A stretch of DNA of 64,000 bases, from assembly GCF_003063475.1 (NCBI RefSeq), contig NZ_NESP01000001.1, positions 434,001 to 498,000 on the forward strand, written 5' to 3'. Source of the stretch: Limnohabitans curvus (GTDB lineage Bacteria > Pseudomonadota > Gammaproteobacteria > Burkholderiales > Burkholderiaceae_C). Each line of letters starts with the position of its first letter. Position 1 is the first letter of the stretch. The translations under genes were made by a program, and so were the position numbers. This document shows positions 1 to 64,000 of the stretch, in pieces. Under the pieces are notes generated by a model. The model did no database searches. It was not told where the DNA came from and was given only the letters and a program-made list of their open reading frames with translations.

Positions 1-885
1 CAAGTGTTCTTGGTGGTCGGCGGTTATTTGGCGGCGCAATCGGTGATGAACAAGCCCATCAAGCACCCTGTCGTCAGCATCGTGAAGCGCTACCTGCGTC
101 TGGTGCCGTTCTATATTTTGGCGTTGGCACTGATCAGCTTGGCCGTGGCTGTGTCGCGCGAGACCATCCATGCCAACTGGTTACCCAACGAGCCCGCCGC
201 TTGGCAATTTTTAGCCCATGCCTTCTTAGCCCACGACTTGCTTGGTTTTGAAGCACTCTCCAGCGGCGCTTGGTATGTGGCGGTAGATTTCCAGCTTTAT
301 GCCTCCTTGATTCTGCTTTGTCACGCCCTACAAACAGACAACTGCAAACCTTTATCCATCGGCATCGCGTTGCTGTGCATTGCATCGATGTGGCAATTCA
401 ACCGCGTCGATAAACTGGACATCTGGGCCATCTATTACTTCGCCGCCTATGGTCTGGGCGTGTTGGCAGCATGGGCCAAACGTTCAACTTTTGACGCCCA
501 GGTGTTTTGGATCACAGCCTTGCTCGCTGTTGGTGCTTTGTGGTTCGAATACCGCACACGCCTCACGCTGGCCTTGGTCACCGCCGTTTGGTTGGTGATC
601 AAACCCAAAGGTCTGGTGCACTGGACCCCAATGAAACGGGTGGTCCACCGCTTGTCGAACAGCGCTTATGTGCTGTTTTTGACGCACTTTGGGGTCATCG
701 TGCTGTTCAGTGCCATGTGGAATAAGAGTCATTTCTATGACCCAGATATGGCCTTCGCACTGACGAGTTTTGCTTGGTTGTGCTGCGTTGGCGTTGGCTT
801 ATTTCTGCATGAAAAAGCCGAAGTACCGATCCACCATTGGGTATCGCAAAAATCCAAAGAAGTCTTTTTACGCTTCGCTCACTAA
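1..885 (+). CDS. acyltransferase family 3 membrane protein (5' end cut)
   Basis: Integral membrane acyltransferase of the OafA/YrhL (acyltransferase_3) type, a family that O-acylates surface polysaccharides or lipids. The frame is open from base 1, and the first visible residues (QVFLVVGGYLAA) match the family's early 'FFVxSGxL' segment, so the start lies outside the window. Several hydrophobic helices follow. Near the C terminus is the 'SNSAYVLFLTHFG' segment, matching the family's 'SYSLYLxHxP' motif. It converges on the MFS gene with a 9-bp gap. Substrate unknown; family call fairly firm. Confidence 0.75.
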   Translation, partial: QVFLVVGGYLAAQSVMNKPIKHPVVSIVKRYLRLVPFYILALALISLAVAVSRETIHANWLPNEPAAWQFLAHAFLAHDLLGFEALSSGAWYVAVDFQLYASLILLCHALQTDNCKPLSIGIALLCIASMWQFNRVDKLDIWAIYYFAAYGLGVLAAWAKRSTFDAQVFWITALLAVGALWFEYRTRLTLALVTAVWLVIKPKGLVHWTPMKRVVHRLSNSAYVLFLTHFGVIVLFSAMWNKSHFYDPDMAFALTSFAWLCCVGVGLFLHEKAEVPIHHWVSQKSKEVFLRFAH

Positions 886-894
886 CGCGTCGAG

Positions 895-2097
895 TTAAGG
901 CTTGGCATGTTGCCGTGTGCATTGCCATGCACACACACAGGCCAACACAGCCGTCGCAATCGATACGGCATAAACAGACGACAGCCCCAAAACATCACTC
1001 AAAGCCCCGCCGCCTAACGCACCCAACACCCCTGGCACGCCATAGCCGATTGAGGCGTACAAGGCCTGCCCCCTGCCCCGTAAGCGCCCCGGAAAGTGAT
1101 GGGACAACAAAGCAATGCACGCCGTGTGCTGCGTGGCAAACGTGAGCGCATGCAAAACCTGAGCAAAAAGCAATGCCCATAGCCACTCTGCAGCCCATGT
1201 GGTGAGCGCCATGCGCAGCACCATCGCCGCCGCGCAGATGAACATCCACATCGACAAGCTGAACTTGGGCAACCAACGGCTTTGCGTGAAGAACCACACA
1301 ATTTCAGCTGCCACCGACACCGCCCACAACACACCAATCATGGTTTTGCTGTAGCCCAGCTCATCAAGGTAAAGCGAGAAAAACACATAGATGCCGATGT
1401 GCGATAGCACATGGAAAAACACCGTGGCAAAAAACCACTGCACCTTGCGTTGGCGCAACACGGGCATGACGGAGAGACGCACCTCGCCGTGGTGCACCGC
1501 TTCTTTGCGGTTGGGCAGCCACCACACACTCAAGTTGAGCAACACCAAGGAGCCCACCGACCATGCCGGAAAACTCTGCATGCCCTGCACTTCAAACCAT
1601 GCGCCCGCCACAAACACCGTGACTAAGAATCCCAACGACCCCCACAAGCGCACACGGCCATAGCGACGTGAATCAAAGCCTTGGTCGGTGCTGACCAAAT
1701 GCGCCAAGGCGGCCTCACTCATCGGCATCATGGCGCTGGTGTGAATGAACATCAGCAACAGCACCACAGCAATCCACACCACACTGCCTTCGACCAGCAA
1801 ACCCGCAGAGCAAATGAGCGCAGCCCCCGCGCAGAAACGCAACAGCCTCACACGTTCGCCGGTGTGGTCGCTCAGCCAACCCCAGCCATACGGCGCCAGC
1901 ACACGCGTGGCCGCTTGCACCGCGGTGAGCAAACCAATGATGGTGATGGAGAAGCCTAAGTCCTTGAGCCACAGCGGCAAGTACGGGTTGAAAAACCCGA
2001 TGTGCGCGAAGTAGCTGGCGGACAACGCCGCAAAAGGAAAGAGCTGAAAACGAGAAAGCGCGTTACTCGAACGCGCTTCTGAAGTGGGAGATGTCAA
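895..2097 (-). CDS. MFS transporter, MFS_1-like/HcaT type
   Basis: Major facilitator protein of 400 residues with about 12 hydrophobic segments. The N-terminal sequence ASYFAHIGFFNPYLPLWLKDLG and the loop 'GWGWLSDHTGERVRLLR' after helix 2 resemble the MFS_1-like group that includes HcaT (phenylpropionate) and nucleoside-type porters. It lies 21 bp downstream of aroC on the same strand and may be cotranscribed. Substrate cannot be deduced. Confidence 0.8.
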   Translation of the reverse strand: MTSPTSEARSSNALSRFQLFPFAALSASYFAHIGFFNPYLPLWLKDLGFSITIIGLLTAVQAATRVLAPYGWGWLSDHTGERVRLLRFCAGAALICSAGLLVEGSVVWIAVVLLLMFIHTSAMMPMSEAALAHLVSTDQGFDSRRYGRVRLWGSLGFLVTVFVAGAWFEVQGMQSFPAWSVGSLVLLNLSVWWLPNRKEAVHHGEVRLSVMPVLRQRKVQWFFATVFFHVLSHIGIYVFFSLYLDELGYSKTMIGVLWAVSVAAEIVWFFTQSRWLPKFSLSMWMFICAAAMVLRMALTTWAAEWLWALLFAQVLHALTFATQHTACIALLSHHFPGRLRGRGQALYASIGYGVPGVLGALGGGALSDVLGLSSVYAVSIATAVLACVCAWQCTRQHAKP

Positions 2098-2118
2098 AGC
2101 AAACCTACGTGCAATGTA

Positions 2119-3219
2119 TCAAGCACCAATATGGCCGGGGATGGCCGGCATTGCCACCTGCACATCGCCACATTGGGCACGGTGCAACAGGGCGTGGTCC
2201 ATCACCACCAAGGCCAACAAAGCCTCGGCAATCGGTGTGGCGCGAATGCCCACGCAAGGGTCGTGACGGCCCTTGGTCACCACCTCGGTGGGTTGGCTGT
2301 TTTGGTCAATCGAGTCACGCGGGCTCAAGATGGAGCTGGTGGGCTTGATGGCAATGCTCACCTCTAGGTCTTGACCGGTGCTGATGCCGCCCAGCACACC
2401 ACCTGAGTTGTTGGTGCGGAAGCCTTCAGGTGTGAGCGAGTCGCCGTGCGTGGTGCCACGTTGCGCCACGCTGGCAAAACCAGCGCCAATCTCCACGCCT
2501 TTGACGGCGTTGAGGCCCATCATGGCGTAAGCAATGTTGGCATCCAAGCGGTCGTAAATCGGTTGACCCAAGCCCACAGGCATGCCCGTGGCCACCACGC
2601 GAATGCGTGCGCCGCACGAGTCACCCGCTTTGCGCAGGCTGTCCATGTAGTCTTCAAAGGCTTGCACATCAGCGCAAGGGGCGTAAAACGGGTTGTGGCC
2701 TACGTGGTCCCAACTCTCAAAGGGAATGGGCAACTCGCCGATTTGTGTCATGCAGCCGTGAAACGTGGTGCCGTATTTTTCTTTGAGCCACTTCTTGGCC
2801 ACCGCACCCGCAGCCACGGTGGGTGCGGTCAAACGTGCCGAAGAACGACCACCACCGCGCGGGTCGCGAATGCCGAACTTTTGGAAATAGGTGTAGTCCG
2901 CGTGCCCCGGGCGGAAGGTTTGCAAAATGTTGCCGTAGTCTTTGCTGCGCTGATCCGTGTTCTGAATCAACAGGGCAATGGGGGTACCCGTGGTTTTGCC
3001 TTCGTACACGCCAGACAAGATTTGCACTTGGTCGGGTTCGTTGCGTTGGGTCACATGGCGGCTGGTGCCGGGGCGACGACGGTCCAAATCGTGTTGGATG
3101 TCTGCCTCGCACAGTGACATGCCCGGAGGGCAGCCATCAATCACGCAGCCAATGGCTGGGCCGTGGGATTCACCAAAGTTGGTGACGCTGAAAAGGGTTC
3201 CGAAGGTATTGCCGCTCAT
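2119..3219 (-). CDS. aroC: chorismate synthase
   Basis: Last step of the shikimate pathway: 5-enolpyruvylshikimate-3-phosphate to chorismate, needing reduced FMN. The 366 residues are the normal length. Family signatures are present: [20 protein letters not shown] at the N terminus, '[17 protein letters not shown]', and '[31 protein letters not shown]' in pieces around residues 100-130. The ATG at 3219 is directly followed by the conserved start, so it is secure. Upstream is the CBS gene and downstream the MFS transporter, all on the minus strand. Confidence 0.97.
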
Positions 3220-3255
3220 GGGGTGAGATTATCCCACCACCACGAGTGCCCCTGC

Positions 3256-3723
3256 TTACTTGTCGTCTGGGTCTGGCGTGCCGCTGGGCCAGTCTTTGAT
3301 GTAGGCCTTGAGCATCTTGTTCTCAAAGTTTTGGCTGTCCACCACCGACTTGGCCACGTCGTAAAAGCTGATGACACCTTGCAGTTGGCGATTGCCAATG
3401 ACGGGCATGTAACGCGCGTGGCTCTCAAGCATCATGCGGCGCACATCGTCAATGGCGGTTTCGGGCGAGCATGTGAGCGGATGGTCATCCATGGCGCTGC
3501 GAACGGTGAAGTCACCCAACGCGCCGCCATTGCGGTGGAGGGCTTGAATCACCTCGCGAAAGGTCAACAAACCCACCAAGTCGCCGTGTTCCATGACCAA
3601 GAGTGAGCCCATGTCCTTTTCAGCCATGATGCTGACGGCCAAAGCCAGTGGCTCCATGGGGTCGATGGTGAACAAGGTGCCGCCGCCTTGGTCTTTGACT
3701 CGCAAGATATCGCTGACTTTCAT
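3256..3723 (-). CDS. tandem CBS domain protein
   Basis: A 155-residue protein made almost entirely of two CBS repeats (about residues 5-60 and 75-130), which usually bind adenosine ligands. The start at 3723 is chosen because a good GGAGGAG ribosome site precedes it and the sequence MKVSDIL is the standard opening of this family. The open frame extends further upstream, but that part crosses the promoter of the divergent metY. Partner or ligand unknown. Confidence 0.85.
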   Translation of the reverse strand: MKVSDILRVKDQGGGTLFTIDPMEPLALAVSIMAEKDMGSLLVMEHGDLVGLLTFREVIQALHRNGGALGDFTVRSAMDDHPLTCSPETAIDDVRRMMLESHARYMPVIGNRQLQGVISFYDVAKSVVDSQNFENKMLKAYIKDWPSGTPDPDDK

Positions 3724-3800
3724 GGTTTGTCTCCTCCGCTGAAGCATGAAATATAGCCCACAATGACCCAAAGAAATCTGACAAAACACCCGAGGAAACC
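3724..3800. promoter_or_regulatory. divergent promoter gap between CBS gene and metY
   Basis: 77-bp gap between two divergent start codons. A GGAGGAG ribosome site serves the minus-strand gene, and a GAGGA about 6 bases before 3801 serves metY. I see no clear -35/-10 pair or riboswitch fold. Confidence 0.4.
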
Positions 3801-5126
3801 ATGCCCGGCTACAACGATCCCAGTTTTGACACGCTCGCCTTGCACGCAGGCGCCGCACCCGACCCCGCCACAGGCGCACGCGCCGTGCCCATTCACCTCA
3901 CCACCTCGTTTGTGTTTGAGTCCAGCGACCACGCCGCATCGCTGTTCAACCTAGAACGCGCAGGCCATGTGTACAGCCGCATCAGCAACCCCACCAACGC
4001 GGTCTTAGAGCAGCGCGTGGCAGCGCTCGAAGGTGGCATTGGCGCCATCACCACCGCCAGCGGACAAGCGGCCTTGCATTTGACGATTGCCACGCTCATG
4101 GGTGCGGGCTCGCACATCGTGGCCAGCACGGCGTTGTATGGTGGTTCACACAATCTGCTGCACTACACACTCAGCCGCTTTGGCATTGAGACCACCTTTG
4201 TCAAACCCAACGACATCGACGCCTGGCGCGCTGCCGTGCGCCCCAACACCAAATTGTTTTTTGGCGAGACGGTAGGCAACCCTGGCTTGGATGTGCTGGA
4301 CATTCCCACCCTCTCCGCCATCGCCCATGAAGCGGGTGTGCCACTGTTGGTGGACAGCACGCTCACCACGCCCTACTTGGTCAAACCCTTTGATCTGGGG
4401 GCTGATTTGGTGTACCACTCGGCCACCAAGTTTCTCAGCGGCCACGGCACCGTGATTGGCGGTGTAGTGGTGGATGGCGGCAGTTTTGATTGGGAGAAAA
4501 GCGGCAAATTCCCAGAGCTGACGCAAAGCTACGAAGGCTTTCACAACATGGTGTTCAGCGAAGAAAGCACAGTTGGTGCATTCTTGCTGCGCGCGCGCCG
4601 CGAAGGCCTGCGCGACTTCGGCGCCTGCATGAGCCCGCATAGTGCGTGGCTGATTTTGCAAGGCATTGAAACACTCTCGCTGCGCATGGACCGCCACATG
4701 GCCAACACCGAAAAAGTGGTGCAGTTCTTGGCCAGCCATCCGCTGGTCAGCCGCGTGGGCCACCCACTCATCGAGAGTCACCCCAGCCACGCGCTGGCTG
4801 AGAAGCTGTTGCGTTTTGGCGCACGCGGTGCGGGCTCGGTGTTTAGCTTTGACATTCAAGGCTCGCGCGCGCAAGGCAAGGCGTTCATCGAAGCCCTGCA
4901 AATTTTCAGCCACCTCGCCAACGTGGGCGACTGCCGCAGCTTGGTGATTCACCCCGCCAGCACCACCCACTTCCGCATGAGCGACGAAGCATTGACAGGT
5001 GCAGGCATTGGCCCGGGCACCATTCGCTTGTCCATCGGACTCGAAGATGCCAATGATTTGATTGACGATTTGAAGCGCGCCTTGAAGGCTGCTGAAAAAG
5101 CGGGCAGCAAAGCCAGCCAGGCGTGA
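3801..5126 (+). CDS. metY: O-acetylhomoserine sulfhydrylase (aminocarboxypropyltransferase)
   Basis: PLP enzyme of the Cys/Met metabolism family that makes homocysteine from O-acetylhomoserine and sulfide. It has 441 residues. Visible signatures are 'YSRISNPTNAVLEQRVAALEGG' in the N-terminal third, 'VDSTLTTPYLVKPFDLGAD' and the PLP-lysine motif HSATKFLSGHGTVIGG. Length and the extra central segment favour MetY over the shorter MetZ or MetB. An alpha/beta hydrolase starts 12 bp downstream and is probably cotranscribed. Confidence 0.92.
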   Translation: MPGYNDPSFDTLALHAGAAPDPATGARAVPIHLTTSFVFESSDHAASLFNLERAGHVYSRISNPTNAVLEQRVAALEGGIGAITTASGQAALHLTIATLMGAGSHIVASTALYGGSHNLLHYTLSRFGIETTFVKPNDIDAWRAAVRPNTKLFFGETVGNPGLDVLDIPTLSAIAHEAGVPLLVDSTLTTPYLVKPFDLGADLVYHSATKFLSGHGTVIGGVVVDGGSFDWEKSGKFPELTQSYEGFHNMVFSEESTVGAFLLRARREGLRDFGACMSPHSAWLILQGIETLSLRMDRHMANTEKVVQFLASHPLVSRVGHPLIESHPSHALAEKLLRFGARGAGSVFSFDIQGSRAQGKAFIEALQIFSHLANVGDCRSLVIHPASTTHFRMSDEALTGAGIGPGTIRLSIGLEDANDLIDDLKRALKAAEKAGSKASQA

Positions 5127-5138
5127 GGACCAAGCCAC

Positions 5139-5978
5139 ATGAAATTCGCTCTCCAAAACTCAGCGGGCCAAACCTACGAAGCCTACGCCTACACAGGCGG
5201 CAAAGCGTTTGATGCAAACAAACCCACTCTGGTGTTCATCCACGGCGTGCTCAACGACCACAGCGTGTGGATTTTGCAAACACGCTACCTCGCGCACCAC
5301 GGCTTCAATGTCCTGGCCGTTGACTTGCCTGGTCATGGACGCAGCGGTGGCGAGGCACCCGCCAGCGTCGAAGAAGCGGCGCAATTCATCGAAGCGTTAT
5401 TGGATGCGGCGGGTGTACGCCAAGCAGGCTTGGTGGGGCACAGCTGGGGCTCGTTGATCGCGCTTGAAGCCGCAGCGCGTTTGAAAGAACGCATCACGCA
5501 CTTGGCGCTGGTCGGCACCGCCTTCCCCATGAAAGTGTCGCCCGCTTTGATTGAGGCTTCGTTGAACGAGCCTATGAAAGCGCTGCAGATGGTGAATGTG
5601 TTTTCACGCGCCACGCTGGCGGCACCGCCATCTGCGCTTGGCCCCGGGACCTGGGTGTACGGTGCGTCCATGGCGTTGGGCCGACGCGTGTTGGCCAGCA
5701 ACACACAGGTCAATATCTTTCACCGTGGTTTTGTCGCTTGTGACAGCTACGCCAATGGTTTAGAAGCCATGACCGACGTGACCTGCCCCGTGCTGTTTGT
5801 GTTGGGTGAAAGCGACCAGATGACCCCACCACGCGCCGCCAAGAGTTTGATCGACCAAGCCAAGGCTAAGGGCAAAACATTCAGCGTGGTGAAAGTCCCC
5901 ATGGGGCATCATCAAATGAGCGAGTCCCCCGAAGAAACCTTGGCTGCCCTGAAAACGTTTTTAGGCTTGACCACTTGA
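5139..5978 (+). CDS. alpha/beta hydrolase
   Basis: Soluble alpha/beta hydrolase of 279 residues. It shows the oxyanion region 'VFIHGVLNDHSVW', 'AVDLPGHGRSGG', the nucleophile elbow GHSWG (Ser near residue 104), an acid in 'LGESDQMTPP' and the catalytic His in 'MGHHQM'. It follows metY after 12 bp. Its sequence does not look like a MetX acyltransferase, so a direct role in methionine synthesis is not supported. Substrate unknown. Confidence 0.82.
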   Translation: MKFALQNSAGQTYEAYAYTGGKAFDANKPTLVFIHGVLNDHSVWILQTRYLAHHGFNVLAVDLPGHGRSGGEAPASVEEAAQFIEALLDAAGVRQAGLVGHSWGSLIALEAAARLKERITHLALVGTAFPMKVSPALIEASLNEPMKALQMVNVFSRATLAAPPSALGPGTWVYGASMALGRRVLASNTQVNIFHRGFVACDSYANGLEAMTDVTCPVLFVLGESDQMTPPRAAKSLIDQAKAKGKTFSVVKVPMGHHQMSESPEETLAALKTFLGLTT

Positions 5979-5994
5979 CGCGAATTGCGCCGCA

Positions 5995-7227
5995 TCAAAG
6001 CACATCGCACAGGCGCAAGTCTTGCCATTTCATCCACAGCCCTTGCGATTCAGGGCTGCGCACCAAGAGCAAACGCTCCATCAACGGTGCCAGCGGTGTG
6101 CGATGCGGATCCGCCAACATCACGTAGCGGGCTTCTTTGACATGGGTTTGTCTGGCATCGACAGATTCGCTCAAACGCGCAATCCAATCCAAATCCACCA
6201 AAGTGGCCAACACGTCTTCGATTTGCAAAGGGTCAAGGGCGAGGTCTTCACACAAGGTGGTCATGCTCGCGCCATGGTCGTCGGTTTGACGCGCAAGCTG
6301 CAAGCGCTGCAACACTTCCAAGGCCAACTGAAAACGCCAGCCCACGCTGCGGCCGTCGCGCGAAATGCCGCCGAGCAAACTGGGCAAGTTGGCTACGAAC
6401 ACCGCACCAATCAACACAATGGACCAAGCCAAATAAATCCACACCAACAAAATTGGCACCGTCGCAAATGCGCCGTACACCATCGAGTAGGTGGGCATCT
6501 GACCAAAGTAATAGGCCAACACTTTGCGGGCAATTTCAGTCGCAGCCGCCACCCACACGCCCCCCACCAACGCATGACTCCAGCGCACTTGGGTGTAAGG
6601 CACAAAGCGGTAAAGCGCACTCACCGCCCAAGCCAAAAGCAAAAACTCTAAGGTGCTGAACAACCAACGTAAGTTGCCCACACCATCCGGCACCACCCCC
6701 CGCGAAGCCGCGACAAACTGAGACATCATCACCAAGCTCGCACCCATGAGCAGGGGCCCTAAGGTGATCGCCGTCCAATACAACAACATGCTGTGCACCA
6801 ACGGACGACGCTTACGCACCCGCCAAATCGCGTTAAGCGTGCGATCAATCGTGAAGACCAAGGCCAAGGCTGACAGCAACAACGCGGTGACACCTGCCGC
6901 CCCCAAACGACTGGCTTTGCTAGCGAACATGGTCAGGTAGCCCAGCACTTGGCGTGAAATATTGTCGGGCACCAAACTCTCAACCAGACGTTTTTGCAGT
7001 ACGGTTTGGAAATCTCCAAACAAAGGAAAGGCCGTCAACACAGCCAGCGCCACTGTCACCATCGGCACCAAAGCAATGGTGGTGGTGAAGGTCAAACTGC
7101 CAGCCGTTTGGCCCAATCGGTCTTCACGAAAACGTTGGCGCAAAGTGCGTGCGGTGTTGCGCCAAGGGAATCGGGCGAGGCGTTCAAAAAAGTTATGGAC
7201 TTGCAGGACAATCATGGGCTGAATCAT
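5995..7227 (-). CDS. YihY/BrkB-type inner membrane protein
   Basis: Member of the YihY/virulence factor BrkB family (once misnamed RNase BN). A six-helix membrane domain occupies about residues 30-290, including 'GSLTFTTTIALVPMVTVAL' and 'WVAAATEIARKVLAYYF', followed by a soluble C-terminal winged-helix-like region. About 410 residues. Three ATGs (7251, 7227, 7215) are possible. I take 7227 because 7251 would overlap the divergent DUF2069 start. Function is not established. Confidence 0.85.
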   Translation of the reverse strand: MIQPMIVLQVHNFFERLARFPWRNTARTLRQRFREDRLGQTAGSLTFTTTIALVPMVTVALAVLTAFPLFGDFQTVLQKRLVESLVPDNISRQVLGYLTMFASKASRLGAAGVTALLLSALALVFTIDRTLNAIWRVRKRRPLVHSMLLYWTAITLGPLLMGASLVMMSQFVAASRGVVPDGVGNLRWLFSTLEFLLLAWAVSALYRFVPYTQVRWSHALVGGVWVAAATEIARKVLAYYFGQMPTYSMVYGAFATVPILLVWIYLAWSIVLIGAVFVANLPSLLGGISRDGRSVGWRFQLALEVLQRLQLARQTDDHGASMTTLCEDLALDPLQIEDVLATLVDLDWIARLSESVDARQTHVKEARYVMLADPHRTPLAPLMERLLLVRSPESQGLWMKWQDLRLCDVL

Positions 7228-7237
7228 CCCACTTTCT

Positions 7238-7654
7238 ATGCACAACTCCACCCTCGCCCCCCAAGAAAATTCGCACCGTCACGTGACGTTCACTCGCCTC
7301 ATGGCTGTGAGCAGTTTGATGGGCCTCATCGTGCTCGGCTTGGCTTGGGAGCTGTGGCTCGCACCCTTGCGACCTGGCGGCACGCTGCTGGCCCTCAAAG
7401 TGCTGCCACTGTGTTTTCCACTCACGGGTTTGCTGAAAAATCGCATGTACACCTACCGCTGGTTGAGCCTGCTGATTTGGCTGTACTTCACAGAAGGTGT
7501 GGTGCGTGCGTGGGGAGATGCCGCACCCAGCAACTACTTTGCCATGGTTGAGGTATTTTTGTGCGTCGTGTTGTTTGTGGCGTGTGCCCTGCATGTACGC
7601 CTGCGGTTAAAACACGCCAAAGAAAACCCATTGATCGAACAGCCCAACACGTAA
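7238..7654 (+). CDS. DUF2069 membrane protein
   Basis: 138-residue protein with about four hydrophobic helices and the family features 'LKVLPLCFPLTGLLKNRMYTYRWLSLLIWLYFTEG' (in pieces) and 'VRAWGD'. This matches DUF2069, common in beta- and gammaproteobacteria and of unknown role. It is divergent from the YihY-type gene with start codons about 10 bp apart, and the FAD-linked dehydrogenase follows after 8 bp. Confidence 0.85.
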   Translation: MHNSTLAPQENSHRHVTFTRLMAVSSLMGLIVLGLAWELWLAPLRPGGTLLALKVLPLCFPLTGLLKNRMYTYRWLSLLIWLYFTEGVVRAWGDAAPSNYFAMVEVFLCVVLFVACALHVRLRLKHAKENPLIEQPNT

Positions 7655-7662
7655 GGCCCGTC

Positions 7663-9087
7663 ATGCCCAACGCCGCTTCGCTTGATTTGTTGACTCACCT
7701 GCGCGAGCTTCTAGGCGAAGCCCATGTATTGACCGAGGGCGACTTGTCGGCCTACGAACAAGACTGGCGCAAGCGCACACGCGGCAAAGCTTTGGCCGTG
7801 GTTCGCCCCAGCAAGACACAAGAAGTGGCAGAGGTGGTCAAAGCCTGTGCCAAAGCAGGCGTATCCATCGTGCCGCAAGGCGGCAACACAGGCTTGGTGG
7901 TCGGCGGTATCCCAGACGACACCGGCACACAAGTGCTGCTGAGTTTGCAGCGCATGAACGCGGTGCGCGCGGTAGACACCGACAACCTCACCCTCACCGT
8001 CGAAGCAGGATGTGTTTTGCAAAATCTGCAACAAGCGGCTGAGCAAGCTGGGTTTTTGTTTCCCTTGAGTTTGGGCGCCGAAGGCAGTTGCACGATTGGT
8101 GGCAACTTGGCCACCAACGCTGGCGGCACACAAGTCCTGCGCTACGGCAATGCACGCGAGCTGTGCTTGGGGCTAGAGGTGGTCACGGCACAAGGCGAGG
8201 TCATGCACAGTTTGAGCGGCCTGCGCAAGGACAACACAGGCTATGACTTACGCAACCTCATGATTGGCAGCGAAGGCACGCTAGGCATCATCACGGCGGC
8301 CACCATGAAGCTCTACCCCATGCCCGCGGTCAGCCTCACCGCGTGGGCGGCCGTGCCCTCGGTGGCTTGCGCGGTCAAGCTGCTGGGTTTGGCGCACCAA
8401 CATTTGGGCGCGGGCCTCACTGGGTTTGAAATGATGGGCCAATTCGCCCTGCACTTGGTTGACAAGCACTACCCACACCTGCGCGTGCCTTTGTGGCAAG
8501 ACACGCCCTACTGCGTCTTGCTGGAAAACTCAGATTCCGAATCTGAGGCCCACGCTCGCGAACGGTTTGAGCACTTGCTCGGACTCGCTTTTGAAGACGG
8601 CTGTGTCAGCGATGCCGTGGTGGCTGAAAGCTTGAGCCAAGCACGCAACCTGTGGCACATCCGAGAAAGCATCACGCTGGCACAAGCCGAAGAAGGCTTG
8701 AACATCAAACACGACATTTCGGTGCCCATCTCGTCGATTCCAAATTTTGTCGAAGCAACTGATGCCTTGCTCATGCGCGAAATTCCAGGCATTCGCTTGG
8801 TCAACTTTGGCCACTTGGGCGACGGCAATTTGCACTACAACGTGCAAGCACCTGAGCACTGCGACACCAAGGCATTTCTGCGCGACAACGAAGACCGCGT
8901 GAACACATGGGTCTATCAATCGGTGAAGCGCTTTGGCGGCTCCATCTCAGCCGAACACGGCGTGGGCAGTATGAAGGTTGATAGCTTGCCCGACTACAAA
9001 GACCCCGTGGCCTTGGCCTTGATGCAACACATCAAGCGCGCACTTGACCCACAGGGCTTACTCAACCCGGGTCGTGTGGTTCGTTGA
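7663..9087 (+). CDS. FAD-binding D-2-hydroxyacid dehydrogenase (D-2HGDH/GlcD type)
   Basis: Flavoprotein of 474 residues related to D-2-hydroxyglutarate and D-lactate dehydrogenases. The FAD PCMH domain contains 'VPQGGNTGLVVGG' and 'LGAEGSCTIGGNLATNAGG'. The C-terminal FAD-oxidase domain shows 'NFGHLGDGNLHYNV' and 'SISAEHGVGSMK'. The ATG at 7663 is chosen because the sequence before it overlaps DUF2069 and is not family-like. The last 30 bases overlap the end of the convergent regulator. Exact substrate (2-hydroxyglutarate, lactate or glycolate) is unresolved. Confidence 0.87.
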   Translation: MPNAASLDLLTHLRELLGEAHVLTEGDLSAYEQDWRKRTRGKALAVVRPSKTQEVAEVVKACAKAGVSIVPQGGNTGLVVGGIPDDTGTQVLLSLQRMNAVRAVDTDNLTLTVEAGCVLQNLQQAAEQAGFLFPLSLGAEGSCTIGGNLATNAGGTQVLRYGNARELCLGLEVVTAQGEVMHSLSGLRKDNTGYDLRNLMIGSEGTLGIITAATMKLYPMPAVSLTAWAAVPSVACAVKLLGLAHQHLGAGLTGFEMMGQFALHLVDKHYPHLRVPLWQDTPYCVLLENSDSESEAHARERFEHLLGLAFEDGCVSDAVVAESLSQARNLWHIRESITLAQAEEGLNIKHDISVPISSIPNFVEATDALLMREIPGIRLVNFGHLGDGNLHYNVQAPEHCDTKAFLRDNEDRVNTWVYQSVKRFGGSISAEHGVGSMKVDSLPDYKDPVALALMQHIKRALDPQGLLNPGRVVR

Positions 9088-9738
9088 GGCTTGGCGCTGA
9101 GGCGCTGGGATATCCATGCCAATCAGCATGTCAATCAATTCGGGCAAGGTGCGTGCGGCCATTTTGTCCATCACACGGGCGCGGTGCAGTTTGATCGTGG
9201 CAGACGCACCGCCATCAATGATGGAAATTTGCTGGTTGGAATACCCGCGTACCATCCAATGGCAAACCTCCATTTCACGCGGTGTCAGGCGTTTTAAACG
9301 CTCAGACACTTGCATGTTTTTGTCAGCATTGACCACCGCTTGCTCAGACATGTGCATGGCGCGCTGAATCGCATCCATCATGGCTTGTGCCGTGAACGGT
9401 TTGAGCAAAAAGTCCACCGCACCCTGCTTCATCGCAATAATGATTTCTTCTGGACGGCTATCGCCGCTGACAAAAATCACTGGAACATGTTGTGCCAATG
9501 TTTTAAGTTGCGTTTGCAAACCCACACCCGTTGTGCCAGGCATGCGCATGTCCAACAAAATCACAGCCGGCGAAGGCACCACTGGGTTCAGTAAAAAGGT
9601 ATCAGCGCAGTCGTATAAGCGCACCTCGTAACCGACGCGCTCCAGCATCGTCGACAAGCTGCGCCGCACAGACGCATCATCATCATCAATCACGATGACA
9701 TGTCCTAAGAACTGCAAAGTGTCAGTGCTGTTTGGCAT
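9058..9738 (-). CDS. FixJ/NarL-type response regulator, orphan
   Basis: 226-residue two-domain response regulator. The receiver domain has the acidic DDD at 18-20, phospho-acceptor Asp63 in 'LLDMRMPG' and Lys113 in 'FLLKPF'. The C-terminal LuxR-type helix-turn-helix starts at 'LTPREMEV' and ends 'RARVMDKMAARTLPELI', typical of the FixJ branch. The recognition-helix region 'IIDGGASATIKLHR' is less regular than usual. No sensor kinase lies nearby. Its start overlaps the end of the bactofilin gene by 17 bp, suggesting coupling. Confidence 0.88.
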   Translation of the reverse strand: MPNSTDTLQFLGHVIVIDDDDASVRRSLSTMLERVGYEVRLYDCADTFLLNPVVPSPAVILLDMRMPGTTGVGLQTQLKTLAQHVPVIFVSGDSRPEEIIIAMKQGAVDFLLKPFTAQAMMDAIQRAMHMSEQAVVNADKNMQVSERLKRLTPREMEVCHWMVRGYSNQQISIIDGGASATIKLHRARVMDKMAARTLPELIDMLIGMDIPAPQRQASTNHTTRVE

Positions 9739-10105
9739 GGGTGTTACTCATCATTCCGTACAGCTTTGCCCCATGCTCAATCGCCATGGTGGCGTAGGAA
9801 ATATTGCCTTTGACATCAGCGCCAGCGTGCAGCTCGACACGCCCTGTCGATTCGATGTTGCCTGTGACCACCCCATTCACCACCGCTTGTTGCGCACTGA
9901 TGTCACCTTCAACGTGGGCTTGCGAAAGCACGGACAGTTGAGCGTTTGGGCTGCCGTTCACATCAATGTTGCCAACCACGTGGCCTTTGAGTTGAACCAA
10001 CTCCTGCGACACGATGTTGCCCACCACCACCGCCGACTGGCCAATGATGGTTCTTTCCGTGGAGGCCCCTGACACAGGCTGCCTAAACTTCATACTTTTG
10101 AACAT
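9722..10105 (-). CDS. bactofilin family cytoskeletal protein
   Basis: 127-residue polymer-forming protein. The repeated short beta-helix rungs ('VVGNIVSQ', 'VVGNIDVNG', 'VEGDISAQ', 'VTGNIEST', 'VKGNISY') with G-N/D-I every 17-20 residues are the hallmark of bactofilins, which form filaments without nucleotide. It sits 5 bp downstream of the RodZ-like gene and overlaps the response regulator gene, giving a three-gene minus-strand unit. Confidence 0.9.
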   Translation of the reverse strand: MFKSMKFRQPVSGASTERTIIGQSAVVVGNIVSQELVQLKGHVVGNIDVNGSPNAQLSVLSQAHVEGDISAQQAVVNGVVTGNIESTGRVELHAGADVKGNISYATMAIEHGAKLYGMMSNTHAKQH

Positions 10106-10110
10106 GGGGT

Positions 10111-11055
10111 TTATCGCGCGACAGGAATCTCAACCAACTTCACATGGTTGACTGCCGCATCAGGCAAGGACACGCGCCCGCCTTGGAAATAAATCTGAAG
10201 CTTTTGCAAATGCGCGCTCGACACTTGCCATGGTGCGACACCGTAAACGCTACGATTTTCACCCGCTTTGAGCTGCAAAACTGTGGCTTGCTTATTGCCA
10301 TCCACCACGCAAATCTCGGCATTTGCAGTGCTCACCAAGTAGACATAGCGGCCTTCTTTGTGAGCCGTAAATGGGGTCAACTGTGGCATGGCCTCACTGG
10401 AATACGCGCACGCTCCCGCCTGAACGACTGCGCTTGGAGCGGCAGCTGCCGCGGGTGCAGAAGCTGAGGGCACTGGCGTGGGAGCCACAGGCACCACCAC
10501 GGCGAGCGGCAGCTCTGCAGCAGAAGAAATTGGCACAGGTTGAACTGGCGAAGGCGTGGCCTGCGTCGCCGCTGCCTGACCCGAATTTTGGGGATTGTTG
10601 AAAAGAAACAAAAGTACGGCGATGACCAACAACACCAGCGCACCCAGCGCCTGTTTGTGCACATTCAACTTGGCGAGTCCGGCGCGCACAAGGTCTGACG
10701 ATGAGCGTTGCAACGAAGGCTGCTTACTCATAGCCACAATTTGGTCCAAGGTGCTCAAATGCGCATCACCAACTTGGGTTGCATCGCGCAAGGCTTCGGG
10801 CAGTTCCACGGTGGGCGGCTCAGCCCCCAAAATCATCAACAACCTTTTGTACGCTTGGCGCTTGATGGCATCAGAGTAAAAGAAGCCGTCGCTGGCATCG
10901 GTCTCAAGCTGACGCAGCTGAGCAACCGACAAACAAGAAATGCGCGCTAGTACGAACAAGTCCATTCCTGCAGCCTCGCGCAAAGCACGCAGGTACTGGG
11001 GATCACAGGTGTCGTACACACTGCGCTTGGTTTCTGTGGGTTGATTCGTTGTCAT
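10111..11055 (-). CDS. RodZ-like helix-turn-helix membrane protein
   Basis: 314-residue protein with a cytoplasmic HTH_25-like domain (about residues 15-75, 'LRALREAAGMDLFVLARISCLSVAQLRQLE' in pieces), a Pro/Ala-flanked transmembrane helix near 135-152 ('ALGALVLLVIAVLLFLF'), a Pro/Ala/Ser-rich linker, and a C-terminal DUF4115-like beta domain ('LQLKAGENRSVYG'). RodZ has this layout and links MreB to wall synthesis. The immediate bactofilin neighbour supports a cytoskeletal role. It may be a RodZ paralogue rather than the housekeeping RodZ. Start at 11055 preferred over 11073. Confidence 0.75.
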   Translation of the reverse strand: MTTNQPTETKRSVYDTCDPQYLRALREAAGMDLFVLARISCLSVAQLRQLETDASDGFFYSDAIKRQAYKRLLMILGAEPPTVELPEALRDATQVGDAHLSTLDQIVAMSKQPSLQRSSSDLVRAGLAKLNVHKQALGALVLLVIAVLLFLFNNPQNSGQAAATQATPSPVQPVPISSAAELPLAVVVPVAPTPVPSASAPAAAAAPSAVVQAGACAYSSEAMPQLTPFTAHKEGRYVYLVSTANAEICVVDGNKQATVLQLKAGENRSVYGVAPWQVSSAHLQKLQIYFQGGRVSLPDAAVNHVKLVEIPVAR

Positions 11056-11124
11056 GATTGACAGTTTTGTCACAATTTATCAAAAATTAATAGGGTACTG
11101 TCGCTGCGCGTATAACTGTCGTCA

Positions 11125-11142
11125 ATACGCCAGCTGGCGTAT
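11125..11142. promoter_or_regulatory. 18-bp perfect palindrome, candidate operator
   Basis: ATACGCCAG followed by its exact complement CTGGCGTAT, in the gap between the RodZ-like gene (minus) and thyA (plus). A third arm GCGTAT occurs at 11108-11113, so three GCGTAT/ATACGC arms lie within 35 bp. There is no T-run, so it is not a terminator. I infer a protein-binding site; the binding protein is unknown. Confidence 0.45.
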
Positions 11143-11214
11143 AAAACTTTAATACTAACCTCAATTAAGACTTCACCCATTTAAACTCTGTGGAGTTTTT
11201 TACTGAATTACCCT

Positions 11215-12042
11215 ATGCGCCCCATTCGCCGTCAATACGAAGATTTCATGCAACACGTGGATAGCCACGGTGTCGCCAAGACCGACCGCACGGGCACGGG
11301 GACCAAAAGCGTGTTTGGCTACCAAATGCGGTTTGACCTGAATGAGGGTTTTCCACTGGTGACGACCAAAAAGGTTCACCTGCGCTCCATCATCCAAGAG
11401 CTGCTGTGGTTTCTGACGGGTTCAAGCAACAACAACTGGCTCAAAGAACGCAACGTCTCCATCTGGGACGAATGGGCCCGTGAAGACGGCGACCTCGGTC
11501 CCGTGTACGGCGTGCAATGGCGCAGCTGGCCCACGCCCGATGGTGGCCACATCGACCAAATTCAGCAAGTGATGGACACGCTCAAAAGCAACCCCGACAG
11601 CCGCCGCATCATCGTGAGTGCGTGGAACGTGGCTGAGCTCGACAAGATGGCCCTCATGCCTTGCCATGCGTTCTTCCAGTTCTACGTTGCGCCTGCGCAA
11701 AACCCGGGCGAAAAAGCCAAGCTCAGCTGCCAGCTGTACCAACGCAGCGCCGACATCTTTTTGGGTGTGCCATTCAACATCGCGAGCTATGCCCTGCTCA
11801 CCCACATGGTGGCCCAACAGTGCGACTTGGATGTGGGCGACTTCATCTGGACCGGCGGCGACTGCCACATCTACAGCAACCACCACGAGCAAGTGGCGCT
11901 GCAACTCAGCCGCGAACCGTTTGCCTACCCCACGCTGCACATCAAGCGCAAACCCGACTCCATCTTCGACTACCAGTTTGAAGATTTCGAGGTGTTGGAC
12001 TACCAATGCCACGGGGCCATCAAAGCCCCTGTGGCGGTGTGA
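11215..12042 (+). CDS. thyA: thymidylate synthase
   Basis: Converts dUMP to dTMP with methylene-tetrahydrofolate. 275 residues, close to the E. coli length. The catalytic cysteine is C150 in '[11 protein letters not shown]'. Other signatures are '[18 protein letters not shown]', '[20 protein letters not shown]' (nucleotide-binding) and '[10 protein letters not shown]'. folA begins 16 bp downstream, which supplies the dihydrofolate recycling step, so the two form a dTMP-synthesis pair. Confidence 0.97.
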
Positions 12043-12058
12043 ACGCGGCGGTTAAAGC

Positions 12059-12547
12059 ATGGCTTTGAATTTGATTTTTGCGCGCGCGCGCAACGGCGTG
12101 ATTGGCAAAGACAACACCCTGCCTTGGCACTTGCCTGAGGACTTGGCCCACTTCAAACAAACCACACTCGGGCAACCCGTGGTGATGGGACGCAAAACGT
12201 GGGAATCCTTGCCCCCTAAATTTCGCCCCCTACCTGGCCGCACCAACATTGTGGTGACACGGCAAACCGATTGGCAGGCCGACGGCGCCGTCGTGGCTCA
12301 CTCCATCGAAGAAGCCGTGCAGCACTGCCCTGCGGACGCTGAAGCGTGGGTGATTGGCGGCGCTGAGGTCTACGCACAGGCCATGCCTTTGGCCTCTCGC
12401 GCAGTCATCACCGAAATCGATGCCGACTTTGAAGGCGATGCCTTTGCCCCCACCTTCGATGCCAACTGGCACGAAACCGCACGCACCACGCACGTGGCTG
12501 CCAACGGCTTGACCTACAGCTTGGTGACCCTCGCTCGCACCCGTTAA
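12059..12547 (+). CDS. folA: dihydrofolate reductase
   Basis: Reduces dihydrofolate with NADPH. 162 residues. Signatures include 'ARARNGVIGKDNTLPWHLPEDL' (in pieces, with the active-site acid in LPED), 'MGRKTWESLP', 'LPGRTNIVVTR' and 'WVIGGAEVYAQAMP'. It lies directly after thyA on the same strand, the common proteobacterial order. Confidence 0.96.
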   Translation: MALNLIFARARNGVIGKDNTLPWHLPEDLAHFKQTTLGQPVVMGRKTWESLPPKFRPLPGRTNIVVTRQTDWQADGAVVAHSIEEAVQHCPADAEAWVIGGAEVYAQAMPLASRAVITEIDADFEGDAFAPTFDANWHETARTTHVAANGLTYSLVTLARTR

Positions 12548-12594
12548 GCCACGCGCCGCTTGGGCTGCGCTTGACCTCAAAAGAACACACACAC

Positions 12595-13359
12595 ATGCAA
12601 CTCGCCACCTGGAATGTCAACTCACTCACCGTGCGCTTACCGCAAGTGCTGGACTGGTTGGCGGCCAACCCCGTCGATGTTTTGGTGCTGCAAGAAACCA
12701 AAACCACAGACGACAAATTTCCGCATGAGGCCATTGAGGCCGCAGGTTACAAGGTCGCATTTTTCGGCCAGAAAACCTACAACGGCGTCGCCCTACTTTC
12801 GCGCAGCGAAGCCACCGATGTGGTGAAAAACATCCCCGGCTTTGAAGACGACATGGCCCGCGTGATTGCAGGCACGGTCGACGGCGTGCGCGTGGTTGGC
12901 GCGTACTTCCCCAACGGCCAAGCGCCTGACAGCGACAAGTTTGTTTACAAAATGCGTTGGCTTGAGGCCTTGCAAAACTGGCTGCGCGAAGAACTCAAAC
13001 AACACCCGAAGTTGGTATTGATGGGCGACTTCAACATCACCGTCGATGACCGCGATGTGTGGGACCCTGTGGCCTTGAAAGACACCATCCACTGCACCGT
13101 GGAAGAGCGCGACCACTTCCAAGCCTTGATTGACCTGGGCACACACGATGCCTTCCGATTGTTTGAACAAGCTGAGAAAAGCTACAGCTGGTGGGACTAC
13201 CGCGAGTTTGCGTTCCGTCGCAACCGCGGTCTGCGAATTGACCACATCTTGGTCAGCGATGCCTTGAAAGCGTCGACTCAAGCCTGCGTGATTGACAAGG
13301 CGCCGCGCAAAAACGAGCGCCCCAGCGACCACGTGCCTGTCATCGTGACGCTGGGCTGA
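12595..13359 (+). CDS. xth: exodeoxyribonuclease III
   Basis: AP endonuclease / 3' exonuclease of base-excision repair. 254 residues of the EEP fold. Catalytic segments seen: 'TWNVNSL' (Asn), 'LQETKTTDDKFP' (Glu metal ligand), 'GDFNITVDDRDVWDP' (Asp/Asn) and the C-terminal 'SDHVPVIV' (Asp-His). The ATG at 12595 starts MQLATWNVNS, the normal opening. It follows folA by 47 bp and converges on ntrC. Confidence 0.94.
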   Translation: MQLATWNVNSLTVRLPQVLDWLAANPVDVLVLQETKTTDDKFPHEAIEAAGYKVAFFGQKTYNGVALLSRSEATDVVKNIPGFEDDMARVIAGTVDGVRVVGAYFPNGQAPDSDKFVYKMRWLEALQNWLREELKQHPKLVLMGDFNITVDDRDVWDPVALKDTIHCTVEERDHFQALIDLGTHDAFRLFEQAEKSYSWWDYREFAFRRNRGLRIDHILVSDALKASTQACVIDKAPRKNERPSDHVPVIVTLG

Positions 13360-13378
13360 TCACGCGCGTGGACGTTTC

Positions 13379-14914
13379 TTAGTCGTCCAAGCCTAGCTCT
13401 TGAATTTTTCGCGTGATGGTGTTGCGGCCAATGCCCAGCTTTTGCGCCGCCTCAATGCGACGGCCCCGCGTGTTGACCAAGGCGGTTTGAATCAACCGTG
13501 CTTCAAAGCGGTTGACCAACACATCCCACACATCCGTGCGGCCCGCCACGAGCAAGCTCATGGCTTCGGCTTCTAAGCCCTGCTCCCAATCGGCACCAGG
13601 CATGTTGAGCACCACCGGTGCCGTGCCCTCCCCTGATGCATGCGCCACAGGTGCGGCATGGCTGAGCTCTTGAGCCACAGGCGCACTGAAACCCGATGTG
13701 TCTTGCCCTGTGTGACTCAACGCTGCCAACGCATCGGCAGACAAGGTCACTTCAGGTGGCAAGTCTTTGGGCTCAATCACTTGCGCAGGGGCCATCACGG
13801 TCAGCCAATGGCAAATGTTTTCAAGCTGACGCACGTTGCCGGGAAACGAGAACTGGTTGAGCACTGTTTGTGCAGATTCAGAAATGCGCTTGGGCTCCAC
13901 GCCCAATTGTTGTGCGCTCTGCTGCAAAAAGTGGCGCGTCAGCGTGGGGATGTCTTCGCGGCGTTCGCGCAAAGCAGGCAAACGCAAACGAATCACGTTC
14001 AAGCGGTGAAACAAGTCTTCGCGGAACACACCGTCTTTGACGCGTTTTTCCAAGTCTTGATGCGTCGCTGCAATCACACGCACATTGGCTTTGATGGCGT
14101 TGTGGCCGCCCACGCGGTAGTACGTGCCGTCACTCAACACACGCAGCAAGCGGGTTTGCAAATCAAACGGCATGTCGCCGATTTCATCAAGGAACAAGGT
14201 GCCGCCCTCGGCCTGCTCAAAGCGGCCACGGCGTGTGGTTTGCGCACCGGTGAATGCACCACGTTCGTGCCCGAAGAGTTCGCTCTCCAGCAAATCTTTC
14301 GGAATCGCCGCCGTGTTGATCGCGACGAATGGGCCTTTGTTGCCCGCATCGCCACGTGGCGAGTGTTTGTGCAAGGCGCGTGCGACCAGCTCTTTGCCAG
14401 AGCCGCTCTCGCCGGTGATCATCACCGTCACATTGCTTTGGCTCAAGCGGCCAATGGCACGAAACACGTCTTGCATGGCGGGCGCTTGGCCCAGCATCTC
14501 AGGCGTGGCGTCTTGTTGCTCGGTTTGCGCTTGTTCGCGTTGGCTTTCGTCCAAGGCGCGGCGAATCAGCTCCACCGCTTTGGGCAAGTCAAAGGGCTTG
14601 GGCAAGTACTCAAACGCACCGCCTTGAAAGGCCGACACCGCGCTGTCCAAATCTGAAAAGGCCGTCATGATGATGACGGGCAACGCAGGCAAACGTTCCT
14701 TAACCTTGGTCAGCAAGTCCAAGCCCGAACCACCAGGCATTCGAATGTCACTGACCAAAATCTGCGGGCCGTCCTCCTCGCTCACCGAGTCGAGCGCTTG
14801 CAGCACCTCGCGGGGGCTGGTGAAGCTGCGGGTGGGCAGGTTCTCGCGCAACAGCGCTTTTTCCAGCACGAAGCGAATTGACTGGTCGTCGTCCACAATC
14901 CAAATCGATTTCAT
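13379..14914 (-). CDS. ntrC: nitrogen regulator NtrC (sigma-54 activator)
   Basis: 511-residue enhancer-binding protein of the NtrC type. It has a receiver domain with the phospho-Asp in 'ILVSDIRMPGGSGLD', an AAA+ domain with Walker A 'GESGSGKELVARAL', the sigma-54 contact loop GAFTGA and Walker B 'LFLDEIGDMP', and a Fis-type C-terminal helix-turn-helix 'RRIEAAQKLGIGRNTITRKI'. Start at 14914 (MKSIWIVDDDQS) is chosen as the receiver-domain opening. Partner kinase ntrB is just upstream. The glnA promoter in this window carries a matching sigma-54 site and NtrC-type site. Confidence 0.95.
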   Translation of the reverse strand: MKSIWIVDDDQSIRFVLEKALLRENLPTRSFTSPREVLQALDSVSEEDGPQILVSDIRMPGGSGLDLLTKVKERLPALPVIIMTAFSDLDSAVSAFQGGAFEYLPKPFDLPKAVELIRRALDESQREQAQTEQQDATPEMLGQAPAMQDVFRAIGRLSQSNVTVMITGESGSGKELVARALHKHSPRGDAGNKGPFVAINTAAIPKDLLESELFGHERGAFTGAQTTRRGRFEQAEGGTLFLDEIGDMPFDLQTRLLRVLSDGTYYRVGGHNAIKANVRVIAATHQDLEKRVKDGVFREDLFHRLNVIRLRLPALRERREDIPTLTRHFLQQSAQQLGVEPKRISESAQTVLNQFSFPGNVRQLENICHWLTVMAPAQVIEPKDLPPEVTLSADALAALSHTGQDTSGFSAPVAQELSHAAPVAHASGEGTAPVVLNMPGADWEQGLEAEAMSLLVAGRTDVWDVLVNRFEARLIQTALVNTRGRRIEAAQKLGIGRNTITRKIQELGLDD

Positions 14915-14955
14915 CTCGGCACTTTCTGTTTCTAAGTTAGAGGCCACGCGAGGCT

Positions 14956-16029
14956 TCAGGGTAGCGGGATCAGAATTTTGAAATCTGTTCGCCCCGGCAC
15001 ACTGTCACACTCAATCAAGCCATGGTGCTGCTGCACAAATGTTTGTGCCAAATTCAGCCCAAGGCCCGAACCGCCATCTCGACCAGAAACCAAGGGGAAA
15101 AATAACCTGTCCTTGATTTCTTCCGGAATGCCGGGCCCGTTGTCTATCACATGCAATTCCAGTGCCAACCGATAGCGTTGTTTGCCAAAAGTGACTTGTC
15201 GGTTGATGCGGGTGCGCAAAACAATCTCTGCATCGCCCTCGGCCACCCGCTCAGCCAGCGCTTGGGCAGCGTTGTGCACGATGTTGAGCACCGCTTGAAT
15301 GAGCTGCTCACGGTCACCACGAAACTCGGGGATGGACGTGTCGTAGTCGCGCACCATGCGCAGACCTTTGGGGAACTCAGCCAAGATCAGGCTTCGCACG
15401 CGCTCGCACACCTCGTGGATGTTGACGTCGCCCACCACATGCGGGCGGCGATGCGGTGCCAGCAGACGGTCCACCAACACTTGCAAGCGGTCTGCTTCGT
15501 GGATGATGACTTGGGTGTATTCAATGAGGTCTTTGCTTTCAACCTCCATTTGCAGCAACTGCGCTGCGCCACGGATGCCACCCAAAGGGTTTTTGATCTC
15601 GTGAGCCAAATTGCGAATCAGCTCTTTGTTGGCTTGGGCTTGGTCAATCAAGCGTTCCTCGCGGTCTTGGCGGGTTTGCTGCTCTAGGGGCAACAACTCC
15701 ACCAGCACTTCTCCCGCCACATCCGTGGGGGCCACGATCACGTGGACTGGCATGGGGTCTTGCAGCGGGCGGCGCAAATGAGCGTCATAACGCATGGTGG
15801 CAAAGGCGTTGGTCTGCGCACCTTGCAAGGCGTTTTGAAACGACTGCGTTTCACTGAAATAACCTGCCAACGCAGACCCTTCGATGGTTCGCCGCGATAC
15901 GCCCATCACATCTTCGAGTGCGGCATTGGCAAACACCACTACGCCATCGGTGCGCACAACAGCGACCAAAGTCGCCAACAAATCAAAGGCTTGTGCGTAA
16001 TTGGGTTGAAATTTAGAAACAGACGTCAT
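14956..16029 (-). CDS. ntrB: nitrogen regulation sensor kinase NtrB
   Basis: 357-residue cytoplasmic kinase. A PAS domain (about residues 12-75) is followed by the H-box 'RNLAHEIKNPLGGIRGAAQLL' with the phospho-His, an N-box 'VLNIVHNAAQAL', and G-boxes 'IDNGPGIP' and 'GRDGGSGLGLNLAQ'. No membrane helices. In the family it is controlled by PII and phosphorylates NtrC. Its start overlaps the end of the DUF4124 gene by 4 bp (ATGA), and ntrC follows 41 bp later. Confidence 0.95.
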   Translation of the reverse strand: MTSVSKFQPNYAQAFDLLATLVAVVRTDGVVVFANAALEDVMGVSRRTIEGSALAGYFSETQSFQNALQGAQTNAFATMRYDAHLRRPLQDPMPVHVIVAPTDVAGEVLVELLPLEQQTRQDREERLIDQAQANKELIRNLAHEIKNPLGGIRGAAQLLQMEVESKDLIEYTQVIIHEADRLQVLVDRLLAPHRRPHVVGDVNIHEVCERVRSLILAEFPKGLRMVRDYDTSIPEFRGDREQLIQAVLNIVHNAAQALAERVAEGDAEIVLRTRINRQVTFGKQRYRLALELHVIDNGPGIPEEIKDRLFFPLVSGRDGGSGLGLNLAQTFVQQHHGLIECDSVPGRTDFKILIPLP

Positions 16030-16553
16030 GGCTTGCCCCCCGTTTGTGACGCCATGGGCTGGCGTGAGAGTTCGCGCTGCAAGCCCGCCACATCGGCTTC
16101 CACACGTTGCAAGGCAACACGCAGTTGTGTCAAGCGATCTTGGTATTTTTGGGGTTGGCGAAACTCATCGGCGCGCCGCTCGGGCTCGCCGTTGTTCCAC
16201 TCGCGCAGCAACTCAGCATGTTGCTTCTGCGCTTTTTGTAATTCAGCTTGCAGCACCGCTTGGGCCTGTGTGTCCCGTTGGCGCTGGTCAGCGGCATCCA
16301 CTTTGACGGCTGTTGAAGCATTGCTCACGCTAGGCGACGCCGCTTGCGAGCCTTGCACACGCGTGCCCTCGATCACGGTCACGCTGCCGCCAGCCAAAGG
16401 TTTGCAATTGAGTGCTGGATCTGGCTGGTTGGTGTACGCATTGCCACAACGGTAAATGCGTTGCGGCTCAGACGTCGCCTCGGCTGGCCACGCAACCAAG
16501 CAGATGCTGAACAAAGCAAGATCACGAATGAGGAGGGACAAAAGTGGGCGCAT
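16026..16553 (-). CDS. DUF4124-domain exported protein
   Basis: 175 residues. An N-terminal hydrophobic signal ('LLIRDLALFSICLVAWPAEATSE') is followed by the DUF4124-like stretch 'IYRCGNAYTNQPDPALNCKPL', then a charged, probably coiled-coil region (residues 85-165, rich in Q/E/R/A). It lies between glnA and ntrB and is coupled to ntrB by a 4-bp overlap. Function unknown. Comparable small exported proteins are often found at this spot in Burkholderiales (from memory). Confidence 0.75.
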   Translation of the reverse strand: MRPLLSLLIRDLALFSICLVAWPAEATSEPQRIYRCGNAYTNQPDPALNCKPLAGGSVTVIEGTRVQGSQAASPSVSNASTAVKVDAADQRQRDTQAQAVLQAELQKAQKQHAELLREWNNGEPERRADEFRQPQKYQDRLTQLRVALQRVEADVAGLQRELSRQPMASQTGGKP

Positions 16554-16573
16554 GAAAAAGTGTTGGTTGAAAC

Positions 16574-16599
16574 AAAAAAGGACGGCTTGCGCCGTCCTC
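16574..16599 (-). terminator. rho-independent terminator of glnA
   Basis: Perfect 8-bp stem (AGGACGGC / GCCGTCCT) with a TTGC loop. On the minus strand it is followed by six T, 26 bases past the glnA stop codon. It partly insulates glnA from DUF4124-ntrB-ntrC, so glnA can be expressed at higher levels than the regulators. Confidence 0.85.
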
Positions 16600-16624
16600 T
16601 TATTGCACTTGCCGTTGCAACGAA

Positions 16625-18040
16625 TTACAGCGAGTAGTACATGTCGTATTCGACAGGAGACACTTCCACGCGGCTGCGGGTCACTTCTTGCATCTTCAAT
16701 TCGATGTAAGCGTCAATCCACGAGTCGGTGAACACGCCGCCTTTGGTCAAGAAGGCGCGGTCTGCATCGAGGGCTTCCAAAGCTTGGTCCAAGCTAGAGC
16801 ACACGGTTGGCACCAACTTGTCTTCCTCTGGAGGGAGGTGGTACAAGTCTTTGGTCGCTGCTTCGCCTGGGTGAATCTTGTTCTCGATGCCGTCCAAGCC
16901 AGCCATCAACAAGGCTGCGAAGCCGAGGTAAGGGTTGCACAATGGATCTGGGAAGCGCGCTTCCACGCGGCGGCCCTTGTCGCTGGCGACGTTGGGGATG
17001 CGGATCGAAGCAGAGCGGTTCTTGGCCGAGTAAGCCAATTTCACGGGGGCTTCGAAGTGAGGCACCAAACGCTTGTAGCTGTTGGTACCTGGGTTGGTGA
17101 TGGCGTTCAAAGCACGGGCGTGCTTGATGATGCCGCCGATGTAGTACAGCGCCAAGTCAGACAAACCAGCGTAGCCAGTGCCTGCGAACAAGTTCTTGCC
17201 GTCTTTCCAGATGGACTGGTGAACGTGCATGCCCGAACCGTTGTCGCCAGCGTAAGGCTTAGGCATGAACGTGGCAGTTTTGCCGTAAGCGTTGGCCACG
17301 TTGTGGATCACGTACTTTTGCAGCAATGTCCAGTCAGCGCGCTCGACCAAAGTAGAGAACTTGGTGCCGATTTCGCATTGACCAGCGCCCGCCACTTCGT
17401 GGTGGTGCACTTCGACGGGGATGCCCACGGACTCGAGCAACAACGACATTTCGCTGCGCATGTCGTGTGTGCTGTCGACGGGAGGCACTGGGAAGTAGCC
17501 GCCTTTGACGCGGTTGCGGTGACCACGGTTACCGCCTTCGATTTTCTCGCCGCTGTTCCAAGGGGCTTCGTATTCGTTGATGGCGTAGAACGTGTTGTTG
17601 GGCTCAGTGCTCCAACGCACTTCGTCGAACAAGAAGAATTCTGGCTCTGGACCGAAGTAAGCGGTATCGCCCACGCCAGATTGCTTGAGGAAAGACTCAG
17701 CGCGCTTGGCGATCGAACGTGGGTCACGCTCGTAAGCTTTGCCGTCTGTAGGTTCGATCACGTCGCAGATCAAAACCAAAGTGATTTCTTCAAAGAAGGG
17801 GTCGATGATGGCGCTGCTTGGATCAGGCATCAACAACATGTCAGAGGCTTCAATGCCTTTCCAACCAGCAATAGAAGAACCGTCAAACGCTTGACCTTCT
17901 TCGAACTTGCTTTCGTCAAACTGCGACACGGGCGCAGTGATGTGCTGCCACTTGCCACGGGTATCGGTGAAACGGAAGTCAACGAATTTAACTTCGTTCT
18001 CTTTCACCATTTTCATTACGTCTGCGACGGTCTTGGCCAT
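16625..18040 (-). CDS. glnA: glutamine synthetase type I
   Basis: Ammonium assimilation: glutamate + NH3 + ATP to glutamine. 471 residues, standard for GSI-beta. Visible are '[17 protein letters not shown]', '[17 protein letters not shown]', '[10 protein letters not shown]', '[13 protein letters not shown]' and 'NRSASIRIP'. The adenylylation loop reads '[10 protein letters not shown]', keeping the target Tyr. The ATG at 18040 follows an AGGAGA site. Upstream are a sigma-54 promoter and an NtrC-like site, and downstream a terminator, then ntrBC. Confidence 0.98.
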
Positions 18041-18092
18041 CAAGTTCTCCTGCTAGGGTAGGTTGGGTTAAAAAGTGTTTCGAGGTTGAGGA

Positions 18093-18108
18093 TGCAGTTT
18101 CTGTGCCA
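18093..18108 (-). promoter_or_regulatory. sigma-54 promoter of glnA
   Basis: On the minus strand the sequence reads TGGCACAGAAACTGCA. It matches the consensus TGGCACRNNNNTTGCA with correct GG-GC spacing and one base off in the -12 element. It lies 52 bp before the glnA start, leaving a leader of about 40 nt. With the upstream NtrC-like site this gives the classic nitrogen-regulated glnA layout. Confidence 0.8.
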
Positions 18109-18235
18109 ACATATGCGTCACAGCGACCGCCACCGGCTTCACCGTCAAGGCGCCTATTTTGCACCGAGATTGAATCAAATTGGCCGCAAAAGCGCATTCC
18201 AAGCGCTAAACCCCGAAAAACAGAACGCTCTATTT

Positions 18236-18264
18236 TGGTGCAATTTTGCACCAAAATGGTTCAA
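18236..18264 (-). promoter_or_regulatory. NtrC-type enhancer site upstream of glnA
   Basis: On the plus strand TTGCACCA-AAA-TGGTTCAA (18246-18264) differs from the NtrC consensus TTGCACCANNNTGGTGCAA at one base. An extra half-site TTTTGGTGCAA just to its left forms a second dyad with it. The distance to the sigma-54 promoter is about 140 bp, normal for an enhancer. A weaker TTGCACC half-site occurs at 18159-18165. Confidence 0.75.
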
Positions 18265-18266
18265 CG

Positions 18267-19121
18267 TTACTCGCGCACCAATTCGGGGCCGAATTTCAAA
18301 CCAAAGGTTTGGAGACCTGACAACATGGCTGGGTACGCCAGTGCCACATGGTCTGGCGAGCCTTTCACGCCCAACTCGATGTGTCGGCCATGCTCGGGGT
18401 GGTCCACGCTCGGCAAGCTGAACACTTTGACGCCCGGATGGTCCCGCTCCAAGGTCTCCATGAGGGGGGTCAGCGTGGCCTCCATGGAACCGTAGATGAC
18501 GATGGATTTTTCAATCCAAGCCGCCTTCTGAAACAAATGCGGGTAATAGGTGTCGAGCACCCATTCCATCATGGGCCAAGCCATGACCGGAAAGCCCGGC
18601 ACAAAGTGCACCACGCCACCGCCTGCACCTTGGCAGGTAAAGCCTGGGATTTTGTTGTACGGATTGGGAATGATGCGTGCGCCCACGGGGAACACGCCCA
18701 TGTTGAGGCGATGCACGTTGTCATGGCGATCAGGCTCATACGGCACGCCCTGCTCTTTGGCGGTGTCTTGCATGCGTTCACGAATCAGGGCTTCAGCTTC
18801 GGGGTGCAGCACGATGTCAAGGCCCAGGGCTTTGCCTGCGCATTGGCGTGTGTGGTCGTCAGGCGTTGCACCAATACCGCCGCAGGAAAACACAATGCTG
18901 TTGCTTTCAAACGCGCGAGCCAAGGTCCGGGTGATGCGCTCAGGCGAATCGCCCACGTAATCCGCCCAGTCGAGCGACAGGCCACGGGCATTTAGCAACT
19001 CAATGGCTTTGGGCATGTGCTTGTCGGCACGCTTGCCCGAAAGAATTTCGTCGCCAACGATGATGAGGCCGAACTCAGGTCGGGCTTTAGGCGCTGGGGA
19101 GTTGTGGTGTGTGTGAGTCAT
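18267..19121 (-). CDS. CinA N-terminal/molybdopterin-binding-like protein
   Basis: 284 residues. The N-terminal MoaB/Mog-like fold is recognised from 'GLIIVGDEILSGKRADKH', 'DSPERITRTLARA' and 'SCGGIGATPDDHTRQ', as in the N-terminal half of CinA. The C-terminal nicotinamide-nucleotide amidohydrolase domain of full CinA is absent. Annotated in relatives as a competence/damage-inducible protein A-like or molybdopterin-binding protein. Its start overlaps the end of the EI24 gene by 35 bp, so the true start may be slightly internal. Confidence 0.85.
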   Translation of the reverse strand: MTHTHHNSPAPKARPEFGLIIVGDEILSGKRADKHMPKAIELLNARGLSLDWADYVGDSPERITRTLARAFESNSIVFSCGGIGATPDDHTRQCAGKALGLDIVLHPEAEALIRERMQDTAKEQGVPYEPDRHDNVHRLNMGVFPVGARIIPNPYNKIPGFTCQGAGGGVVHFVPGFPVMAWPMMEWVLDTYYPHLFQKAAWIEKSIVIYGSMEATLTPLMETLERDHPGVKVFSLPSVDHPEHGRHIELGVKGSPDHVALAYPAMLSGLQTFGLKFGPELVRE

Positions 19122-19968
19122 CCGCCGATGCTACCGTGGGTAGCGGCACCGAGGCCCCCATCACCACAGTGTCCGACTCCGCCCGCAGGGCTTCTAACGC
19201 ACCCAAGCTGTAATGTGCAAACCACAGCGAGGTAAAGGCAAACACCAAGGCATAAATCCAAATGGCCAAGGGAATCAGAACCAAGAATGCAGCAGCAAAC
19301 AAAGCACCAGAAGCCCACACCAAGCTGGGCAGCGCGCCCATGTAGCCGGTCAACACACCGATCAACAGCAGCCAAACCCGGTGTTTGCGACCAAGCGCCA
19401 AACGCTCGTCACGGCTGGCATGCGACATCAGTGCGTCGTACACCATGATGCGATAGCTGAGCCAGCCCCAAATGAGCGGCGGCACGATGAACATCAAAGG
19501 CGGCACCACCCACAAAGGCAAGGAAATCAGCATGGCCAACAACGCAATGACAGTAGACCCCAAGGTCCAAGCCAAGCTGGTGAGGTTGGTGCCGCCATGC
19601 TTGAGCGCCAGGTGTTCAAAGCGACGGTGGACCACCAAATTCACCAACGCGGGCGTCATCATCAAAGACACCGCCAACAAAGACACCACCACCAAAGCAG
19701 GCGTGATGGCAAAAATCACCACCAACGGCACCATCACCGCTTGCAATTCACCCGCACCGTTGTCCTGCAGCCAATCCATCATGCTTTGCAGCACTTGCCA
19801 AGAGGCCAGCATCTCGCGCACCCACTCTTGTGTGGGCGCCCAATAGAAATACCCCCAACTCACCGACAACACCAAGAGCATGGCGAGAGGCAGCAAAGAG
19901 AGGGTGATCACGCGCGGCATCAGGCAGTAAGCCAGTGCGCGCCAAAAAGAATCCAAAAACAAACGCAT
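19087..19968 (-). CDS. EI24-domain membrane protein
   Basis: 293 residues with about five to six hydrophobic segments. The opening 'FLDSFWRALAYCLMPRVITLSLLPLAMLLVL' (in pieces) and 'LPLWVVPPLMFIVPPLIWGWLSYRIM' resemble the EI24/CysZ superfamily. CysZ is a sulfate channel, but the relation here is distant, so only the family is named. It overlaps the CinA-like gene and is probably cotranscribed with it. Confidence 0.8.
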   Translation of the reverse strand: MRLFLDSFWRALAYCLMPRVITLSLLPLAMLLVLSVSWGYFYWAPTQEWVREMLASWQVLQSMMDWLQDNGAGELQAVMVPLVVIFAITPALVVVSLLAVSLMMTPALVNLVVHRRFEHLALKHGGTNLTSLAWTLGSTVIALLAMLISLPLWVVPPLMFIVPPLIWGWLSYRIMVYDALMSHASRDERLALGRKHRVWLLLIGVLTGYMGALPSLVWASGALFAAAFLVLIPLAIWIYALVFAFTSLWFAHYSLGALEALRAESDTVVMGASVPLPTVASADDSHTPQLPSA

Positions 19969-19990
19969 GCCAAAAGCATACCGCAGCTAT

Positions 19991-21004
19991 TTAACGTGCA
20001 GATGAAAAACCCAAAGCCTGCATGAGGCGTTTGATACCCAATCGCTGTTGCGACCAGAAACCTTCGCCGTAATCCACGCCCTGCTCCACTTGGTCGCGAA
20101 TGCCCGTGGGCTCGAAGCGCATATCGAAGTTGGCGGTGCCAAACATCACATCCCACCAAGGCAGAAGGACGCCAAAGTTGTGCCCGCCTAATGCGGCCCC
20201 TACGCGGGTCGCTTCACCTGCGGCACTCACCACTGGCTTCAGCTTGGACTCATGCCCTAAACCAATCGCGTGGTGTAGACGATGAAACCTTGGGCTGACC
20301 CACAAGCGCTCACCCCACTTACCAAAAGTCACACGCAAATTGGCATGCTGAAGGTTTTCAAACAGCTGCGTGATGGCCACCACCGCCACAAACTGCGTGG
20401 GCGCAATGCCAATGAGCTGCGCGATGCACACCCAGATGACGGCGCCGATCAAGTCATCTAACAAGTGGTTGCGGTTGTCAGTCCACTGCGTCATCTGGCG
20501 CTGCGAGTGGTGCACCGCGTGCAAGGCCCACCACCAGTGCCATTGGTGTTGGGCGCGGTGCAACCAGTAATTGACAAAGTCAAACACCACCAAATAAATC
20601 ACAAAGCTGGTGAACGGGCCATCGGTCACGCCCGGCCAAAGGTCTTCCAAATGAAAAGTGCCCACGCCTTGCACGCGCAACGCGCCCATGAGCGTGTCCA
20701 GCACAGGCTCGATCGACAAAAACAAAACGATGCGGAACAAACCCAAACGGTGAATGAGGGTGTAAATCACATCGGTGTAAACGGCGCGCTTGTTCGTCAC
20801 CGCCTCCACGGGACGCCAGCGTTGCAAGGGGCCAATGACCAGCAACATGACGGCAATTTGAAGCAAGCCCACCAGCAACCAGCCTGTGCCGTCGAACACA
20901 TCTTCCAAGCGGTTACCCAGGCCTACCGCGAACGCGATGGGCTGCATCACGTCTTCATACAAAGCAGCTTGGGTGTTGGCAAAGAGGTCGATTAACGCGT
21001 CCAT
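19991..21004 (-). CDS. sterol desaturase / fatty acid hydroxylase family protein
   Basis: Membrane di-iron hydroxylase-like protein, 337 residues from the ATG at 21004. The histidine boxes are visible: HRAQH (HxxxH), HAVHHS (HxxHH) and 'HRLHHAIGLGHE'. Several hydrophobic helices precede and flank them. The family hydroxylates or desaturates lipids such as sterols, hopanoids or ornithine lipids; the substrate here is unknown. It overlaps the deacetylase gene by 13 bp. Confidence 0.85.
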   Translation of the reverse strand: MDALIDLFANTQAALYEDVMQPIAFAVGLGNRLEDVFDGTGWLLVGLLQIAVMLLVIGPLQRWRPVEAVTNKRAVYTDVIYTLIHRLGLFRIVLFLSIEPVLDTLMGALRVQGVGTFHLEDLWPGVTDGPFTSFVIYLVVFDFVNYWLHRAQHQWHWWWALHAVHHSQRQMTQWTDNRNHLLDDLIGAVIWVCIAQLIGIAPTQFVAVVAITQLFENLQHANLRVTFGKWGERLWVSPRFHRLHHAIGLGHESKLKPVVSAAGEATRVGAALGGHNFGVLLPWWDVMFGTANFDMRFEPTGIRDQVEQGVDYGEGFWSQQRLGIKRLMQALGFSSAR

Positions 21005-21774
21005 GTTTTGAATTGTGGATGGTCTTTGAGCGTCGCGAAACAAAACCCTTTGGCTTTGAGGCCTTCAATCAAGGGCTCTAGCACCGCAGGGGCCCACGGG
21101 TCTTGGCGCGACCAAATGCCCAGGTGCGCCATCAAGATGTCACCCGAACGGATGTTGCTCAACGCTCGGTGTTGCAGCAGCGCATTGGGGTATTTGTCAC
21201 TGGGCAACTCATCGCCCAAAAAGCCGGCATCGGCCCATCCGACGTGGGCAAAGCCGCATTGCTTGGCCGCGGTCAATAGCGAGGGGGATGTTTTACCGCC
21301 AGGTGCGCGAAACAAAGGCAGGGGCTTGACGCCCGTGATTTGCTCAAGGCGCGTGTTGGCGAGTTGCAACTGGTCGCAATAGCGTTGGCTGGTCCACACC
21401 TCGGTTTGGCCCTTGCTAGCGCCAGCTGTGGGGCGCATCTGCCAGCTGCCACGCGGCAAGTCAGAACGCCAATACACATGGTCAAACGTGTGCGAAGCAA
21501 AGGCGTGGCCTTCGGCGCCACGGGCCTTCCACCAAGGTGCCCAATGGTCGCCCAGCGAACCATCGCCCTCTTTGGTGGGCTCGTTGGCTGCGAAAAAGGT
21601 AACTTTGACGTTTTGACGGTTCAGCACCTCCGCAATCAGCGGGGCCACGCCCATGTGGCCGGTATCAAACGTGAGGTAAAGCGGCTTGCTGCAAGGCGCA
21701 GCCGCGTGGGCCACGTGTACAGCGATGCTCAGTGAGGCGAGGAAACCAAAACTTAAGCAACGCATGTGCATCAT
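20992..21774 (-). CDS. exported polysaccharide deacetylase-like protein (NodB fold)
   Basis: 260 residues with a signal peptide ending near 'VHVAHAAAP'. The NodB homology region contains 'LYLTFDTGHMG', the metal-His motif 'HAFASHTFDH' and the later 'LFRAPGGK' and 'ILMAHLG'. Motif 1 reads TFDTG rather than the usual TFDDG, so one metal-binding Asp is replaced by Thr. The start at 21774 overlaps the stop of the YncE-like gene (TGATG), indicating translational coupling. Confidence 0.8.
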   Translation of the reverse strand: MMHMRCLSFGFLASLSIAVHVAHAAAPCSKPLYLTFDTGHMGVAPLIAEVLNRQNVKVTFFAANEPTKEGDGSLGDHWAPWWKARGAEGHAFASHTFDHVYWRSDLPRGSWQMRPTAGASKGQTEVWTSQRYCDQLQLANTRLEQITGVKPLPLFRAPGGKTSPSLLTAAKQCGFAHVGWADAGFLGDELPSDKYPNALLQHRALSNIRSGDILMAHLGIWSRQDPWAPAVLEPLIEGLKAKGFCFATLKDHPQFKTWTR

Positions 21775-22757
21775 CAATACCGCTTGGCGTGGTCTAGGGT
21801 CCAAATGCCGTGGGGCGATTTGCCCACTTTGACTTGACGCACCAGTTGGCCTGTGGCGATATCAATCACGCTGACCTTTTTAATCCAACGCGAAGAGACC
21901 AACAGCAATTTGCCATCGGCTGTCACTTCCATGCAGTCTGGGCCACCTGGGGCTTTGAACTGCGCCACGGATTCGAGCTTGGTGTAGTCAATCTTGTTGA
22001 CCGTGTTGGCCACGCGGTTGCCCACAAACACATGGCGGCCATCACCCAGCGCACGGAAGGCATGTGCGCCTTCACCGGTGGGAATGTTTTTCACCAGCTT
22101 GGCTTGTGGGCCGGTGACGTCATACACCTCCACATGGTCACCCCCCGTGAGGCCGACCAACAGGTGTTTGTCATCGGGCGTTCCAAACACGTCCGCAGGC
22201 ATTTCGCCTGTTTTGACTCGCCACTTCAAGGTTTGCGTGGCCAGATCGACCGCCACCAACTCGTTGCTGTCTTGCATGGTGGCGTAAGCGGTGGTGCTTT
22301 TGGTGTCAATCCAAATGTGGCTAGGCGTTTTGCTGGAAGGGATGCGCTTGGCCAGCGTCAGCTCTTTGCCATCCCAGCGGTAAATGTCGATGTGGTTCAA
22401 ACGGTTGGCCACCGTGACAAACCATTTCATGTCGGGCGAGAAACGGAGTTGGTACGGGTCTAAGGTGCCACGCACCACGCGTTGCACGTCAGCGGTGCGT
22501 GGGTCGATGAAGGTGAGTGAGTCGCCACCCGCGTTCGCCACGATGACCGATTTTTCATCGGGGGTCAGGTAGATGTGGTGCGGCTCTTTGCCGGTGGCAA
22601 TGCGACGGGTTTCTTTCCACGTCGCAGAGTCAATCACGCTCACATTCGCATCTTGCGAGTTCAGCACAAAAATGGGGTTGCCAGCCTGCGCGACAGGGGC
22701 TGCTGCCAACAGCAGCGCACTGGCCAAAGCCAGCGTCAAACGTTGAATCAAAAACAC
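21774..22757 (-). CDS. YncE-like beta-propeller exported protein
   Basis: About 327 residues. A signal peptide ('RLTLALASALLLAAAPVAQA') is followed by seven-bladed propeller repeats typical of YncE/YVTN proteins: 'VSVIDSATWKETRRIATGKEPHHIYLTPD' in pieces, 'SLTFIDPRT', 'VGKSPHGIWTLD'. The start is uncertain. The only ATG (22814) makes an unusually long signal, and a GTG at 22757 with AAGGTG upstream fits better. Function unknown. It is coupled to the deacetylase downstream. Confidence 0.8.
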   Translation of the reverse strand: MFLIQRLTLALASALLLAAAPVAQAGNPIFVLNSQDANVSVIDSATWKETRRIATGKEPHHIYLTPDEKSVIVANAGGDSLTFIDPRTADVQRVVRGTLDPYQLRFSPDMKWFVTVANRLNHIDIYRWDGKELTLAKRIPSSKTPSHIWIDTKSTTAYATMQDSNELVAVDLATQTLKWRVKTGEMPADVFGTPDDKHLLVGLTGGDHVEVYDVTGPQAKLVKNIPTGEGAHAFRALGDGRHVFVGNRVANTVNKIDYTKLESVAQFKAPGGPDCMEVTADGKLLLVSSRWIKKVSVIDIATGQLVRQVKVGKSPHGIWTLDHAKRY

Positions 22758-22882
22758 AAAAAACACCTTGAAAAATCTGCGTCCAGTGTAACGAGCAGGA
22801 CCTTGCCCACACATGCCAAGGGCGTCAATTCAAACGAAATCCGTTTGACCCAACGCAAACAAGCCACGAACGCGGGGAAAAA

Positions 22883-23626
22883 TTAAGCGTTTGTAGCTAG
22901 CAGCTTCAGCTCGTCTTCGCTGATCCAACGCCACTGGCCCGGCGCCAAATCTGCAGGCAATGGCATGGCGCCAATTTGAGAACGGTGCAGCCCCACCACC
23001 TTGTTGCCCACCGCCGCCAACATGCGTTTGACTTGGTGGTACTTGCCCTCGGTCAGGGTCAGGCGCAAGTGGTGCTCGGCCACCGCCACACACGCCGCGG
23101 CTTTGACGGGCTTGGGTGAATCGTCCAGCACCACGCCGTCGAGCAGGCGTTGCACTTGTTTGTCGTCCAGCGGGTCGTCCGTGGTCACCTCGTACACCTT
23201 GGGCACATGGTGACGAGGCGAACTCATGCGGTGAATCAGCGGGCCATCGTCGGTCAGCACCAACATGCCCGTGGTGTCTTGGTCCAAGCGCCCCACCGCT
23301 TGCACGCCTTGGACCGCGCTTTTTTGTGGGCGTTGGCGCAGCGCGGGAGGCAGCAAGGTGTACAGACTGGGCCACGCCGAAGGCTTGTGCGAACACTCGT
23401 AGCCCGCAGGCTTGTGCAGCAGCACGTAGGCTTTGGCGTGATACGGCCACAGCACGCCTTGCACGGAATACGGTAGGCCTTCGTGCTCGTCGATGTCTTC
23501 CAGTGCATCGTCACAGGTGACCAAGCCCTCGCCCAAATCGACCTGCACATAACCTTGTTGAATGAGACCTGCGCAAATACGGCGCGTGCCAAAACCTTGG
23601 GAATACAAAATATCTTGCAATTGCAT
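22883..23626 (-). CDS. rsuA: 16S rRNA pseudouridine synthase, RsuA family
   Basis: 247 residues. A small S4 RNA-binding domain sits at the N terminus ('LQDILYSQGFGTRR'), then the RsuA/RluB catalytic domain with the active-site Asp in 'GRLDQDTTGMLVLTDDG' and 'KVYEV' after it, and 'EGKYHQVKRMLAAVGN' near the end. RsuA makes pseudouridine 516 in 16S rRNA; RluB/E/F-type specificity cannot be fully excluded. Start at 23626 by family match. Confidence 0.85.
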   Translation of the reverse strand: MQLQDILYSQGFGTRRICAGLIQQGYVQVDLGEGLVTCDDALEDIDEHEGLPYSVQGVLWPYHAKAYVLLHKPAGYECSHKPSAWPSLYTLLPPALRQRPQKSAVQGVQAVGRLDQDTTGMLVLTDDGPLIHRMSSPRHHVPKVYEVTTDDPLDDKQVQRLLDGVVLDDSPKPVKAAACVAVAEHHLRLTLTEGKYHQVKRMLAAVGNKVVGLHRSQIGAMPLPADLAPGQWRWISEDELKLLATNA

Positions 23627-23651
23627 GGGGCAATCGTAAACTGAACTCACC

Positions 23652-24518
23652 ATGAAACCCAGCTCACACTATTTGCAATGCCACGGCTTCAACATCCACT
23701 ACACCGCGTGGGGCGACACCTCGCTGCCCGTGGTCATTGCCTGGCACGGCTTGGCACGCACAGGCCGCGATTTTGATGCGCTGGCCGAGCAGCTGAGCGC
23801 TGACTACCGCGTGATTTGCCCCGACACCATTGGCCGAGGCCTGAGCCAGTGGGGCCACGCCCCCAAAAACGACTACAGCTTTGCCACCTACGCCCGCATC
23901 ACGCTGGACTTGATGGATGCGCTGCACATCACCCAAGCCCACTGGATTGGCACCTCGATGGGCGGCGCTTTGGGTTTGGTGTGCGCTGCGGCGTTAGAAG
24001 TGCCCGCCTTCAAAGGCCGCATTCGCAGCTTGGTGCTGAACGACATCGCCCCTGAAATTTCAGCCGTGGCGGTAGACCGCATCAAAGCCTACGCAGGTCA
24101 ACCGCCTGCATTTGATACGGTGCCCGAGTTGGAAGCCTTCTTCCGCCAAGCCTATGCACCATTTGGCTTTCAAACCGATGCGCAGTGGACTCACCTCGCC
24201 GAAACCTCGACCCGCCGCCTGCCCGATGGCCGCGTGACGCCGCACTACGACCCCAACATCACCCAACAGTTTTTCCGCGAAGTGCCTGAGTACCCCATGT
24301 GGAACGAATACGACGCGCTGAACATCCCCGTGATGGTGATGCGCGGGGCCAACTCAGATTTAATTTCGCCAGACACCATCCAAACCATGCACACGCGCGG
24401 CCCGGGCGCCAAAGGCTTGTTGCGTTCGGAGGAGATTGCGGGCTGCGGCCATGCGCCTGCGTTGAACGTGCCTGCACAGTGGCAGTTGGTGATGGATTTT
24501 TTGAAAGCTGCTGGCTAA
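23652..24518 (+). CDS. alpha/beta hydrolase
   Basis: 288-residue hydrolase. It has 'IAWHGLARTGRDFD' near the oxyanion hole, 'CPDTIGRGLSQW', the nucleophile elbow 'GTSMGG' (Ser near residue 104) and the catalytic His in 'GCGHAPALN'. No signal peptide. It is divergent from rsuA (25 bp between starts) and converges on the GST gene with a 4-bp overlap. Substrate unknown. Confidence 0.82.
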   Translation: MKPSSHYLQCHGFNIHYTAWGDTSLPVVIAWHGLARTGRDFDALAEQLSADYRVICPDTIGRGLSQWGHAPKNDYSFATYARITLDLMDALHITQAHWIGTSMGGALGLVCAAALEVPAFKGRIRSLVLNDIAPEISAVAVDRIKAYAGQPPAFDTVPELEAFFRQAYAPFGFQTDAQWTHLAETSTRRLPDGRVTPHYDPNITQQFFREVPEYPMWNEYDALNIPVMVMRGANSDLISPDTIQTMHTRGPGAKGLLRSEEIAGCGHAPALNVPAQWQLVMDFLKAAG

Positions 24519-25156
24519 GCAGGCAAGCGTTCAAGCTGCGACGACGCCCACAGCGGGTGCTTGTGCATCACGGCAGCAAACGCCTCTGAGTTTTCAAATG
24601 CCACCAGCCACTGCGCCAACTGAGACCAAGGCTGTGCATCAAACCACGCACGGTCTGTGCGTGCAAACTGGCGCACAAAAGGGGCCACGCACGCATCTAG
24701 CAAGCCCCATCGGTCGCCAGACAAAAACGCATGCGTTTGCAAATGCACTTGCCACCGCATCAAGACCTCGGCACCTTGTGCGCGGTGCTGCAAGCCATCA
24801 ATCAAGCCAAAACGTTGCGGATATTTGTAGCGGTCTAAATGGGCTTTGAAGTCACCATCGTTCAAAGCAATGCCCGCGTTGGTGAATGTCCATTCGTCAG
24901 GCGAGTTGGGCAACCAAGCCTCGGCATCGTTTTGCAGCAACGCCCAGCGCATGATGTCTAAGCTCTGCTCTAACACCTCGCCCGCTGGCAAACACAACAC
25001 AGGCACCGTGCCTTTGGGCGAGGCCACCAACATGTCGGCGGGCTTGGCTTTCAACGCCACTTCGCGGTGTTCATAGGCGACACCACTCACACGCAAAGCC
25101 AAGCGTGCGCGCATGGCGTAGGGGCAGCGGCGGAAGGAATAGAGAACGGGAATCAC
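24515..25156 (-). CDS. glutathione S-transferase family protein
   Basis: About 213 residues. A thioredoxin-like N-terminal domain begins 'IPVLYSFRRCPYAMRARLAL', where CPYA carries the likely catalytic Cys as in omega-like GSTs. It includes 'GTVPVL' (cis-Pro) and 'EQSLDIMRWAL', and a helical C-terminal domain follows. No ATG opens the frame. GTG at 25156 gives the family-typical start, while 25186 and 25192 are alternatives. An 8-bp inverted repeat overlaps this start. Confidence 0.82.
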   Translation of the reverse strand: MIPVLYSFRRCPYAMRARLALRVSGVAYEHREVALKAKPADMLVASPKGTVPVLCLPAGEVLEQSLDIMRWALLQNDAEAWLPNSPDEWTFTNAGIALNDGDFKAHLDRYKYPQRFGLIDGLQHRAQGAEVLMRWQVHLQTHAFLSGDRWGLLDACVAPFVRQFARTDRAWFDAQPWSQLAQWLVAFENSEAFAAVMHKHPLWASSQLERLPA

Positions 25157-25180
25157 GCCAAGATTGTTGCAGCTTGGCGT
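25155..25180. repeat. inverted repeat at the GST start
   Basis: Arms ACGCCAAG (25155-25162) and CTTGGCGT (25173-25180) with a 10-base loop. It covers the GTG used for the GST start and has no T-run, so it could be an mRNA hairpin or protein site rather than a terminator. Chance cannot be excluded. Confidence 0.3.
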
Positions 25181-25202
25181 CAGCACGGACACCGGGGTGG
25201 CT

Positions 25203-26183
25203 TTAGTCGAGACGAATGCCCTCTTCCATCACCACTTTTTGCCAACGCGAGCGCTCTTGTTTGAAGAACGCATCTTGTTCGTCGGGACGCATGGTCACCA
25301 CTTCCGCGCCTTGGCCCGTGAGGCGGCTGCGAATTTCGGGGCTGCGAATGACCTTCACCAACTCGGCATGGAGTTTCTCCACGATCGGTTTGGGTGTGGC
25401 GGCATTCACCAACACACCTTGCCAGGTTCCCGACTCAAAGCCTGTCAAACCTTGCTCCGCCAAGGTGGGGATATGGCCCACCAAGGGCATGCGCGAACCT
25501 TTGGAAATGCCCAACACTTTGAGCTTGCCACTTTGCACATGCGGCAAGGTGGCCAACATACCGTTCATCACCACTTGGGTTTGCCCCGCCATGGTGTCGG
25601 TCACAGCTTGCACGCCACCTTTGTAAGGGATGTACACCCATGACGCACCACTGGCACGTTGCACGGCCACGCCCGCCAAATGTGGCGCACTGCCCATGGC
25701 CGTCACCGCAAAGTTGATGGGCGTTTTCTTGGACAAGGCCACCAACTCTTGCAAATTATTCGCAGGCACAGACGGATGCACCACCAGCATGTGCGGTGAG
25801 TACGCCAACATGCTGACGCCGCGCAAGTCGGTGGAAGGATCAAACGCGAGCTTGGTGTACACCGAGGGGCTGATGGCCAAAGCACCCGTGTCGCAGAGCA
25901 ACAGCGTCAAGCCATCGGGCTTGGACTTGGCCACAGCGTCTGCGCCTAGGTTGCCATTGGCGCCAGGACGGTTTTCAACCACCACCGTTTGCTTCAGCGC
26001 ATCCGACAGAGGCTGGCTGATGGCCCGCGCAATGATGTCGGACGAGCCACCGGGCGGGTACGGCACGATGATTTTGATGGGCCCGCTCGGCCAGCTTTGC
26101 GCACTGACGCCCAAGCACCAACTGCCAAGCAGCAAGCCCAGAGCGCCCAGCCAATGCCGACGATTTGATGTGGTGTGTGTCAT
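25203..26183 (-). CDS. Bug/TctC-type tripartite tricarboxylate binding protein
   Basis: Periplasmic solute-binding protein of the Bug (Bordetella uptake gene) family, 326 residues. A signal peptide is followed by the diagnostic 'WPSGPIKIIVPYPPGGSSDIIAR' region and 'VVENRPGANGNLGADAVAKSKPDG' (in pieces). An AGGAGAC site precedes the ATG. It lies 24 bp downstream of garD on the same strand, so an aldarate or related sugar acid is a reasonable ligand guess. No TctA/TctB permease is in the window. Confidence 0.9.
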   Translation of the reverse strand: MTHTTSNRRHWLGALGLLLGSWCLGVSAQSWPSGPIKIIVPYPPGGSSDIIARAISQPLSDALKQTVVVENRPGANGNLGADAVAKSKPDGLTLLLCDTGALAISPSVYTKLAFDPSTDLRGVSMLAYSPHMLVVHPSVPANNLQELVALSKKTPINFAVTAMGSAPHLAGVAVQRASGASWVYIPYKGGVQAVTDTMAGQTQVVMNGMLATLPHVQSGKLKVLGISKGSRMPLVGHIPTLAEQGLTGFESGTWQGVLVNAATPKPIVEKLHAELVKVIRSPEIRSRLTGQGAEVVTMRPDEQDAFFKQERSRWQKVVMEEGIRLD

Positions 26184-26207
26184 GTTTTGTCTCCTTCGTT
26201 TTTGTCT

Positions 26208-27752
26208 TCAGGTCACAGGCGCGGGGTTGAACAACACCAAGGCGTTGTGCAACTTCCAATGTTCAGCCCAGGTTTTTTTGCGGCCACTGGCCACATCGAG
26301 CATGAGCTGAAACAGCTCAGTGCCCACCTCTTCAATCGTCTTGGTGCCATCGGCAATGGTGCCGGCGTTCACATCCATCAGGTCATGCCAACGGCGGGCC
26401 AGGTCTGTGCGTGTGGCCACTTTGATGACAGGCACTTCAGCCAAACCATAAGGTGTGCCGCGCCCCGTGGTGAACACATGCAAGTTCATGCCTGCGGCCA
26501 ATTGCAGCGTGCCGCAAATGAAATCACTGGCAGGCGTGGCCGCATAAATCAGGCCTTTTTGTTTGAGCTTTTCACCCGGCGACAACACGCCCGAAATCGG
26601 CGCAGAGCCCGACTTGACGATCGAGCCCATGGCTTTTTCCACGATGTTGGACAAGCCACCTTTTTTGTTACCCGGCGTGGTGTTGGCACTGCGGTCTGCG
26701 CGGCCACGTGCCAGGTAAGCGTCGTACCAAGCCATTTCGCGAATCATGGCCTCAGCCACTTCAGGTGTGGTCGCGCGTGAGGTGAGTTGGTCAATGCCGT
26801 CGCGCACTTCGGTCACCTCGGAGAACATCACGCTCGCGCCCGCACGCACCAACAAATCGGTGCAGTAGCCCACGGCAGGGTTGGCCGTCACGCCCGAAAA
26901 CGCGTCGCTGCCCCCGCACTGCACGCCCACCACCAGTTCGCTGGCAGGCACGGTTTCGCGGCGGCGCAAGTTCAGGCGTTCGAGATGGCGCGTGGCGGTT
27001 TGCATGATGTCGTCGATCATGGACATGAAGCCCACATGTGCATCGTCTTGCAGACACACCACATCGAGTGCTTCGCCACGTTGGTCATTGATAGGGATGG
27101 CACCGGGTGGCATCAAGCGCTCGGGCTGCAGCTTTTCGCAGCCCAAACTCACCACCATCACCTCACCGCCAAAGTTGGGGTTGAGGCTGATGTTGCGCAG
27201 GGTGCGAATGGGAATTTCTGCGCCATCGGCATCAATGGCCACACCACAGCCATAGGTGTGTTCAAGGCCCACCACGTCATCCACATGGGGAAACTTGGGC
27301 AACAACTCGGCCTTGATGCGCGCCACGGCAAACTCAACCACGCCCGACACACATTGCACGGTGGTGGTGATGGCCAAGATGTTGCGCGTACCCACCGAGC
27401 CATCGGCATTGCGGTAGCCCTCGAAGGTGTAGCCTTCCAGCGGCGGCAAAGGTTCAGGCTTCACAGTAGCCATAGGCAAGTTGTCCAACTCGCGAGCGGA
27501 AGGCATTTGGAGCAAACGCTCATGCACCCAGCTGCCCGCAGGAATGTCTTTCAAGGCATAGCCAATCGCAATGCCATAGCGCAGCACCGCACCGTTCGCA
27601 GGAATATCGACCAACGCCACCTTGTGCCCTTGGGGCACAGCGTCACGCAAGCACAGGCCATCTGGCAACAGGGTGCCTGCGGGCAAACCACCGTGGTTGG
27701 CCACAATCGCCACGTTGTCTCGAGGCTGCATGCGGATGGTGAGTGGGGTCAT
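26208..27752 (-). CDS. garD: galactarate dehydratase, UxaA family
   Basis: 514 residues, matching GarD in length. An N-terminal SAF-like domain (about residues 10-85) is joined to the UxaA/GarD catalytic part with '[17 protein letters not shown]', '[11 protein letters not shown]', 'SLGCEKLQ' and '[20 protein letters not shown]'. The family dehydrates galactarate to 5-keto-4-deoxyglucarate; altronate dehydratase is the main alternative but is less likely given gudD, udh and the aldolase nearby. The ATG at 27752 follows AGGAGA. It is divergent from the LacI-type regulator and shares a promoter gap with a palindrome-like site. Confidence 0.85.
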
Positions 27753-27799
27753 CAAGGTCTCCTATCATTCGGCTCAGGTTCAAAGCCTTTACAAACGCA

Positions 27800-27829
27800 A
27801 TGATAGCGGTACCATAATCGAACGTGCAA
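27800..27829 (-). promoter_or_regulatory. garD promoter with overlapping LacI-type operator
   Basis: On the minus strand TTGCAC (27829-27824) and TATCAT (27805-27800) are 18 bp apart, a fair sigma-70 promoter for garD. The operator-like core at 27800-27816 reads ATGATAGCGGTACCATA on the plus strand. It matches 13 of 17 positions of the centre of the perfect palindrome before the uronate operon. It covers the -10 box, as expected for repression, and also precedes the divergent lacI-type gene. Confidence 0.6.
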
Positions 27830-27850
27830 GTAGACACGCCAAAGAATTTC

Positions 27851-28900
27851 ATGACCGACAAAGAACAGCCCAAACGCTCACGCCGCAGCAGCGGTGCCAT
27901 CACCCTGCGCGATGTGGCCATGCTCGCGGGCGTGGCCCCCATCACGGCGTCACGGGCCATCAACACGCCCAACCAAGTCTCGCCCGATGTGTTGCGCAAG
28001 GTGCAAGAGGCCGTGCAACGCACCGGCTACGTGCCCAACCGCATGGCAGGTGGCTTGGCCTCTTCGCGCAGCCGCCTGATTGCAGCCGTGGTGCCCAGCA
28101 CGGTGGTGTCGGTGTTCATGGAAACCATCGAGTCTTTGAACGGCACCTTGTTTGATGCGGGCTACCAACTGATGCTGGGCCAATCGGGCTACTCCGCCGA
28201 GCGCGAAGAGCTGCTGCTCGAAGCCATCATTGGTCGCCGACCCGACGGCATTTTCATCACCGGCATCTTGCCGCCAGGCAAGGCGCGCACGCGCTTGCTG
28301 GCCTCGGGCATTCCGGTGGTCGAAACCTGGGACTTGACCCCCACACCGATTGACATGCTGATTGGCTTCTCTCACTCGGACATTGGCCGTGAAGTGGCCC
28401 AATTTCTGATCCGAAAAGGCTACACAAAATTTGCCATCGTGCGCGCCGAAGATGAGCGCGCCGACCGCCGCACCGTCGCCTTTCAAGAGACCGTGGCGCA
28501 ACTGGGTTTGCCCCCTGTGTTTGTCGCCAATGTGGGCGCCTCGCGCTCACTCAAAAGTGGCCGCGAAGCCATGGCTCGCATATTGGCTGAAGCCCCAGAT
28601 TCGCAAGCCGTTTTTTGCAGCTCCGACCTGCTGGCTTTGGGGGTGATGACCGAAGCTCGCGCTCGTGGTTTGACCGTGCCAGACGACATCGCCGTGATGG
28701 GATTTGGCGATGTGCCGTTTGTGGCCGACATGGTGCCTGCGCTCACCACCGTGCGCATCAATGGCGGGCAAATTGGCACGCTCGCAGCACGCTTTTTGAT
28801 GGACCGTGCCGAGGGCCGCACGGTGGATCCGCGCATTGTGGATGTGGGCTTTTCCATCATCGAGCGCGACAGCACAGCCCTAGCGAAAACCCTGACGTAA
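27851..28900 (+). CDS. LacI/GntR-type transcriptional regulator of aldarate genes
   Basis: 349 residues. The N-terminal LacI helix-turn-helix is 'ITLRDVAMLAGVAPITASRAINTPNQVS' (in pieces), followed by the hinge and a periplasmic-binding-protein-like effector domain ('IAAVVPSTVVSVFMETIESL', 'GIFITGILPP', 'AVFCSSDLLALGVM'). The GntR/IdnR-like subgroup often senses sugar acids. It sits between garD and the udh-led operon, with similar operator-like palindromes on both sides, so it most likely represses both and itself. Start at 27851 (MTDKEQ) by family. Confidence 0.87.
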   Translation: MTDKEQPKRSRRSSGAITLRDVAMLAGVAPITASRAINTPNQVSPDVLRKVQEAVQRTGYVPNRMAGGLASSRSRLIAAVVPSTVVSVFMETIESLNGTLFDAGYQLMLGQSGYSAEREELLLEAIIGRRPDGIFITGILPPGKARTRLLASGIPVVETWDLTPTPIDMLIGFSHSDIGREVAQFLIRKGYTKFAIVRAEDERADRRTVAFQETVAQLGLPPVFVANVGASRSLKSGREAMARILAEAPDSQAVFCSSDLLALGVMTEARARGLTVPDDIAVMGFGDVPFVADMVPALTTVRINGGQIGTLAARFLMDRAEGRTVDPRIVDVGFSIIERDSTALAKTLT

Positions 28901-28905
28901 AAGCA

Positions 28906-28934
28906 TTGACGGCCCGTTTTACCGTGGCTAACAT
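28906..28934 (+). promoter_or_regulatory. sigma-70 promoter of the uronate operon
   Basis: TTGACG (28906-28911) and TAACAT (28929-28934) with an ideal 17-bp spacer, just 5 bp after the regulator's stop codon. Predicted start of transcription is near 28941, at the left edge of the palindrome. Confidence 0.75.
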
Positions 28935-28942
28935 CCGTTCAC

Positions 28943-28968
28943 TCAATTTGGTAGCGCTACCAAATTGA
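28943..28968. promoter_or_regulatory. 26-bp perfect palindromic operator
   Basis: A 13-base arm TCAATTTGGTAGC is followed immediately by its exact complement ending at 28968. The core GGTAGCGCTACC with a central CG resembles LacI-family operators. It begins about 9 bp after the -10 box, so a bound repressor would block initiation. A degenerate copy lies in the garD/lacI gap. Confidence 0.8.
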
Positions 28969-29012
28969 ACCCAAAAGCAAATCTCATATAACCCAAACTT
29001 CACGTCACCTCT

Positions 29013-29822
29013 ATGGCCTCCTCCTCACACATGTACTCACGCCTGCTGTTGACAGGGGCCGCCGGTGGCCTCGGACGCGTCTTGCGCCCACGTCTGAAAG
29101 CACGTTGCGATGTGCTGCGTGTCAGCGATTTGGGCGATTTGGGCACTGCCCATGCTGGCGAAGAAATCATGCCCGTCCCTTTGCAAGACCGCCCTGCTGT
29201 GTTCAAGCTGCTCGAAGGCGTGGATGCGGTGGTGCATTTGGGCGGGATCTCGACCGAACAACCGTTTGACGACATCGTGCAAGCCAACATCATTGGCGCC
29301 TACAACCTGTACGAAGCCGCCCGCACCCACGGCACGCGCCGCATCGTGTTTGCCAGCTCCAACCACGTCACTGGTTTTTACCGTCAAGACGAAGTGGTCG
29401 ATGCCACCATGCCCGTGCGCCCCGATGGGTACTACGGCCTGAGCAAAGCCTTTGGTGAAAACCTCGCCCGCTTTTACTTCGACCGCTATGGCATTGAAAC
29501 CGTGTGCCTGCGCATTGGCTCTTCATTCGCAGAGCCCAAAGACCGCCGCATGCTCGCCACTTGGATGAGCTTCGACGACTTGGAGCGCTTGGTCATCTCT
29601 AGCCTGAACTCACCCGTCGTCGGCTACAGCGTGATTTACGGCATGTCCGACAACCACCACGTGTGGTGGGACAACACCCCCGCCAAACACATTGGCTACC
29701 GCCCGCTCGACAGCTCTGAGCCATTCCGCGCTGCCGTAGAAGCCAAGCAACTCACCCTCGATTTGAATGACCCCGCCGTGATTTACCAAGGCGGTGGTTT
29801 TGTCAAAGCCGGTCCTTTTTAA
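29013..29822 (+). CDS. udh: uronate dehydrogenase
   Basis: NAD-dependent extended SDR enzyme of 269 residues that oxidises D-galacturonate or D-glucuronate to the aldarolactone. Visible are the Rossmann motif 'LLTGAAGGLGRVLRP', 'VVHLGGIS', 'VFASSNHVTGFY', the catalytic YxxxK in 'YYGLSKAFGE' and 'WWDN' near the end, as in known Udh proteins. It is the first gene after the operator. A start at 29031 (MYSRLL) is also possible. Confidence 0.88.
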   Translation: MASSSHMYSRLLLTGAAGGLGRVLRPRLKARCDVLRVSDLGDLGTAHAGEEIMPVPLQDRPAVFKLLEGVDAVVHLGGISTEQPFDDIVQANIIGAYNLYEAARTHGTRRIVFASSNHVTGFYRQDEVVDATMPVRPDGYYGLSKAFGENLARFYFDRYGIETVCLRIGSSFAEPKDRRMLATWMSFDDLERLVISSLNSPVVGYSVIYGMSDNHHVWWDNTPAKHIGYRPLDSSEPFRAAVEAKQLTLDLNDPAVIYQGGGFVKAGPF

Positions 29823-29848
29823 ATTTCTAACCACAACAGGAGACACCC

Positions 29849-30829
29849 ATGAACGCACGTTCGAATTTGCTCAAGACCTTGGTAGCCACGGCGGCCGCCT
29901 CGCTGTTTGCTTTTGGTGCACACGCCACCGAATTCCGCTCATCTGACATTCACCCAGACGACTACCCCACCGTGCAAGCCGTGCGCCATATGGGCGAGAT
30001 ACTGAACAAATCCAGCAATGGCAAACACAGCATCAAGGTGTTCTCGAAGTCTGCTCTCGGCAACGAAAAAGACACGATTGAACAAACCAAGCTCGGCGCC
30101 ATCGCCATGGCACGCGTGAACGTGGCGCCCATGAACAACATTTGTGCCGCCACCATGGTGCCCACCATGCCCTTCTTGTTCCGCTCGACCGACCACATGC
30201 GTAAAGTGCTGGACGGTGCGATTGGTGAAGAAATCTTGAAAGACTGCGAAGCCCAAGGCTTTATCGGCTTGGCGTTTTACGACTCTGGCGCACGCTCGAT
30301 TTACACCGTGAAAAAGCCCATCAAAACTTTGGCCGATGCCAAAGGCTTGAAGGTGCGCGTGCAACAAAGCGATTTGTGGGTGTCCCTGCTCGAAGCCATG
30401 GGCGCCAACGCCACACCGATGCCTTATGGCGAGGTGTACACCGCGCTGAAAACCGGCTTGGTCGATGCCGCGGAAAACAACTATCCCTCGTATGAGAGCT
30501 CACGTCACTTTGAAGTCGCCAAGTACTACAACAAGACCGAGCACTCGATGGCGCCAGAAATCTTGCTCTTCTCTAAGAAGGTGTGGGACACGCTGTCTGC
30601 TGACGAGCAAAAACAAATTCGTGCCGCCGCCAAAGAGTCTGTAACTTACATGCGCAAGCTGTGGGACGAGCGTGAAGCCAAATCATTGGCCATCGTCAAA
30701 GCTGGCGGCGCTGAAATTGTGGACGTGGACAAAGCCCCCTTCCAAGCCGCGATGAAGCCTGTGTATGACAAGTTCTTGAAAGACCCCAAGCTGCAAGACA
30801 TGGTCAAACGCATCAACGCTGTTAAATAA
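29849..30829 (+). CDS. dctP: TRAP transporter solute-binding protein (DctP family)
   Basis: 326-residue periplasmic binding protein with signal peptide ('[16 protein letters not shown]'). DctP-family features include '[46 protein letters not shown]' (in pieces) with the conserved ligand Arg. An AGGAGA site lies before the ATG. Followed by dctQ and dctM. Position between udh and the aldarate genes points to a hexuronate or aldarate ligand (inference). Confidence 0.93.
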
Positions 30830-30838
30830 AAGCCCTCC

Positions 30839-31327
30839 ATGTACACACGCTTTTGTGCCGCCCTTGCGCGGCTTTGTTTGAAGGTCGGCGTCGGCGGTCT
30901 CGTGCTGCTGATTGCCGCGGTGCTCTACCAAGTCATTGGCCGCTATGTGCTCAACGACACGCCCACTTGGGCCGAGAGTGGTGCCGTGTTGCTCGTGCTC
31001 TACGTGACCATGCTGGGCATGGCCGTGGGTGTGCGCGATGCGGGCCACATTGGCTTGGAATCTTTGTTGGTGCTCGTGCCCGATGCCGTGCGCCTGAAGA
31101 TGGAGCTGCTCATCCACGTCCTCGTTTTAGGCTTTGGCGTGGTGATGGCCTACAACTGTGCCGTGCTGGCACAAAGCGTGTGGGATTACAAAATCCCAAC
31201 CCTCGGCTTGTCCGAGGCTTTCAAATACGTCCCGCCTGCCATGGCCGGCGTGTTGATTGCCTTGTTTTCTATTGAACACATCATTGCTTTGATTCGCGGT
31301 GAAGAGGTGGAGCCATCATGGCATTGA
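30839..31327 (+). CDS. dctQ: TRAP transporter small permease
   Basis: 162 residues with four hydrophobic helices and the DctQ signature region 'VIGRYVLNDTPTWAESGAVLLVLYVTMLGMAVGVRDAGHIGLE' (in pieces). It lies 9 bp after the binding protein gene and overlaps the large permease by 10 bp. Confidence 0.92.
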   Translation: MYTRFCAALARLCLKVGVGGLVLLIAAVLYQVIGRYVLNDTPTWAESGAVLLVLYVTMLGMAVGVRDAGHIGLESLLVLVPDAVRLKMELLIHVLVLGFGVVMAYNCAVLAQSVWDYKIPTLGLSEAFKYVPPAMAGVLIALFSIEHIIALIRGEEVEPSWH

Positions 31328-32601
31328 CCATTTTGTGCGTGAGCTTCACGCTGCTGTTGCTGCTGGGCGTGCCCGTGGCGTTCTCGATTGGTTTGTCGTC
31401 TTTGGCAACCTTGTTGTTTGAAGGTCTACCGTTAGCGGTGGGTTTTCAACAAATGATTTCGGGCATGAACCCGTTCTCGTTCCTCGCGATTCCCTTCTTC
31501 ATCTTTGCCGGTGAAATCATGATGTACGGCGGCATCGCCGACAAGATTGTGGATTTCGCCAAATCGCTGGCAGGTCATGTACGCGGTGGTTTGGGCATGA
31601 GCAACGTGCTCGCCTGCACCTTGTTTGGTGGCGTGTCAGGCTCACCTGTCGCTGACGTATCAGCCATGGGCGCAGTACTGATTCCGCAAATGAAAAAAGA
31701 GGGCTACGACGCCGACTACGCGGTCAACGTGACCACGCATGCGTCCTTGGTGGGCGCCTTGATGCCCACCAGCCACAACCTCATCATCTTCACGCTGGCT
31801 GCCAGCGGTAAGGTGAGCATTGCAGCCTTGATTTTGGCGGGCATCGTGCCAGCCATTGTGTTAACCATTTGTAACTTAGTGGCGGCTTATGCCGTGGCCG
31901 TGAAGCGCGGCTACCCTGCTGGCACCTTCCCAGGTTGGGCCGTGGTGGGACATTCGTTTGCGCAGTCGTTGCCAGGCCTGTTGGTGGTGGTCATCATCAT
32001 CGTGGGCATTTTGTCGGGCGCGTTCACGGCGACTGAGTCAGCCTCTGTGGCGGTGATTTGGGCGTTGTTCTTGGCCACGATGGTGTACAAAAAGCTCACC
32101 CGTGAACAGTTTTTGAAAGCCGCAGCCAAAGCGGTCAAAAGTACCGGCGCGGTACTGCTGCTGATTGGTATCAGCTCCATGTTTGGCTACTTGATTGGCT
32201 TGTACGGCGTAGCCGAATTGACAGGACAAATGCTGTCGAGCATCAGTGCCACGCCTTGGGTCATCTTCTTGTGCGTGAACGTCATCTTGTTTGTGCTGGG
32301 CACCTTCCTCGACATGGCGGCCACGATTTTGATTTGCACGCCCATCTTCTTGCCCATCTGTCAACAAATGGGCATGAGCACCGAGCAATTCGGCATCGTC
32401 ATGCTCATCAACTGCGCTTTGGGCTTGAACACCCCCCCCGTGGGTACGACCCAATTTGTGGGTTGCACGATTGGTGAAGTGTCGGTGGGCACGGTGATGA
32501 AAACCATTTGGCCGTTCTACGGCGGTCTGATTGCTGCGTTGATGTTGGTCACCTATGTGCCTGCGTTCTCCATGTGGTTGCCCAATTTGATTTTGAAATA
32601 A
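31318..32601 (+). CDS. dctM: TRAP transporter large permease
   Basis: 427 residues, about 12 membrane segments. DctM features include 'LAIPFFIFAGEIM', 'GLGMSNVLACTLFGGVSGSPVADVSAMG' and 'INCALGLNTPPVGTTQFVGC'. Na+-driven symport is the family mechanism. It forms a complete TRAP system with the two preceding genes. Confidence 0.94.
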   Translation: MALTILCVSFTLLLLLGVPVAFSIGLSSLATLLFEGLPLAVGFQQMISGMNPFSFLAIPFFIFAGEIMMYGGIADKIVDFAKSLAGHVRGGLGMSNVLACTLFGGVSGSPVADVSAMGAVLIPQMKKEGYDADYAVNVTTHASLVGALMPTSHNLIIFTLAASGKVSIAALILAGIVPAIVLTICNLVAAYAVAVKRGYPAGTFPGWAVVGHSFAQSLPGLLVVVIIIVGILSGAFTATESASVAVIWALFLATMVYKKLTREQFLKAAAKAVKSTGAVLLLIGISSMFGYLIGLYGVAELTGQMLSSISATPWVIFLCVNVILFVLGTFLDMAATILICTPIFLPICQQMGMSTEQFGIVMLINCALGLNTPPVGTTQFVGCTIGEVSVGTVMKTIWPFYGGLIAALMLVTYVPAFSMWLPNLILK

Positions 32602-32605
32602 CACC

Positions 32606-33598
32606 ATGACTGACAGACCTGCCACGGCTTTGGGACCTGCCATTGCCTTTCAAGTCAACGCACGCTATCCAGACCCACGCGTTGAAGTGTTGGATGAGCG
32701 CTTTTTAAAACTCCGCTTGTTCAGTGCCAGCGTCGAGCAACTGGCCACGGGCATGCGTTGGGCTGAAGGCCCCGTGTGGTTTGGCGATGGTCGCTGTCTG
32801 TTGGTATCCGACATTCCCAACAACCGCATCTTGCGGTGGGACGATGCCTCGGGCCACGTGAGCGAGTTTCGCAAGCCCTCGCACAACGCCAATGGTTTGG
32901 CACGTGATGCGCAAGGACGCTTGCTCACCTGCGAACACCAAACACGCCGCATCACACGCACCGAATACAACGGGGCCATTACCGTGCTGGCCGATGCGTT
33001 CGACGGCAAACCTTTGAACTCGCCCAACGACATCGTGTGCCAACGCAATGGTGCGGTGTGGTTCACAGACCCGCCCTTTGGCATTTCAGGTGACTGGGAA
33101 GGCGACGCAGCGATAGCCGAGTTGCCGCATGCGCTGTACCGCATCCACCCCAGCGATGGTCAATTGCAACAGGTGTTGACGGATGTGCAAGGCCCCAATG
33201 GCTTGGCCTTCTCACCCGACGAGTCGGTGTTGTATTTGGTGGAAAGCCGTGCCAAGCCACATCGCAAAGTGTGGGCGTATGACGTGAATGCACAAGGCAG
33301 TTTGTCCAACAAGCGTTTGGCCATTGATGCCCAGGGTCCAGGTGCGCTGGATGGCATCGCGGTCGACATCGACGGCAACATTTGGTGCGGCTGGGGCAGC
33401 GACGGCTCGGCACACGCAAAACCCGAAGAACTGGATGGCGTGCGCGTCTTCGCACCCGACGGCACAGCCATTGGCCACATCCATCTTCCCGAGCGCTGCG
33501 CCAACCTGTGCTTTGGCGGCGACAAGCACAACCGACTGTTCATGGCCAGCAGCCATTCGCTGTATGCCATTTACACCAACACACGCGGTGCAGCCTAA
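32606..33598 (+). CDS. SMP-30/gluconolactonase/LRE family lactonase, cytosolic
   Basis: 330-residue six-bladed propeller lactonase without a signal peptide. Likely metal ligands are Glu in 'RWAEGPVWF', Asn in 'NSPNDIV', Asn in '[11 protein letters not shown]' and Asp in 'ALDGIAVDIDGNIWCGWG'. In this operon it would hydrolyse the aldarolactone made by Udh. A paralogue with a Tat-type signal closes the operon at 39667-40767. Confidence 0.85.
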   Translation: MTDRPATALGPAIAFQVNARYPDPRVEVLDERFLKLRLFSASVEQLATGMRWAEGPVWFGDGRCLLVSDIPNNRILRWDDASGHVSEFRKPSHNANGLARDAQGRLLTCEHQTRRITRTEYNGAITVLADAFDGKPLNSPNDIVCQRNGAVWFTDPPFGISGDWEGDAAIAELPHALYRIHPSDGQLQQVLTDVQGPNGLAFSPDESVLYLVESRAKPHRKVWAYDVNAQGSLSNKRLAIDAQGPGALDGIAVDIDGNIWCGWGSDGSAHAKPEELDGVRVFAPDGTAIGHIHLPERCANLCFGGDKHNRLFMASSHSLYAIYTNTRGAA

Positions 33599-33637
33599 GC
33601 ACCAAACGTGACACAAATACCAATGAGGAGACACAGA

Positions 33638-34600
33638 ATGAAAAAACGCCATCTGCTCTTAGCCATGCTGACCAGTGCCTTGTTCATGGGCGCGGCACAC
33701 GCTTGGCCTGACAAACCCGTCACCTTGGTGGTGCCCTTTCCACCCGGTGGCGCCACCGATTTGATTGCGCGCACCTTGGCACCCAAGCTGCAAGAAAAAC
33801 TGGGCGGCAGTTTCATCACCGACAACAAAGCCGGTGCCACCGGCACGATTGGCGCAGGCTTTGTGGCACGCGCCCCTGCTGATGGCCACACGCTGTTGGT
33901 GTCGTCCCTTGGTCCTTATGTGATTGCACCGCATCTGTTAGCCAAAGTGCCCTATGACGCGTTGAAAGACTTCGACTACATCAGCATTGCCGTGCAAGCG
34001 CCCAATGTGTTGGTGGTGCCCGCCAACTCGCCGCACAAATCCATGGCCGATGTGATTGCCTTTCTCAAAGCCAATCCCAACAAAATGACGTTCGCCTCGT
34101 CTGGCAACGGCAGCAGCGACCACCTCACCGCTGAGTTGTTTTGGCTGCAAACCGGCACCACAGGCATCCACGTGCCCTACAAAGGCGGTGGCCCTGTGAT
34201 GACCGATTTGCTAGGGAGCCAAGTGGACTCGTCGTTCATGAACATCAACACCGCCATGCCGCAAATCTTGGCAGGCAAGTTGCGCCCACTCTCCATCACC
34301 AGCGCCAAGCGTTCGCCCCTGTTACCCAATGTGCCATCGCTTGAAGAGCTGGGCATCAAAGAAGCCAATGTGTATTCATGGCAAGCCATTGCAGCCCCCA
34401 AAGGTTTGCCTGCGGACATCAAGGCCAAACTGCACGCCGCCATCGTGGCTGGCTTGAACGACCCGCAAATCAAAACCAAGTTACTGGATTTAGGCTTCGA
34501 AATCGTGGCGAATACGCCTGAGCAATTCACCGCGTACCAAGCGGCTGAATTCGCACGCTGGAAAAAGCTCATCGAAACCCGCAACATCAAAGCCGACTAA
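33638..34600 (+). CDS. Bug/TctC-type binding protein
   Basis: 320 residues. Signal peptide '[17 protein letters not shown]', then the family segment '[23 protein letters not shown]' and '[16 protein letters not shown]'. Start at 33638 (MKKRHLL) rather than further upstream because it gives a normal signal peptide. It lies between a lactonase gene and gudD. No cognate TctA/TctB membrane genes are present in the window. Confidence 0.9.
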
Positions 34601-34625
34601 GTCGGTCACTCTTAGACCTCACGCC

Positions 34626-35957
34626 ATGCCTCACACCTCTCCCGTCATCACACAGTTGCGTGTCATCCCCGTTGCGGGACATGACAGCATGTTGATGAAC
34701 CTCTCAGGCGCACACGGTGCCTTCTTCACACGCAACCTGCTCATCCTCACCGACAACGCCGGACGTACGGGCATTGGCGAAGTGCCAGGCGGCGAAAAAA
34801 TTCGCGCCACATTGGAAGACGCCACCGAGTTGGTGGTAGGCCAAAGCATTGGCAATGTGCAAGCGGTGCTGAACACCCTACGCACTCGCTTCGCAGACCG
34901 CGATGCAGGCGGGCGTGGCCTGCAAACGTTCGATTTGCGCACCACCATCCATGCCGTGACGGCTGTTGAATCTGCCATGCTCGATTTGCTTGGCCAACAC
35001 CTGAACGTGCCTGTGGCCGCGCTCTTGGGCGAAGGTCAACAACGCAGCTCGGTGGAGATGTTGGGCTATTTGTTTTTCATCGGCGACCGCACCCAAACCG
35101 ACCTGCCGTATCGCACCGAACACGAGGCTGACAACGCGTGGTTCCGCTTGCGCAACGAAAAGGCCATGACCCCCGAATCGGTGGTCCGTTTGGCCGAAGC
35201 CGCACGAGAAAAATATGGCTTCAACGACTTCAAACTCAAAGGCGGCGTGCTCGCGGGCGAGGCTGAGATTGAAGCCGTCACCGCCTTGCACCAACGCTTC
35301 CCACAAGCACGCGTCACGCTCGACCCCAACGGCGGCTGGCTGCTGAAAGACGCCGTGCGTTTGATGCGCGACATGCGCGGCGTGGTGGCTTATGCCGAAG
35401 ACCCCTGCGGTGCAGAAGAAGGCTTCAGTGGCCGCGAAGTGATGGCCGAGTTCCGCCGCGAAACTGGCTTGCCCACCGCCACCAACATGGTGGCCACCGA
35501 CTGGCGACAAATGGTGCACTCGCTCTCGCTGCAAAGCGTGGACATTCCCTTGGCTGACCCGCATTTCTGGACCATGGCAGGCTCAGTGCGCGTGGCCCAA
35601 ACCTGCCGGGATTGGGGTCTGACTTGGGGCTCTCACTCCAACAACCATTTCGACGTGTCGCTCGCCATGTTCACCCACGTGGCAGCAGCAGCGCCCGGCA
35701 AAGTCACCGCCATCGACACCCACTGGATTTGGCAAGACGGCCAAGGCCTGACCAAAGAGCCTTTGCAAATCATCAACGGCCATGTGGAAGTGCCCAAAAA
35801 GCCTGGCTTAGGCGTTGAGCTGGACATGGCAGAAGTTGAAAAAGCCCATCAGCTCTATTTGCAACACGGATTGGGCGCGCGCGACGACGCCATGGCCATG
35901 CAATACCTCATCCCCGGCTGGACGTTTGACCACAAGCGCCCATGCATGGTTCGATAA
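34626..35957 (+). CDS. gudD: glucarate dehydratase
   Basis: 443-residue enolase-superfamily enzyme dehydrating D-glucarate (and idarate) to 5-keto-4-deoxyglucarate. GudD features are '[27 protein letters not shown]', the KxK base in '[13 protein letters not shown]', 'TLDPNGGW', '[21 protein letters not shown]', '[12 protein letters not shown]' and the His base in '[14 protein letters not shown]'. It shares its product with garD. Confidence 0.95.
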
Positions 35958-35977
35958 AAACTTCACCCCTGACATTT

Positions 35978-36766
35978 ATGCGCCCCAACAAAATCCGAGA
36001 AATTTGGCAAGCAGGCGGAGCCGTCGTCAATGGCTGGCTCGCCATCCCCAACAGCTTTTCCGCTGAAACCATGGCCCACCAAGGCTGGGATTCCCTGACC
36101 ATCGATTTGCAACACGGCGTGGTCGACTACCCAGCCATGGTCACCATGTTGCAAGCCATCTCCACCACCGCCACCGTGCCTGTGGTGCGCGTGCCTTGGT
36201 TGGAGCCCGGCATCTTGATGAAGACCTTAGACGCAGGCGCCTACGGTGTGATTTGCCCCATGGTCAACACCAAAGAAGACGCTCAAAAATTGGTGGCCTA
36301 CACCCACTACGCGCCCCAAGGCACCCGCAGCTTTGGCCCTGTGCGCGCCTTGCTCTACGGTGGTGCTGACTACCCCAAGCACGCCAACGACACCATCGTC
36401 ACCTTCGCCATGATTGAAACCGCAGCCGCGCTCGACAACTTGGACGACATTTTGTCGGTGGAAGGGTTGGATGCGATTTACATCGGCCCCTCCGACCTGT
36501 CCTTGGCCTTGGGCTGCAACCCCACCTTTGACGACCTCGACCCCAAAGCCGCCGAAGCGGTGGACCACATCTTGGCGCGAGCCAAAGCGCACGGCGTGGT
36601 GGCGGGCATTCACAACGGCACGCCAGAGTCTGCGCTCAAGCGCATCGCCAAAGGTTTTCAATTCGTCACCGTCAGTTCGGATGCACGCTTGATGGCTGCA
36701 GGTGCGCAACAAGTCATTTCAAAAATGCGCACCACACAACCACCCCAAGCAAGCGGCGGCTACTGA
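35978..36766 (+). CDS. garL: HpcH/HpaI-family aldolase, probable 2-dehydro-3-deoxyglucarate aldolase
   Basis: 262 residues, class II (metal) pyruvate aldolase fold. Motifs: 'VNGWLAIPNSFSAE', 'WDSLTIDLQHGVVDY' with the catalytic His, 'VVRVPWLEPGILMKTLDAGAYGVICPMV', 'MIETAAALDNLDDIL', 'IYIGPSDLSLALG'. After gudD it should cleave 5-keto-4-deoxyglucarate into pyruvate and tartronate semialdehyde. An ATG at 35942 overlapping gudD is an alternative start. Confidence 0.83.
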   Translation: MRPNKIREIWQAGGAVVNGWLAIPNSFSAETMAHQGWDSLTIDLQHGVVDYPAMVTMLQAISTTATVPVVRVPWLEPGILMKTLDAGAYGVICPMVNTKEDAQKLVAYTHYAPQGTRSFGPVRALLYGGADYPKHANDTIVTFAMIETAAALDNLDDILSVEGLDAIYIGPSDLSLALGCNPTFDDLDPKAAEAVDHILARAKAHGVVAGIHNGTPESALKRIAKGFQFVTVSSDARLMAAGAQQVISKMRTTQPPQASGGY

Positions 36767-36795
36767 GGCTTAGGCCACATCACAAAGATCAAATC

Positions 36796-37761
36796 ATGAT
36801 GTCCTATTCACGTTCCTTGGTTGCGCTGGCTTTGACGGTGTTGTGTGCGGCGCCAGCTTTTGCTTGGCCCGACAAACCCGTCACCATCGTGGTTCCCTTC
36901 CCACCTGGCGGTGGCACCGACACAGGTGCCCGCATCGTGGGACAAAAGTTAAGTCTGAAATGGGGCCAGTCTGTCGTCATCGACAACAAAGGTGGTGCGG
37001 CAGGACAAGTGGGCGCAGATTTTGTTGCCAAAGCAAAACCGGATGGCTACACCCTTCTCATGGGGAACTTGGGCACACAAGCCATTAACCCGGCGCTGTA
37101 CAAAAAACTGCCTTACGACCCAGACAAAGCATTTGCGCCGATTTCATTGGTGGCTGAATTGCCGTTGGCGATGATGGTCAACCCTTCGGTCCCGGCGAAA
37201 TCAGCCAAAGAATTTATTGCACTCGCAAAAAATCAACCCGGCAAATTGAACTACAGCAGTTCTGGCGCAGGTGGCGGCCCGCACTTGGCCGCAGAAATGT
37301 TCAAAGATGCCACTGGCACTTTCATTGTTCACGTGCCCTACCGAGGTGGCGGACCGGCCATCACCGACTTGTTGGCTGGCAACGTTCAACTCTCTTTCAT
37401 GACTGTTTTAGAAGCCAGTGGCCACATCAAAGCGGGCAAACTCCGCGCCCTAGCCGTCACCAGCGAGCAGCGTGTGAGCGCCTTACCGGATGTGCCGAGC
37501 TTGGCCGAAGGCAGCATTCCGGGTTTCAACTCGATCAGCTGGATTGGCTTGGTTGCACCTGCGGGAACCCCCGCAGCCATTCTGGAAAAAATTTCTGTAG
37601 ATGTTCGAGAAATCATTGAGACGCCCGAGGTGAAGAATCGCTTGATTGATCTAGGCGGCATCCCCAAAGCCACGACACCAGCTGACTTCAGCAAACTCAT
37701 CGACAACGATCGCAAGCGCTACAGCGCCGTGATCAAAGAACGTGGCATCACCGCCGACTGA
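36796..37761 (+). CDS. Bug/TctC-type binding protein
   Basis: 321 residues. Signal peptide ending 'LCAAPAFA', then '[23 protein letters not shown]' and 'DNKGGAAGQVGADFVAKAKPDG' in pieces. This is the third Bug protein of the locus. It lies between the aldolase and the 2-hydroxyacid dehydrogenase genes. Ligand unknown; sugar acid likely by context. Confidence 0.9.
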   Translation: MMSYSRSLVALALTVLCAAPAFAWPDKPVTIVVPFPPGGGTDTGARIVGQKLSLKWGQSVVIDNKGGAAGQVGADFVAKAKPDGYTLLMGNLGTQAINPALYKKLPYDPDKAFAPISLVAELPLAMMVNPSVPAKSAKEFIALAKNQPGKLNYSSSGAGGGPHLAAEMFKDATGTFIVHVPYRGGGPAITDLLAGNVQLSFMTVLEASGHIKAGKLRALAVTSEQRVSALPDVPSLAEGSIPGFNSISWIGLVAPAGTPAAILEKISVDVREIIETPEVKNRLIDLGGIPKATTPADFSKLIDNDRKRYSAVIKERGITAD

Positions 37762-37777
37762 TCTTCAGGCACAACAC

Positions 37778-38716
37778 ATGAAAACCAAACTTCTCAACGT
37801 AGGTCGACTCCCTGGTCCCCTGGAATCCAGACTGGCGCAGTCCTACGAACTTTTGACCTGGCCTGCCAACCCAGAGGCAGCGCAAGCACTCTTGGCAGAC
37901 CACGCGGCCAGCATCACAGGCCTCGTCAGCTCAGCGGCCAGTGGCGTGTCCAATGACTTGATTGATCGCCTGCCACACGTGCGTGTGATTTCTAATTTTG
38001 GCGTCGGCTTAGACAAAATTGATGTGGCGTATGCCAAGGCGCGTGGCATCGCGGTGGGATACACCCCCGATGTGCTCAACGACTGCGTGGCCGACACCGC
38101 CTTTGGTTTGATGCTGGACATTGGCAGAGGCCTGAGTGCGGCCGATCGTTTTGTTCGCGATCAAAAATGGACCCACACCACATTTCCCTTAGGCTTCAAA
38201 GTCAGCGGTGCCAAGCTGGGCATTGTGGGGATGGGCCGCATTGGCCGAACCATTGCCAAACGTGCCACCGGGTTTGACATGGAAATTCGTTACCACGCCC
38301 GCAACCCTGTGACCGATGTCACTTGGGCGCATGTACCGTCACTCCTTGAATTGGCCAAGTGGTCCGACTTTTTGATCGTCATCACAGCAGGTGGTGCAGA
38401 AACAAAACATTTGATCAACGCCGACGTGCTGTCGGCACTGGGTCCACAAGGATTTCTCATCAACGTTGCGCGAGGCTCGGTGGTCGACGAAATCGCGCTG
38501 ATGGAGGCGCTCGAGAAAAAAACAATTGCAGGTGCCGGCCTCGACGTTTTTGCCAATGAACCCCATGTGCCGGAAAGATTGATGCATCTTGAAAACATTG
38601 TGATGCTTCCTCACATCGCCAGCGCAACACAACAAACACGACAAGCCATGGCGGATCGCGTGTTTGACAACTTGACCAGTTTCTTCAAAGCCGGTTGCTT
38701 AATTTCTGCAGCTTAA
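37778..38716 (+). CDS. D-isomer 2-hydroxyacid dehydrogenase (hydroxypyruvate/glyoxylate reductase type)
   Basis: 312 residues. NAD(P)-binding 'GIVGMGRIGRTIAKRATGF', catalytic Arg in 'INVARGSVVDE', Glu in 'VFANEPHVP' and His in 'MLPHIASAT'. GhrB/hydroxypyruvate-reductase-like. It could reduce hydroxypyruvate, an isomer of tartronate semialdehyde, to glycerate in parallel with the next gene. Start at 37778 (MKTKLLNVG) by family. Confidence 0.88.
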   Translation: MKTKLLNVGRLPGPLESRLAQSYELLTWPANPEAAQALLADHAASITGLVSSAASGVSNDLIDRLPHVRVISNFGVGLDKIDVAYAKARGIAVGYTPDVLNDCVADTAFGLMLDIGRGLSAADRFVRDQKWTHTTFPLGFKVSGAKLGIVGMGRIGRTIAKRATGFDMEIRYHARNPVTDVTWAHVPSLLELAKWSDFLIVITAGGAETKHLINADVLSALGPQGFLINVARGSVVDEIALMEALEKKTIAGAGLDVFANEPHVPERLMHLENIVMLPHIASATQQTRQAMADRVFDNLTSFFKAGCLISAA

Positions 38717-38738
38717 AACAACTCATAGAAAGAGAAAA

Positions 38739-39617
38739 ATGAAAATTGGATTTATTGGCCTAGGCATCATGGGCACACCGATGGCGCAGCACCTGCTCAC
38801 CGCTGGGCACGAAATGTTTGTACGCACCCGCAGCAAAGTGCCCGAGGCACTCAGTGCCGCACAAGTGTGCGCCACCAACGCCGACGTGGCACGCCATGCA
38901 GACATCATCTTTTTGATGCTGCCCGACACACCCGATGTGGACGCTGTGCTGTTTGGCAAAGACGGTGTGGCCGAAGGTTTGAGCCAAGGCAAGATCGTGG
39001 TGGACATGAGCTCCATCTCGCCCATGGACACCAAAACCTTTGCGCAAAAAATCAATGCCCTCGGCTGCGAATACCTCGATGCACCCGTGTCAGGTGGCGA
39101 AGTGGGTGCGAAGGCCGCCAGCCTCACCATCATGGTGGGCGGCTCAGAAACCACGTTCAACACCGTCAAGCCTTTGTTTGAATTGATGGGCAAAAACATC
39201 ACGCTGGTGGGTGGCAATGGCGACGGGCAAACCACCAAAGTGGCCAACCAAATCATCGTGGCCTTGAACATTGCCGCCGTTGGCGAAGCCTTGCTGTTTG
39301 CCAGCAAAGCCGGTGCTGACCCCGCCAAGGTGCGTGCCGCGTTGATGGGTGGCTTTGCATCCAGCCGCATTTTGGAAGTGCATGGCGAACGCATGATCAA
39401 ACGCACGTTTGACCCTGGCTTTCGCATTGCCTTGCATCAAAAGGATTTGGCCTTGGCCCTCAACGGTGCCAAAGCCATTGGCGTGTCACTGCCACAAACC
39501 GCATCGGCCGCACAGCTCATGCAAGCGTGTGCCTCGAATGGTTGGGGCCAACTGGACCACTCGGCCTTGGTGAAGTCGCTGGAGTTGATGGCCGCACACG
39601 AAGTGGCCAGCAAGTAA
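38739..39617 (+). CDS. garR: 2-hydroxy-3-oxopropionate (tartronate semialdehyde) reductase
   Basis: 292-residue beta-hydroxyacid dehydrogenase. N-terminal 'IGFIGLGIMGTPMAQHLLTAGHE', substrate motif 'DAPVSGGEVGAKAASLTIMVGG', catalytic Lys in 'GDGQTTKVANQIIVALN' and the C-terminal 'KDLALALNGAKAIGVSLPQTA'. It reduces the tartronate semialdehyde from the aldolase to D-glycerate. The glycerate kinase needed next is not in the window. Confidence 0.92.
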   Translation: MKIGFIGLGIMGTPMAQHLLTAGHEMFVRTRSKVPEALSAAQVCATNADVARHADIIFLMLPDTPDVDAVLFGKDGVAEGLSQGKIVVDMSSISPMDTKTFAQKINALGCEYLDAPVSGGEVGAKAASLTIMVGGSETTFNTVKPLFELMGKNITLVGGNGDGQTTKVANQIIVALNIAAVGEALLFASKAGADPAKVRAALMGGFASSRILEVHGERMIKRTFDPGFRIALHQKDLALALNGAKAIGVSLPQTASAAQLMQACASNGWGQLDHSALVKSLELMAAHEVASK

Positions 39618-39666
39618 TACCGTACGGCCGGTTGCCGCAAACAGAGAACAACAAGGAGACAAGTCC

Positions 39667-40767
39667 ATGCAACAGATGAAGAACATTGAACGTCGTCAAT
39701 TTCTCAAGACGGCTGCGGGAAGCAGCCTAGCTGTGATGAGCGCTGCGGCAGGTGCGCAATCGTTTGGCTTCACGCCAAACCAACGCTACCCAGATCCGGC
39801 CATTCAAATCCTAGACCCGAGCTTTGCGAAATATCGCATCTACAGCAGCTCTGTTGAACAAGTTGCGACGGGATTTCGCTGGGCTGAAGGTCCGGCGTAT
39901 TACGCCAAAGGCGGCTATCTGTTGTTTAGCGACATTCCTAATAACCGAATCATGAAGTTTGATGAGGCAACAGGAAAGACCACCGTTTTTCGTGAAAAAG
40001 CGAACTACGCCAATGGAAACACATTTGATCGACAAGGTCGTTTGCTGACATGCGAGCACTCAATCACACGTCGCGTCACACGCACTGAGCTGAATGGAAA
40101 AATTACCGTTTTGGCTGACAGCTTTGAAGGCAAACGCTTGAACGCGCCCAACGACATTGTGGTGAAGTCGGATGACACCATCTGGTTCACGGATCCACTC
40201 TTTGGTATCAACGGCGAATGGGAGGGCTCCCGTGCGAAGTCCGAGCAAGCAAGTACCAATGTGTATCGCATTGGTACTGACGGCAAGTTGACGGCAATGA
40301 TCACCGACATCGTCAACCCGAACGGGTTAGCGTTCTCTCCCGACGAGAAAAAACTCTATGTGGTCGAATGGAAAGGAACGCCCAACCGTAGCATTTGGAG
40401 CTTTGATATCAACGCTGATGGCAGCGTATCCAACAAAACAAAAGTAATTGACGCAGCTGATCAAGGGGCATTGGATGGCTTCAGAATCGATCGCGATGGC
40501 AACCTGTGGTGCGGCTGGGGTAGCAATGGCGCATTACAAGCTGAGCCTACGGACAACGGTGTGCGCAAAGTTTACGAATTGAAAGCCAAATCGCAAGATT
40601 TAGATGGTGTGATGATTTTCAACCCACAAGGCAAAGCCATTGGGTTCATCAAGCTGCCAGAGCGATGCGCCAATTTGACCTTTGGTGGCCCCAAGCGCAA
40701 CCGCTTGTATATGACAAGCAGCCACTCGGTTTATGCCTTGTATGTAGAAGCACATGGCGCGGTGTAA
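39667..40767 (+). CDS. SMP-30/LRE family lactonase with Tat-type signal
   Basis: 366 residues. It opens with a twin-arginine-like signal '[25 protein letters not shown]', then a propeller lactonase with the same ligand positions as the cytosolic paralogue ('RWAEGPAYY', 'NAPNDIV', '[11 protein letters not shown]', '[18 protein letters not shown]'). Likely periplasmic hydrolysis of sugar lactones before uptake. Its third-position base use looks less GC-biased than the rest of the operon, suggesting a later arrival. Last gene before the terminator. Confidence 0.87.
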
Positions 40768-40780
40768 TCGTCCTTAACTT

Positions 40781-40808
40781 AAAAAACCCGCCAAGTGCGG
40801 GTTTTTTT
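40781..40808 (+). terminator. strong terminator closing the uronate/aldarate operon
   Basis: AAAAAACCCGC, loop CAAGT, GCGGGTTTTTTT. It lies 13 bp after the last stop codon of the 12-gene unit. The A-run on the left makes it bidirectional, so it can also serve the convergent TRIC-type gene. Confidence 0.92.
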
Positions 40809-40825
40809 GTGGAGAACGCGCTCGC

Positions 40826-41473
40826 TCAGTCTTCAATCTTCCAAGTTGGCAAACGCCATTCAAACTGCAAGGCAGCTAAGCGCAACAGCGTGACGGTAGC
40901 CGCGCCAATGGCGACCACGGCATTGGGGTAAAAGCCCAAGTAATGCAAGACCACCACCACCCAACCACCGGCAAACGCACACACAGCGTAGGGGTGATGG
41001 TCGTGAAAGGCCGTCGGGATTTCGTTGCACACGATGTCGCGCAACACGCCGCCAAAAGTGGCAGTGATGACCCCCATCAGCACAGCGATGAGCGCAGGCA
41101 TTTGCAGACCCAACGCGATTTGCGTACCGCTGGCCGCAAACAGGCCCAGCCCCAAAGCATCGGGCCATTGCATGGATTTCTCGGTAGGTTTGAAATGCTT
41201 GGCGCGCATCAACACCATGGCCGCAATGCACAAACCCAGCACAGACCACAAATACCAAGACTGCTCAATCCAAAACAAAGGGCGACGGTCCAGCAGCACA
41301 TCGCGCAGCGTGCCGCCGCCAAAAGCCGCCACACTGGCCACAGCACACACGCCCACGGCATCTAGCTTTTTGCGGGCAGCTTCCATCACCCCAGACAGGG
41401 CGAAGGCCACCGTGCCTGCAATTTCAATGCTTGTTTGCACCCCTGAGAGGGTTTGCGTCGTCAAGACGTCCAT
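40826..41473 (-). CDS. TRIC-type cation channel / UPF0126 membrane protein
   Basis: 215 residues, seven hydrophobic segments in two repeats. Family motifs 'FALSGVMEAARKKLDAVGVCAVASVAAFGGGTLRDVLLDR' (in pieces) and 'TATFGGVLRDIVCNEIP' carry the paired GGGxxRD / GGxxRD glycine motifs of YadS/YicG/TRIC homologues, reported as trimeric potassium channels. Divergent from queE. Confidence 0.87.
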   Translation of the reverse strand: MDVLTTQTLSGVQTSIEIAGTVAFALSGVMEAARKKLDAVGVCAVASVAAFGGGTLRDVLLDRRPLFWIEQSWYLWSVLGLCIAAMVLMRAKHFKPTEKSMQWPDALGLGLFAASGTQIALGLQMPALIAVLMGVITATFGGVLRDIVCNEIPTAFHDHHPYAVCAFAGGWVVVVLHYLGFYPNAVVAIGAATVTLLRLAALQFEWRLPTWKIED

Positions 41474-41498
41474 CGCCTAAGTCCCTATTTAGCCAACC

Positions 41499-41533
41499 AA
41501 AACGGTAAGTGTCGCACCTTCAATCGCCGTTTT
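41499..41533. repeat. inverted repeat in the queE leader
   Basis: Arms AAAACGG (41499-41505) and CCGTTTT (41527-41533) with a 21-base loop, 35 bp before queE. I could not fit it to a preQ1 riboswitch class, so it is listed only as a hairpin. Confidence 0.25.
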
Positions 41534-41567
41534 AGGGGGACACGTCACTTGCTGCGAAAATAGCGGC

Positions 41568-42203
41568 ATGACGTACAGCGTGAAAGAAATGTTCTACACC
41601 TTGCAAGGTGAAGGCGCCAATGCCGGGCAACCTGCCGTGTTTTGCCGTTTTGCCGGCTGCAACCTGTGGAGTGGCAGGGAAGTTGACCGCAGCTCGGCCA
41701 TTTGCCAGTTCTGCGATACCGACTTTGTGGGCACCGATGGCACACACGGCGGCAAGTTTGACAGCGCCCAAGCCTTGGCCGCCGCCATTGCCAGCTTTTG
41801 GCCAGCCACTGACACGGCGCACCGCTTTGTGGTGCTGACGGGTGGCGAGCCCTTGCTGCAAGTGGACGAGGCCTTGGTCGATGCCCTGCACGCCCTTCAC
41901 TTCACCATTGCGGTGGAAACCAACGGCACGGTGCAACCGCCCAAAGGCATTGACTGGCTGTGCATGAGCCCCAAGGCTGGTAGCCAGCGTGTGGTGGAAG
42001 CAGGCCAAGAACTCAAGCTGGTGTTTCCACAAGTGGGTGCCGAGCCCGCGCTGTATGAATCTTTGAATTTTGAAAATTTTTATTTACAGCCCATGGATGG
42101 GCCCAACGCAGCAGCCAACACCGCTGCGGCCGTGGCCTATTGCCAAGCGCACCCGCGCTGGCGTTTGAGCGTGCAAACCCATAAGTTGATTGGCATCCGA
42201 TGA
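41568..42203 (+). CDS. queE: 7-carboxy-7-deazaguanine synthase
   Basis: Radical SAM enzyme converting 6-carboxytetrahydropterin to CDG in queuosine synthesis. 211 residues. Substrate region 'YTLQGEGANAGQPAVFCRFAGCNLW'. The cluster cysteines follow CX14CX2C ('CNLWSG...ICQFC'), the variant described for Burkholderia QueE, not the usual CX3CX2C. 'LTGGEPLLQ' is the SAM-binding GGE. It overlaps queD by 4 bp. Confidence 0.92.
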   Translation: MTYSVKEMFYTLQGEGANAGQPAVFCRFAGCNLWSGREVDRSSAICQFCDTDFVGTDGTHGGKFDSAQALAAAIASFWPATDTAHRFVVLTGGEPLLQVDEALVDALHALHFTIAVETNGTVQPPKGIDWLCMSPKAGSQRVVEAGQELKLVFPQVGAEPALYESLNFENFYLQPMDGPNAAANTAAAVAYCQAHPRWRLSVQTHKLIGIR

Positions 42204-42571
42204 AATATGAACTTAGCCAGCGCTTCTATTTTGAAGCTGCCCATACCTTGCGCCGCAAAATTGATTCGGAAGGCAGCCTGCGCATCCACGGCCACACCTA
42301 CCACGCCGAAGTGACCATTGCAGGCAAGCCTGACCCTGAGTCCGGCATGATGATGGACCTCGCATTTCTGCGCCAAGAAGTCGAGAAAGTGCGCGAAAAG
42401 CTCGACCACCATTTCCTTGACGAAGTACCAGGCATTGGCCCCGCCACGCTCGAGAACCTGTGCGCCTTCATCTACAACGACCTCAAAGCGACGTTGCCCA
42501 ACATCCACTGCATCAAGATTGAGCGCCCCGCCAGCGGCGACACCTGCTGCTTGCTGCCCAACGAGGACTGA
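42200..42571 (+). CDS. queD: 6-carboxy-5,6,7,8-tetrahydropterin synthase
   Basis: 123 residues of the PTPS/QueD family. Zinc ligands are His in 'FEAAHTLRR' and the HGH in 'LRIHGHTYHAEV'. 'GMMMDLAFLRQEVEKV' and 'PTxENL'-like 'GPATLENLCAFIYN' also match. Makes the QueE substrate from dihydroneopterin triphosphate; coupled to queE by an ATGA overlap. Confidence 0.93.
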   Translation: MKYELSQRFYFEAAHTLRRKIDSEGSLRIHGHTYHAEVTIAGKPDPESGMMMDLAFLRQEVEKVREKLDHHFLDEVPGIGPATLENLCAFIYNDLKATLPNIHCIKIERPASGDTCCLLPNED

Positions 42572-42573
42572 AC

Positions 42574-43269
42574 ATGTCTATCCAAGCGGTGGTATTCGAT
42601 GCCTATGGCACGCTGTTCGATGTGTATTCGATTGGCGCTTTGGCCGAGCAGCTGTACCCCGGCCAAGGTGCGGCCATCTCGGTGCTGTGGCGCGACAAGC
42701 AGATTGACTACACGCGGCTCATCACGATGTCTGACCCGCACCGCGCGGAAGGCAGCCGCTACTACCAATCGTTTTGGAACATCACGCGCAGCGCCTTGCT
42801 CTACACACTCGAACGCTTCAAGCTCGATGCCAAGCCGGAACATGTGGACGCGTTGATGGGCCAATACGCCAAGCTCACGCCTTTTGCTGAGAACTTGGGT
42901 GTGTTGCAAAGCCTGAAAGAGCGTGGCATCACCACGGCTATTTTGTCGAACGGCAGCCCTGAGATGCTCAGCACGGCGGTATCGAGTGCAGGCATGACAG
43001 ATTTGATTGACCACGTCATCTCGGTGGACCCCATTCGCCTGTTCAAAACTTCGCCCGAGGCCTACGGCTTGGTACATCAAACCATTCCCGCTGAGAAGCA
43101 AGATATTTTGTTTGTGTCCAGCAACGGCTGGGACGCCTTGGGTGCCACTTGGTTTGGCTTCACCACGCTGTGGGTGAACCGCCAACAGCTGCCCTTTGAA
43201 GCCATCGGCCCCCACCCCAGCTACACCGGCCACGACCTGACGCGCGTGCTGGACGTGTTCAACCACTGA
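42574..43269 (+). CDS. haloacid dehalogenase type II
   Basis: 231-residue HAD-superfamily enzyme. Motif I 'VVFDAYGTLFDVYS' is the DAYGTLFDV form of L-2-haloacid dehalogenases, motif II is 'ILSNGSPEML', motif III Lys is in 'RLFKTSPEAYGL' and motif IV is 'ILFVSSNGWDALGA'. The SSNxxD in motif IV supports dehalogenase over phosphatase. It starts 2 bp after queD but has no evident link with queuosine. Confidence 0.87.
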   Translation: MSIQAVVFDAYGTLFDVYSIGALAEQLYPGQGAAISVLWRDKQIDYTRLITMSDPHRAEGSRYYQSFWNITRSALLYTLERFKLDAKPEHVDALMGQYAKLTPFAENLGVLQSLKERGITTAILSNGSPEMLSTAVSSAGMTDLIDHVISVDPIRLFKTSPEAYGLVHQTIPAEKQDILFVSSNGWDALGATWFGFTTLWVNRQQLPFEAIGPHPSYTGHDLTRVLDVFNH

Positions 43270-43673
43270 TGGACAGCCTGCGCATCGACAAGTGGCTGTG
43301 GGCCGCACGCTTCTACAAAACACGCAGCCTCGCGTGTGATGAAGTGACCAAACACCGCGTGCAAATCAATGGCCAAGACGTCAAGCCTGCTCGCGAAGTG
43401 AAAGTGGGAGACACCCTCACCGTGCGCCAAGGCAACATCACCAAAACTGTTCAAGTCAAAGGCATCAGCGCTGCACGTGGCTCTGCGCCCGTGGCGCAAC
43501 TGTTGTACGAAGAAACAGCTGAGAGCATGGCTTTGCGCGCAAAGCTTGCTGAACAAAACCGCATGGCGGCAGAGCCTGCACACAGCATTGAGCACGGCCG
43601 CCCCACCAAGCGCGACCGTCGCCAAATCGAACACGCATGGAACGAGCGCTGGAGCGCGAGTACCGACACCTAA
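43269..43673 (+). CDS. hslR: S4-domain RNA-binding protein (HslR/Hsp15-like)
   Basis: 134 residues. The N-terminal S4 domain 'RIDKWLWAARFYKTRSLACDEVTKHRVQINGQDVKPAREVKVGD' (in pieces) is followed by a basic tail. Hsp15 binds 50S subunits carrying stalled nascent chains. The start overlaps the dehalogenase stop by 1 bp. Confidence 0.87.
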   Translation: MDSLRIDKWLWAARFYKTRSLACDEVTKHRVQINGQDVKPAREVKVGDTLTVRQGNITKTVQVKGISAARGSAPVAQLLYEETAESMALRAKLAEQNRMAAEPAHSIEHGRPTKRDRRQIEHAWNERWSASTDT

Positions 43674-43706
43674 ACACATCAATACACAACATAAAGGAAC
43701 ACACAC

Positions 43707-44417
43707 ATGGGCGCTCAATGGAAAGCCAAAGGCAAAGACTTAGCCGCCAACGCCAAGGGCCGCGTTTTTAGCAAACTGGCCAAGGACATCATGGTCGCGG
43801 CACGCAACGGTGCAGACCCCGCAGCCAACGCACGCCTGCGCATGGTGATGGAGCAGGCCCGCAAAGTGTCTATGCCAAAAGACACGCTGGATCGCGCGAT
43901 CAAAAAAGGGGCTGGCTTGACAGGTGAATCTGTGCAGTTTGAACGCGTGATTTACGAAGGCTACGCGCCACACCAAGTGGCGGTGATGGTCGAGTGTTTG
44001 ACCGACAACGTCAACCGCACCGCGCCCGAAATGCGTGTGTTGTTTCGCAAAGGCCAGCTCGGCACATCAGGCTCAGTGTCATGGGACTTTGACCACATTG
44101 GTCTGATTGAAGCTGAACCCACCGCCCCCGATGCCGATGCCGAAATGGCCGCCATCGAAGCCGGTGCGCAAGACTTTGAAGCGGGCGACGAAGGCACCTC
44201 GGTGTTCATCACCGACCCCGCTGACCTCGACCTCGTGAGCCGCGCCCTGCCCGCGCACGGCTTCAATGTGTTGTCAGCCAAGCTGGGCTACAAACCCAAA
44301 AACCCCGTTGACCCAGCGAACCTGAGCGCCGCAGCTTTAGAAGAAGTCGAAGCCTTCCTTTCTGCCATCGACGACAACGACGATGTCCAAAACGTCTACG
44401 TGGGGCTGCTGGGTTAA
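43707..44417 (+). CDS. YebC/PmpR family regulator or translation factor
   Basis: 236 residues, full length for the family. Starts '[23 protein letters not shown]' (in pieces) with '[18 protein letters not shown]' and '[18 protein letters not shown]'. This looks like the YebC_II/YeeN branch rather than the canonical 'MAGHSKWANIKHRK' form. Older work describes DNA binding, and recent work links YebC proteins to translation of proline stretches. Preceded by AAGGA. Confidence 0.88.
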
Positions 44418-44425
44418 CTTCATAC

Positions 44426-45700
44426 ATGACAGTGATCACGCAAGCGCAGCAAGGCAAGCTCGGCACTTTAGGCATTGACTTCGGCACATCCAACTCGGCC
44501 ATCGCTTGGGCTGAGCCACAAGGAAAAGCCCAACCCATCCCCTTGGAGGGAGATGCGCTGGCCATGCCGACGGCCGTGTTTTACAACGCCGAAGAAAACA
44601 GCACCCACTTTGGCCGCGAAGCCATCACGCACTACCTAGAAGGCACCGAGGGACGCTTGATGCGCTCGCTCAAAAGCCTGCTGGGCAGCCCGCTGCTGAT
44701 GGAGACCACGCTCATCAACAACCAGCTGGTGAGCTTCCAAGACATCATCACCACGTATCTGGCCACTTTGCGTGAACGTGCCACCCGTCACTTAGGCGTG
44801 GCCCCCACACGCGTGGTGATGGGCCGCCCCGTGCATTTTGTGGATGACGATGCGACACGTGATGCACAAGCCGAAGCCTCACTACGCCACGCGGCTGAAA
44901 GCGTTGGCTTTACCGACGTCTCGTTTCAACTCGAACCCATCGCTGCTGCGTTGGATTACGAACAACGCCTCACACGCGAAACCACCGTGCTGGTGGCTGA
45001 CATTGGGGGTGGCACGTCTGACTTCACCGTGGTGCGCCTAGGGCCTGAGCGCATGCACCAAGCCAACCGTGCTGACGATGTGTTGGCAACGACGGGCATT
45101 CACATTGGCGGCACAGACTTTGACCAAAAACTCAGCCTCGGCCAACTCATGCCCTTGCTGGGCTACGGCCACATGGGCCCGCAAAACCGAGAAGTGCCCA
45201 ACCGCGTGTTTTTTGATTTGTCCACCTGGCACTTGATCAACTGGCAATACCAACCCAAGGCCATGGCGCAAGCCAAAGCCTTGCAAGTCAATTACAGCGA
45301 TGTGCGCTTGCATGACCGACTGATGCGCGTGCTGACCGAGCGCTACGGTCACCACATGGCCCACGATGTGGAGCAAGCCAAAATTCGTTGCTCACAAACC
45401 GACCACGACACACGCATTGACTTGTCATATGTCGAAACAGGCTTGGCCTCCGCCCTGCGCACATCCGACCTACACGCACACTTGGCGCAGCTGCTGGCCA
45501 ACACGGTCGCGTGCGCACGTGCGTGCGTGCAACGCGCAGGACTCACACACGGAAAACCTGATGCCATTTACCTCACGGGGGGCTCATCGGCGCTGCGTAC
45601 ATTTCAACAAGCGCTGCAAACTGAGTTTGCGGGCGTGCCATTGGTAGAAGGCGATTTGTTTGGCGGCGTGGCTTCGGGCTTGGTGTACAGCCGTCACTGA
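44426..45700 (+). CDS. Hsp70-family protein without substrate domain (YegD-like)
   Basis: 424 residues that cover only the actin-like ATPase of Hsp70: phosphate 1 'LGIDFGTSNSAIAWAE', phosphate 2 'VLVADIGGGTSDFTVV', adenosine 'AIYLTGGSSALRTFQQAL'. No substrate-binding beta domain or lid, as in YegD. It starts 8 bp after the YebC-like gene and ends at a terminator. Role unknown. Confidence 0.87.
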   Translation: MTVITQAQQGKLGTLGIDFGTSNSAIAWAEPQGKAQPIPLEGDALAMPTAVFYNAEENSTHFGREAITHYLEGTEGRLMRSLKSLLGSPLLMETTLINNQLVSFQDIITTYLATLRERATRHLGVAPTRVVMGRPVHFVDDDATRDAQAEASLRHAAESVGFTDVSFQLEPIAAALDYEQRLTRETTVLVADIGGGTSDFTVVRLGPERMHQANRADDVLATTGIHIGGTDFDQKLSLGQLMPLLGYGHMGPQNREVPNRVFFDLSTWHLINWQYQPKAMAQAKALQVNYSDVRLHDRLMRVLTERYGHHMAHDVEQAKIRCSQTDHDTRIDLSYVETGLASALRTSDLHAHLAQLLANTVACARACVQRAGLTHGKPDAIYLTGGSSALRTFQQALQTEFAGVPLVEGDLFGGVASGLVYSRH

Positions 45701-45718
45701 ACACCAACCGAACAGACG

Positions 45719-45748
45719 AAAAAAGGGCCGCAATTGCGGCCCTTTTTT
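45719..45748. terminator. bidirectional terminator between Hsp70-like and TRAP genes
   Basis: AAAAAAGGGCCGC, loop AATT, GCGGCCCTTTTTT: a perfect 13-bp stem with T-runs on both strands. It serves the plus-strand Hsp70-like gene and the minus-strand TRAP operon that ends at 45764. Confidence 0.95.
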
Positions 45749-45763
45749 CATGCGAGAAACGCT

Positions 45764-46798
45764 TTACTTGCCTGCAGCGTGCTTGGCAATCAATGCCTTC
45801 GCACCTTCGAGCATTTGTTTGCCGTTTTGGCCTTTGGCGTTCATGTCAGCCACCCAAGCATCGGCGAGGGGTTGACCCAACTTTTTCCAATTTTCCAATT
45901 CAGCTTTTGGAATCACGTTGGTGGTGTTCTTGGTGGTGAGCTTCTTGCCTTCGATGTCAGCTTGCAAGAACGCTTTGCCAGCAATGCCCGACAACGATTG
46001 GCCGCTGTTGCGGTCAATCACTTTTTTCAGCTCAGGCGACAAAGAGTCGTACTTGGCTTGGTTCATCGCAAAGATGAACGTTGACGTGTAGAACGCAGGT
46101 TCAGCAGGGTCAGTTTCCGAGTGGAATTTCACCAGCTCTTGAATCTTCATGGCAGGCATCACTTCGTAAGGCAGCGCCGCACCATCAATGACGCCTTTGG
46201 AGAGTGCGTCACCCACTTGAGGAACTGGCATAGGCACAGGAGTAGCACCCAACAAGCCAAGGAACTTGGTCGTCATGCGTGTGGGAGCGCGCAGTTTCAT
46301 GCCTTTCAAGTCAGCCGCTGTGCGGATGGGCTTGTTGGTCATGTGAAACACGCCATCAGCGTGGACGTGGAAAGCCAGAGGCTTGACGTCTTTGAATTCA
46401 GGTTTGGCGTATTGGTCCACATAGTCCCAGAGTGCTTTACTAGTGGCTTCTGGGCTTTGCATCATGAAGGGCAATTCAAACACTTCGATGGATGGGAAGC
46501 GACCAGCGGTGTAGCCAGGCAAGGTCCAAATCACGTCGGCCACGCCATCACGTGCTTGTTCAAACAACTGAGGGGGCGAACCACCGAGTTGCATGGATGG
46601 ATAAATTTGGCACTTCATCTTGTTGTTCGACTCTTTGGCGATCTTGTCGCACCAAGGTTGAATGAACAAGGTTTGTGCAAATGACGAAGCAGGCAAGAAA
46701 TGATGCACTTTGAGTGTCACATCTTGGGCCATGGCAGCGGGGCTGAGCGCGACGGCGGTCAACGCAGCAGCGGCTACTTTAAGAAAACGAGTTTTCAT
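45764..46798 (-). CDS. dctP: TRAP transporter solute-binding protein (DctP family)
   Basis: 344 residues with signal peptide ending 'LSPAAMAQD'. DctP features: 'VTLKVHHFLPASSFAQTLFIQPWCDKI' (in pieces), 'DLKGMKLRAPTRMTTKFLGLLGATPVPMPVPQVGDAL' and 'GVIDGAALPYEV'. It is the last gene of a dctQ-dctM-dctP set downstream of pobA, so an aromatic or related carboxylate is a possible ligand (inference). Confidence 0.92.
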   Translation of the reverse strand: MKTRFLKVAAAALTAVALSPAAMAQDVTLKVHHFLPASSFAQTLFIQPWCDKIAKESNNKMKCQIYPSMQLGGSPPQLFEQARDGVADVIWTLPGYTAGRFPSIEVFELPFMMQSPEATSKALWDYVDQYAKPEFKDVKPLAFHVHADGVFHMTNKPIRTAADLKGMKLRAPTRMTTKFLGLLGATPVPMPVPQVGDALSKGVIDGAALPYEVMPAMKIQELVKFHSETDPAEPAFYTSTFIFAMNQAKYDSLSPELKKVIDRNSGQSLSGIAGKAFLQADIEGKKLTTKNTTNVIPKAELENWKKLGQPLADAWVADMNAKGQNGKQMLEGAKALIAKHAAGK

Positions 46799-46817
46799 TT
46801 TTGTCTCCAGTTAAAAA

Positions 46818-48140
46818 TTAAGTCAGCGCGTGCACCAGCCACAACGAGATGGCAGGGAACGCAATCAGTAACGCCAAACGAATGCCGTCTGTGATGAGGA
46901 ACGGTACAACACCTTTGTAGGTCTCGACCATGGGCACATCTTTGGCCAAGCCATTCATGATGTACACGTTCAAACCCACAGGCGGGAAGATCATGCCGAT
47001 CTCACACACGGTGAGGATCAGGATACCAAACCACAAGGCCTTGTCAGAAGGATTCAAACCAAAGAAGTCCATGCCCAAAATCACGGGGAACAAGGTCGGC
47101 ACGGTCAACAAGATCATGGACATCTCATCCATCACACAGCCGAGGATGATGTAGAAAATCATGATGCCAGCCATCACCACCAACGGTGAGATCTGCAAGT
47201 GACCCACCATGTCGGCCAACTGCGCGGGCAGCTGGGACAAGGCCAAGGAGGCGTTGATCATGTCTGCACCGATGAAGATCAAGAAGATCATGCCGCTGGT
47301 CTGCGCAGTGGTGCGAATGGAGGCCACCAGTTTGTCAAACGTCATCTCACGGCGCAGCAAGGTGATGGCAAATGTCAGCACGTTACCAATGGCCGCACCC
47401 TCGGTCGCCGTGAACACACCGCCGTAGATGCCGCCGAACACCACCAAGAAGATGGCAGCAATGGGCCACACGTTCAGGGCTGTGGTCATCAGCTCACTGG
47501 CTGTGGCTGCTTTGGCTTGAGGCGCTTGGTCGGGGTGAATGCGAACGATCACCGCAATGGCGATCAGGTAGCCCACAGCCGCCAGCAACGCTGGGATGTA
47601 AGCAGCCAAGAACATCTTGGTGATGTTCTGTTCAGTCAAGATGGCATAGACCATCAACGTGACAGACGGTGGCAACAACACACCCATCGTGCCGCCCGTG
47701 GCCAACGCAGCAGTCGCGAGTCGACCCGAGTAGTTGATGCGGCGCATCTCAGGGTACGCCACTTGCGCAATCGTGGCGGTAGTGGCCACAGTCGAACCCG
47801 AGATCGAACCAAACGCGGCACATGCCAAAACCCCGGCCATGGCCATACCGCCTTTGAAACGACCCAGCAAAGCGTTGGCAAAGTCAAACAAGGCTTTGGA
47901 CAAGCCGCCGTGCACGGCGAACGCGCCCATCAGCATGAACAAAGGAATGACCGACAAGTCGTAAATCGACACACGGCTGTAAACAGCGCCCTTGAGGTGC
48001 GACATCAAAGGCAACCAGCCGGACAAGGCCATGTAGCCCAACGCGCCTGGCACAAACATAGAAATCGCAATCGGCACGCGAACGGCCATCAGCACCAACA
48101 TGGCGCCAAACATGGCTAAACCAATACTCATCGTGCTCAT
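46818..48140 (-). CDS. dctM: TRAP transporter large permease
   Basis: 440 residues from the ATG at 48140, which overlaps the small permease stop (ATGA). About 12 helices. DctM motifs: 'LSVIPLFMLMGAFAVHGGLSKALFDFANALLGRFKGGMAMAGVLACAAFGSISGSTVATTATIA' (in pieces) and 'EIGMIFPPVGLNVYIMNGLAKDVPM'. The longer reading frame upstream lies inside dctQ and is not used. Confidence 0.93.
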   Translation of the reverse strand: MSTMSIGLAMFGAMLVLMAVRVPIAISMFVPGALGYMALSGWLPLMSHLKGAVYSRVSIYDLSVIPLFMLMGAFAVHGGLSKALFDFANALLGRFKGGMAMAGVLACAAFGSISGSTVATTATIAQVAYPEMRRINYSGRLATAALATGGTMGVLLPPSVTLMVYAILTEQNITKMFLAAYIPALLAAVGYLIAIAVIVRIHPDQAPQAKAATASELMTTALNVWPIAAIFLVVFGGIYGGVFTATEGAAIGNVLTFAITLLRREMTFDKLVASIRTTAQTSGMIFLIFIGADMINASLALSQLPAQLADMVGHLQISPLVVMAGIMIFYIILGCVMDEMSMILLTVPTLFPVILGMDFFGLNPSDKALWFGILILTVCEIGMIFPPVGLNVYIMNGLAKDVPMVETYKGVVPFLITDGIRLALLIAFPAISLWLVHALT

Positions 48141-48652
48141 ACTTCTTCCTTCGCAATCAGACCCAGGTGTTGCAGGGTTTGAACAAACCCAATCACCGAG
48201 CACAGCACCAAGCCTGGCACCATCAACATATAGGGAATCCACAGTGGCAACGCCATCAGCATGGACGTTTCTTGGGAGGCGCGGATATCCACACCACCCA
48301 CGGCCACGCGCCAAGCAACCAAGGCCATGACCAAGGTGTAGAGCAAGGTGCCAAACGCATCGAGTTTGGTTTGGGTGTTCTCAGACACGTTGGAGGTGAA
48401 AAAATCCACAATGATGTTGGCGTTGCGAAATTGTGTGTAGGGCAAGAACGACGCCACCACCACCGCACAACCCAACTGAACCAACTCCACGTCACCCAAG
48501 ATGGGATGCGAGAAGAAGGCGCGACCAATCACGCTGACGACCGTCACACAGGCAATGGCGACCAGCACAACACCACCAATGGTGGCGCTGGCATCGCACA
48601 AGCGCTGCAAGACACGATCGACGCCATGGGTTGGCGTCTTGTTTTCATTCAT
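48137..48652 (-). CDS. dctQ: TRAP transporter small permease
   Basis: 171 residues, four helices; DctQ motif 'VIGRAFFSHPILGDVELVQLGCAVVVASFLPYTQFRNANIIVDFF' in pieces. First gene of the second TRAP set, 180 bp downstream of pobA with a terminator between them, so it probably has its own promoter. Confidence 0.9.
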   Translation of the reverse strand: MNENKTPTHGVDRVLQRLCDASATIGGVVLVAIACVTVVSVIGRAFFSHPILGDVELVQLGCAVVVASFLPYTQFRNANIIVDFFTSNVSENTQTKLDAFGTLLYTLVMALVAWRVAVGGVDIRASQETSMLMALPLWIPYMLMVPGLVLCSVIGFVQTLQHLGLIAKEEV

Positions 48653-48724
48653 AAATGCTCCTCTGTTGGATCTTCTGATTTTGCTTGCTAATTTTCTCGA
48701 CGGATTCAGACTTCCAGCATCACA

Positions 48725-48754
48725 AACAGAATCTAGCAGATATGCAATTCTGTT
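48725..48754. promoter_or_regulatory. inverted repeat upstream of the second TRAP operon
   Basis: Arms AACAGAAT (48725-48732) and ATTCTGTT (48747-48754) with a 14-bp spacer, about 75 bp before dctQ. The spacing suits a dimeric regulator. The rest of the 180-bp gap is AT-rich and holds the pobA terminator; I see no confident -35/-10. Confidence 0.4.
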
Positions 48755-48785
48755 ATGACTTACGACGAGAAATAACTAGAAATAG

Positions 48786-48819
48786 AAAAAGGCGACGACA
48801 ACAAAAGTTGTCATCGCCT
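48786..48819 (-). terminator. terminator downstream of pobA
   Basis: Stem of 13 positions with one mismatch (AGGCGACGACAAC / GTTGTCATCGCCT) and an AAAA loop. On the minus strand it is followed by a T-run. It lies 13 bp after the pobA stop. Confidence 0.87.
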
Positions 48820-48832
48820 AGCTCAAGGGGCT

Positions 48833-50020
<1,188 letters not shown>

Positions 50021-50096
50021 TCAAATCCTTGTGAGTTTAGAAGTGCCGTGAGATTAAAGGCCCGTTTGATCTAGCGCAAATCCCAAAACGGAATCC

Positions 50097-50133
50097 TGCG
50101 CGATGAATAGAATAGATGCACGATGATCGCGCA
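50097..50133. promoter_or_regulatory. candidate PobR/PcaU-type operator
   Basis: Arms TGCGCGAT (50097-50104) and ATCGCGCA (50126-50133) separated by 21 bp in the pobA/iclR gap. A CGATG motif repeats inside. Position between the divergent genes fits the IclR regulator's site. It also supports starting that gene at 50156 rather than 50123. Confidence 0.45.
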
Positions 50134-50155
50134 ACCTACATCTACCCCAAACACC

Positions 50156-50938
50156 ATGAACAAAGCCGACTGGATTGAAGGCATGGCCCGAGGCATGGCC
50201 GTTTTGGAAAGCTTCGACACAGAACGTCAACGCCTCAACGCCACCTTGACCGCGCAGCGCACGGGTCTCACACGTGCCGCTGCACGCCGGCATTTGCTCA
50301 CACTGACGCACCTGGGGTACTTAGAAACCGATGGTCAGTATTACTGGCTATCAGCCAAGGTGCTGGGTTTTGCAGGTAGCTATCTGTCAGGCGCACGCTT
50401 ACCGCGGACGGTGCAGCCCACCTTGCATCAGTTGAGCTTGGCCACACAGCTCTCTTGCTCGGTCGCAGTGCTGCAAAACGATGCCGTGATCATCGTGGCA
50501 CGGGGGATCTGGCAAGGGCCGGACTTGCCCACCAAAGCCAGCCACAACGTCTTGGCCTACGGCCTACACGTTGGCACACGACTCCCCGCACACGCCACCT
50601 CCACCGGACAGGTACTGTTGGCTAACCTGGCACCGGCACAACTGCAAACGTGGATGAAAGCCAACCCCTTGAGCCGATTGACGGCCAACACGGCCACCCA
50701 GCCGAAAGACTTGGTGAAAAAACTGAAACAAATTGCCAAGCAAGACTATTGCGCCGCAGACCAAGAGCATGAACTAGGCGTCGAAGCCTTGGCTGTACCT
50801 CTGCGCAACGAACGCGGCGACACCATCGCCGCCTTGAACTTGGTGCGCAGCCACACCACCTCGCATGCGCCAGATTTGGTGACACGCTGGCTGCCCTTGC
50901 TGCAACAAACAGCGCAAGCACTCAGGCCTTTGATTTGA
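50156..50938 (+). CDS. pobR: IclR-family regulator, probable PobR
   Basis: 260 residues. N-terminal winged helix ('GMARGMAVLESFDTERQRLNATLTAQRTGLTRAAARRHLLTLTHLGYLE' in pieces) and a GAF-like IclR effector domain ending 'GVEALAVPLRNERGDTIAALNLV'. It resembles the PcaU/PcaR/PobR branch that activates aromatic catabolism. Divergent from pobA, so likely its 4-hydroxybenzoate-responsive activator. Confidence 0.85.
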   Translation: MNKADWIEGMARGMAVLESFDTERQRLNATLTAQRTGLTRAAARRHLLTLTHLGYLETDGQYYWLSAKVLGFAGSYLSGARLPRTVQPTLHQLSLATQLSCSVAVLQNDAVIIVARGIWQGPDLPTKASHNVLAYGLHVGTRLPAHATSTGQVLLANLAPAQLQTWMKANPLSRLTANTATQPKDLVKKLKQIAKQDYCAADQEHELGVEALAVPLRNERGDTIAALNLVRSHTTSHAPDLVTRWLPLLQQTAQALRPLI

Positions 50939-50948
50939 ACTTGCTCGT

Positions 50949-51185
50949 TTAGGGTGCGCGCAGAGCCTCATTCAGCTGATCCACCAGCTCAGCCCAATCC
51001 GCGTTGTCAGCCAATGCTTCCCGCAGGAAAGAGGCCTGCGCATGAGACCAAAAAGGCGCATCCGGCAGACTGATGTGTCCAGGCAGCGGCGCTTTTTCTA
51101 TCAAAAAACTGGCAATGCTTTTCGCATCATTGGCCAAGCCCAGTTGCGCAAAGAGTTCACTGAAACGGTGAATGGCGTTGTCCAT
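50949..51185 (-). CDS. DUF2789 small protein
   Basis: 78 residues, acidic. 'MDNAIHRFSELFAQLGLANDAKSIASFLIE', 'PLPGHISLPDAPFWSHAQASFLREAL' and 'DNADWAELVDQLN' match the DUF2789 family, of unknown function. Converges on pobR with a 10-bp gap. Confidence 0.85.
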   Translation of the reverse strand: MDNAIHRFSELFAQLGLANDAKSIASFLIEKAPLPGHISLPDAPFWSHAQASFLREALADNADWAELVDQLNEALRAP

Positions 51186-51352
51186 AAAGTCACCTTGTCG
51201 TATGAAGAATGAAGGAGTCCTTTGTACAGCAACTCAGGTTTCACTGCCAGGGGTTAGCGCACGTACCACGCAACGGCAATCGCTCACGGAGCGATGCGAA
51301 CCCTTATTTCAAACGCGACAGAAGAACTCGCGAAGTCTTTCTAGAATTTGGC
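51186..51352. other. intergenic region with a small inverted repeat
   Basis: 167-bp gap between the DUF2789 gene and a divergent membrane protein gene. It holds a 7-bp dyad ATCGCTC-ACG-GAGCGAT at 51279-51295 without a T-run. An in-frame extension of the downstream gene passes through but lacks family features. No confident promoter seen. Confidence 0.35.
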
Positions 51353-51871
51353 ATGCATCGTCTATATCTAATAAATGCCCTCGGTTTTCAAGTCGCTTGG
51401 TGGGCGTGTGTCGCAAGTGTTGGTCAAGGAATGGAAATAGCTGCGCTTGTCTTTTGCATGGCACTCGCATGTGCCCACCTCTTCTACGTTGAACACCCTT
51501 GGCAAGAAGTGAAGCTCGCCAGTGGCGTGCTTGTGATGGGCATCGCCATAGACACGCTGTTGCAATATTTTTCAGTGATCCATTTTTACGGCTGGTCACT
51601 CGGGGCTCTCAGCCCGTTTTGGCTATGGGCACTTTGGGTGATGTTTGCCATGACTTTGAACGTCTCCCTGGCTTTCTTGAAAGTAAGGGCATTGCTTGTT
51701 TCTGCGCTCGTTGGATTAATTTTTGGTCCACTCTCTTATTACGCAGGCACAAAGTTGGGCGCTGCGTCATTCGAAATTTCGATCATCCATGTATCTGTGC
51801 TGGCATTCACATGGATGCTCGCCTTGCCTGCGATGGTCCTGATGGCCCAAAAAATAGCCAATACCAAATGA
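51353..51871 (+). CDS. DUF2878 membrane protein
   Basis: 172 residues with five or so hydrophobic helices. 'LINALGFQVAWWACV', 'GIAIDTLLQYFSVIHF', 'PFWLWALWVMFAMTLN' and 'FGPLSYYAGTKLGA' match DUF2878. Start at 51353 (MHRLYL) chosen because the 48 residues before it are hydrophilic and unlike the family. Function unknown. Confidence 0.8.
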   Translation: MHRLYLINALGFQVAWWACVASVGQGMEIAALVFCMALACAHLFYVEHPWQEVKLASGVLVMGIAIDTLLQYFSVIHFYGWSLGALSPFWLWALWVMFAMTLNVSLAFLKVRALLVSALVGLIFGPLSYYAGTKLGAASFEISIIHVSVLAFTWMLALPAMVLMAQKIANTK

Positions 51872-51941
51872 GGTTTCCATTGGGAAATGTCACACGGTCA
51901 TTGACGTACAGGTCATGAATAACACCCACATAGGAAACGGT

Positions 51942-52517
51942 ATGCGCTGGAAAAAAATCATCGTCAGTGGCATGTGTTTACTGGCATCTCTGTGCTCGCA
52001 CGCCAGCGACTTGTCAGAAAAACTGCAATCATCTGATTACGTCCTGTTGATGCGACACACCAGAGCCCCTGGTATTGGAGACCCTAGCAATTACACACTA
52101 GACGACTGCAAAACTCAGCGCAATCTCAGTGCCGAAGGCCGCCAACACGCTGCGGCCATTGGCGACTGGTTAAGAAGACAAGGCATCAAAGCGGCCGAGG
52201 TGCATTCAAGTGCTTGGTGCCGCTGCAAAGACACCGCTGAACTTTTGAAATTTGACAGCTTCAAAGTGGAAGCGTCATTGGCCTCGTTCTTTGATGACAT
52301 GCGCAAAGCCAAGGACACAACGCAAGCGCTTGAGCGCTTCATCTCTGAAAAAGTCAAAACAAAAGGGGCCAAGGCACTCATATTGGTGACTCACCATGTG
52401 AATATTTATGAGTTCATGGGTGAGAACATCGCCTCTGGTGATTTGGTGTTGGCCAAGGTCAATGCGAGCGGAAAGATGGTTTCTTATAAGCTCATCCCAA
52501 GACCCACCGACGGATGA
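51942..52517 (+). CDS. exported histidine phosphatase, SixA-like
   Basis: 191 residues with signal peptide 'IIVSGMCLLASLCSHASD'. Histidine phosphatase core: 'VLLMRHTRAPG' (phospho-His RH motif), 'LSAEGRQHAAAIGDWLRRQG', and the second His in 'ILVTHHVNIYEF'. Two Cys in 'SAWCRCKD' could form a disulfide. A start at 51915 is possible. Substrate unknown. Confidence 0.83.
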   Translation: MRWKKIIVSGMCLLASLCSHASDLSEKLQSSDYVLLMRHTRAPGIGDPSNYTLDDCKTQRNLSAEGRQHAAAIGDWLRRQGIKAAEVHSSAWCRCKDTAELLKFDSFKVEASLASFFDDMRKAKDTTQALERFISEKVKTKGAKALILVTHHVNIYEFMGENIASGDLVLAKVNASGKMVSYKLIPRPTDG

Positions 52518-52590
52518 GTAGCAGACTGTGATGAATAAACTATGACCAAGCAGCCGCACAGGCTCATCCAATTTTCAAAGGCCGTCCACC

Positions 52591-53469
52591 ATGTCAAACA
52601 GCACCCCCACACACGCAGTGACCGTCTCTCGTACCGTCGAACGTTTGGTCACAGGCCAGGCCACCTCAGACGGCGCAGGCGTCAAGCTCAACCGTGTGCT
52701 CACGCAAGACTTACAGCACCGACTTGACCCTTTTCTGATGCTCGATGCATTTGGCAGCGACAAGCCCGATGACTACATCGCCGGCTTCCCTGACCACCCT
52801 CACCGAGGCTTTGAAACCGTCACCTACATGATTGCCGGGCGCATGTTGCACCGTGACAGCGCCGGCCACGAAGGCTTGCTGCAGAACGGCGGCGTGCAAT
52901 GGATGACTGCTGGCAAAGGTGTGATTCACTCCGAGATTCCACAACAGGAAGAAGGCGTGATGGAGGGCTTTCAGCTCTGGTTGAACCTGCACAGCACCGA
53001 AAAGATGAACGCGCCTTGGTACCGCGATTTTCAAAACGATCAGCTGCCCAAGCTGCAAACGCCAGCCGGCGTGGAAGTGACGGTCATTGCCGGGGCCAGC
53101 CACGGCGTGCAGGGTGCCGTGACCCGTGAGATCACCCAGCCGCTGTACCTGGATGTGCACATGCCCCAAGGCGCACGCTTTGAGCAAACGCTGCCAGCCG
53201 ATCACAACGCATTTTTGTATGTGTACCGTGGCGAAGTCACCATTGGCGGCCAAACCGTCCCCGTGCAACGCATGGCCATTTTGGCGAATACAACACAGGC
53301 CGATAGCGTGGTCATCGAAGCCAGTGCCGATGCCAAGCTGATTCTGATCTCCGGCAAACCCCTCAAAGAGCCCATCGTTCAATACGGTCCGTTTGTGATG
53401 AATTCAAAAGATGAGATTTACCAAGCCTTGAGCGACTTCCGCGATGGGCGTTTGGGCGAAAAAGCCTGA
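52591..53469 (+). CDS. pirin family protein
   Basis: 292-residue bicupin. Metal motif 'HPHRGFETVTYMI', then 'MTAGKGVIHSE' and the C-terminal cupin 'LYVYRGEVTIGG'. Pirins include quercetinases and redox-responsive regulators; the substrate here is unknown. The OsmC-YcaO gene follows after 162 bp on the same strand. Confidence 0.9.
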   Translation: MSNSTPTHAVTVSRTVERLVTGQATSDGAGVKLNRVLTQDLQHRLDPFLMLDAFGSDKPDDYIAGFPDHPHRGFETVTYMIAGRMLHRDSAGHEGLLQNGGVQWMTAGKGVIHSEIPQQEEGVMEGFQLWLNLHSTEKMNAPWYRDFQNDQLPKLQTPAGVEVTVIAGASHGVQGAVTREITQPLYLDVHMPQGARFEQTLPADHNAFLYVYRGEVTIGGQTVPVQRMAILANTTQADSVVIEASADAKLILISGKPLKEPIVQYGPFVMNSKDEIYQALSDFRDGRLGEKA

Positions 53470-53631
53470 GCATAGGCAGCGCTTATCTGAACCTCCAGTG
53501 GGGTGATTGGGTTGCATGCAGTTCTTGCTCAACCCATCGCTGTTTGGGTCCGGCTTTATATACTGGGTACCTGCGTGGTGGCGAATGATGACTGCCACAT
53601 CATTTTGAGTACTATTTTTCAAATACCCCCC

Positions 53632-55866
53632 ATGGAAATCAAGGTCAACTTTCTCGACAAGCTTCGCCTAGAAGCCAAGTTCGATGACTTCACAGTGGTC
53701 GCCGACCAACCCATTCGCTACAAAGGCGATGGTTCGGCACCTGGCCCCTTCGATTATTTTTTAGCCTCATCGGCTTTGTGTGCGGCCTATTTTGTGAAGC
53801 TGTATTGCGTCACACGCAATATCTCGACCGAAAACATTCGTCTCTCGCAAAACAACATCGTCGACCCCGAGAACCGTTACCAACAGATTTTCAAGATTCA
53901 AGTTGAGCTGCCGCCAGACATCCAAGAGGTGGACCGCCGCGGTATTTTGAATTCGATTGATCGCTGCACGGTCAAAAAAGTGGTGCAAGCAGGGCCTGAA
54001 TTTGTCATTGAAGAAGTCGAGAACTTGGATGCAGATGCACAGTCGTTGCTGACGCTGAAACACACATCTGACACCAGCACCTACATCGCGGGGAAAGACC
54101 TGCCTCTTGAGCAAACCATCTCCAACATGTCAGGCCTCTTGGCGGACTTGGGCATCAAGATTGAAATTGCATCGTGGCGCAACATCATTCCAAATGTGTG
54201 GTCACTCCATGTCCGCGATGCGCACTCGCCGATGTGCTTTACCAACGGCAAGGGCTCAACCAAAGAAAGCGCATTGGCGTCCGCACTGGGCGAATACATC
54301 GAGCGGCTCAACAACAACCATTTCTATGCGGGTGCCTTTTGGGGCGAGGACATTGCCAATTCAGAATTTGTGCATTACCCGAATGAGCGTTGGTTCAAGC
54401 CAAACAAGAAGGATGCGCTGCCCAAAGAAATTCTGGATACGTACTGCCTCAACATCTACAACCCCGATGGCGAGCTGCGTGGCTCGCACCTGATCGACAC
54501 CAACTCTGGCAACACGCAACGTGGCATCTGCGCCCTGCCCTACGTGCGCCAGTCAGATGGCGAGGTGGTGTACTTCCCATCCAACCTGATCGAAAACTTG
54601 TTCGTCAGCAACGGCATGAGCGCGGGCAACACGCTGGCCGAAGCGCAGGTGCAATGCTTGTCCGAAATTTTCGAACGCGCCGTCAAGCGTGAAATCTTGG
54701 AAGGTGAAATTTGCTTGCCCGACGTGCCGGCAAACGTGTTGGCCAAATACCCCAGCATCTTGGCTGGCATTCAAGGTCTGGAAGAACAGGGCTTCCCGGT
54801 ATTGGTCAAAGACGCTTCACTGGGCGGCACCTACCCCGTGATGTGCGTCACCTTGATGAATCCACGCACAGGCGGGGTGTTTGCGTCGTTCGGCGCACAC
54901 CCCAGCTTTGAAGTGGCACTGGAGCGCAGTCTCACCGAGCTGCTACAAGGGCGCAGTTTTGAAGGTCTGAACGATTTGCCACCGCCCACATTTGAGAGCA
55001 ATGCGGTCACCGAGCCCAACAATTTTGTGGAGCACTTCATTGATTCGAGTGGCATCGTGTCGTGGCGCTTTTTCAGTGCCAAAGCGGATTTCGAATTTGT
55101 AGAGTGGGATTTTTCTGGCCAAGGTCAAAACTCCAATGCAGAAGAAGCCTCGACCTTGTTTGGCATTCTCGAAGACATGGGCAAAGAGGTCTACACCGCA
55201 GTGCATGACCAGTTGGGCACCATCGCCTGCCGAATTTTGGTGCCGGGTTATTCAGAGGTGTATCCGGTTGAAGACTTGATCTGGGACAACACCAACAAAG
55301 CCTTGTTGTTCCGCGCTGATATTTTGAACTTACACCGCTTGGACGATGCCAACTTGTCTGCGCTGCTGGATCGACTAGAGAACAACGAGCTGGACGAGTA
55401 CTCTGACATTGCCACGTTGATCGGCATCGAGTTTGATGAGAACACGGATTGGGGCCAGCTGACCGTGCTTGAGTTGAAGCTGCTGATTCATCTCGCCTTG
55501 AAGCAATTTGAAGAAGCCCAAGAACTTGTAGGCGCCTTCCTGCAATACAACGACAACACGGTGGAACGCAAACTGTTTTACCAAGCTCTGAACGTGGTGT
55601 TGGAAGTGCAGCTTGATCCAGACCTAGAACAGGAAGCCTATGCAGCCAATTTCCGCCGGATGTTTGGCAACACCCGGATGGACGCCGTCATGGGATCTGT
55701 GGATGGCACCGTGCGTTTCTTCGGTTTAACGCCAACCAGCATGAAACTAGAAGGGCTTGACAGGCACCACCGCTTGATCAACAGCTACAAGAAATTACAT
55801 CTGGCGCGCGCCAAATTCAAGGCTTTTAATCTTGATCCCAAGCCTGCAAAAGATCTGACGGAATGA
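53632..55866 (+). CDS. OsmC-YcaO fusion protein
   Basis: 744 residues. The N-terminal OsmC-like domain (about 1-135) has two candidate redox Cys, C50 in 'ASSALC' and C112 in 'SIDRCTV'. The YcaO domain (about 160-560) has the ATP/Mg motifs 'GKGSTKESALASALGEYIERLN', 'QVQCLSEIFERAVKREI' and 'ALERSLTELLQGR'. A helical, TPR-like C-terminal part follows. E. coli YcaO lacks the OsmC part and is linked to RimO-dependent methylthiolation of ribosomal protein S12. Start at 53632 by the OsmC opening. Its 3' end overlaps the convergent tssA by 41 bp. Confidence 0.88.
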   Translation: MEIKVNFLDKLRLEAKFDDFTVVADQPIRYKGDGSAPGPFDYFLASSALCAAYFVKLYCVTRNISTENIRLSQNNIVDPENRYQQIFKIQVELPPDIQEVDRRGILNSIDRCTVKKVVQAGPEFVIEEVENLDADAQSLLTLKHTSDTSTYIAGKDLPLEQTISNMSGLLADLGIKIEIASWRNIIPNVWSLHVRDAHSPMCFTNGKGSTKESALASALGEYIERLNNNHFYAGAFWGEDIANSEFVHYPNERWFKPNKKDALPKEILDTYCLNIYNPDGELRGSHLIDTNSGNTQRGICALPYVRQSDGEVVYFPSNLIENLFVSNGMSAGNTLAEAQVQCLSEIFERAVKREILEGEICLPDVPANVLAKYPSILAGIQGLEEQGFPVLVKDASLGGTYPVMCVTLMNPRTGGVFASFGAHPSFEVALERSLTELLQGRSFEGLNDLPPPTFESNAVTEPNNFVEHFIDSSGIVSWRFFSAKADFEFVEWDFSGQGQNSNAEEASTLFGILEDMGKEVYTAVHDQLGTIACRILVPGYSEVYPVEDLIWDNTNKALLFRADILNLHRLDDANLSALLDRLENNELDEYSDIATLIGIEFDENTDWGQLTVLELKLLIHLALKQFEEAQELVGAFLQYNDNTVERKLFYQALNVVLEVQLDPDLEQEAYAANFRRMFGNTRMDAVMGSVDGTVRFFGLTPTSMKLEGLDRHHRLINSYKKLHLARAKFKAFNLDPKPAKDLTE

Positions 55867-56893
55867 TGTGAGCCACTTCAGAAAACCGTTTGCCCCACAT
55901 GCGTTCAGCTTGTTTGAGCAAAACAGCAACAGGACTGCTGGGTTCGTTACGTTCAATCCATTCACGCACCTGGATTAAAGAGCGTCGAATTTGTTCACGT
56001 TGGTCTGCGTTACTCAAAGCTGGCAATGCATGACTGACAGGGCTTGATTCCAGAATGAGCGCTGTATGGGGCTGATTTTGTTGTGGCGTGAGATACACAG
56101 GGCTGGGTGTGGGCTCAACCTGTGTATGTCTCTGACTCTGAGGCAACAAGACACGCAATAGCTTCAAAATTGGCTGAAGATTCGGAGCGTCTTCTTTCAA
56201 ATGGCGCTGCGCCCATGCGTTGATTTGTGCAATACTTTGAGTACAACCGACTAGGGCCAACAATGTTGTGTCTTTGCTCTGATACAAATCTTCAATCTGA
56301 CGGTGAACCATATCTGTGTCAAGTGCATAAGCAGGCGTTGGTAATGCAAATGCGCGCTCCACATCACGTACGGTAAGGCGCAACGCGGTGGATGCAGAAA
56401 TCACCACATCACGAATATCCCCCAGTAGGCCCTCAGGGTCACACAAGGCTTCTATGGCATTGGCTCTCACGGCGGGGTCATGCATGCCTTCAATGTGGGG
56501 TTGAGGATGAACATGCTGCTCGAATTTTTCAAGCACTTGCTGCAAGCCCAGTACCCCCTCCAACAAGCCGATAGCCCCCGCCACATGACAACGTGCGCGC
56601 ATGAACCATATAAACACCGAAATGTCTTTGCTTCGTAAAAGCAATCGGCGACTGTCGCGCTCTATATCTTTCCAATCCAACGTTGGTGGTTGCGCAGAAA
56701 AATCTCCATATTGCACATCGGCCTTAGGGGCTAGCCGTGTTTGTAAAACTGCAAACTCAGTGTCGTAATCTAACGATGGACCACATGGCTCTTGTGCATT
56801 GATAGGGTCTAACCACTCGGGGGGTATCTGAATGTCCACCATGTTTTTTTCACTGCCCATGATGGTTTGCAAAAGTTGTTTGAATGAGGTCAT
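55826..56893 (-). CDS. tssA: type VI secretion protein TssA
   Basis: 355 residues. The N-terminal ImpA_N domain is recognised from 'PCGPSLDYDTEFAVL', 'DWKDIERDSRRLLLRSKDISVFIWFMRA' (in pieces) and 'GLLEGVLGLQQVLEKFEQHVHP'. A C-terminal region 'RREQIRRSLIQVREWIERNEPSSPVAVLLKQAERM'-like is as in short TssA forms. In the family it primes baseplate and tail assembly. It lies 6 bp after tssG. Remnant of a cluster whose other core genes are not here. Confidence 0.9.
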   Translation of the reverse strand: MTSFKQLLQTIMGSEKNMVDIQIPPEWLDPINAQEPCGPSLDYDTEFAVLQTRLAPKADVQYGDFSAQPPTLDWKDIERDSRRLLLRSKDISVFIWFMRARCHVAGAIGLLEGVLGLQQVLEKFEQHVHPQPHIEGMHDPAVRANAIEALCDPEGLLGDIRDVVISASTALRLTVRDVERAFALPTPAYALDTDMVHRQIEDLYQSKDTTLLALVGCTQSIAQINAWAQRHLKEDAPNLQPILKLLRVLLPQSQRHTQVEPTPSPVYLTPQQNQPHTALILESSPVSHALPALSNADQREQIRRSLIQVREWIERNEPSSPVAVLLKQAERMWGKRFSEVAHIIPSDLLQAWDQD

Positions 56894-56899
56894 GATTTG

Positions 56900-57949
56900 T
56901 CAGTGGCTCAGCACGTAATTCTCTGGCTCTAGCACCATGCCCGTAATGGCTTTGGTTGTGGTTGTTTTTTGTTGGTCCATCCAAGTGGACCACCCCAGCT
57001 GCGTCCCACCACCCAAGGTGCTTGCGGGTGCCGTATCGCTCCGAATCAAAAGTTCAACTTCCCATACGTATTCGAAACCGATGAAAGAACGTACCAGCTC
57101 AACCAAGGCTGGTAAGTCTTTACCGCTGGCAGAGCCTTGAGGAGTTAGACGCAAATAAGCATCCATATTCAATGGGCCGATGGTCAAGCAAAATCGTGTT
57201 TGGCGATCAGGCACCTTCTCACCTACCATCGCGCCCAAACCTAGCATGGCAGACTCATTGGACATCCCCAATTGACACCTGTCTTGCGGCTCAATAGGCA
57301 TCCATTGCAATCGGTACTCATCCAATTTGACGGGAACGCCAAAGAAGCGCTTGAGGGAACTGACCAAACCCTCAGGGTCACGCGGGCCACGTACACGGTG
57401 CGCAGCACTGGCCCATCTGGCATGGGGCGGTAATGGGCTATGTCTTAGCTCGCTTGGTTCATCGCCCGTCAAACGGGCTACATAGTTGGTGAAGGCTTCA
57501 TCTTCAACCCGATCCAGCCCTGCCGCCGCTTGGCTTTGCGCCCATGCGCGGTAGAGATGGGTGAACGATCTGTGATGAAAGATGTCAAGAAAATTGGCTA
57601 AGGTTTGGTCACGGCGCGCCTCGGTCCGTTCACGCACTTGCTCTGTGTAGTGAATGGGCAGTGCGCCATTCGGTCCCAACATGCCCAGACCAAAGAGATA
57701 AATGTGTGGCGTTCCATTTTTTTCGACCACACGCGCAATTTCGCGAGGGGCAAAAGCAAGACTGGCTTGCTGCCCTAATCGAAAATTATCTTGCTGAGGC
57801 CTTTGGCTTTGCCCAATGTGAGGGGCATCTTTGGCATGTGCATCCAACATGCGCATCAGTGTCAAAAAGCCATGTCGCCATGGCTGTTGTTGCGCCTCCA
57901 GCAACATCACATCTTTTGGCTGAGAAGACTTGTCAAAGGACGGCATCAT
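56900..57949 (-). CDS. tssG: type VI secretion baseplate protein TssG
   Basis: 349 residues. 'QPWRHGFLTLMRMLDAH', 'LGQQASLAFAPREIARV', 'YLFGLGMLGPNGALPIHYTEQVRERTEARRDQTLANFLDIFHHR' (in pieces) and 'TQLGWSTWM' are TssG/VasB features. The start at 57949 overlaps the tssF stop (ATGATG). Intact by length, but its operon has lost the upstream part of tssF. Confidence 0.9.
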   Translation of the reverse strand: MMPSFDKSSQPKDVMLLEAQQQPWRHGFLTLMRMLDAHAKDAPHIGQSQRPQQDNFRLGQQASLAFAPREIARVVEKNGTPHIYLFGLGMLGPNGALPIHYTEQVRERTEARRDQTLANFLDIFHHRSFTHLYRAWAQSQAAAGLDRVEDEAFTNYVARLTGDEPSELRHSPLPPHARWASAAHRVRGPRDPEGLVSSLKRFFGVPVKLDEYRLQWMPIEPQDRCQLGMSNESAMLGLGAMVGEKVPDRQTRFCLTIGPLNMDAYLRLTPQGSASGKDLPALVELVRSFIGFEYVWEVELLIRSDTAPASTLGGGTQLGWSTWMDQQKTTTTKAITGMVLEPENYVLSH

Positions 57950-58897
57950 GCGCCCCCTCGGGTACCCATGCGAACGGGCCACATACAAATTTGACCGCGC
58001 TGCATGGACTCAAGTTTGGTTTGCGTGAACGTGTTGATAGAGACATGTCGTGCCAAATAGTGCTCAAGCACCAAGCCAAAAAGATAAGGACTGACGCCGC
58101 TAAAACCGTCTTCATCGACACTGAGATGGCACTCCATGCCGCGGCCATACACCAGCGGACCTGCGCCAGGGAGGCGTCGTGTCACAGGACGCACTTGACT
58201 GCCGATCAAACTATCAATGTGTTTGCTTGAAATCAAGTCATCTGAATTCACAAACAGCCGAAGCATGTCACGCAAAGCTTGTGCACCTTCGCGGTGAGGC
58301 ATGTCGGACAACGGCAAATAGTTAAACCCAAGCTGGCGAATCAAACGCCAAGCTAACTCACCTTGTGCAAAAGGCGCTTTCGGCGCAGAGGGTGGACGGA
58401 TCAACCCGACAGCACACACAGGCACGGAGTCCACAACCGTTAAATCAGAATATCCATTCCGAGGAACCAGTCGAGGCAAGTCACGATTGGTCAAAAGCGC
58501 CTGAACCGAGAGGTATCGCAACTCTTGGCTATACGGTGCCTCATGCTGGTCCACTAGGCTGAGAAACAGCTCTGTGCCCACATAAGGGGTGCGTGTCCCG
58601 TATTTTCTTGAAGAATCCGAAGCCATGCGCTGCTCTCGACGAACTGAAAAATACCGACCGTGATTTCCTTCGTCTTGGTTGAGCGTTTGATACATGGGCC
58701 GGAATATTTTGGACTCGGTTGATCCGGCCACTTGCCCCGCCAGCTCAGAAACGCTGAACACTTCGTAATCTAAAGGCCTTGATTTGTCAGGCACCAAATG
58801 GAATTCGGGTTGACCAGACACCACTTCAATGCGATCTGTACGGTGTTGGAACAGATTAATCACGGGCGTGCAAAAAAGTGCGAATTGATCTTTATCA
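57946..58897 (-). pseudogene. tssF: tssF, 3' fragment truncated by IS
   Basis: The minus-strand frame encodes about 317 C-terminal residues of the T6SS baseplate protein TssF ('FALFCTPVINLFQHRTDRIEV', 'PMYQTLNQ', 'ELFLSLVDQ', 'LSVQALLTNRDLPRLV'). TssF is normally around 600 residues, so nearly half is missing. The reading frame continues into the IS as antisense sequence, making a spurious chimeric frame up to 59199. No T6SS sequence exists on the far side of the IS, so the 5' half is gone rather than split. Confidence 0.88.
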
Positions 58898-58956
58898 TGA
58901 CCTGCCCCCTCTGAGCCGTACCAAATCGATGGAACTAAGTTCGCTAATTTTGGAGA

Positions 58957-59232
58957 ATGGCGGATATGAAGACCACACGATTTACCGACGAGCAGATCAT
59001 CGGATTCCTCAAGCAAGCTGAAGCAGGCATGTCCATCAAGGACATTTGCCGCTCTGGCGGCTTTAGCCAGCCGACCTTTTACAAGTGGCGCTCGCGCTTT
59101 GGCGGCATGGAAGCCTCCGATGCGGCCAAGCTGCGCGACCTGGAAGCTGAGAACAACAAGCTCAAGAAACTGCTGGCCGAAGCGCACCTGGACATCCATG
59201 CGCTCAAAAGCGTCTTCGGCGTAAAGCGCTAG
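58957..59232 (+). CDS. IS3-family transposase OrfA
   Basis: 91 residues. Helix-turn-helix 'RFTDEQIIGFLKQAEAGMSIKDICRSGGFSQPTFYKWRSRFGG' (in pieces), then a leucine-zipper-like 'LRDLEAENNKLKKLLAEAHLDIHALKSV'. GGAG precedes the ATG. Resembles OrfA of the IS407 group. Confidence 0.93.
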   Translation: MADMKTTRFTDEQIIGFLKQAEAGMSIKDICRSGGFSQPTFYKWRSRFGGMEASDAAKLRDLEAENNKLKKLLAEAHLDIHALKSVFGVKR

Positions 59233-59264
59233 CCCCGCAGGTCAAACGCGAGGCCATCACCCAG

Positions 59265-60095
59265 ATGATCCAGACCCATCTTCTGTCTGAGCGCCACGCG
59301 TGCTGCCTTGTGGGGCTAAGCCGAGACAGTTTTCGCCACCCGCCTAAGCGTGATGCGCTCACGCAGGCGCTGGGCGAACGTATCGTGGACATTGCCCACG
59401 TACGCCGAAGATTTGGCTACCGCCGCATCCACGATCTGCTGCGCCCGGAGTTTCCGGGCGTCAACCACAAGCGGATCTACCGCTTGTACAAAGATGCCAA
59501 CTTGGCCGTAAGAAGGCGCAAGAAGGCCAAGCGCCCACCGTGTGAGCGGGTGCCCTTGCAACTGGCGCAAAAGGTCAACGATGTTTGGAGCATGGATTTC
59601 GTCTCGGACAGCTTGTCCAATGGCAGGCGCATCAAGTGCCTGACTGTGGCCGATGACTTCAGCCACGAGTGCGTGGACATTGCCGTGGACTACGGGATCT
59701 CGGGGCAATACGTGACACGCTTGCTCGACCAAGCGGCCACCTTCAGAGGCTACCCACTGGCCGTGAGAACGGACAACGGTCCAGAGTTCACAAGCCGGGC
59801 CTTTATGGCTTGGGCCACAGCACATGGCGTGCGGCACATCTTGACCCAGCCGGGCAGGCCGATGCAAAACGGCTACATCGAGAGTTTCAACGGCAAGTTT
59901 CGAGATGAATGCTTGAACGAGCAGTGGTTCTTGAGCTTGCCCCAAGCCAGGCAGTGCATTGCCGATTGGCGCCAGGACTACAACGAAGTCAGGCCCCACA
60001 GCAGCCTGGGCCGGATTCCACCGGCTCAGTTCGCGCAGCAGCAAAGGATTCAAACCAATGCCGCTGCAAATCTCAACCCTCAAGTTTTGGATTAA
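59265..60095 (+). CDS. IS3-family transposase OrfB (rve integrase core)
   Basis: 276 residues from the first ATG. DDE catalytic residues are in 'WSMDFVSD', 'RTDNGPEFTS' and 'NGYIESFNGKFRDECLN'. The frame is open upstream in the -1 phase through the end of orfA ('LRRKALAPQVKREAITQ'). OrfAB is therefore probably made by -1 frameshifting, perhaps at the AAAAG near 59206. Appears intact. Confidence 0.93.
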   Translation: MIQTHLLSERHACCLVGLSRDSFRHPPKRDALTQALGERIVDIAHVRRRFGYRRIHDLLRPEFPGVNHKRIYRLYKDANLAVRRRKKAKRPPCERVPLQLAQKVNDVWSMDFVSDSLSNGRRIKCLTVADDFSHECVDIAVDYGISGQYVTRLLDQAATFRGYPLAVRTDNGPEFTSRAFMAWATAHGVRHILTQPGRPMQNGYIESFNGKFRDECLNEQWFLSLPQARQCIADWRQDYNEVRPHSSLGRIPPAQFAQQQRIQTNAAANLNPQVLD

Positions 60096-60150
60096 CCTTG
60101 AACCCTTGGACTACTTCCGATTGATTGGTACGGCCAGAGGGGGCAGGTCA

Positions 60151-60835
60151 CCAGCATTGAGAAACTTGTTGCCCCAATCGATGATTGGATGATTTGAATA
60201 GCAAGTTCTAAATTGGCTTGAGCCATGGCATACGCAGATTCAGCCACTGCAGCGGCACCTTCGGCTTGGTGTTGATCCGATTGAGCTAAATCACCTGCTT
60301 TCACACGTTTTGCGACATCATCAGCCAAGCGTCGCGCATTGGTCAATTGATCCGCAGTGACTTCTTGCTCAATGCGAGCACGGTGTAAATTCCACCAATC
60401 TTCTCGAATTTTTCCAGCTACACGCAGTTGATTGGCTTTGATTTGATACTCTAAAGCGTTGGCTTGAGCTTCTGCAAGCGCAGAGCTTTTGCTTCGTTCG
60501 CCAGGTAACCACATCGGAACTGCGATTGCGATTTGTTCCTCCCGTGCCCCCAAATTTCTGTTCCACTGATCAGATTTTGAGTTCAGCTCTACCGCTGCGG
60601 GTTCTGGCGTTAATGCTGCCGCCGCTCGCTTTTGAGCTTGCAAGGCTTGCTGCCGTGACTCTAAAGCTTGCGCTTCAGGTTGACGTAACCAAGTGGCATC
60701 AAAAATATCTTTGACGCTTTGAATTTGCCTTGGCTGATTGGTATTTTGCGCAAATACATTAATGACACTGCATACTGAAAAGGCTGCTACTGCACACAGC
60801 TGCCTTTTGTAATTCCATTTTTCTCTTCGATACAT
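60151..60835 (-). pseudogene. czcC: czcC-like outer membrane efflux gene, 5' fragment
   Basis: About 228 N-terminal residues of a TolC-family protein: signal 'LCAVAAFSVCSVINVFAQ', then 'EAQALESRQQALQAQKRAAAALTPEPAAVEL' (in pieces) and the long helical hairpin 'EYQIKANQLRVAGKIREDWWNLHRARIEQE'. CzcC-like proteins are around 420 residues, so the C-terminal half is missing. The frame runs 59 bp into the IS before stopping. Upstream czcI supports a metal RND system whose czcB and czcA parts are absent. Confidence 0.83.
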
Positions 60836-60971
60836 TCGACTCTCCTAGGTCGTTAAAAACCATGACTTGGAGATCGGTAAAGACGCTGCATCGACATGCG
60901 CAGCCACTTCAGAACTGAGGTTCAGTTCTTATGAAATAGGCTAAAGCGATGGATTGAACAAACCTCACCGA
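60836..60971. other. czcI-czcC intergenic region with a dyad
   Basis: 136 bp. It holds a perfect dyad AGAACTGA-GGT-TCAGTTCT at 60911-60929 without a T-run, possibly an operator or mRNA hairpin, and CTCCTAGG near the czcC start whose complement is a weak ribosome site. Confidence 0.4.
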
Positions 60972-61343
60972 TCAGGCGAGGTGGTTCCACTGAGGTCGTT
61001 CTGGTCGTTCGATAGCAGAACGAAAGAAGAGTTCGGTTTGGGTTGCCGTCATGTGCTGAGGCACTTGGGATGAAGGTATTTCAGTTTGAACAATCAGTGC
61101 TGCACAACAACCGGCGTGGCAACTGGCGCAATCTGTATCAGTACCGTCGAGATTGTTCATCTTTGAGGTGGGCACTTTTGAATCGGACGCGGAGTCGCCA
61201 GACTTGTGCTCATGCTCGTGATGACCGGGATGTTGTGCTTGGGAGCTGGTATTGCTTTCGTGCTGGCAATAACCACTCACTGCAGCCCAAGAGAGCTGCA
61301 GCGGTGTAAATACCAGCAAAAGAATGACTATCCAGCGTTGCAT
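60972..61343 (-). CDS. czcI: CzcI-like periplasmic metal-efflux accessory protein
   Basis: 123 residues. Signal peptide 'RWIVILLLVFTPLQLSWAAVSGYCQHE', then a His-rich stretch 'HPGHHEHEHKSGDS' and the conserved 'DTDCASCHAGCCAAL'. This matches CzcI, encoded first in czcICBA operons and proposed to modulate them. The start at 61343 gives a normal signal peptide. czcC follows but is broken. Confidence 0.85.
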   Translation of the reverse strand: MQRWIVILLLVFTPLQLSWAAVSGYCQHESNTSSQAQHPGHHEHEHKSGDSASDSKVPTSKMNNLDGTDTDCASCHAGCCAALIVQTEIPSSQVPQHMTATQTELFFRSAIERPERPQWNHLA

Positions 61344-61404
61344 TGTTTTAGAGTCTATCAGCAAAGAATAAAGTGAAGGTTAGTTACGCCCTGAATAAAC
61401 ATAG

Positions 61405-63633
61405 TCACTTTGGGGTTTTCAACAAACGTAAACCGTTGAAGACAACCAACAGACTTGCCCCCATGTCGGCAAACACTGCCATCCACATGGATGCATCACC
61501 AAAAATTGCCAGAGCCAAAAACACCGCCTTGATGCCTAGAGCCAATGTGATGTTTTGCCAAAGCACGGCATGTGTTTTCTTAGACAAGTGAATGGTCTCA
61601 GGTAAGCGACGTAAGTCATCGTTCATCACAACCACATCAGCCGCTTCCATCGCTGTATGTGTGCCAGCGCCTCCCATCGCAAAACCGATATTGGCTTTTG
61701 CCAAGGCTGGTGCGTCGTTAATTCCGTCACCCGTCATGGCAGTGACACCAAATCTTTTCTGCAACTCAGCAATCGCTTCTAGTTTGTCTTCTGGCAAAAG
61801 GTTGCCTCTGACCTCATCAATTCCTGCTTGGGCTGCTACTGTATGAGCCGTGGCAATGTTGTCACCAGTCAACATCACGGGAGTTACGCCCATCGCTTTT
61901 AACTCAGCCACTGCTTGTGTAGATGACGGTTTAATCGTGTCAGCCACAGCGCACAAAGCCATCACCCGATTGGCATTGGTCAATATGGTGACGGTTTGTC
62001 CTGCTTCTTCATGAATTTTGAGGCGAGCTTCTAGTTCAGCAGAGCATTGGTCGCGCTCTTCAATCCAACGGTGATTGGCTAACGCATAGTTATGCGTGTC
62101 AATCACACCTTGAACACCTCGTCCTACAACGGCTTGGAAATCGCTGACGTCTTTCAGATCTGCTGTGAGACCTTCGGCAATGGCTTTAGACACGGGATGA
62201 TCTGAACGAGCAGCAAGACTTTTCGCGATGCATTGAATCATTGCGGGGTCTAGGCTTGTATCGATGGGTTCAAACGCTACCAATTTGGGTTTACCTTGTG
62301 TGATCGTTCCCGTTTTGTCTAATGCCACCACCTTGATGCTTCGGGCCTCTTCAAGATAAACGCCGCCTTTAATCAAAATGCCACGGCGTGCCGCTGCTGC
62401 CAAACCGCTGACCACAGTGACAGGCGTGGAGATTACCAAGGCACAAGGGCAAGCAATGACCAAAAGTACCAAGGCTTTGTAGAGTGCTTGCATCCAAGTC
62501 CAATCCATGAGCCAAGGCATCAGCACCGCAACCGCAACAGCTAAAACAAAAACCGCAGGGGTGTAAATGGTCGCAAATTGATCGACGAACCGTTGAGTTG
62601 GCGCACGTGAAGCCTGAGCTTGCTCAACGGCGTGAATGATGCGAGTTAAGGTGCTGTCCGAAGCCAAAGCAGTGACCCGAATTTCTAGCGCACCCGACTG
62701 ATTGATGGTGCCTGCATAGACTTCATCACCAGCTGCTTTATCAACAGGAAGACTTTCGCCAGTGACAGGGGCTTGATTGACGGCACTGATGCCCGACGTG
62801 ACAACACCATCAAGGGCAATGCGCTCACCTGGACGCACACGCACAGTCGCCCCTACTTCAATGGTTTTGACGGGGCATTGCAGCCATTGACCGTCAGCTT
62901 GGAGAACTTCGGCTTGCTCTGGTGCAAGTGCCAAAAGGCTTTTGATGGCATTACGAGCACGGTCAACTGCGCGGGCCTCAATGGCTTCTGCAATCGCATA
63001 CAGCGCCATCACCATGGCGGCTTCAGGCCATTGCCCAATCAAGAAGGCACCTGTGACAGCCACCGTCATCAGGGCGTTCATGTTCAAGCGTGCCTGCATC
63101 AGAGCCGATACACCTTTGCCGTAAACAGAAAACCCAGCCAAGGCGATTGCACCAGCGGCAAGCGCCATGCCTAGTATCTTTGTTGGCAAGTAATCAGGGA
63201 GGGCAAATGCCAGGCCCTCAGCGGCCAAAGACAGTGCCAATGCACAAATCAATTTTCCCCATGACGCCCAAAAGCTGTGAGATACAACGTTGCCATCATT
63301 TGCGTTGTCACTATTTAAAGGCTCTGGCTTAAAGCCTACCTTGCGAATGGCGTTAACCGCTTCTATAACGACCTGTTCATCAGCCGCAATCGTCAACTCT
63401 CGAGCGGTCAGATTGAAACGCAGACTTTGAATACCTTCAACATTTGTCAGCGCATGGCGAATTTCTGATTCCTCTGAGGCGCAGTCCATGTTGGCAATGC
63501 GAAACCTCTGTCCATCAAGATTTGAAATAACGGGACTGGTCTGTTCAAAAGTGACAGGCGTGGTGTCGCAAGCAGTCCCGCATCCGCAGGAAGTTTGAGT
63601 TTTAGATGGCTGAACTTGCTCAGTGGCTGACAT
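61405..63633 (-). CDS. zntA: Zn/Cd/Pb-exporting P-type ATPase (ZntA/CadA type)
   Basis: 742 residues of a P1B-type ATPase. A Cys-rich N terminus ('SCGCGTACD') and one HMA domain with 'NMDCASEE' precede eight predicted helices, the metal motif CPC in 'LVIACPCALVIS', the phosphorylation site 'DKTGTITQGKP', the HP motif 'SDHPVSKAIA' and the hinge 'MTGDGINDAPALAKA'. CPC plus this HMA form fits Zn/Cd/Pb export. Divergent from a CadR/PbrR-like MerR regulator with a typical operator between them. Confidence 0.93.
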   Translation of the reverse strand: MSATEQVQPSKTQTSCGCGTACDTTPVTFEQTSPVISNLDGQRFRIANMDCASEESEIRHALTNVEGIQSLRFNLTARELTIAADEQVVIEAVNAIRKVGFKPEPLNSDNANDGNVVSHSFWASWGKLICALALSLAAEGLAFALPDYLPTKILGMALAAGAIALAGFSVYGKGVSALMQARLNMNALMTVAVTGAFLIGQWPEAAMVMALYAIAEAIEARAVDRARNAIKSLLALAPEQAEVLQADGQWLQCPVKTIEVGATVRVRPGERIALDGVVTSGISAVNQAPVTGESLPVDKAAGDEVYAGTINQSGALEIRVTALASDSTLTRIIHAVEQAQASRAPTQRFVDQFATIYTPAVFVLAVAVAVLMPWLMDWTWMQALYKALVLLVIACPCALVISTPVTVVSGLAAAARRGILIKGGVYLEEARSIKVVALDKTGTITQGKPKLVAFEPIDTSLDPAMIQCIAKSLAARSDHPVSKAIAEGLTADLKDVSDFQAVVGRGVQGVIDTHNYALANHRWIEERDQCSAELEARLKIHEEAGQTVTILTNANRVMALCAVADTIKPSSTQAVAELKAMGVTPVMLTGDNIATAHTVAAQAGIDEVRGNLLPEDKLEAIAELQKRFGVTAMTGDGINDAPALAKANIGFAMGGAGTHTAMEAADVVVMNDDLRRLPETIHLSKKTHAVLWQNITLALGIKAVFLALAIFGDASMWMAVFADMGASLLVVFNGLRLLKTPK

Positions 63634-63656
63634 GACGATTACTCCTAGTTGCCTAT

Positions 63657-63687
63657 ATTAAAAACCCTATAGCCGCTACAGAGTCAA
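63657..63687 (-). promoter_or_regulatory. MerR-type promoter/operator of the P-type ATPase gene
   Basis: On the minus strand TTGACT (63687-63682) and TTTAAT (63662-63657) are separated by 19 bp, the long spacer used by MerR-family activators. The dyad ACTCTGTAG-CGG-CTATAGGGT (63684-63664) sits in the spacer and closely resembles CadR/PbrR/ZntR operators. Confidence 0.87.
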
Positions 63688-63730
63688 CCACTTAAAATAC
63701 AAGTCTTCAAATTAGTTGAGAAAAACCACG

Positions 63731-64000
63731 ATGAAGATCGGTGAATTAGCCAAAACCACTCATACGCAGGTGGAAACGATTCGATATTACGAGCGCGAAG
63801 GGTTGTTGCCTGAGACGGTTCGCACGGAGGGCAACTACCGAGTTTATAGCCCTGATCACGCCACACGGCTTTCGTTCATTCGCCACTGTCGAAGCCTAGA
63901 TATGACGTTGAACGAAATTCGCACCTTATTGACGTTCAAGGATGCACCACAAGGAGACTGCGCGGGCGTCAATGAATTGGTAGACGCACACATAGCGCAC
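63731..64000 (+). CDS. MerR-family Cd/Pb-responsive regulator (3' end cut)
   Basis: The first 90 residues are visible; the gene runs off the window. MerR helix-turn-helix 'MKIGELAKTTHTQVETIRYYEREGLLP' (in pieces), then 'TEGNYRVYSPDHATRLSFIRHCRSLDMTLNEIRTLL'. Cys77 in 'APQGDCAGVNELVDAHIAH' occupies the metal-sensing position of CadR/PbrR. Divergent from the P-type ATPase it should activate. Confidence 0.9.
   Translation, partial: MKIGELAKTTHTQVETIRYYEREGLLPETVRTEGNYRVYSPDHATRLSFIRHCRSLDMTLNEIRTLLTFKDAPQGDCAGVNELVDAHIAH

Follow-up and report, generated by a model that had tools for sequence, protein, structure and literature searches.

The window analysed here is a 64,000-nucleotide stretch of the Limnohabitans curvus genome (positions 434001–498000 of contig C1 in an assembly of 3.03 Mb on 2 contigs). 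Within it, a complete IS3-family insertion sequence of 1253 bp (58898..60150, plus strand) lies between the 3′ half of the type VI secretion system (T6SS) gene tssF (57946..58897, minus strand) and the 5′ half of the metal-efflux gene czcC (60151..60835, minus strand, 228 codons). Both genes are cut at the tips of the element. These coordinates bear out a preliminary description of the locus, which had placed a complete IS between the two fragments and read it as a rearrangement joining a T6SS cluster to a czc cluster.

The element contains two open reading frames, orfA (58957..59232, plus strand), which encodes an HTH_Tnp_1 domain, and orfB (59265..60095, plus strand), which encodes an rve integrase core. 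The orfB product scores 235 bits against the NCBIfam IS3 family transposase model (cut-off 160). As to a possible programmed frameshift between the two, the orfB frame stays open back into orfA, with an AAAAG at 59206. The terminal inverted repeats are perfect over 16 bp and extend to 27/26 bp if a one-base offset is allowed. An orfA with an HTH, an orfB with a DDE integrase core, a length of 1253 bp with terminal inverted repeats, and a 4 bp target duplication at three of the four identical genomic copies (the window copy being the one without) all fit the IS407 group of the IS3 family. For this group, the account in PMC3281130 gives lengths of 1197–1269 bp, and the elements it describes have in common with the window IS a size of ~1.2–1.27 kb, two ORFs and, mostly, 4 bp duplications. 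No close match to a named element was found among the annotated plasmid relatives compared; records annotated as IS1477 and IS476 share only 69–76% nucleotide identity with it.

Four identical full-length copies of the IS are present on the chromosome, at 492898 (plus strand, the window copy), 506145 (minus), 2431002 (plus) and 2815002 (plus). The other three are all bordered by perfect 4 bp duplications (CGTC/CGTC, CAGC/CAGC and GTAC/GTAC, read in IS orientation), which fixes both the boundaries of the element and the length of its duplication. With the boundaries thus set, the window copy is flanked by ATCA on the left (58894..58897, plus strand) and CCAG on the right (60151..60154, plus strand). 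These tetramers share no base position by position, so the window IS has no target duplication, as initially reported. Since the flanks also derive from two different genes, a simple insertion was rejected, and the earlier reading of the site as a rearrangement stands.

A missing duplication is in itself common among relatives of this element. Out of 15 related IS loci in other genomes, 9 could be scored (the remaining 6 were dropped, their ends not being recognisable); a 4 bp duplication was present in four of the nine and absent from five. The absence of a duplication alone therefore does not identify the route of a deletion. The second contig, a plasmid, carries a full-length relative of the IS with 81% identity (C2:93159–94412), flanked by GCTA/GACC in IS orientation and likewise without a target duplication. 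The copy nearest to the window IS lies 12 kb away in inverted orientation (C1:506145–507397, GACG duplication) and splits an ORF that by eye appears to be of the DUF1232 type.

On the T6SS side, the tssF fragment matches Pfam PF05947 with 343 bits over profile positions 304–608 of 608, so that the N-terminal half of the protein is missing. Homology extends all the way to the IS, with the first complete codon that remains corresponding to residue 311 of the 626-residue TssF of Rhodoferax lacus. Two further open frames complete the remnant, namely tssG (56900..57988, minus strand; PF06996, 294 bits) and a tssA-like gene with an ImpA_N domain (55826..56893, minus strand; PF06812, 91 bits), which is the last T6SS gene. 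The tssA-like product is 76% identical at the amino acid level to its counterpart in the metagenome-assembled genome (MAG) L036. In R. lacus, the corresponding genes are arranged as tssM-tagF-tagK-(unnamed)-tssE-tssF-tssG-tssA-vgrG. A search of the 2-contig genome with the N-terminal half of R. lacus TssF gave no match; the same query matched seven other T6SS loci locally at 37–91% identity, its source excluded. We took the presence of the sheath subunit TssC as the mark of a functional T6SS. The genome has no match to tssC (PF05943), for which the E. coli control was positive. Hence, what had been described as a T6SS cluster is only a three-gene relic, tssF′-tssG-tssA, and the loss goes well beyond tssF.

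At the other end of the relic, the 3′ ends of tssA (minus strand) and a convergent ycaO gene (plus strand) overlap by 41 bp (55826–55866). Alignment with homologues in two relatives (G011 and G009) indicates that the YcaO C-terminus is ~11–12 residues longer here. The longer end and the overlap with tssA are possibly a second deletion joint that would bound the T6SS relic. As a marker of the chromosomal backbone ycaO was unhelpful, its surroundings in G011 and G009 being unrelated.

On the metal-resistance side, the czcC fragment corresponds to the N-terminal region of CzcC-like proteins, to which it is ~51–55% identical, and OEP is its sole Pfam match; the frames in three aligned relatives are 444–460 codons long. 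The residues directly before the IS align poorly, from the last 5 (HMMER, best hits) to ~14 (multiple alignment). Thus, of the proposed truncation exactly at both tips, the tssF part is borne out by homology up to the IS, and the czcC sequence is likely native right up to the tip, with less certainty than on the tssF side. Next to czcC′ lie a small ORF of 130 aa without a Pfam match (60972..61364, minus strand) and a cadA-like heavy-metal P-type ATPase gene (61405..63633, minus strand; Pfam E1-E2_ATPase, Hydrolase and HMA). The ATPase is 65% identical to one near czcC in the relative G357, where the gene order is cadA, a regulator/sensor pair, czcC, czcB and czcA. By analogy, the lost side of the window locus would be expected to include czcB and czcA. 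Beyond the junction, C1:494151–549000 contains metal- and copper-resistance genes followed by a phage-like region (ORFs, judged by eye), G+C being lower in the former.

An OEP domain search of the 2-contig genome returned 17 matches, which resolve into 8 complete pairs and one unpaired match, that of the window locus, and thus no orphan C-terminal half of CzcC; this is a weak test, as the known 5′ fragment itself scores only E = 1.4e-5. Five CzcA-family pumps score above the curated cut-off in the genome, none of them at this locus. The loss of Czc is therefore local, affecting an incomplete locus here while the genome keeps other CzcA-family pumps. As for the suggestion that both systems at this locus are probably inactive, the T6SS is a relic in a genome without detectable tssC, and on the metal side only this Czc locus is lost.

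Intact T6SS loci were found across the family, as had been proposed for a search of relatives, and no ancestral arrangement was among them. The DNA of the T6SS relic was matched in 13 of 399 family-sample genomes, czcC in 79 of 399 (E ≤ 1e-30) and the IS in 14 of 397 (E ≤ 1e-200), the L. curvus genome itself being counted each time. Family-wide, the search for an empty or ancestral site turned up intact T6SS loci, further relics and CzcC at ~55% identity or less, and nothing else. Neither ancestral adjacency nor an IS in either gene was seen among the relatives searched, and no genome with two same-orientation IS copies at both sites was present in the sample, which held no close sister strain. 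Among 36 other genomes of the same genus, many of them incomplete, TssF gave a single match at 25% identity and this czcC none at E ≤ 1e-20.

Taken together, the IS most probably marks a deletion joint between tssF′ and czcC′, by whichever route it arose. The evidence is an intact IS that lacks a target duplication, two genes cut at its tips, and missing parts that were not found in the genome, with the search for czcC being the weaker test. One or more IS copies would once have sat in one or both of the two genes. A later loss of the stretch separating the half-genes would have taken the 5′ half of tssF together with the 3′ half of czcC, probably along with czcB and czcA, and the product would be one intact IS between two unrelated half-genes. 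From this we infer the former connection of the two half-genes through intervening DNA, as well as the size of the loss and its route. The single most likely route, which we favour only tentatively, starts from two same-orientation copies, the first inserted into tssF at the target ATCA and the second into czcC at CCAG; recombination between them would have joined an outer flank from each. Recombination between two IS copies was also the mechanism first suggested for the site. That suggestion was right in kind, as a deletion or rearrangement; the mechanism is not established by the data, as the outcome of an IS-adjacent deletion would be identical.

In such an adjacent deletion, a single IS in tssF or czcC would have been enough: transposase acting at one end would have deleted the DNA up to the other gene, together with one copy of the duplication. 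We rank this route second, though it is almost as probable as the first. It needs only one prior insertion, it predicts an identical sequence, and nothing in the sequence speaks against it. Precedents are available from the cases described in two studies. In the Lenski lines, 14 deletions associated with IS150 lacked duplications; every one had been preceded by an IS at that position, and they were classed as adjacent deletions (PMC11708052). For ISPmar2, a member of the IS407 group, five insertions were analysed, and one of them was accompanied by a 15 bp deletion at one IS end and had no duplication (PMC3281130). We place adjacent deletion behind two-copy recombination only because the four identical copies show that the IS multiplies in this genome, so that two nearby copies are easy to suppose.

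The T6SS and czc genes need not have been neighbours beforehand if a circular metal-resistance element with an IS in its own czcC had recombined with an IS in tssF; the left junction would be as observed, and the far junction (czcC 3′-IS-tssF 5′) would have been lost later. Such a capture followed by loss would suit the near absence of both gene sets from the other 36 genomes sampled in the genus (one distant TssF excepted), the lower G+C to the right of the IS (~0.47–0.53, against mostly 0.52–0.59 on the left) and an ORF on that side which by eye resembles a site-specific recombinase. However, it requires an extra deletion, as neither missing half was found. Moreover, a search of plasmid records for the cadR-cadA-czcC arrangement found no copy: 703 records matched, none over more than 80% of the query, and among the best matches listed only the ATPase was covered, plus cadR in two. 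We consider capture unlikely. Less likely still is that two IS copies recombined to give an inversion or translocation, in which case the missing halves would lie next to a different copy. The inverted identical copy 12 kb away would offer a partner, but that copy and the two others carry their own matching duplications, and the N-terminal half of TssF was not found in the genome; inversion with the 506145 copy was rejected as the main reading for the former reason. The missing halves, which the preliminary description had proposed to seek beside other IS copies, were not found there, and no identical copy carries the missing partners; we therefore prefer deletion over inversion. Misassembly at the IS repeat is the least probable of these readings. 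Four identical copies of 1253 bp are potential sites of false joins, yet a swap of flanks would mix at least two copies and the other three have matching duplications; the assembly consists of 2 contigs with a completeness of 100 and a contamination of 0.22. Any exchange, by misassembly or inversion, should show up as mismatched flanks in one partner or more, which disfavours both and weakens the concern about misassembly raised at the outset. The only variant that escapes the duplication test is a collapse that dropped intervening DNA.

If an IS-associated deletion did take place, it would have removed at minimum ~0.65 kb, the rest of czcC, and 0.93 kb of tssF. We estimate a total loss of ~6.5 kb, including czcB and czcA, if the gene order was as in G357. 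The remnant frames of tssF, tssG and tssA contain no internal stops, and in comparison with relatives pN is far below pS (for tssF, pN 0.166 versus pS 0.834 against R. lacus, L034), values that mostly reflect selection before the deletion. Open frames with low pN, together with four identical IS copies, fit a recent event.

The large IS-associated deletions without target duplication described in PMC11708052 resemble the window locus in having a single IS at the deletion joint, and that account names recombination between copies and adjacent deletion as frequent causes. Those deletions arose in experimental evolution with the ancestors at hand, whereas the window locus has no known ancestor. 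A T6SS reduced to remnants has also been described for Escherichia coli ST410 and ST131, where loss occurred by deletion or IS insertion (PMC10711316). In the cases given there, an IS of another kind, ISEc12, splits tssM of ST131 with a 5 bp duplication, and the E. coli deletions are without a mobile element, unlike the window deletion, which has an IS at its joint. A literature search on the T6SS of Limnohabitans gave nothing relevant among the matches listed.

Other relics of this T6SS lineage are present in related genomes. In the L036 MAG, whose TssG is 85% identical, tssG from residue 122 onwards and tssA (9725–11803) lie ~200 bp downstream of tRNA-His. In a Hydrogenophaga MAG (L033, 2701–6252), the last ~114 residues of tssF are followed by tssG and tssA, with TssK- and ClpV-like ORFs upstream (by eye). 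TssC had no match in either genome, and R. lacus was matched. It is conceivable, but very doubtful, that related Comamonadaceae have lost parts of this T6SS lineage several times over, through deletions that differ from case to case but spare tssG and tssA: at the IS here, inside tssG in L036 and inside tssF in L033. The relics came from a search with tssG, and by ascertainment they should therefore retain that gene; MAGs make up two of the three genomes. If selection has maintained the spared tssG and tssA, a function other than secretion is possible for them.

IS-associated deletion is an ordinary route of bacterial gene loss. The event described here is a real but ordinary new instance of this well-known process, and it leaves the general understanding of it unchanged. 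For L. curvus, it means that the T6SS genes at this locus should not be taken for a functional secretion system, and that the joint could be misannotated as two nearby functional clusters. As such, the locus cleanly illustrates how a single IS can eliminate portions of two accessory systems simultaneously.
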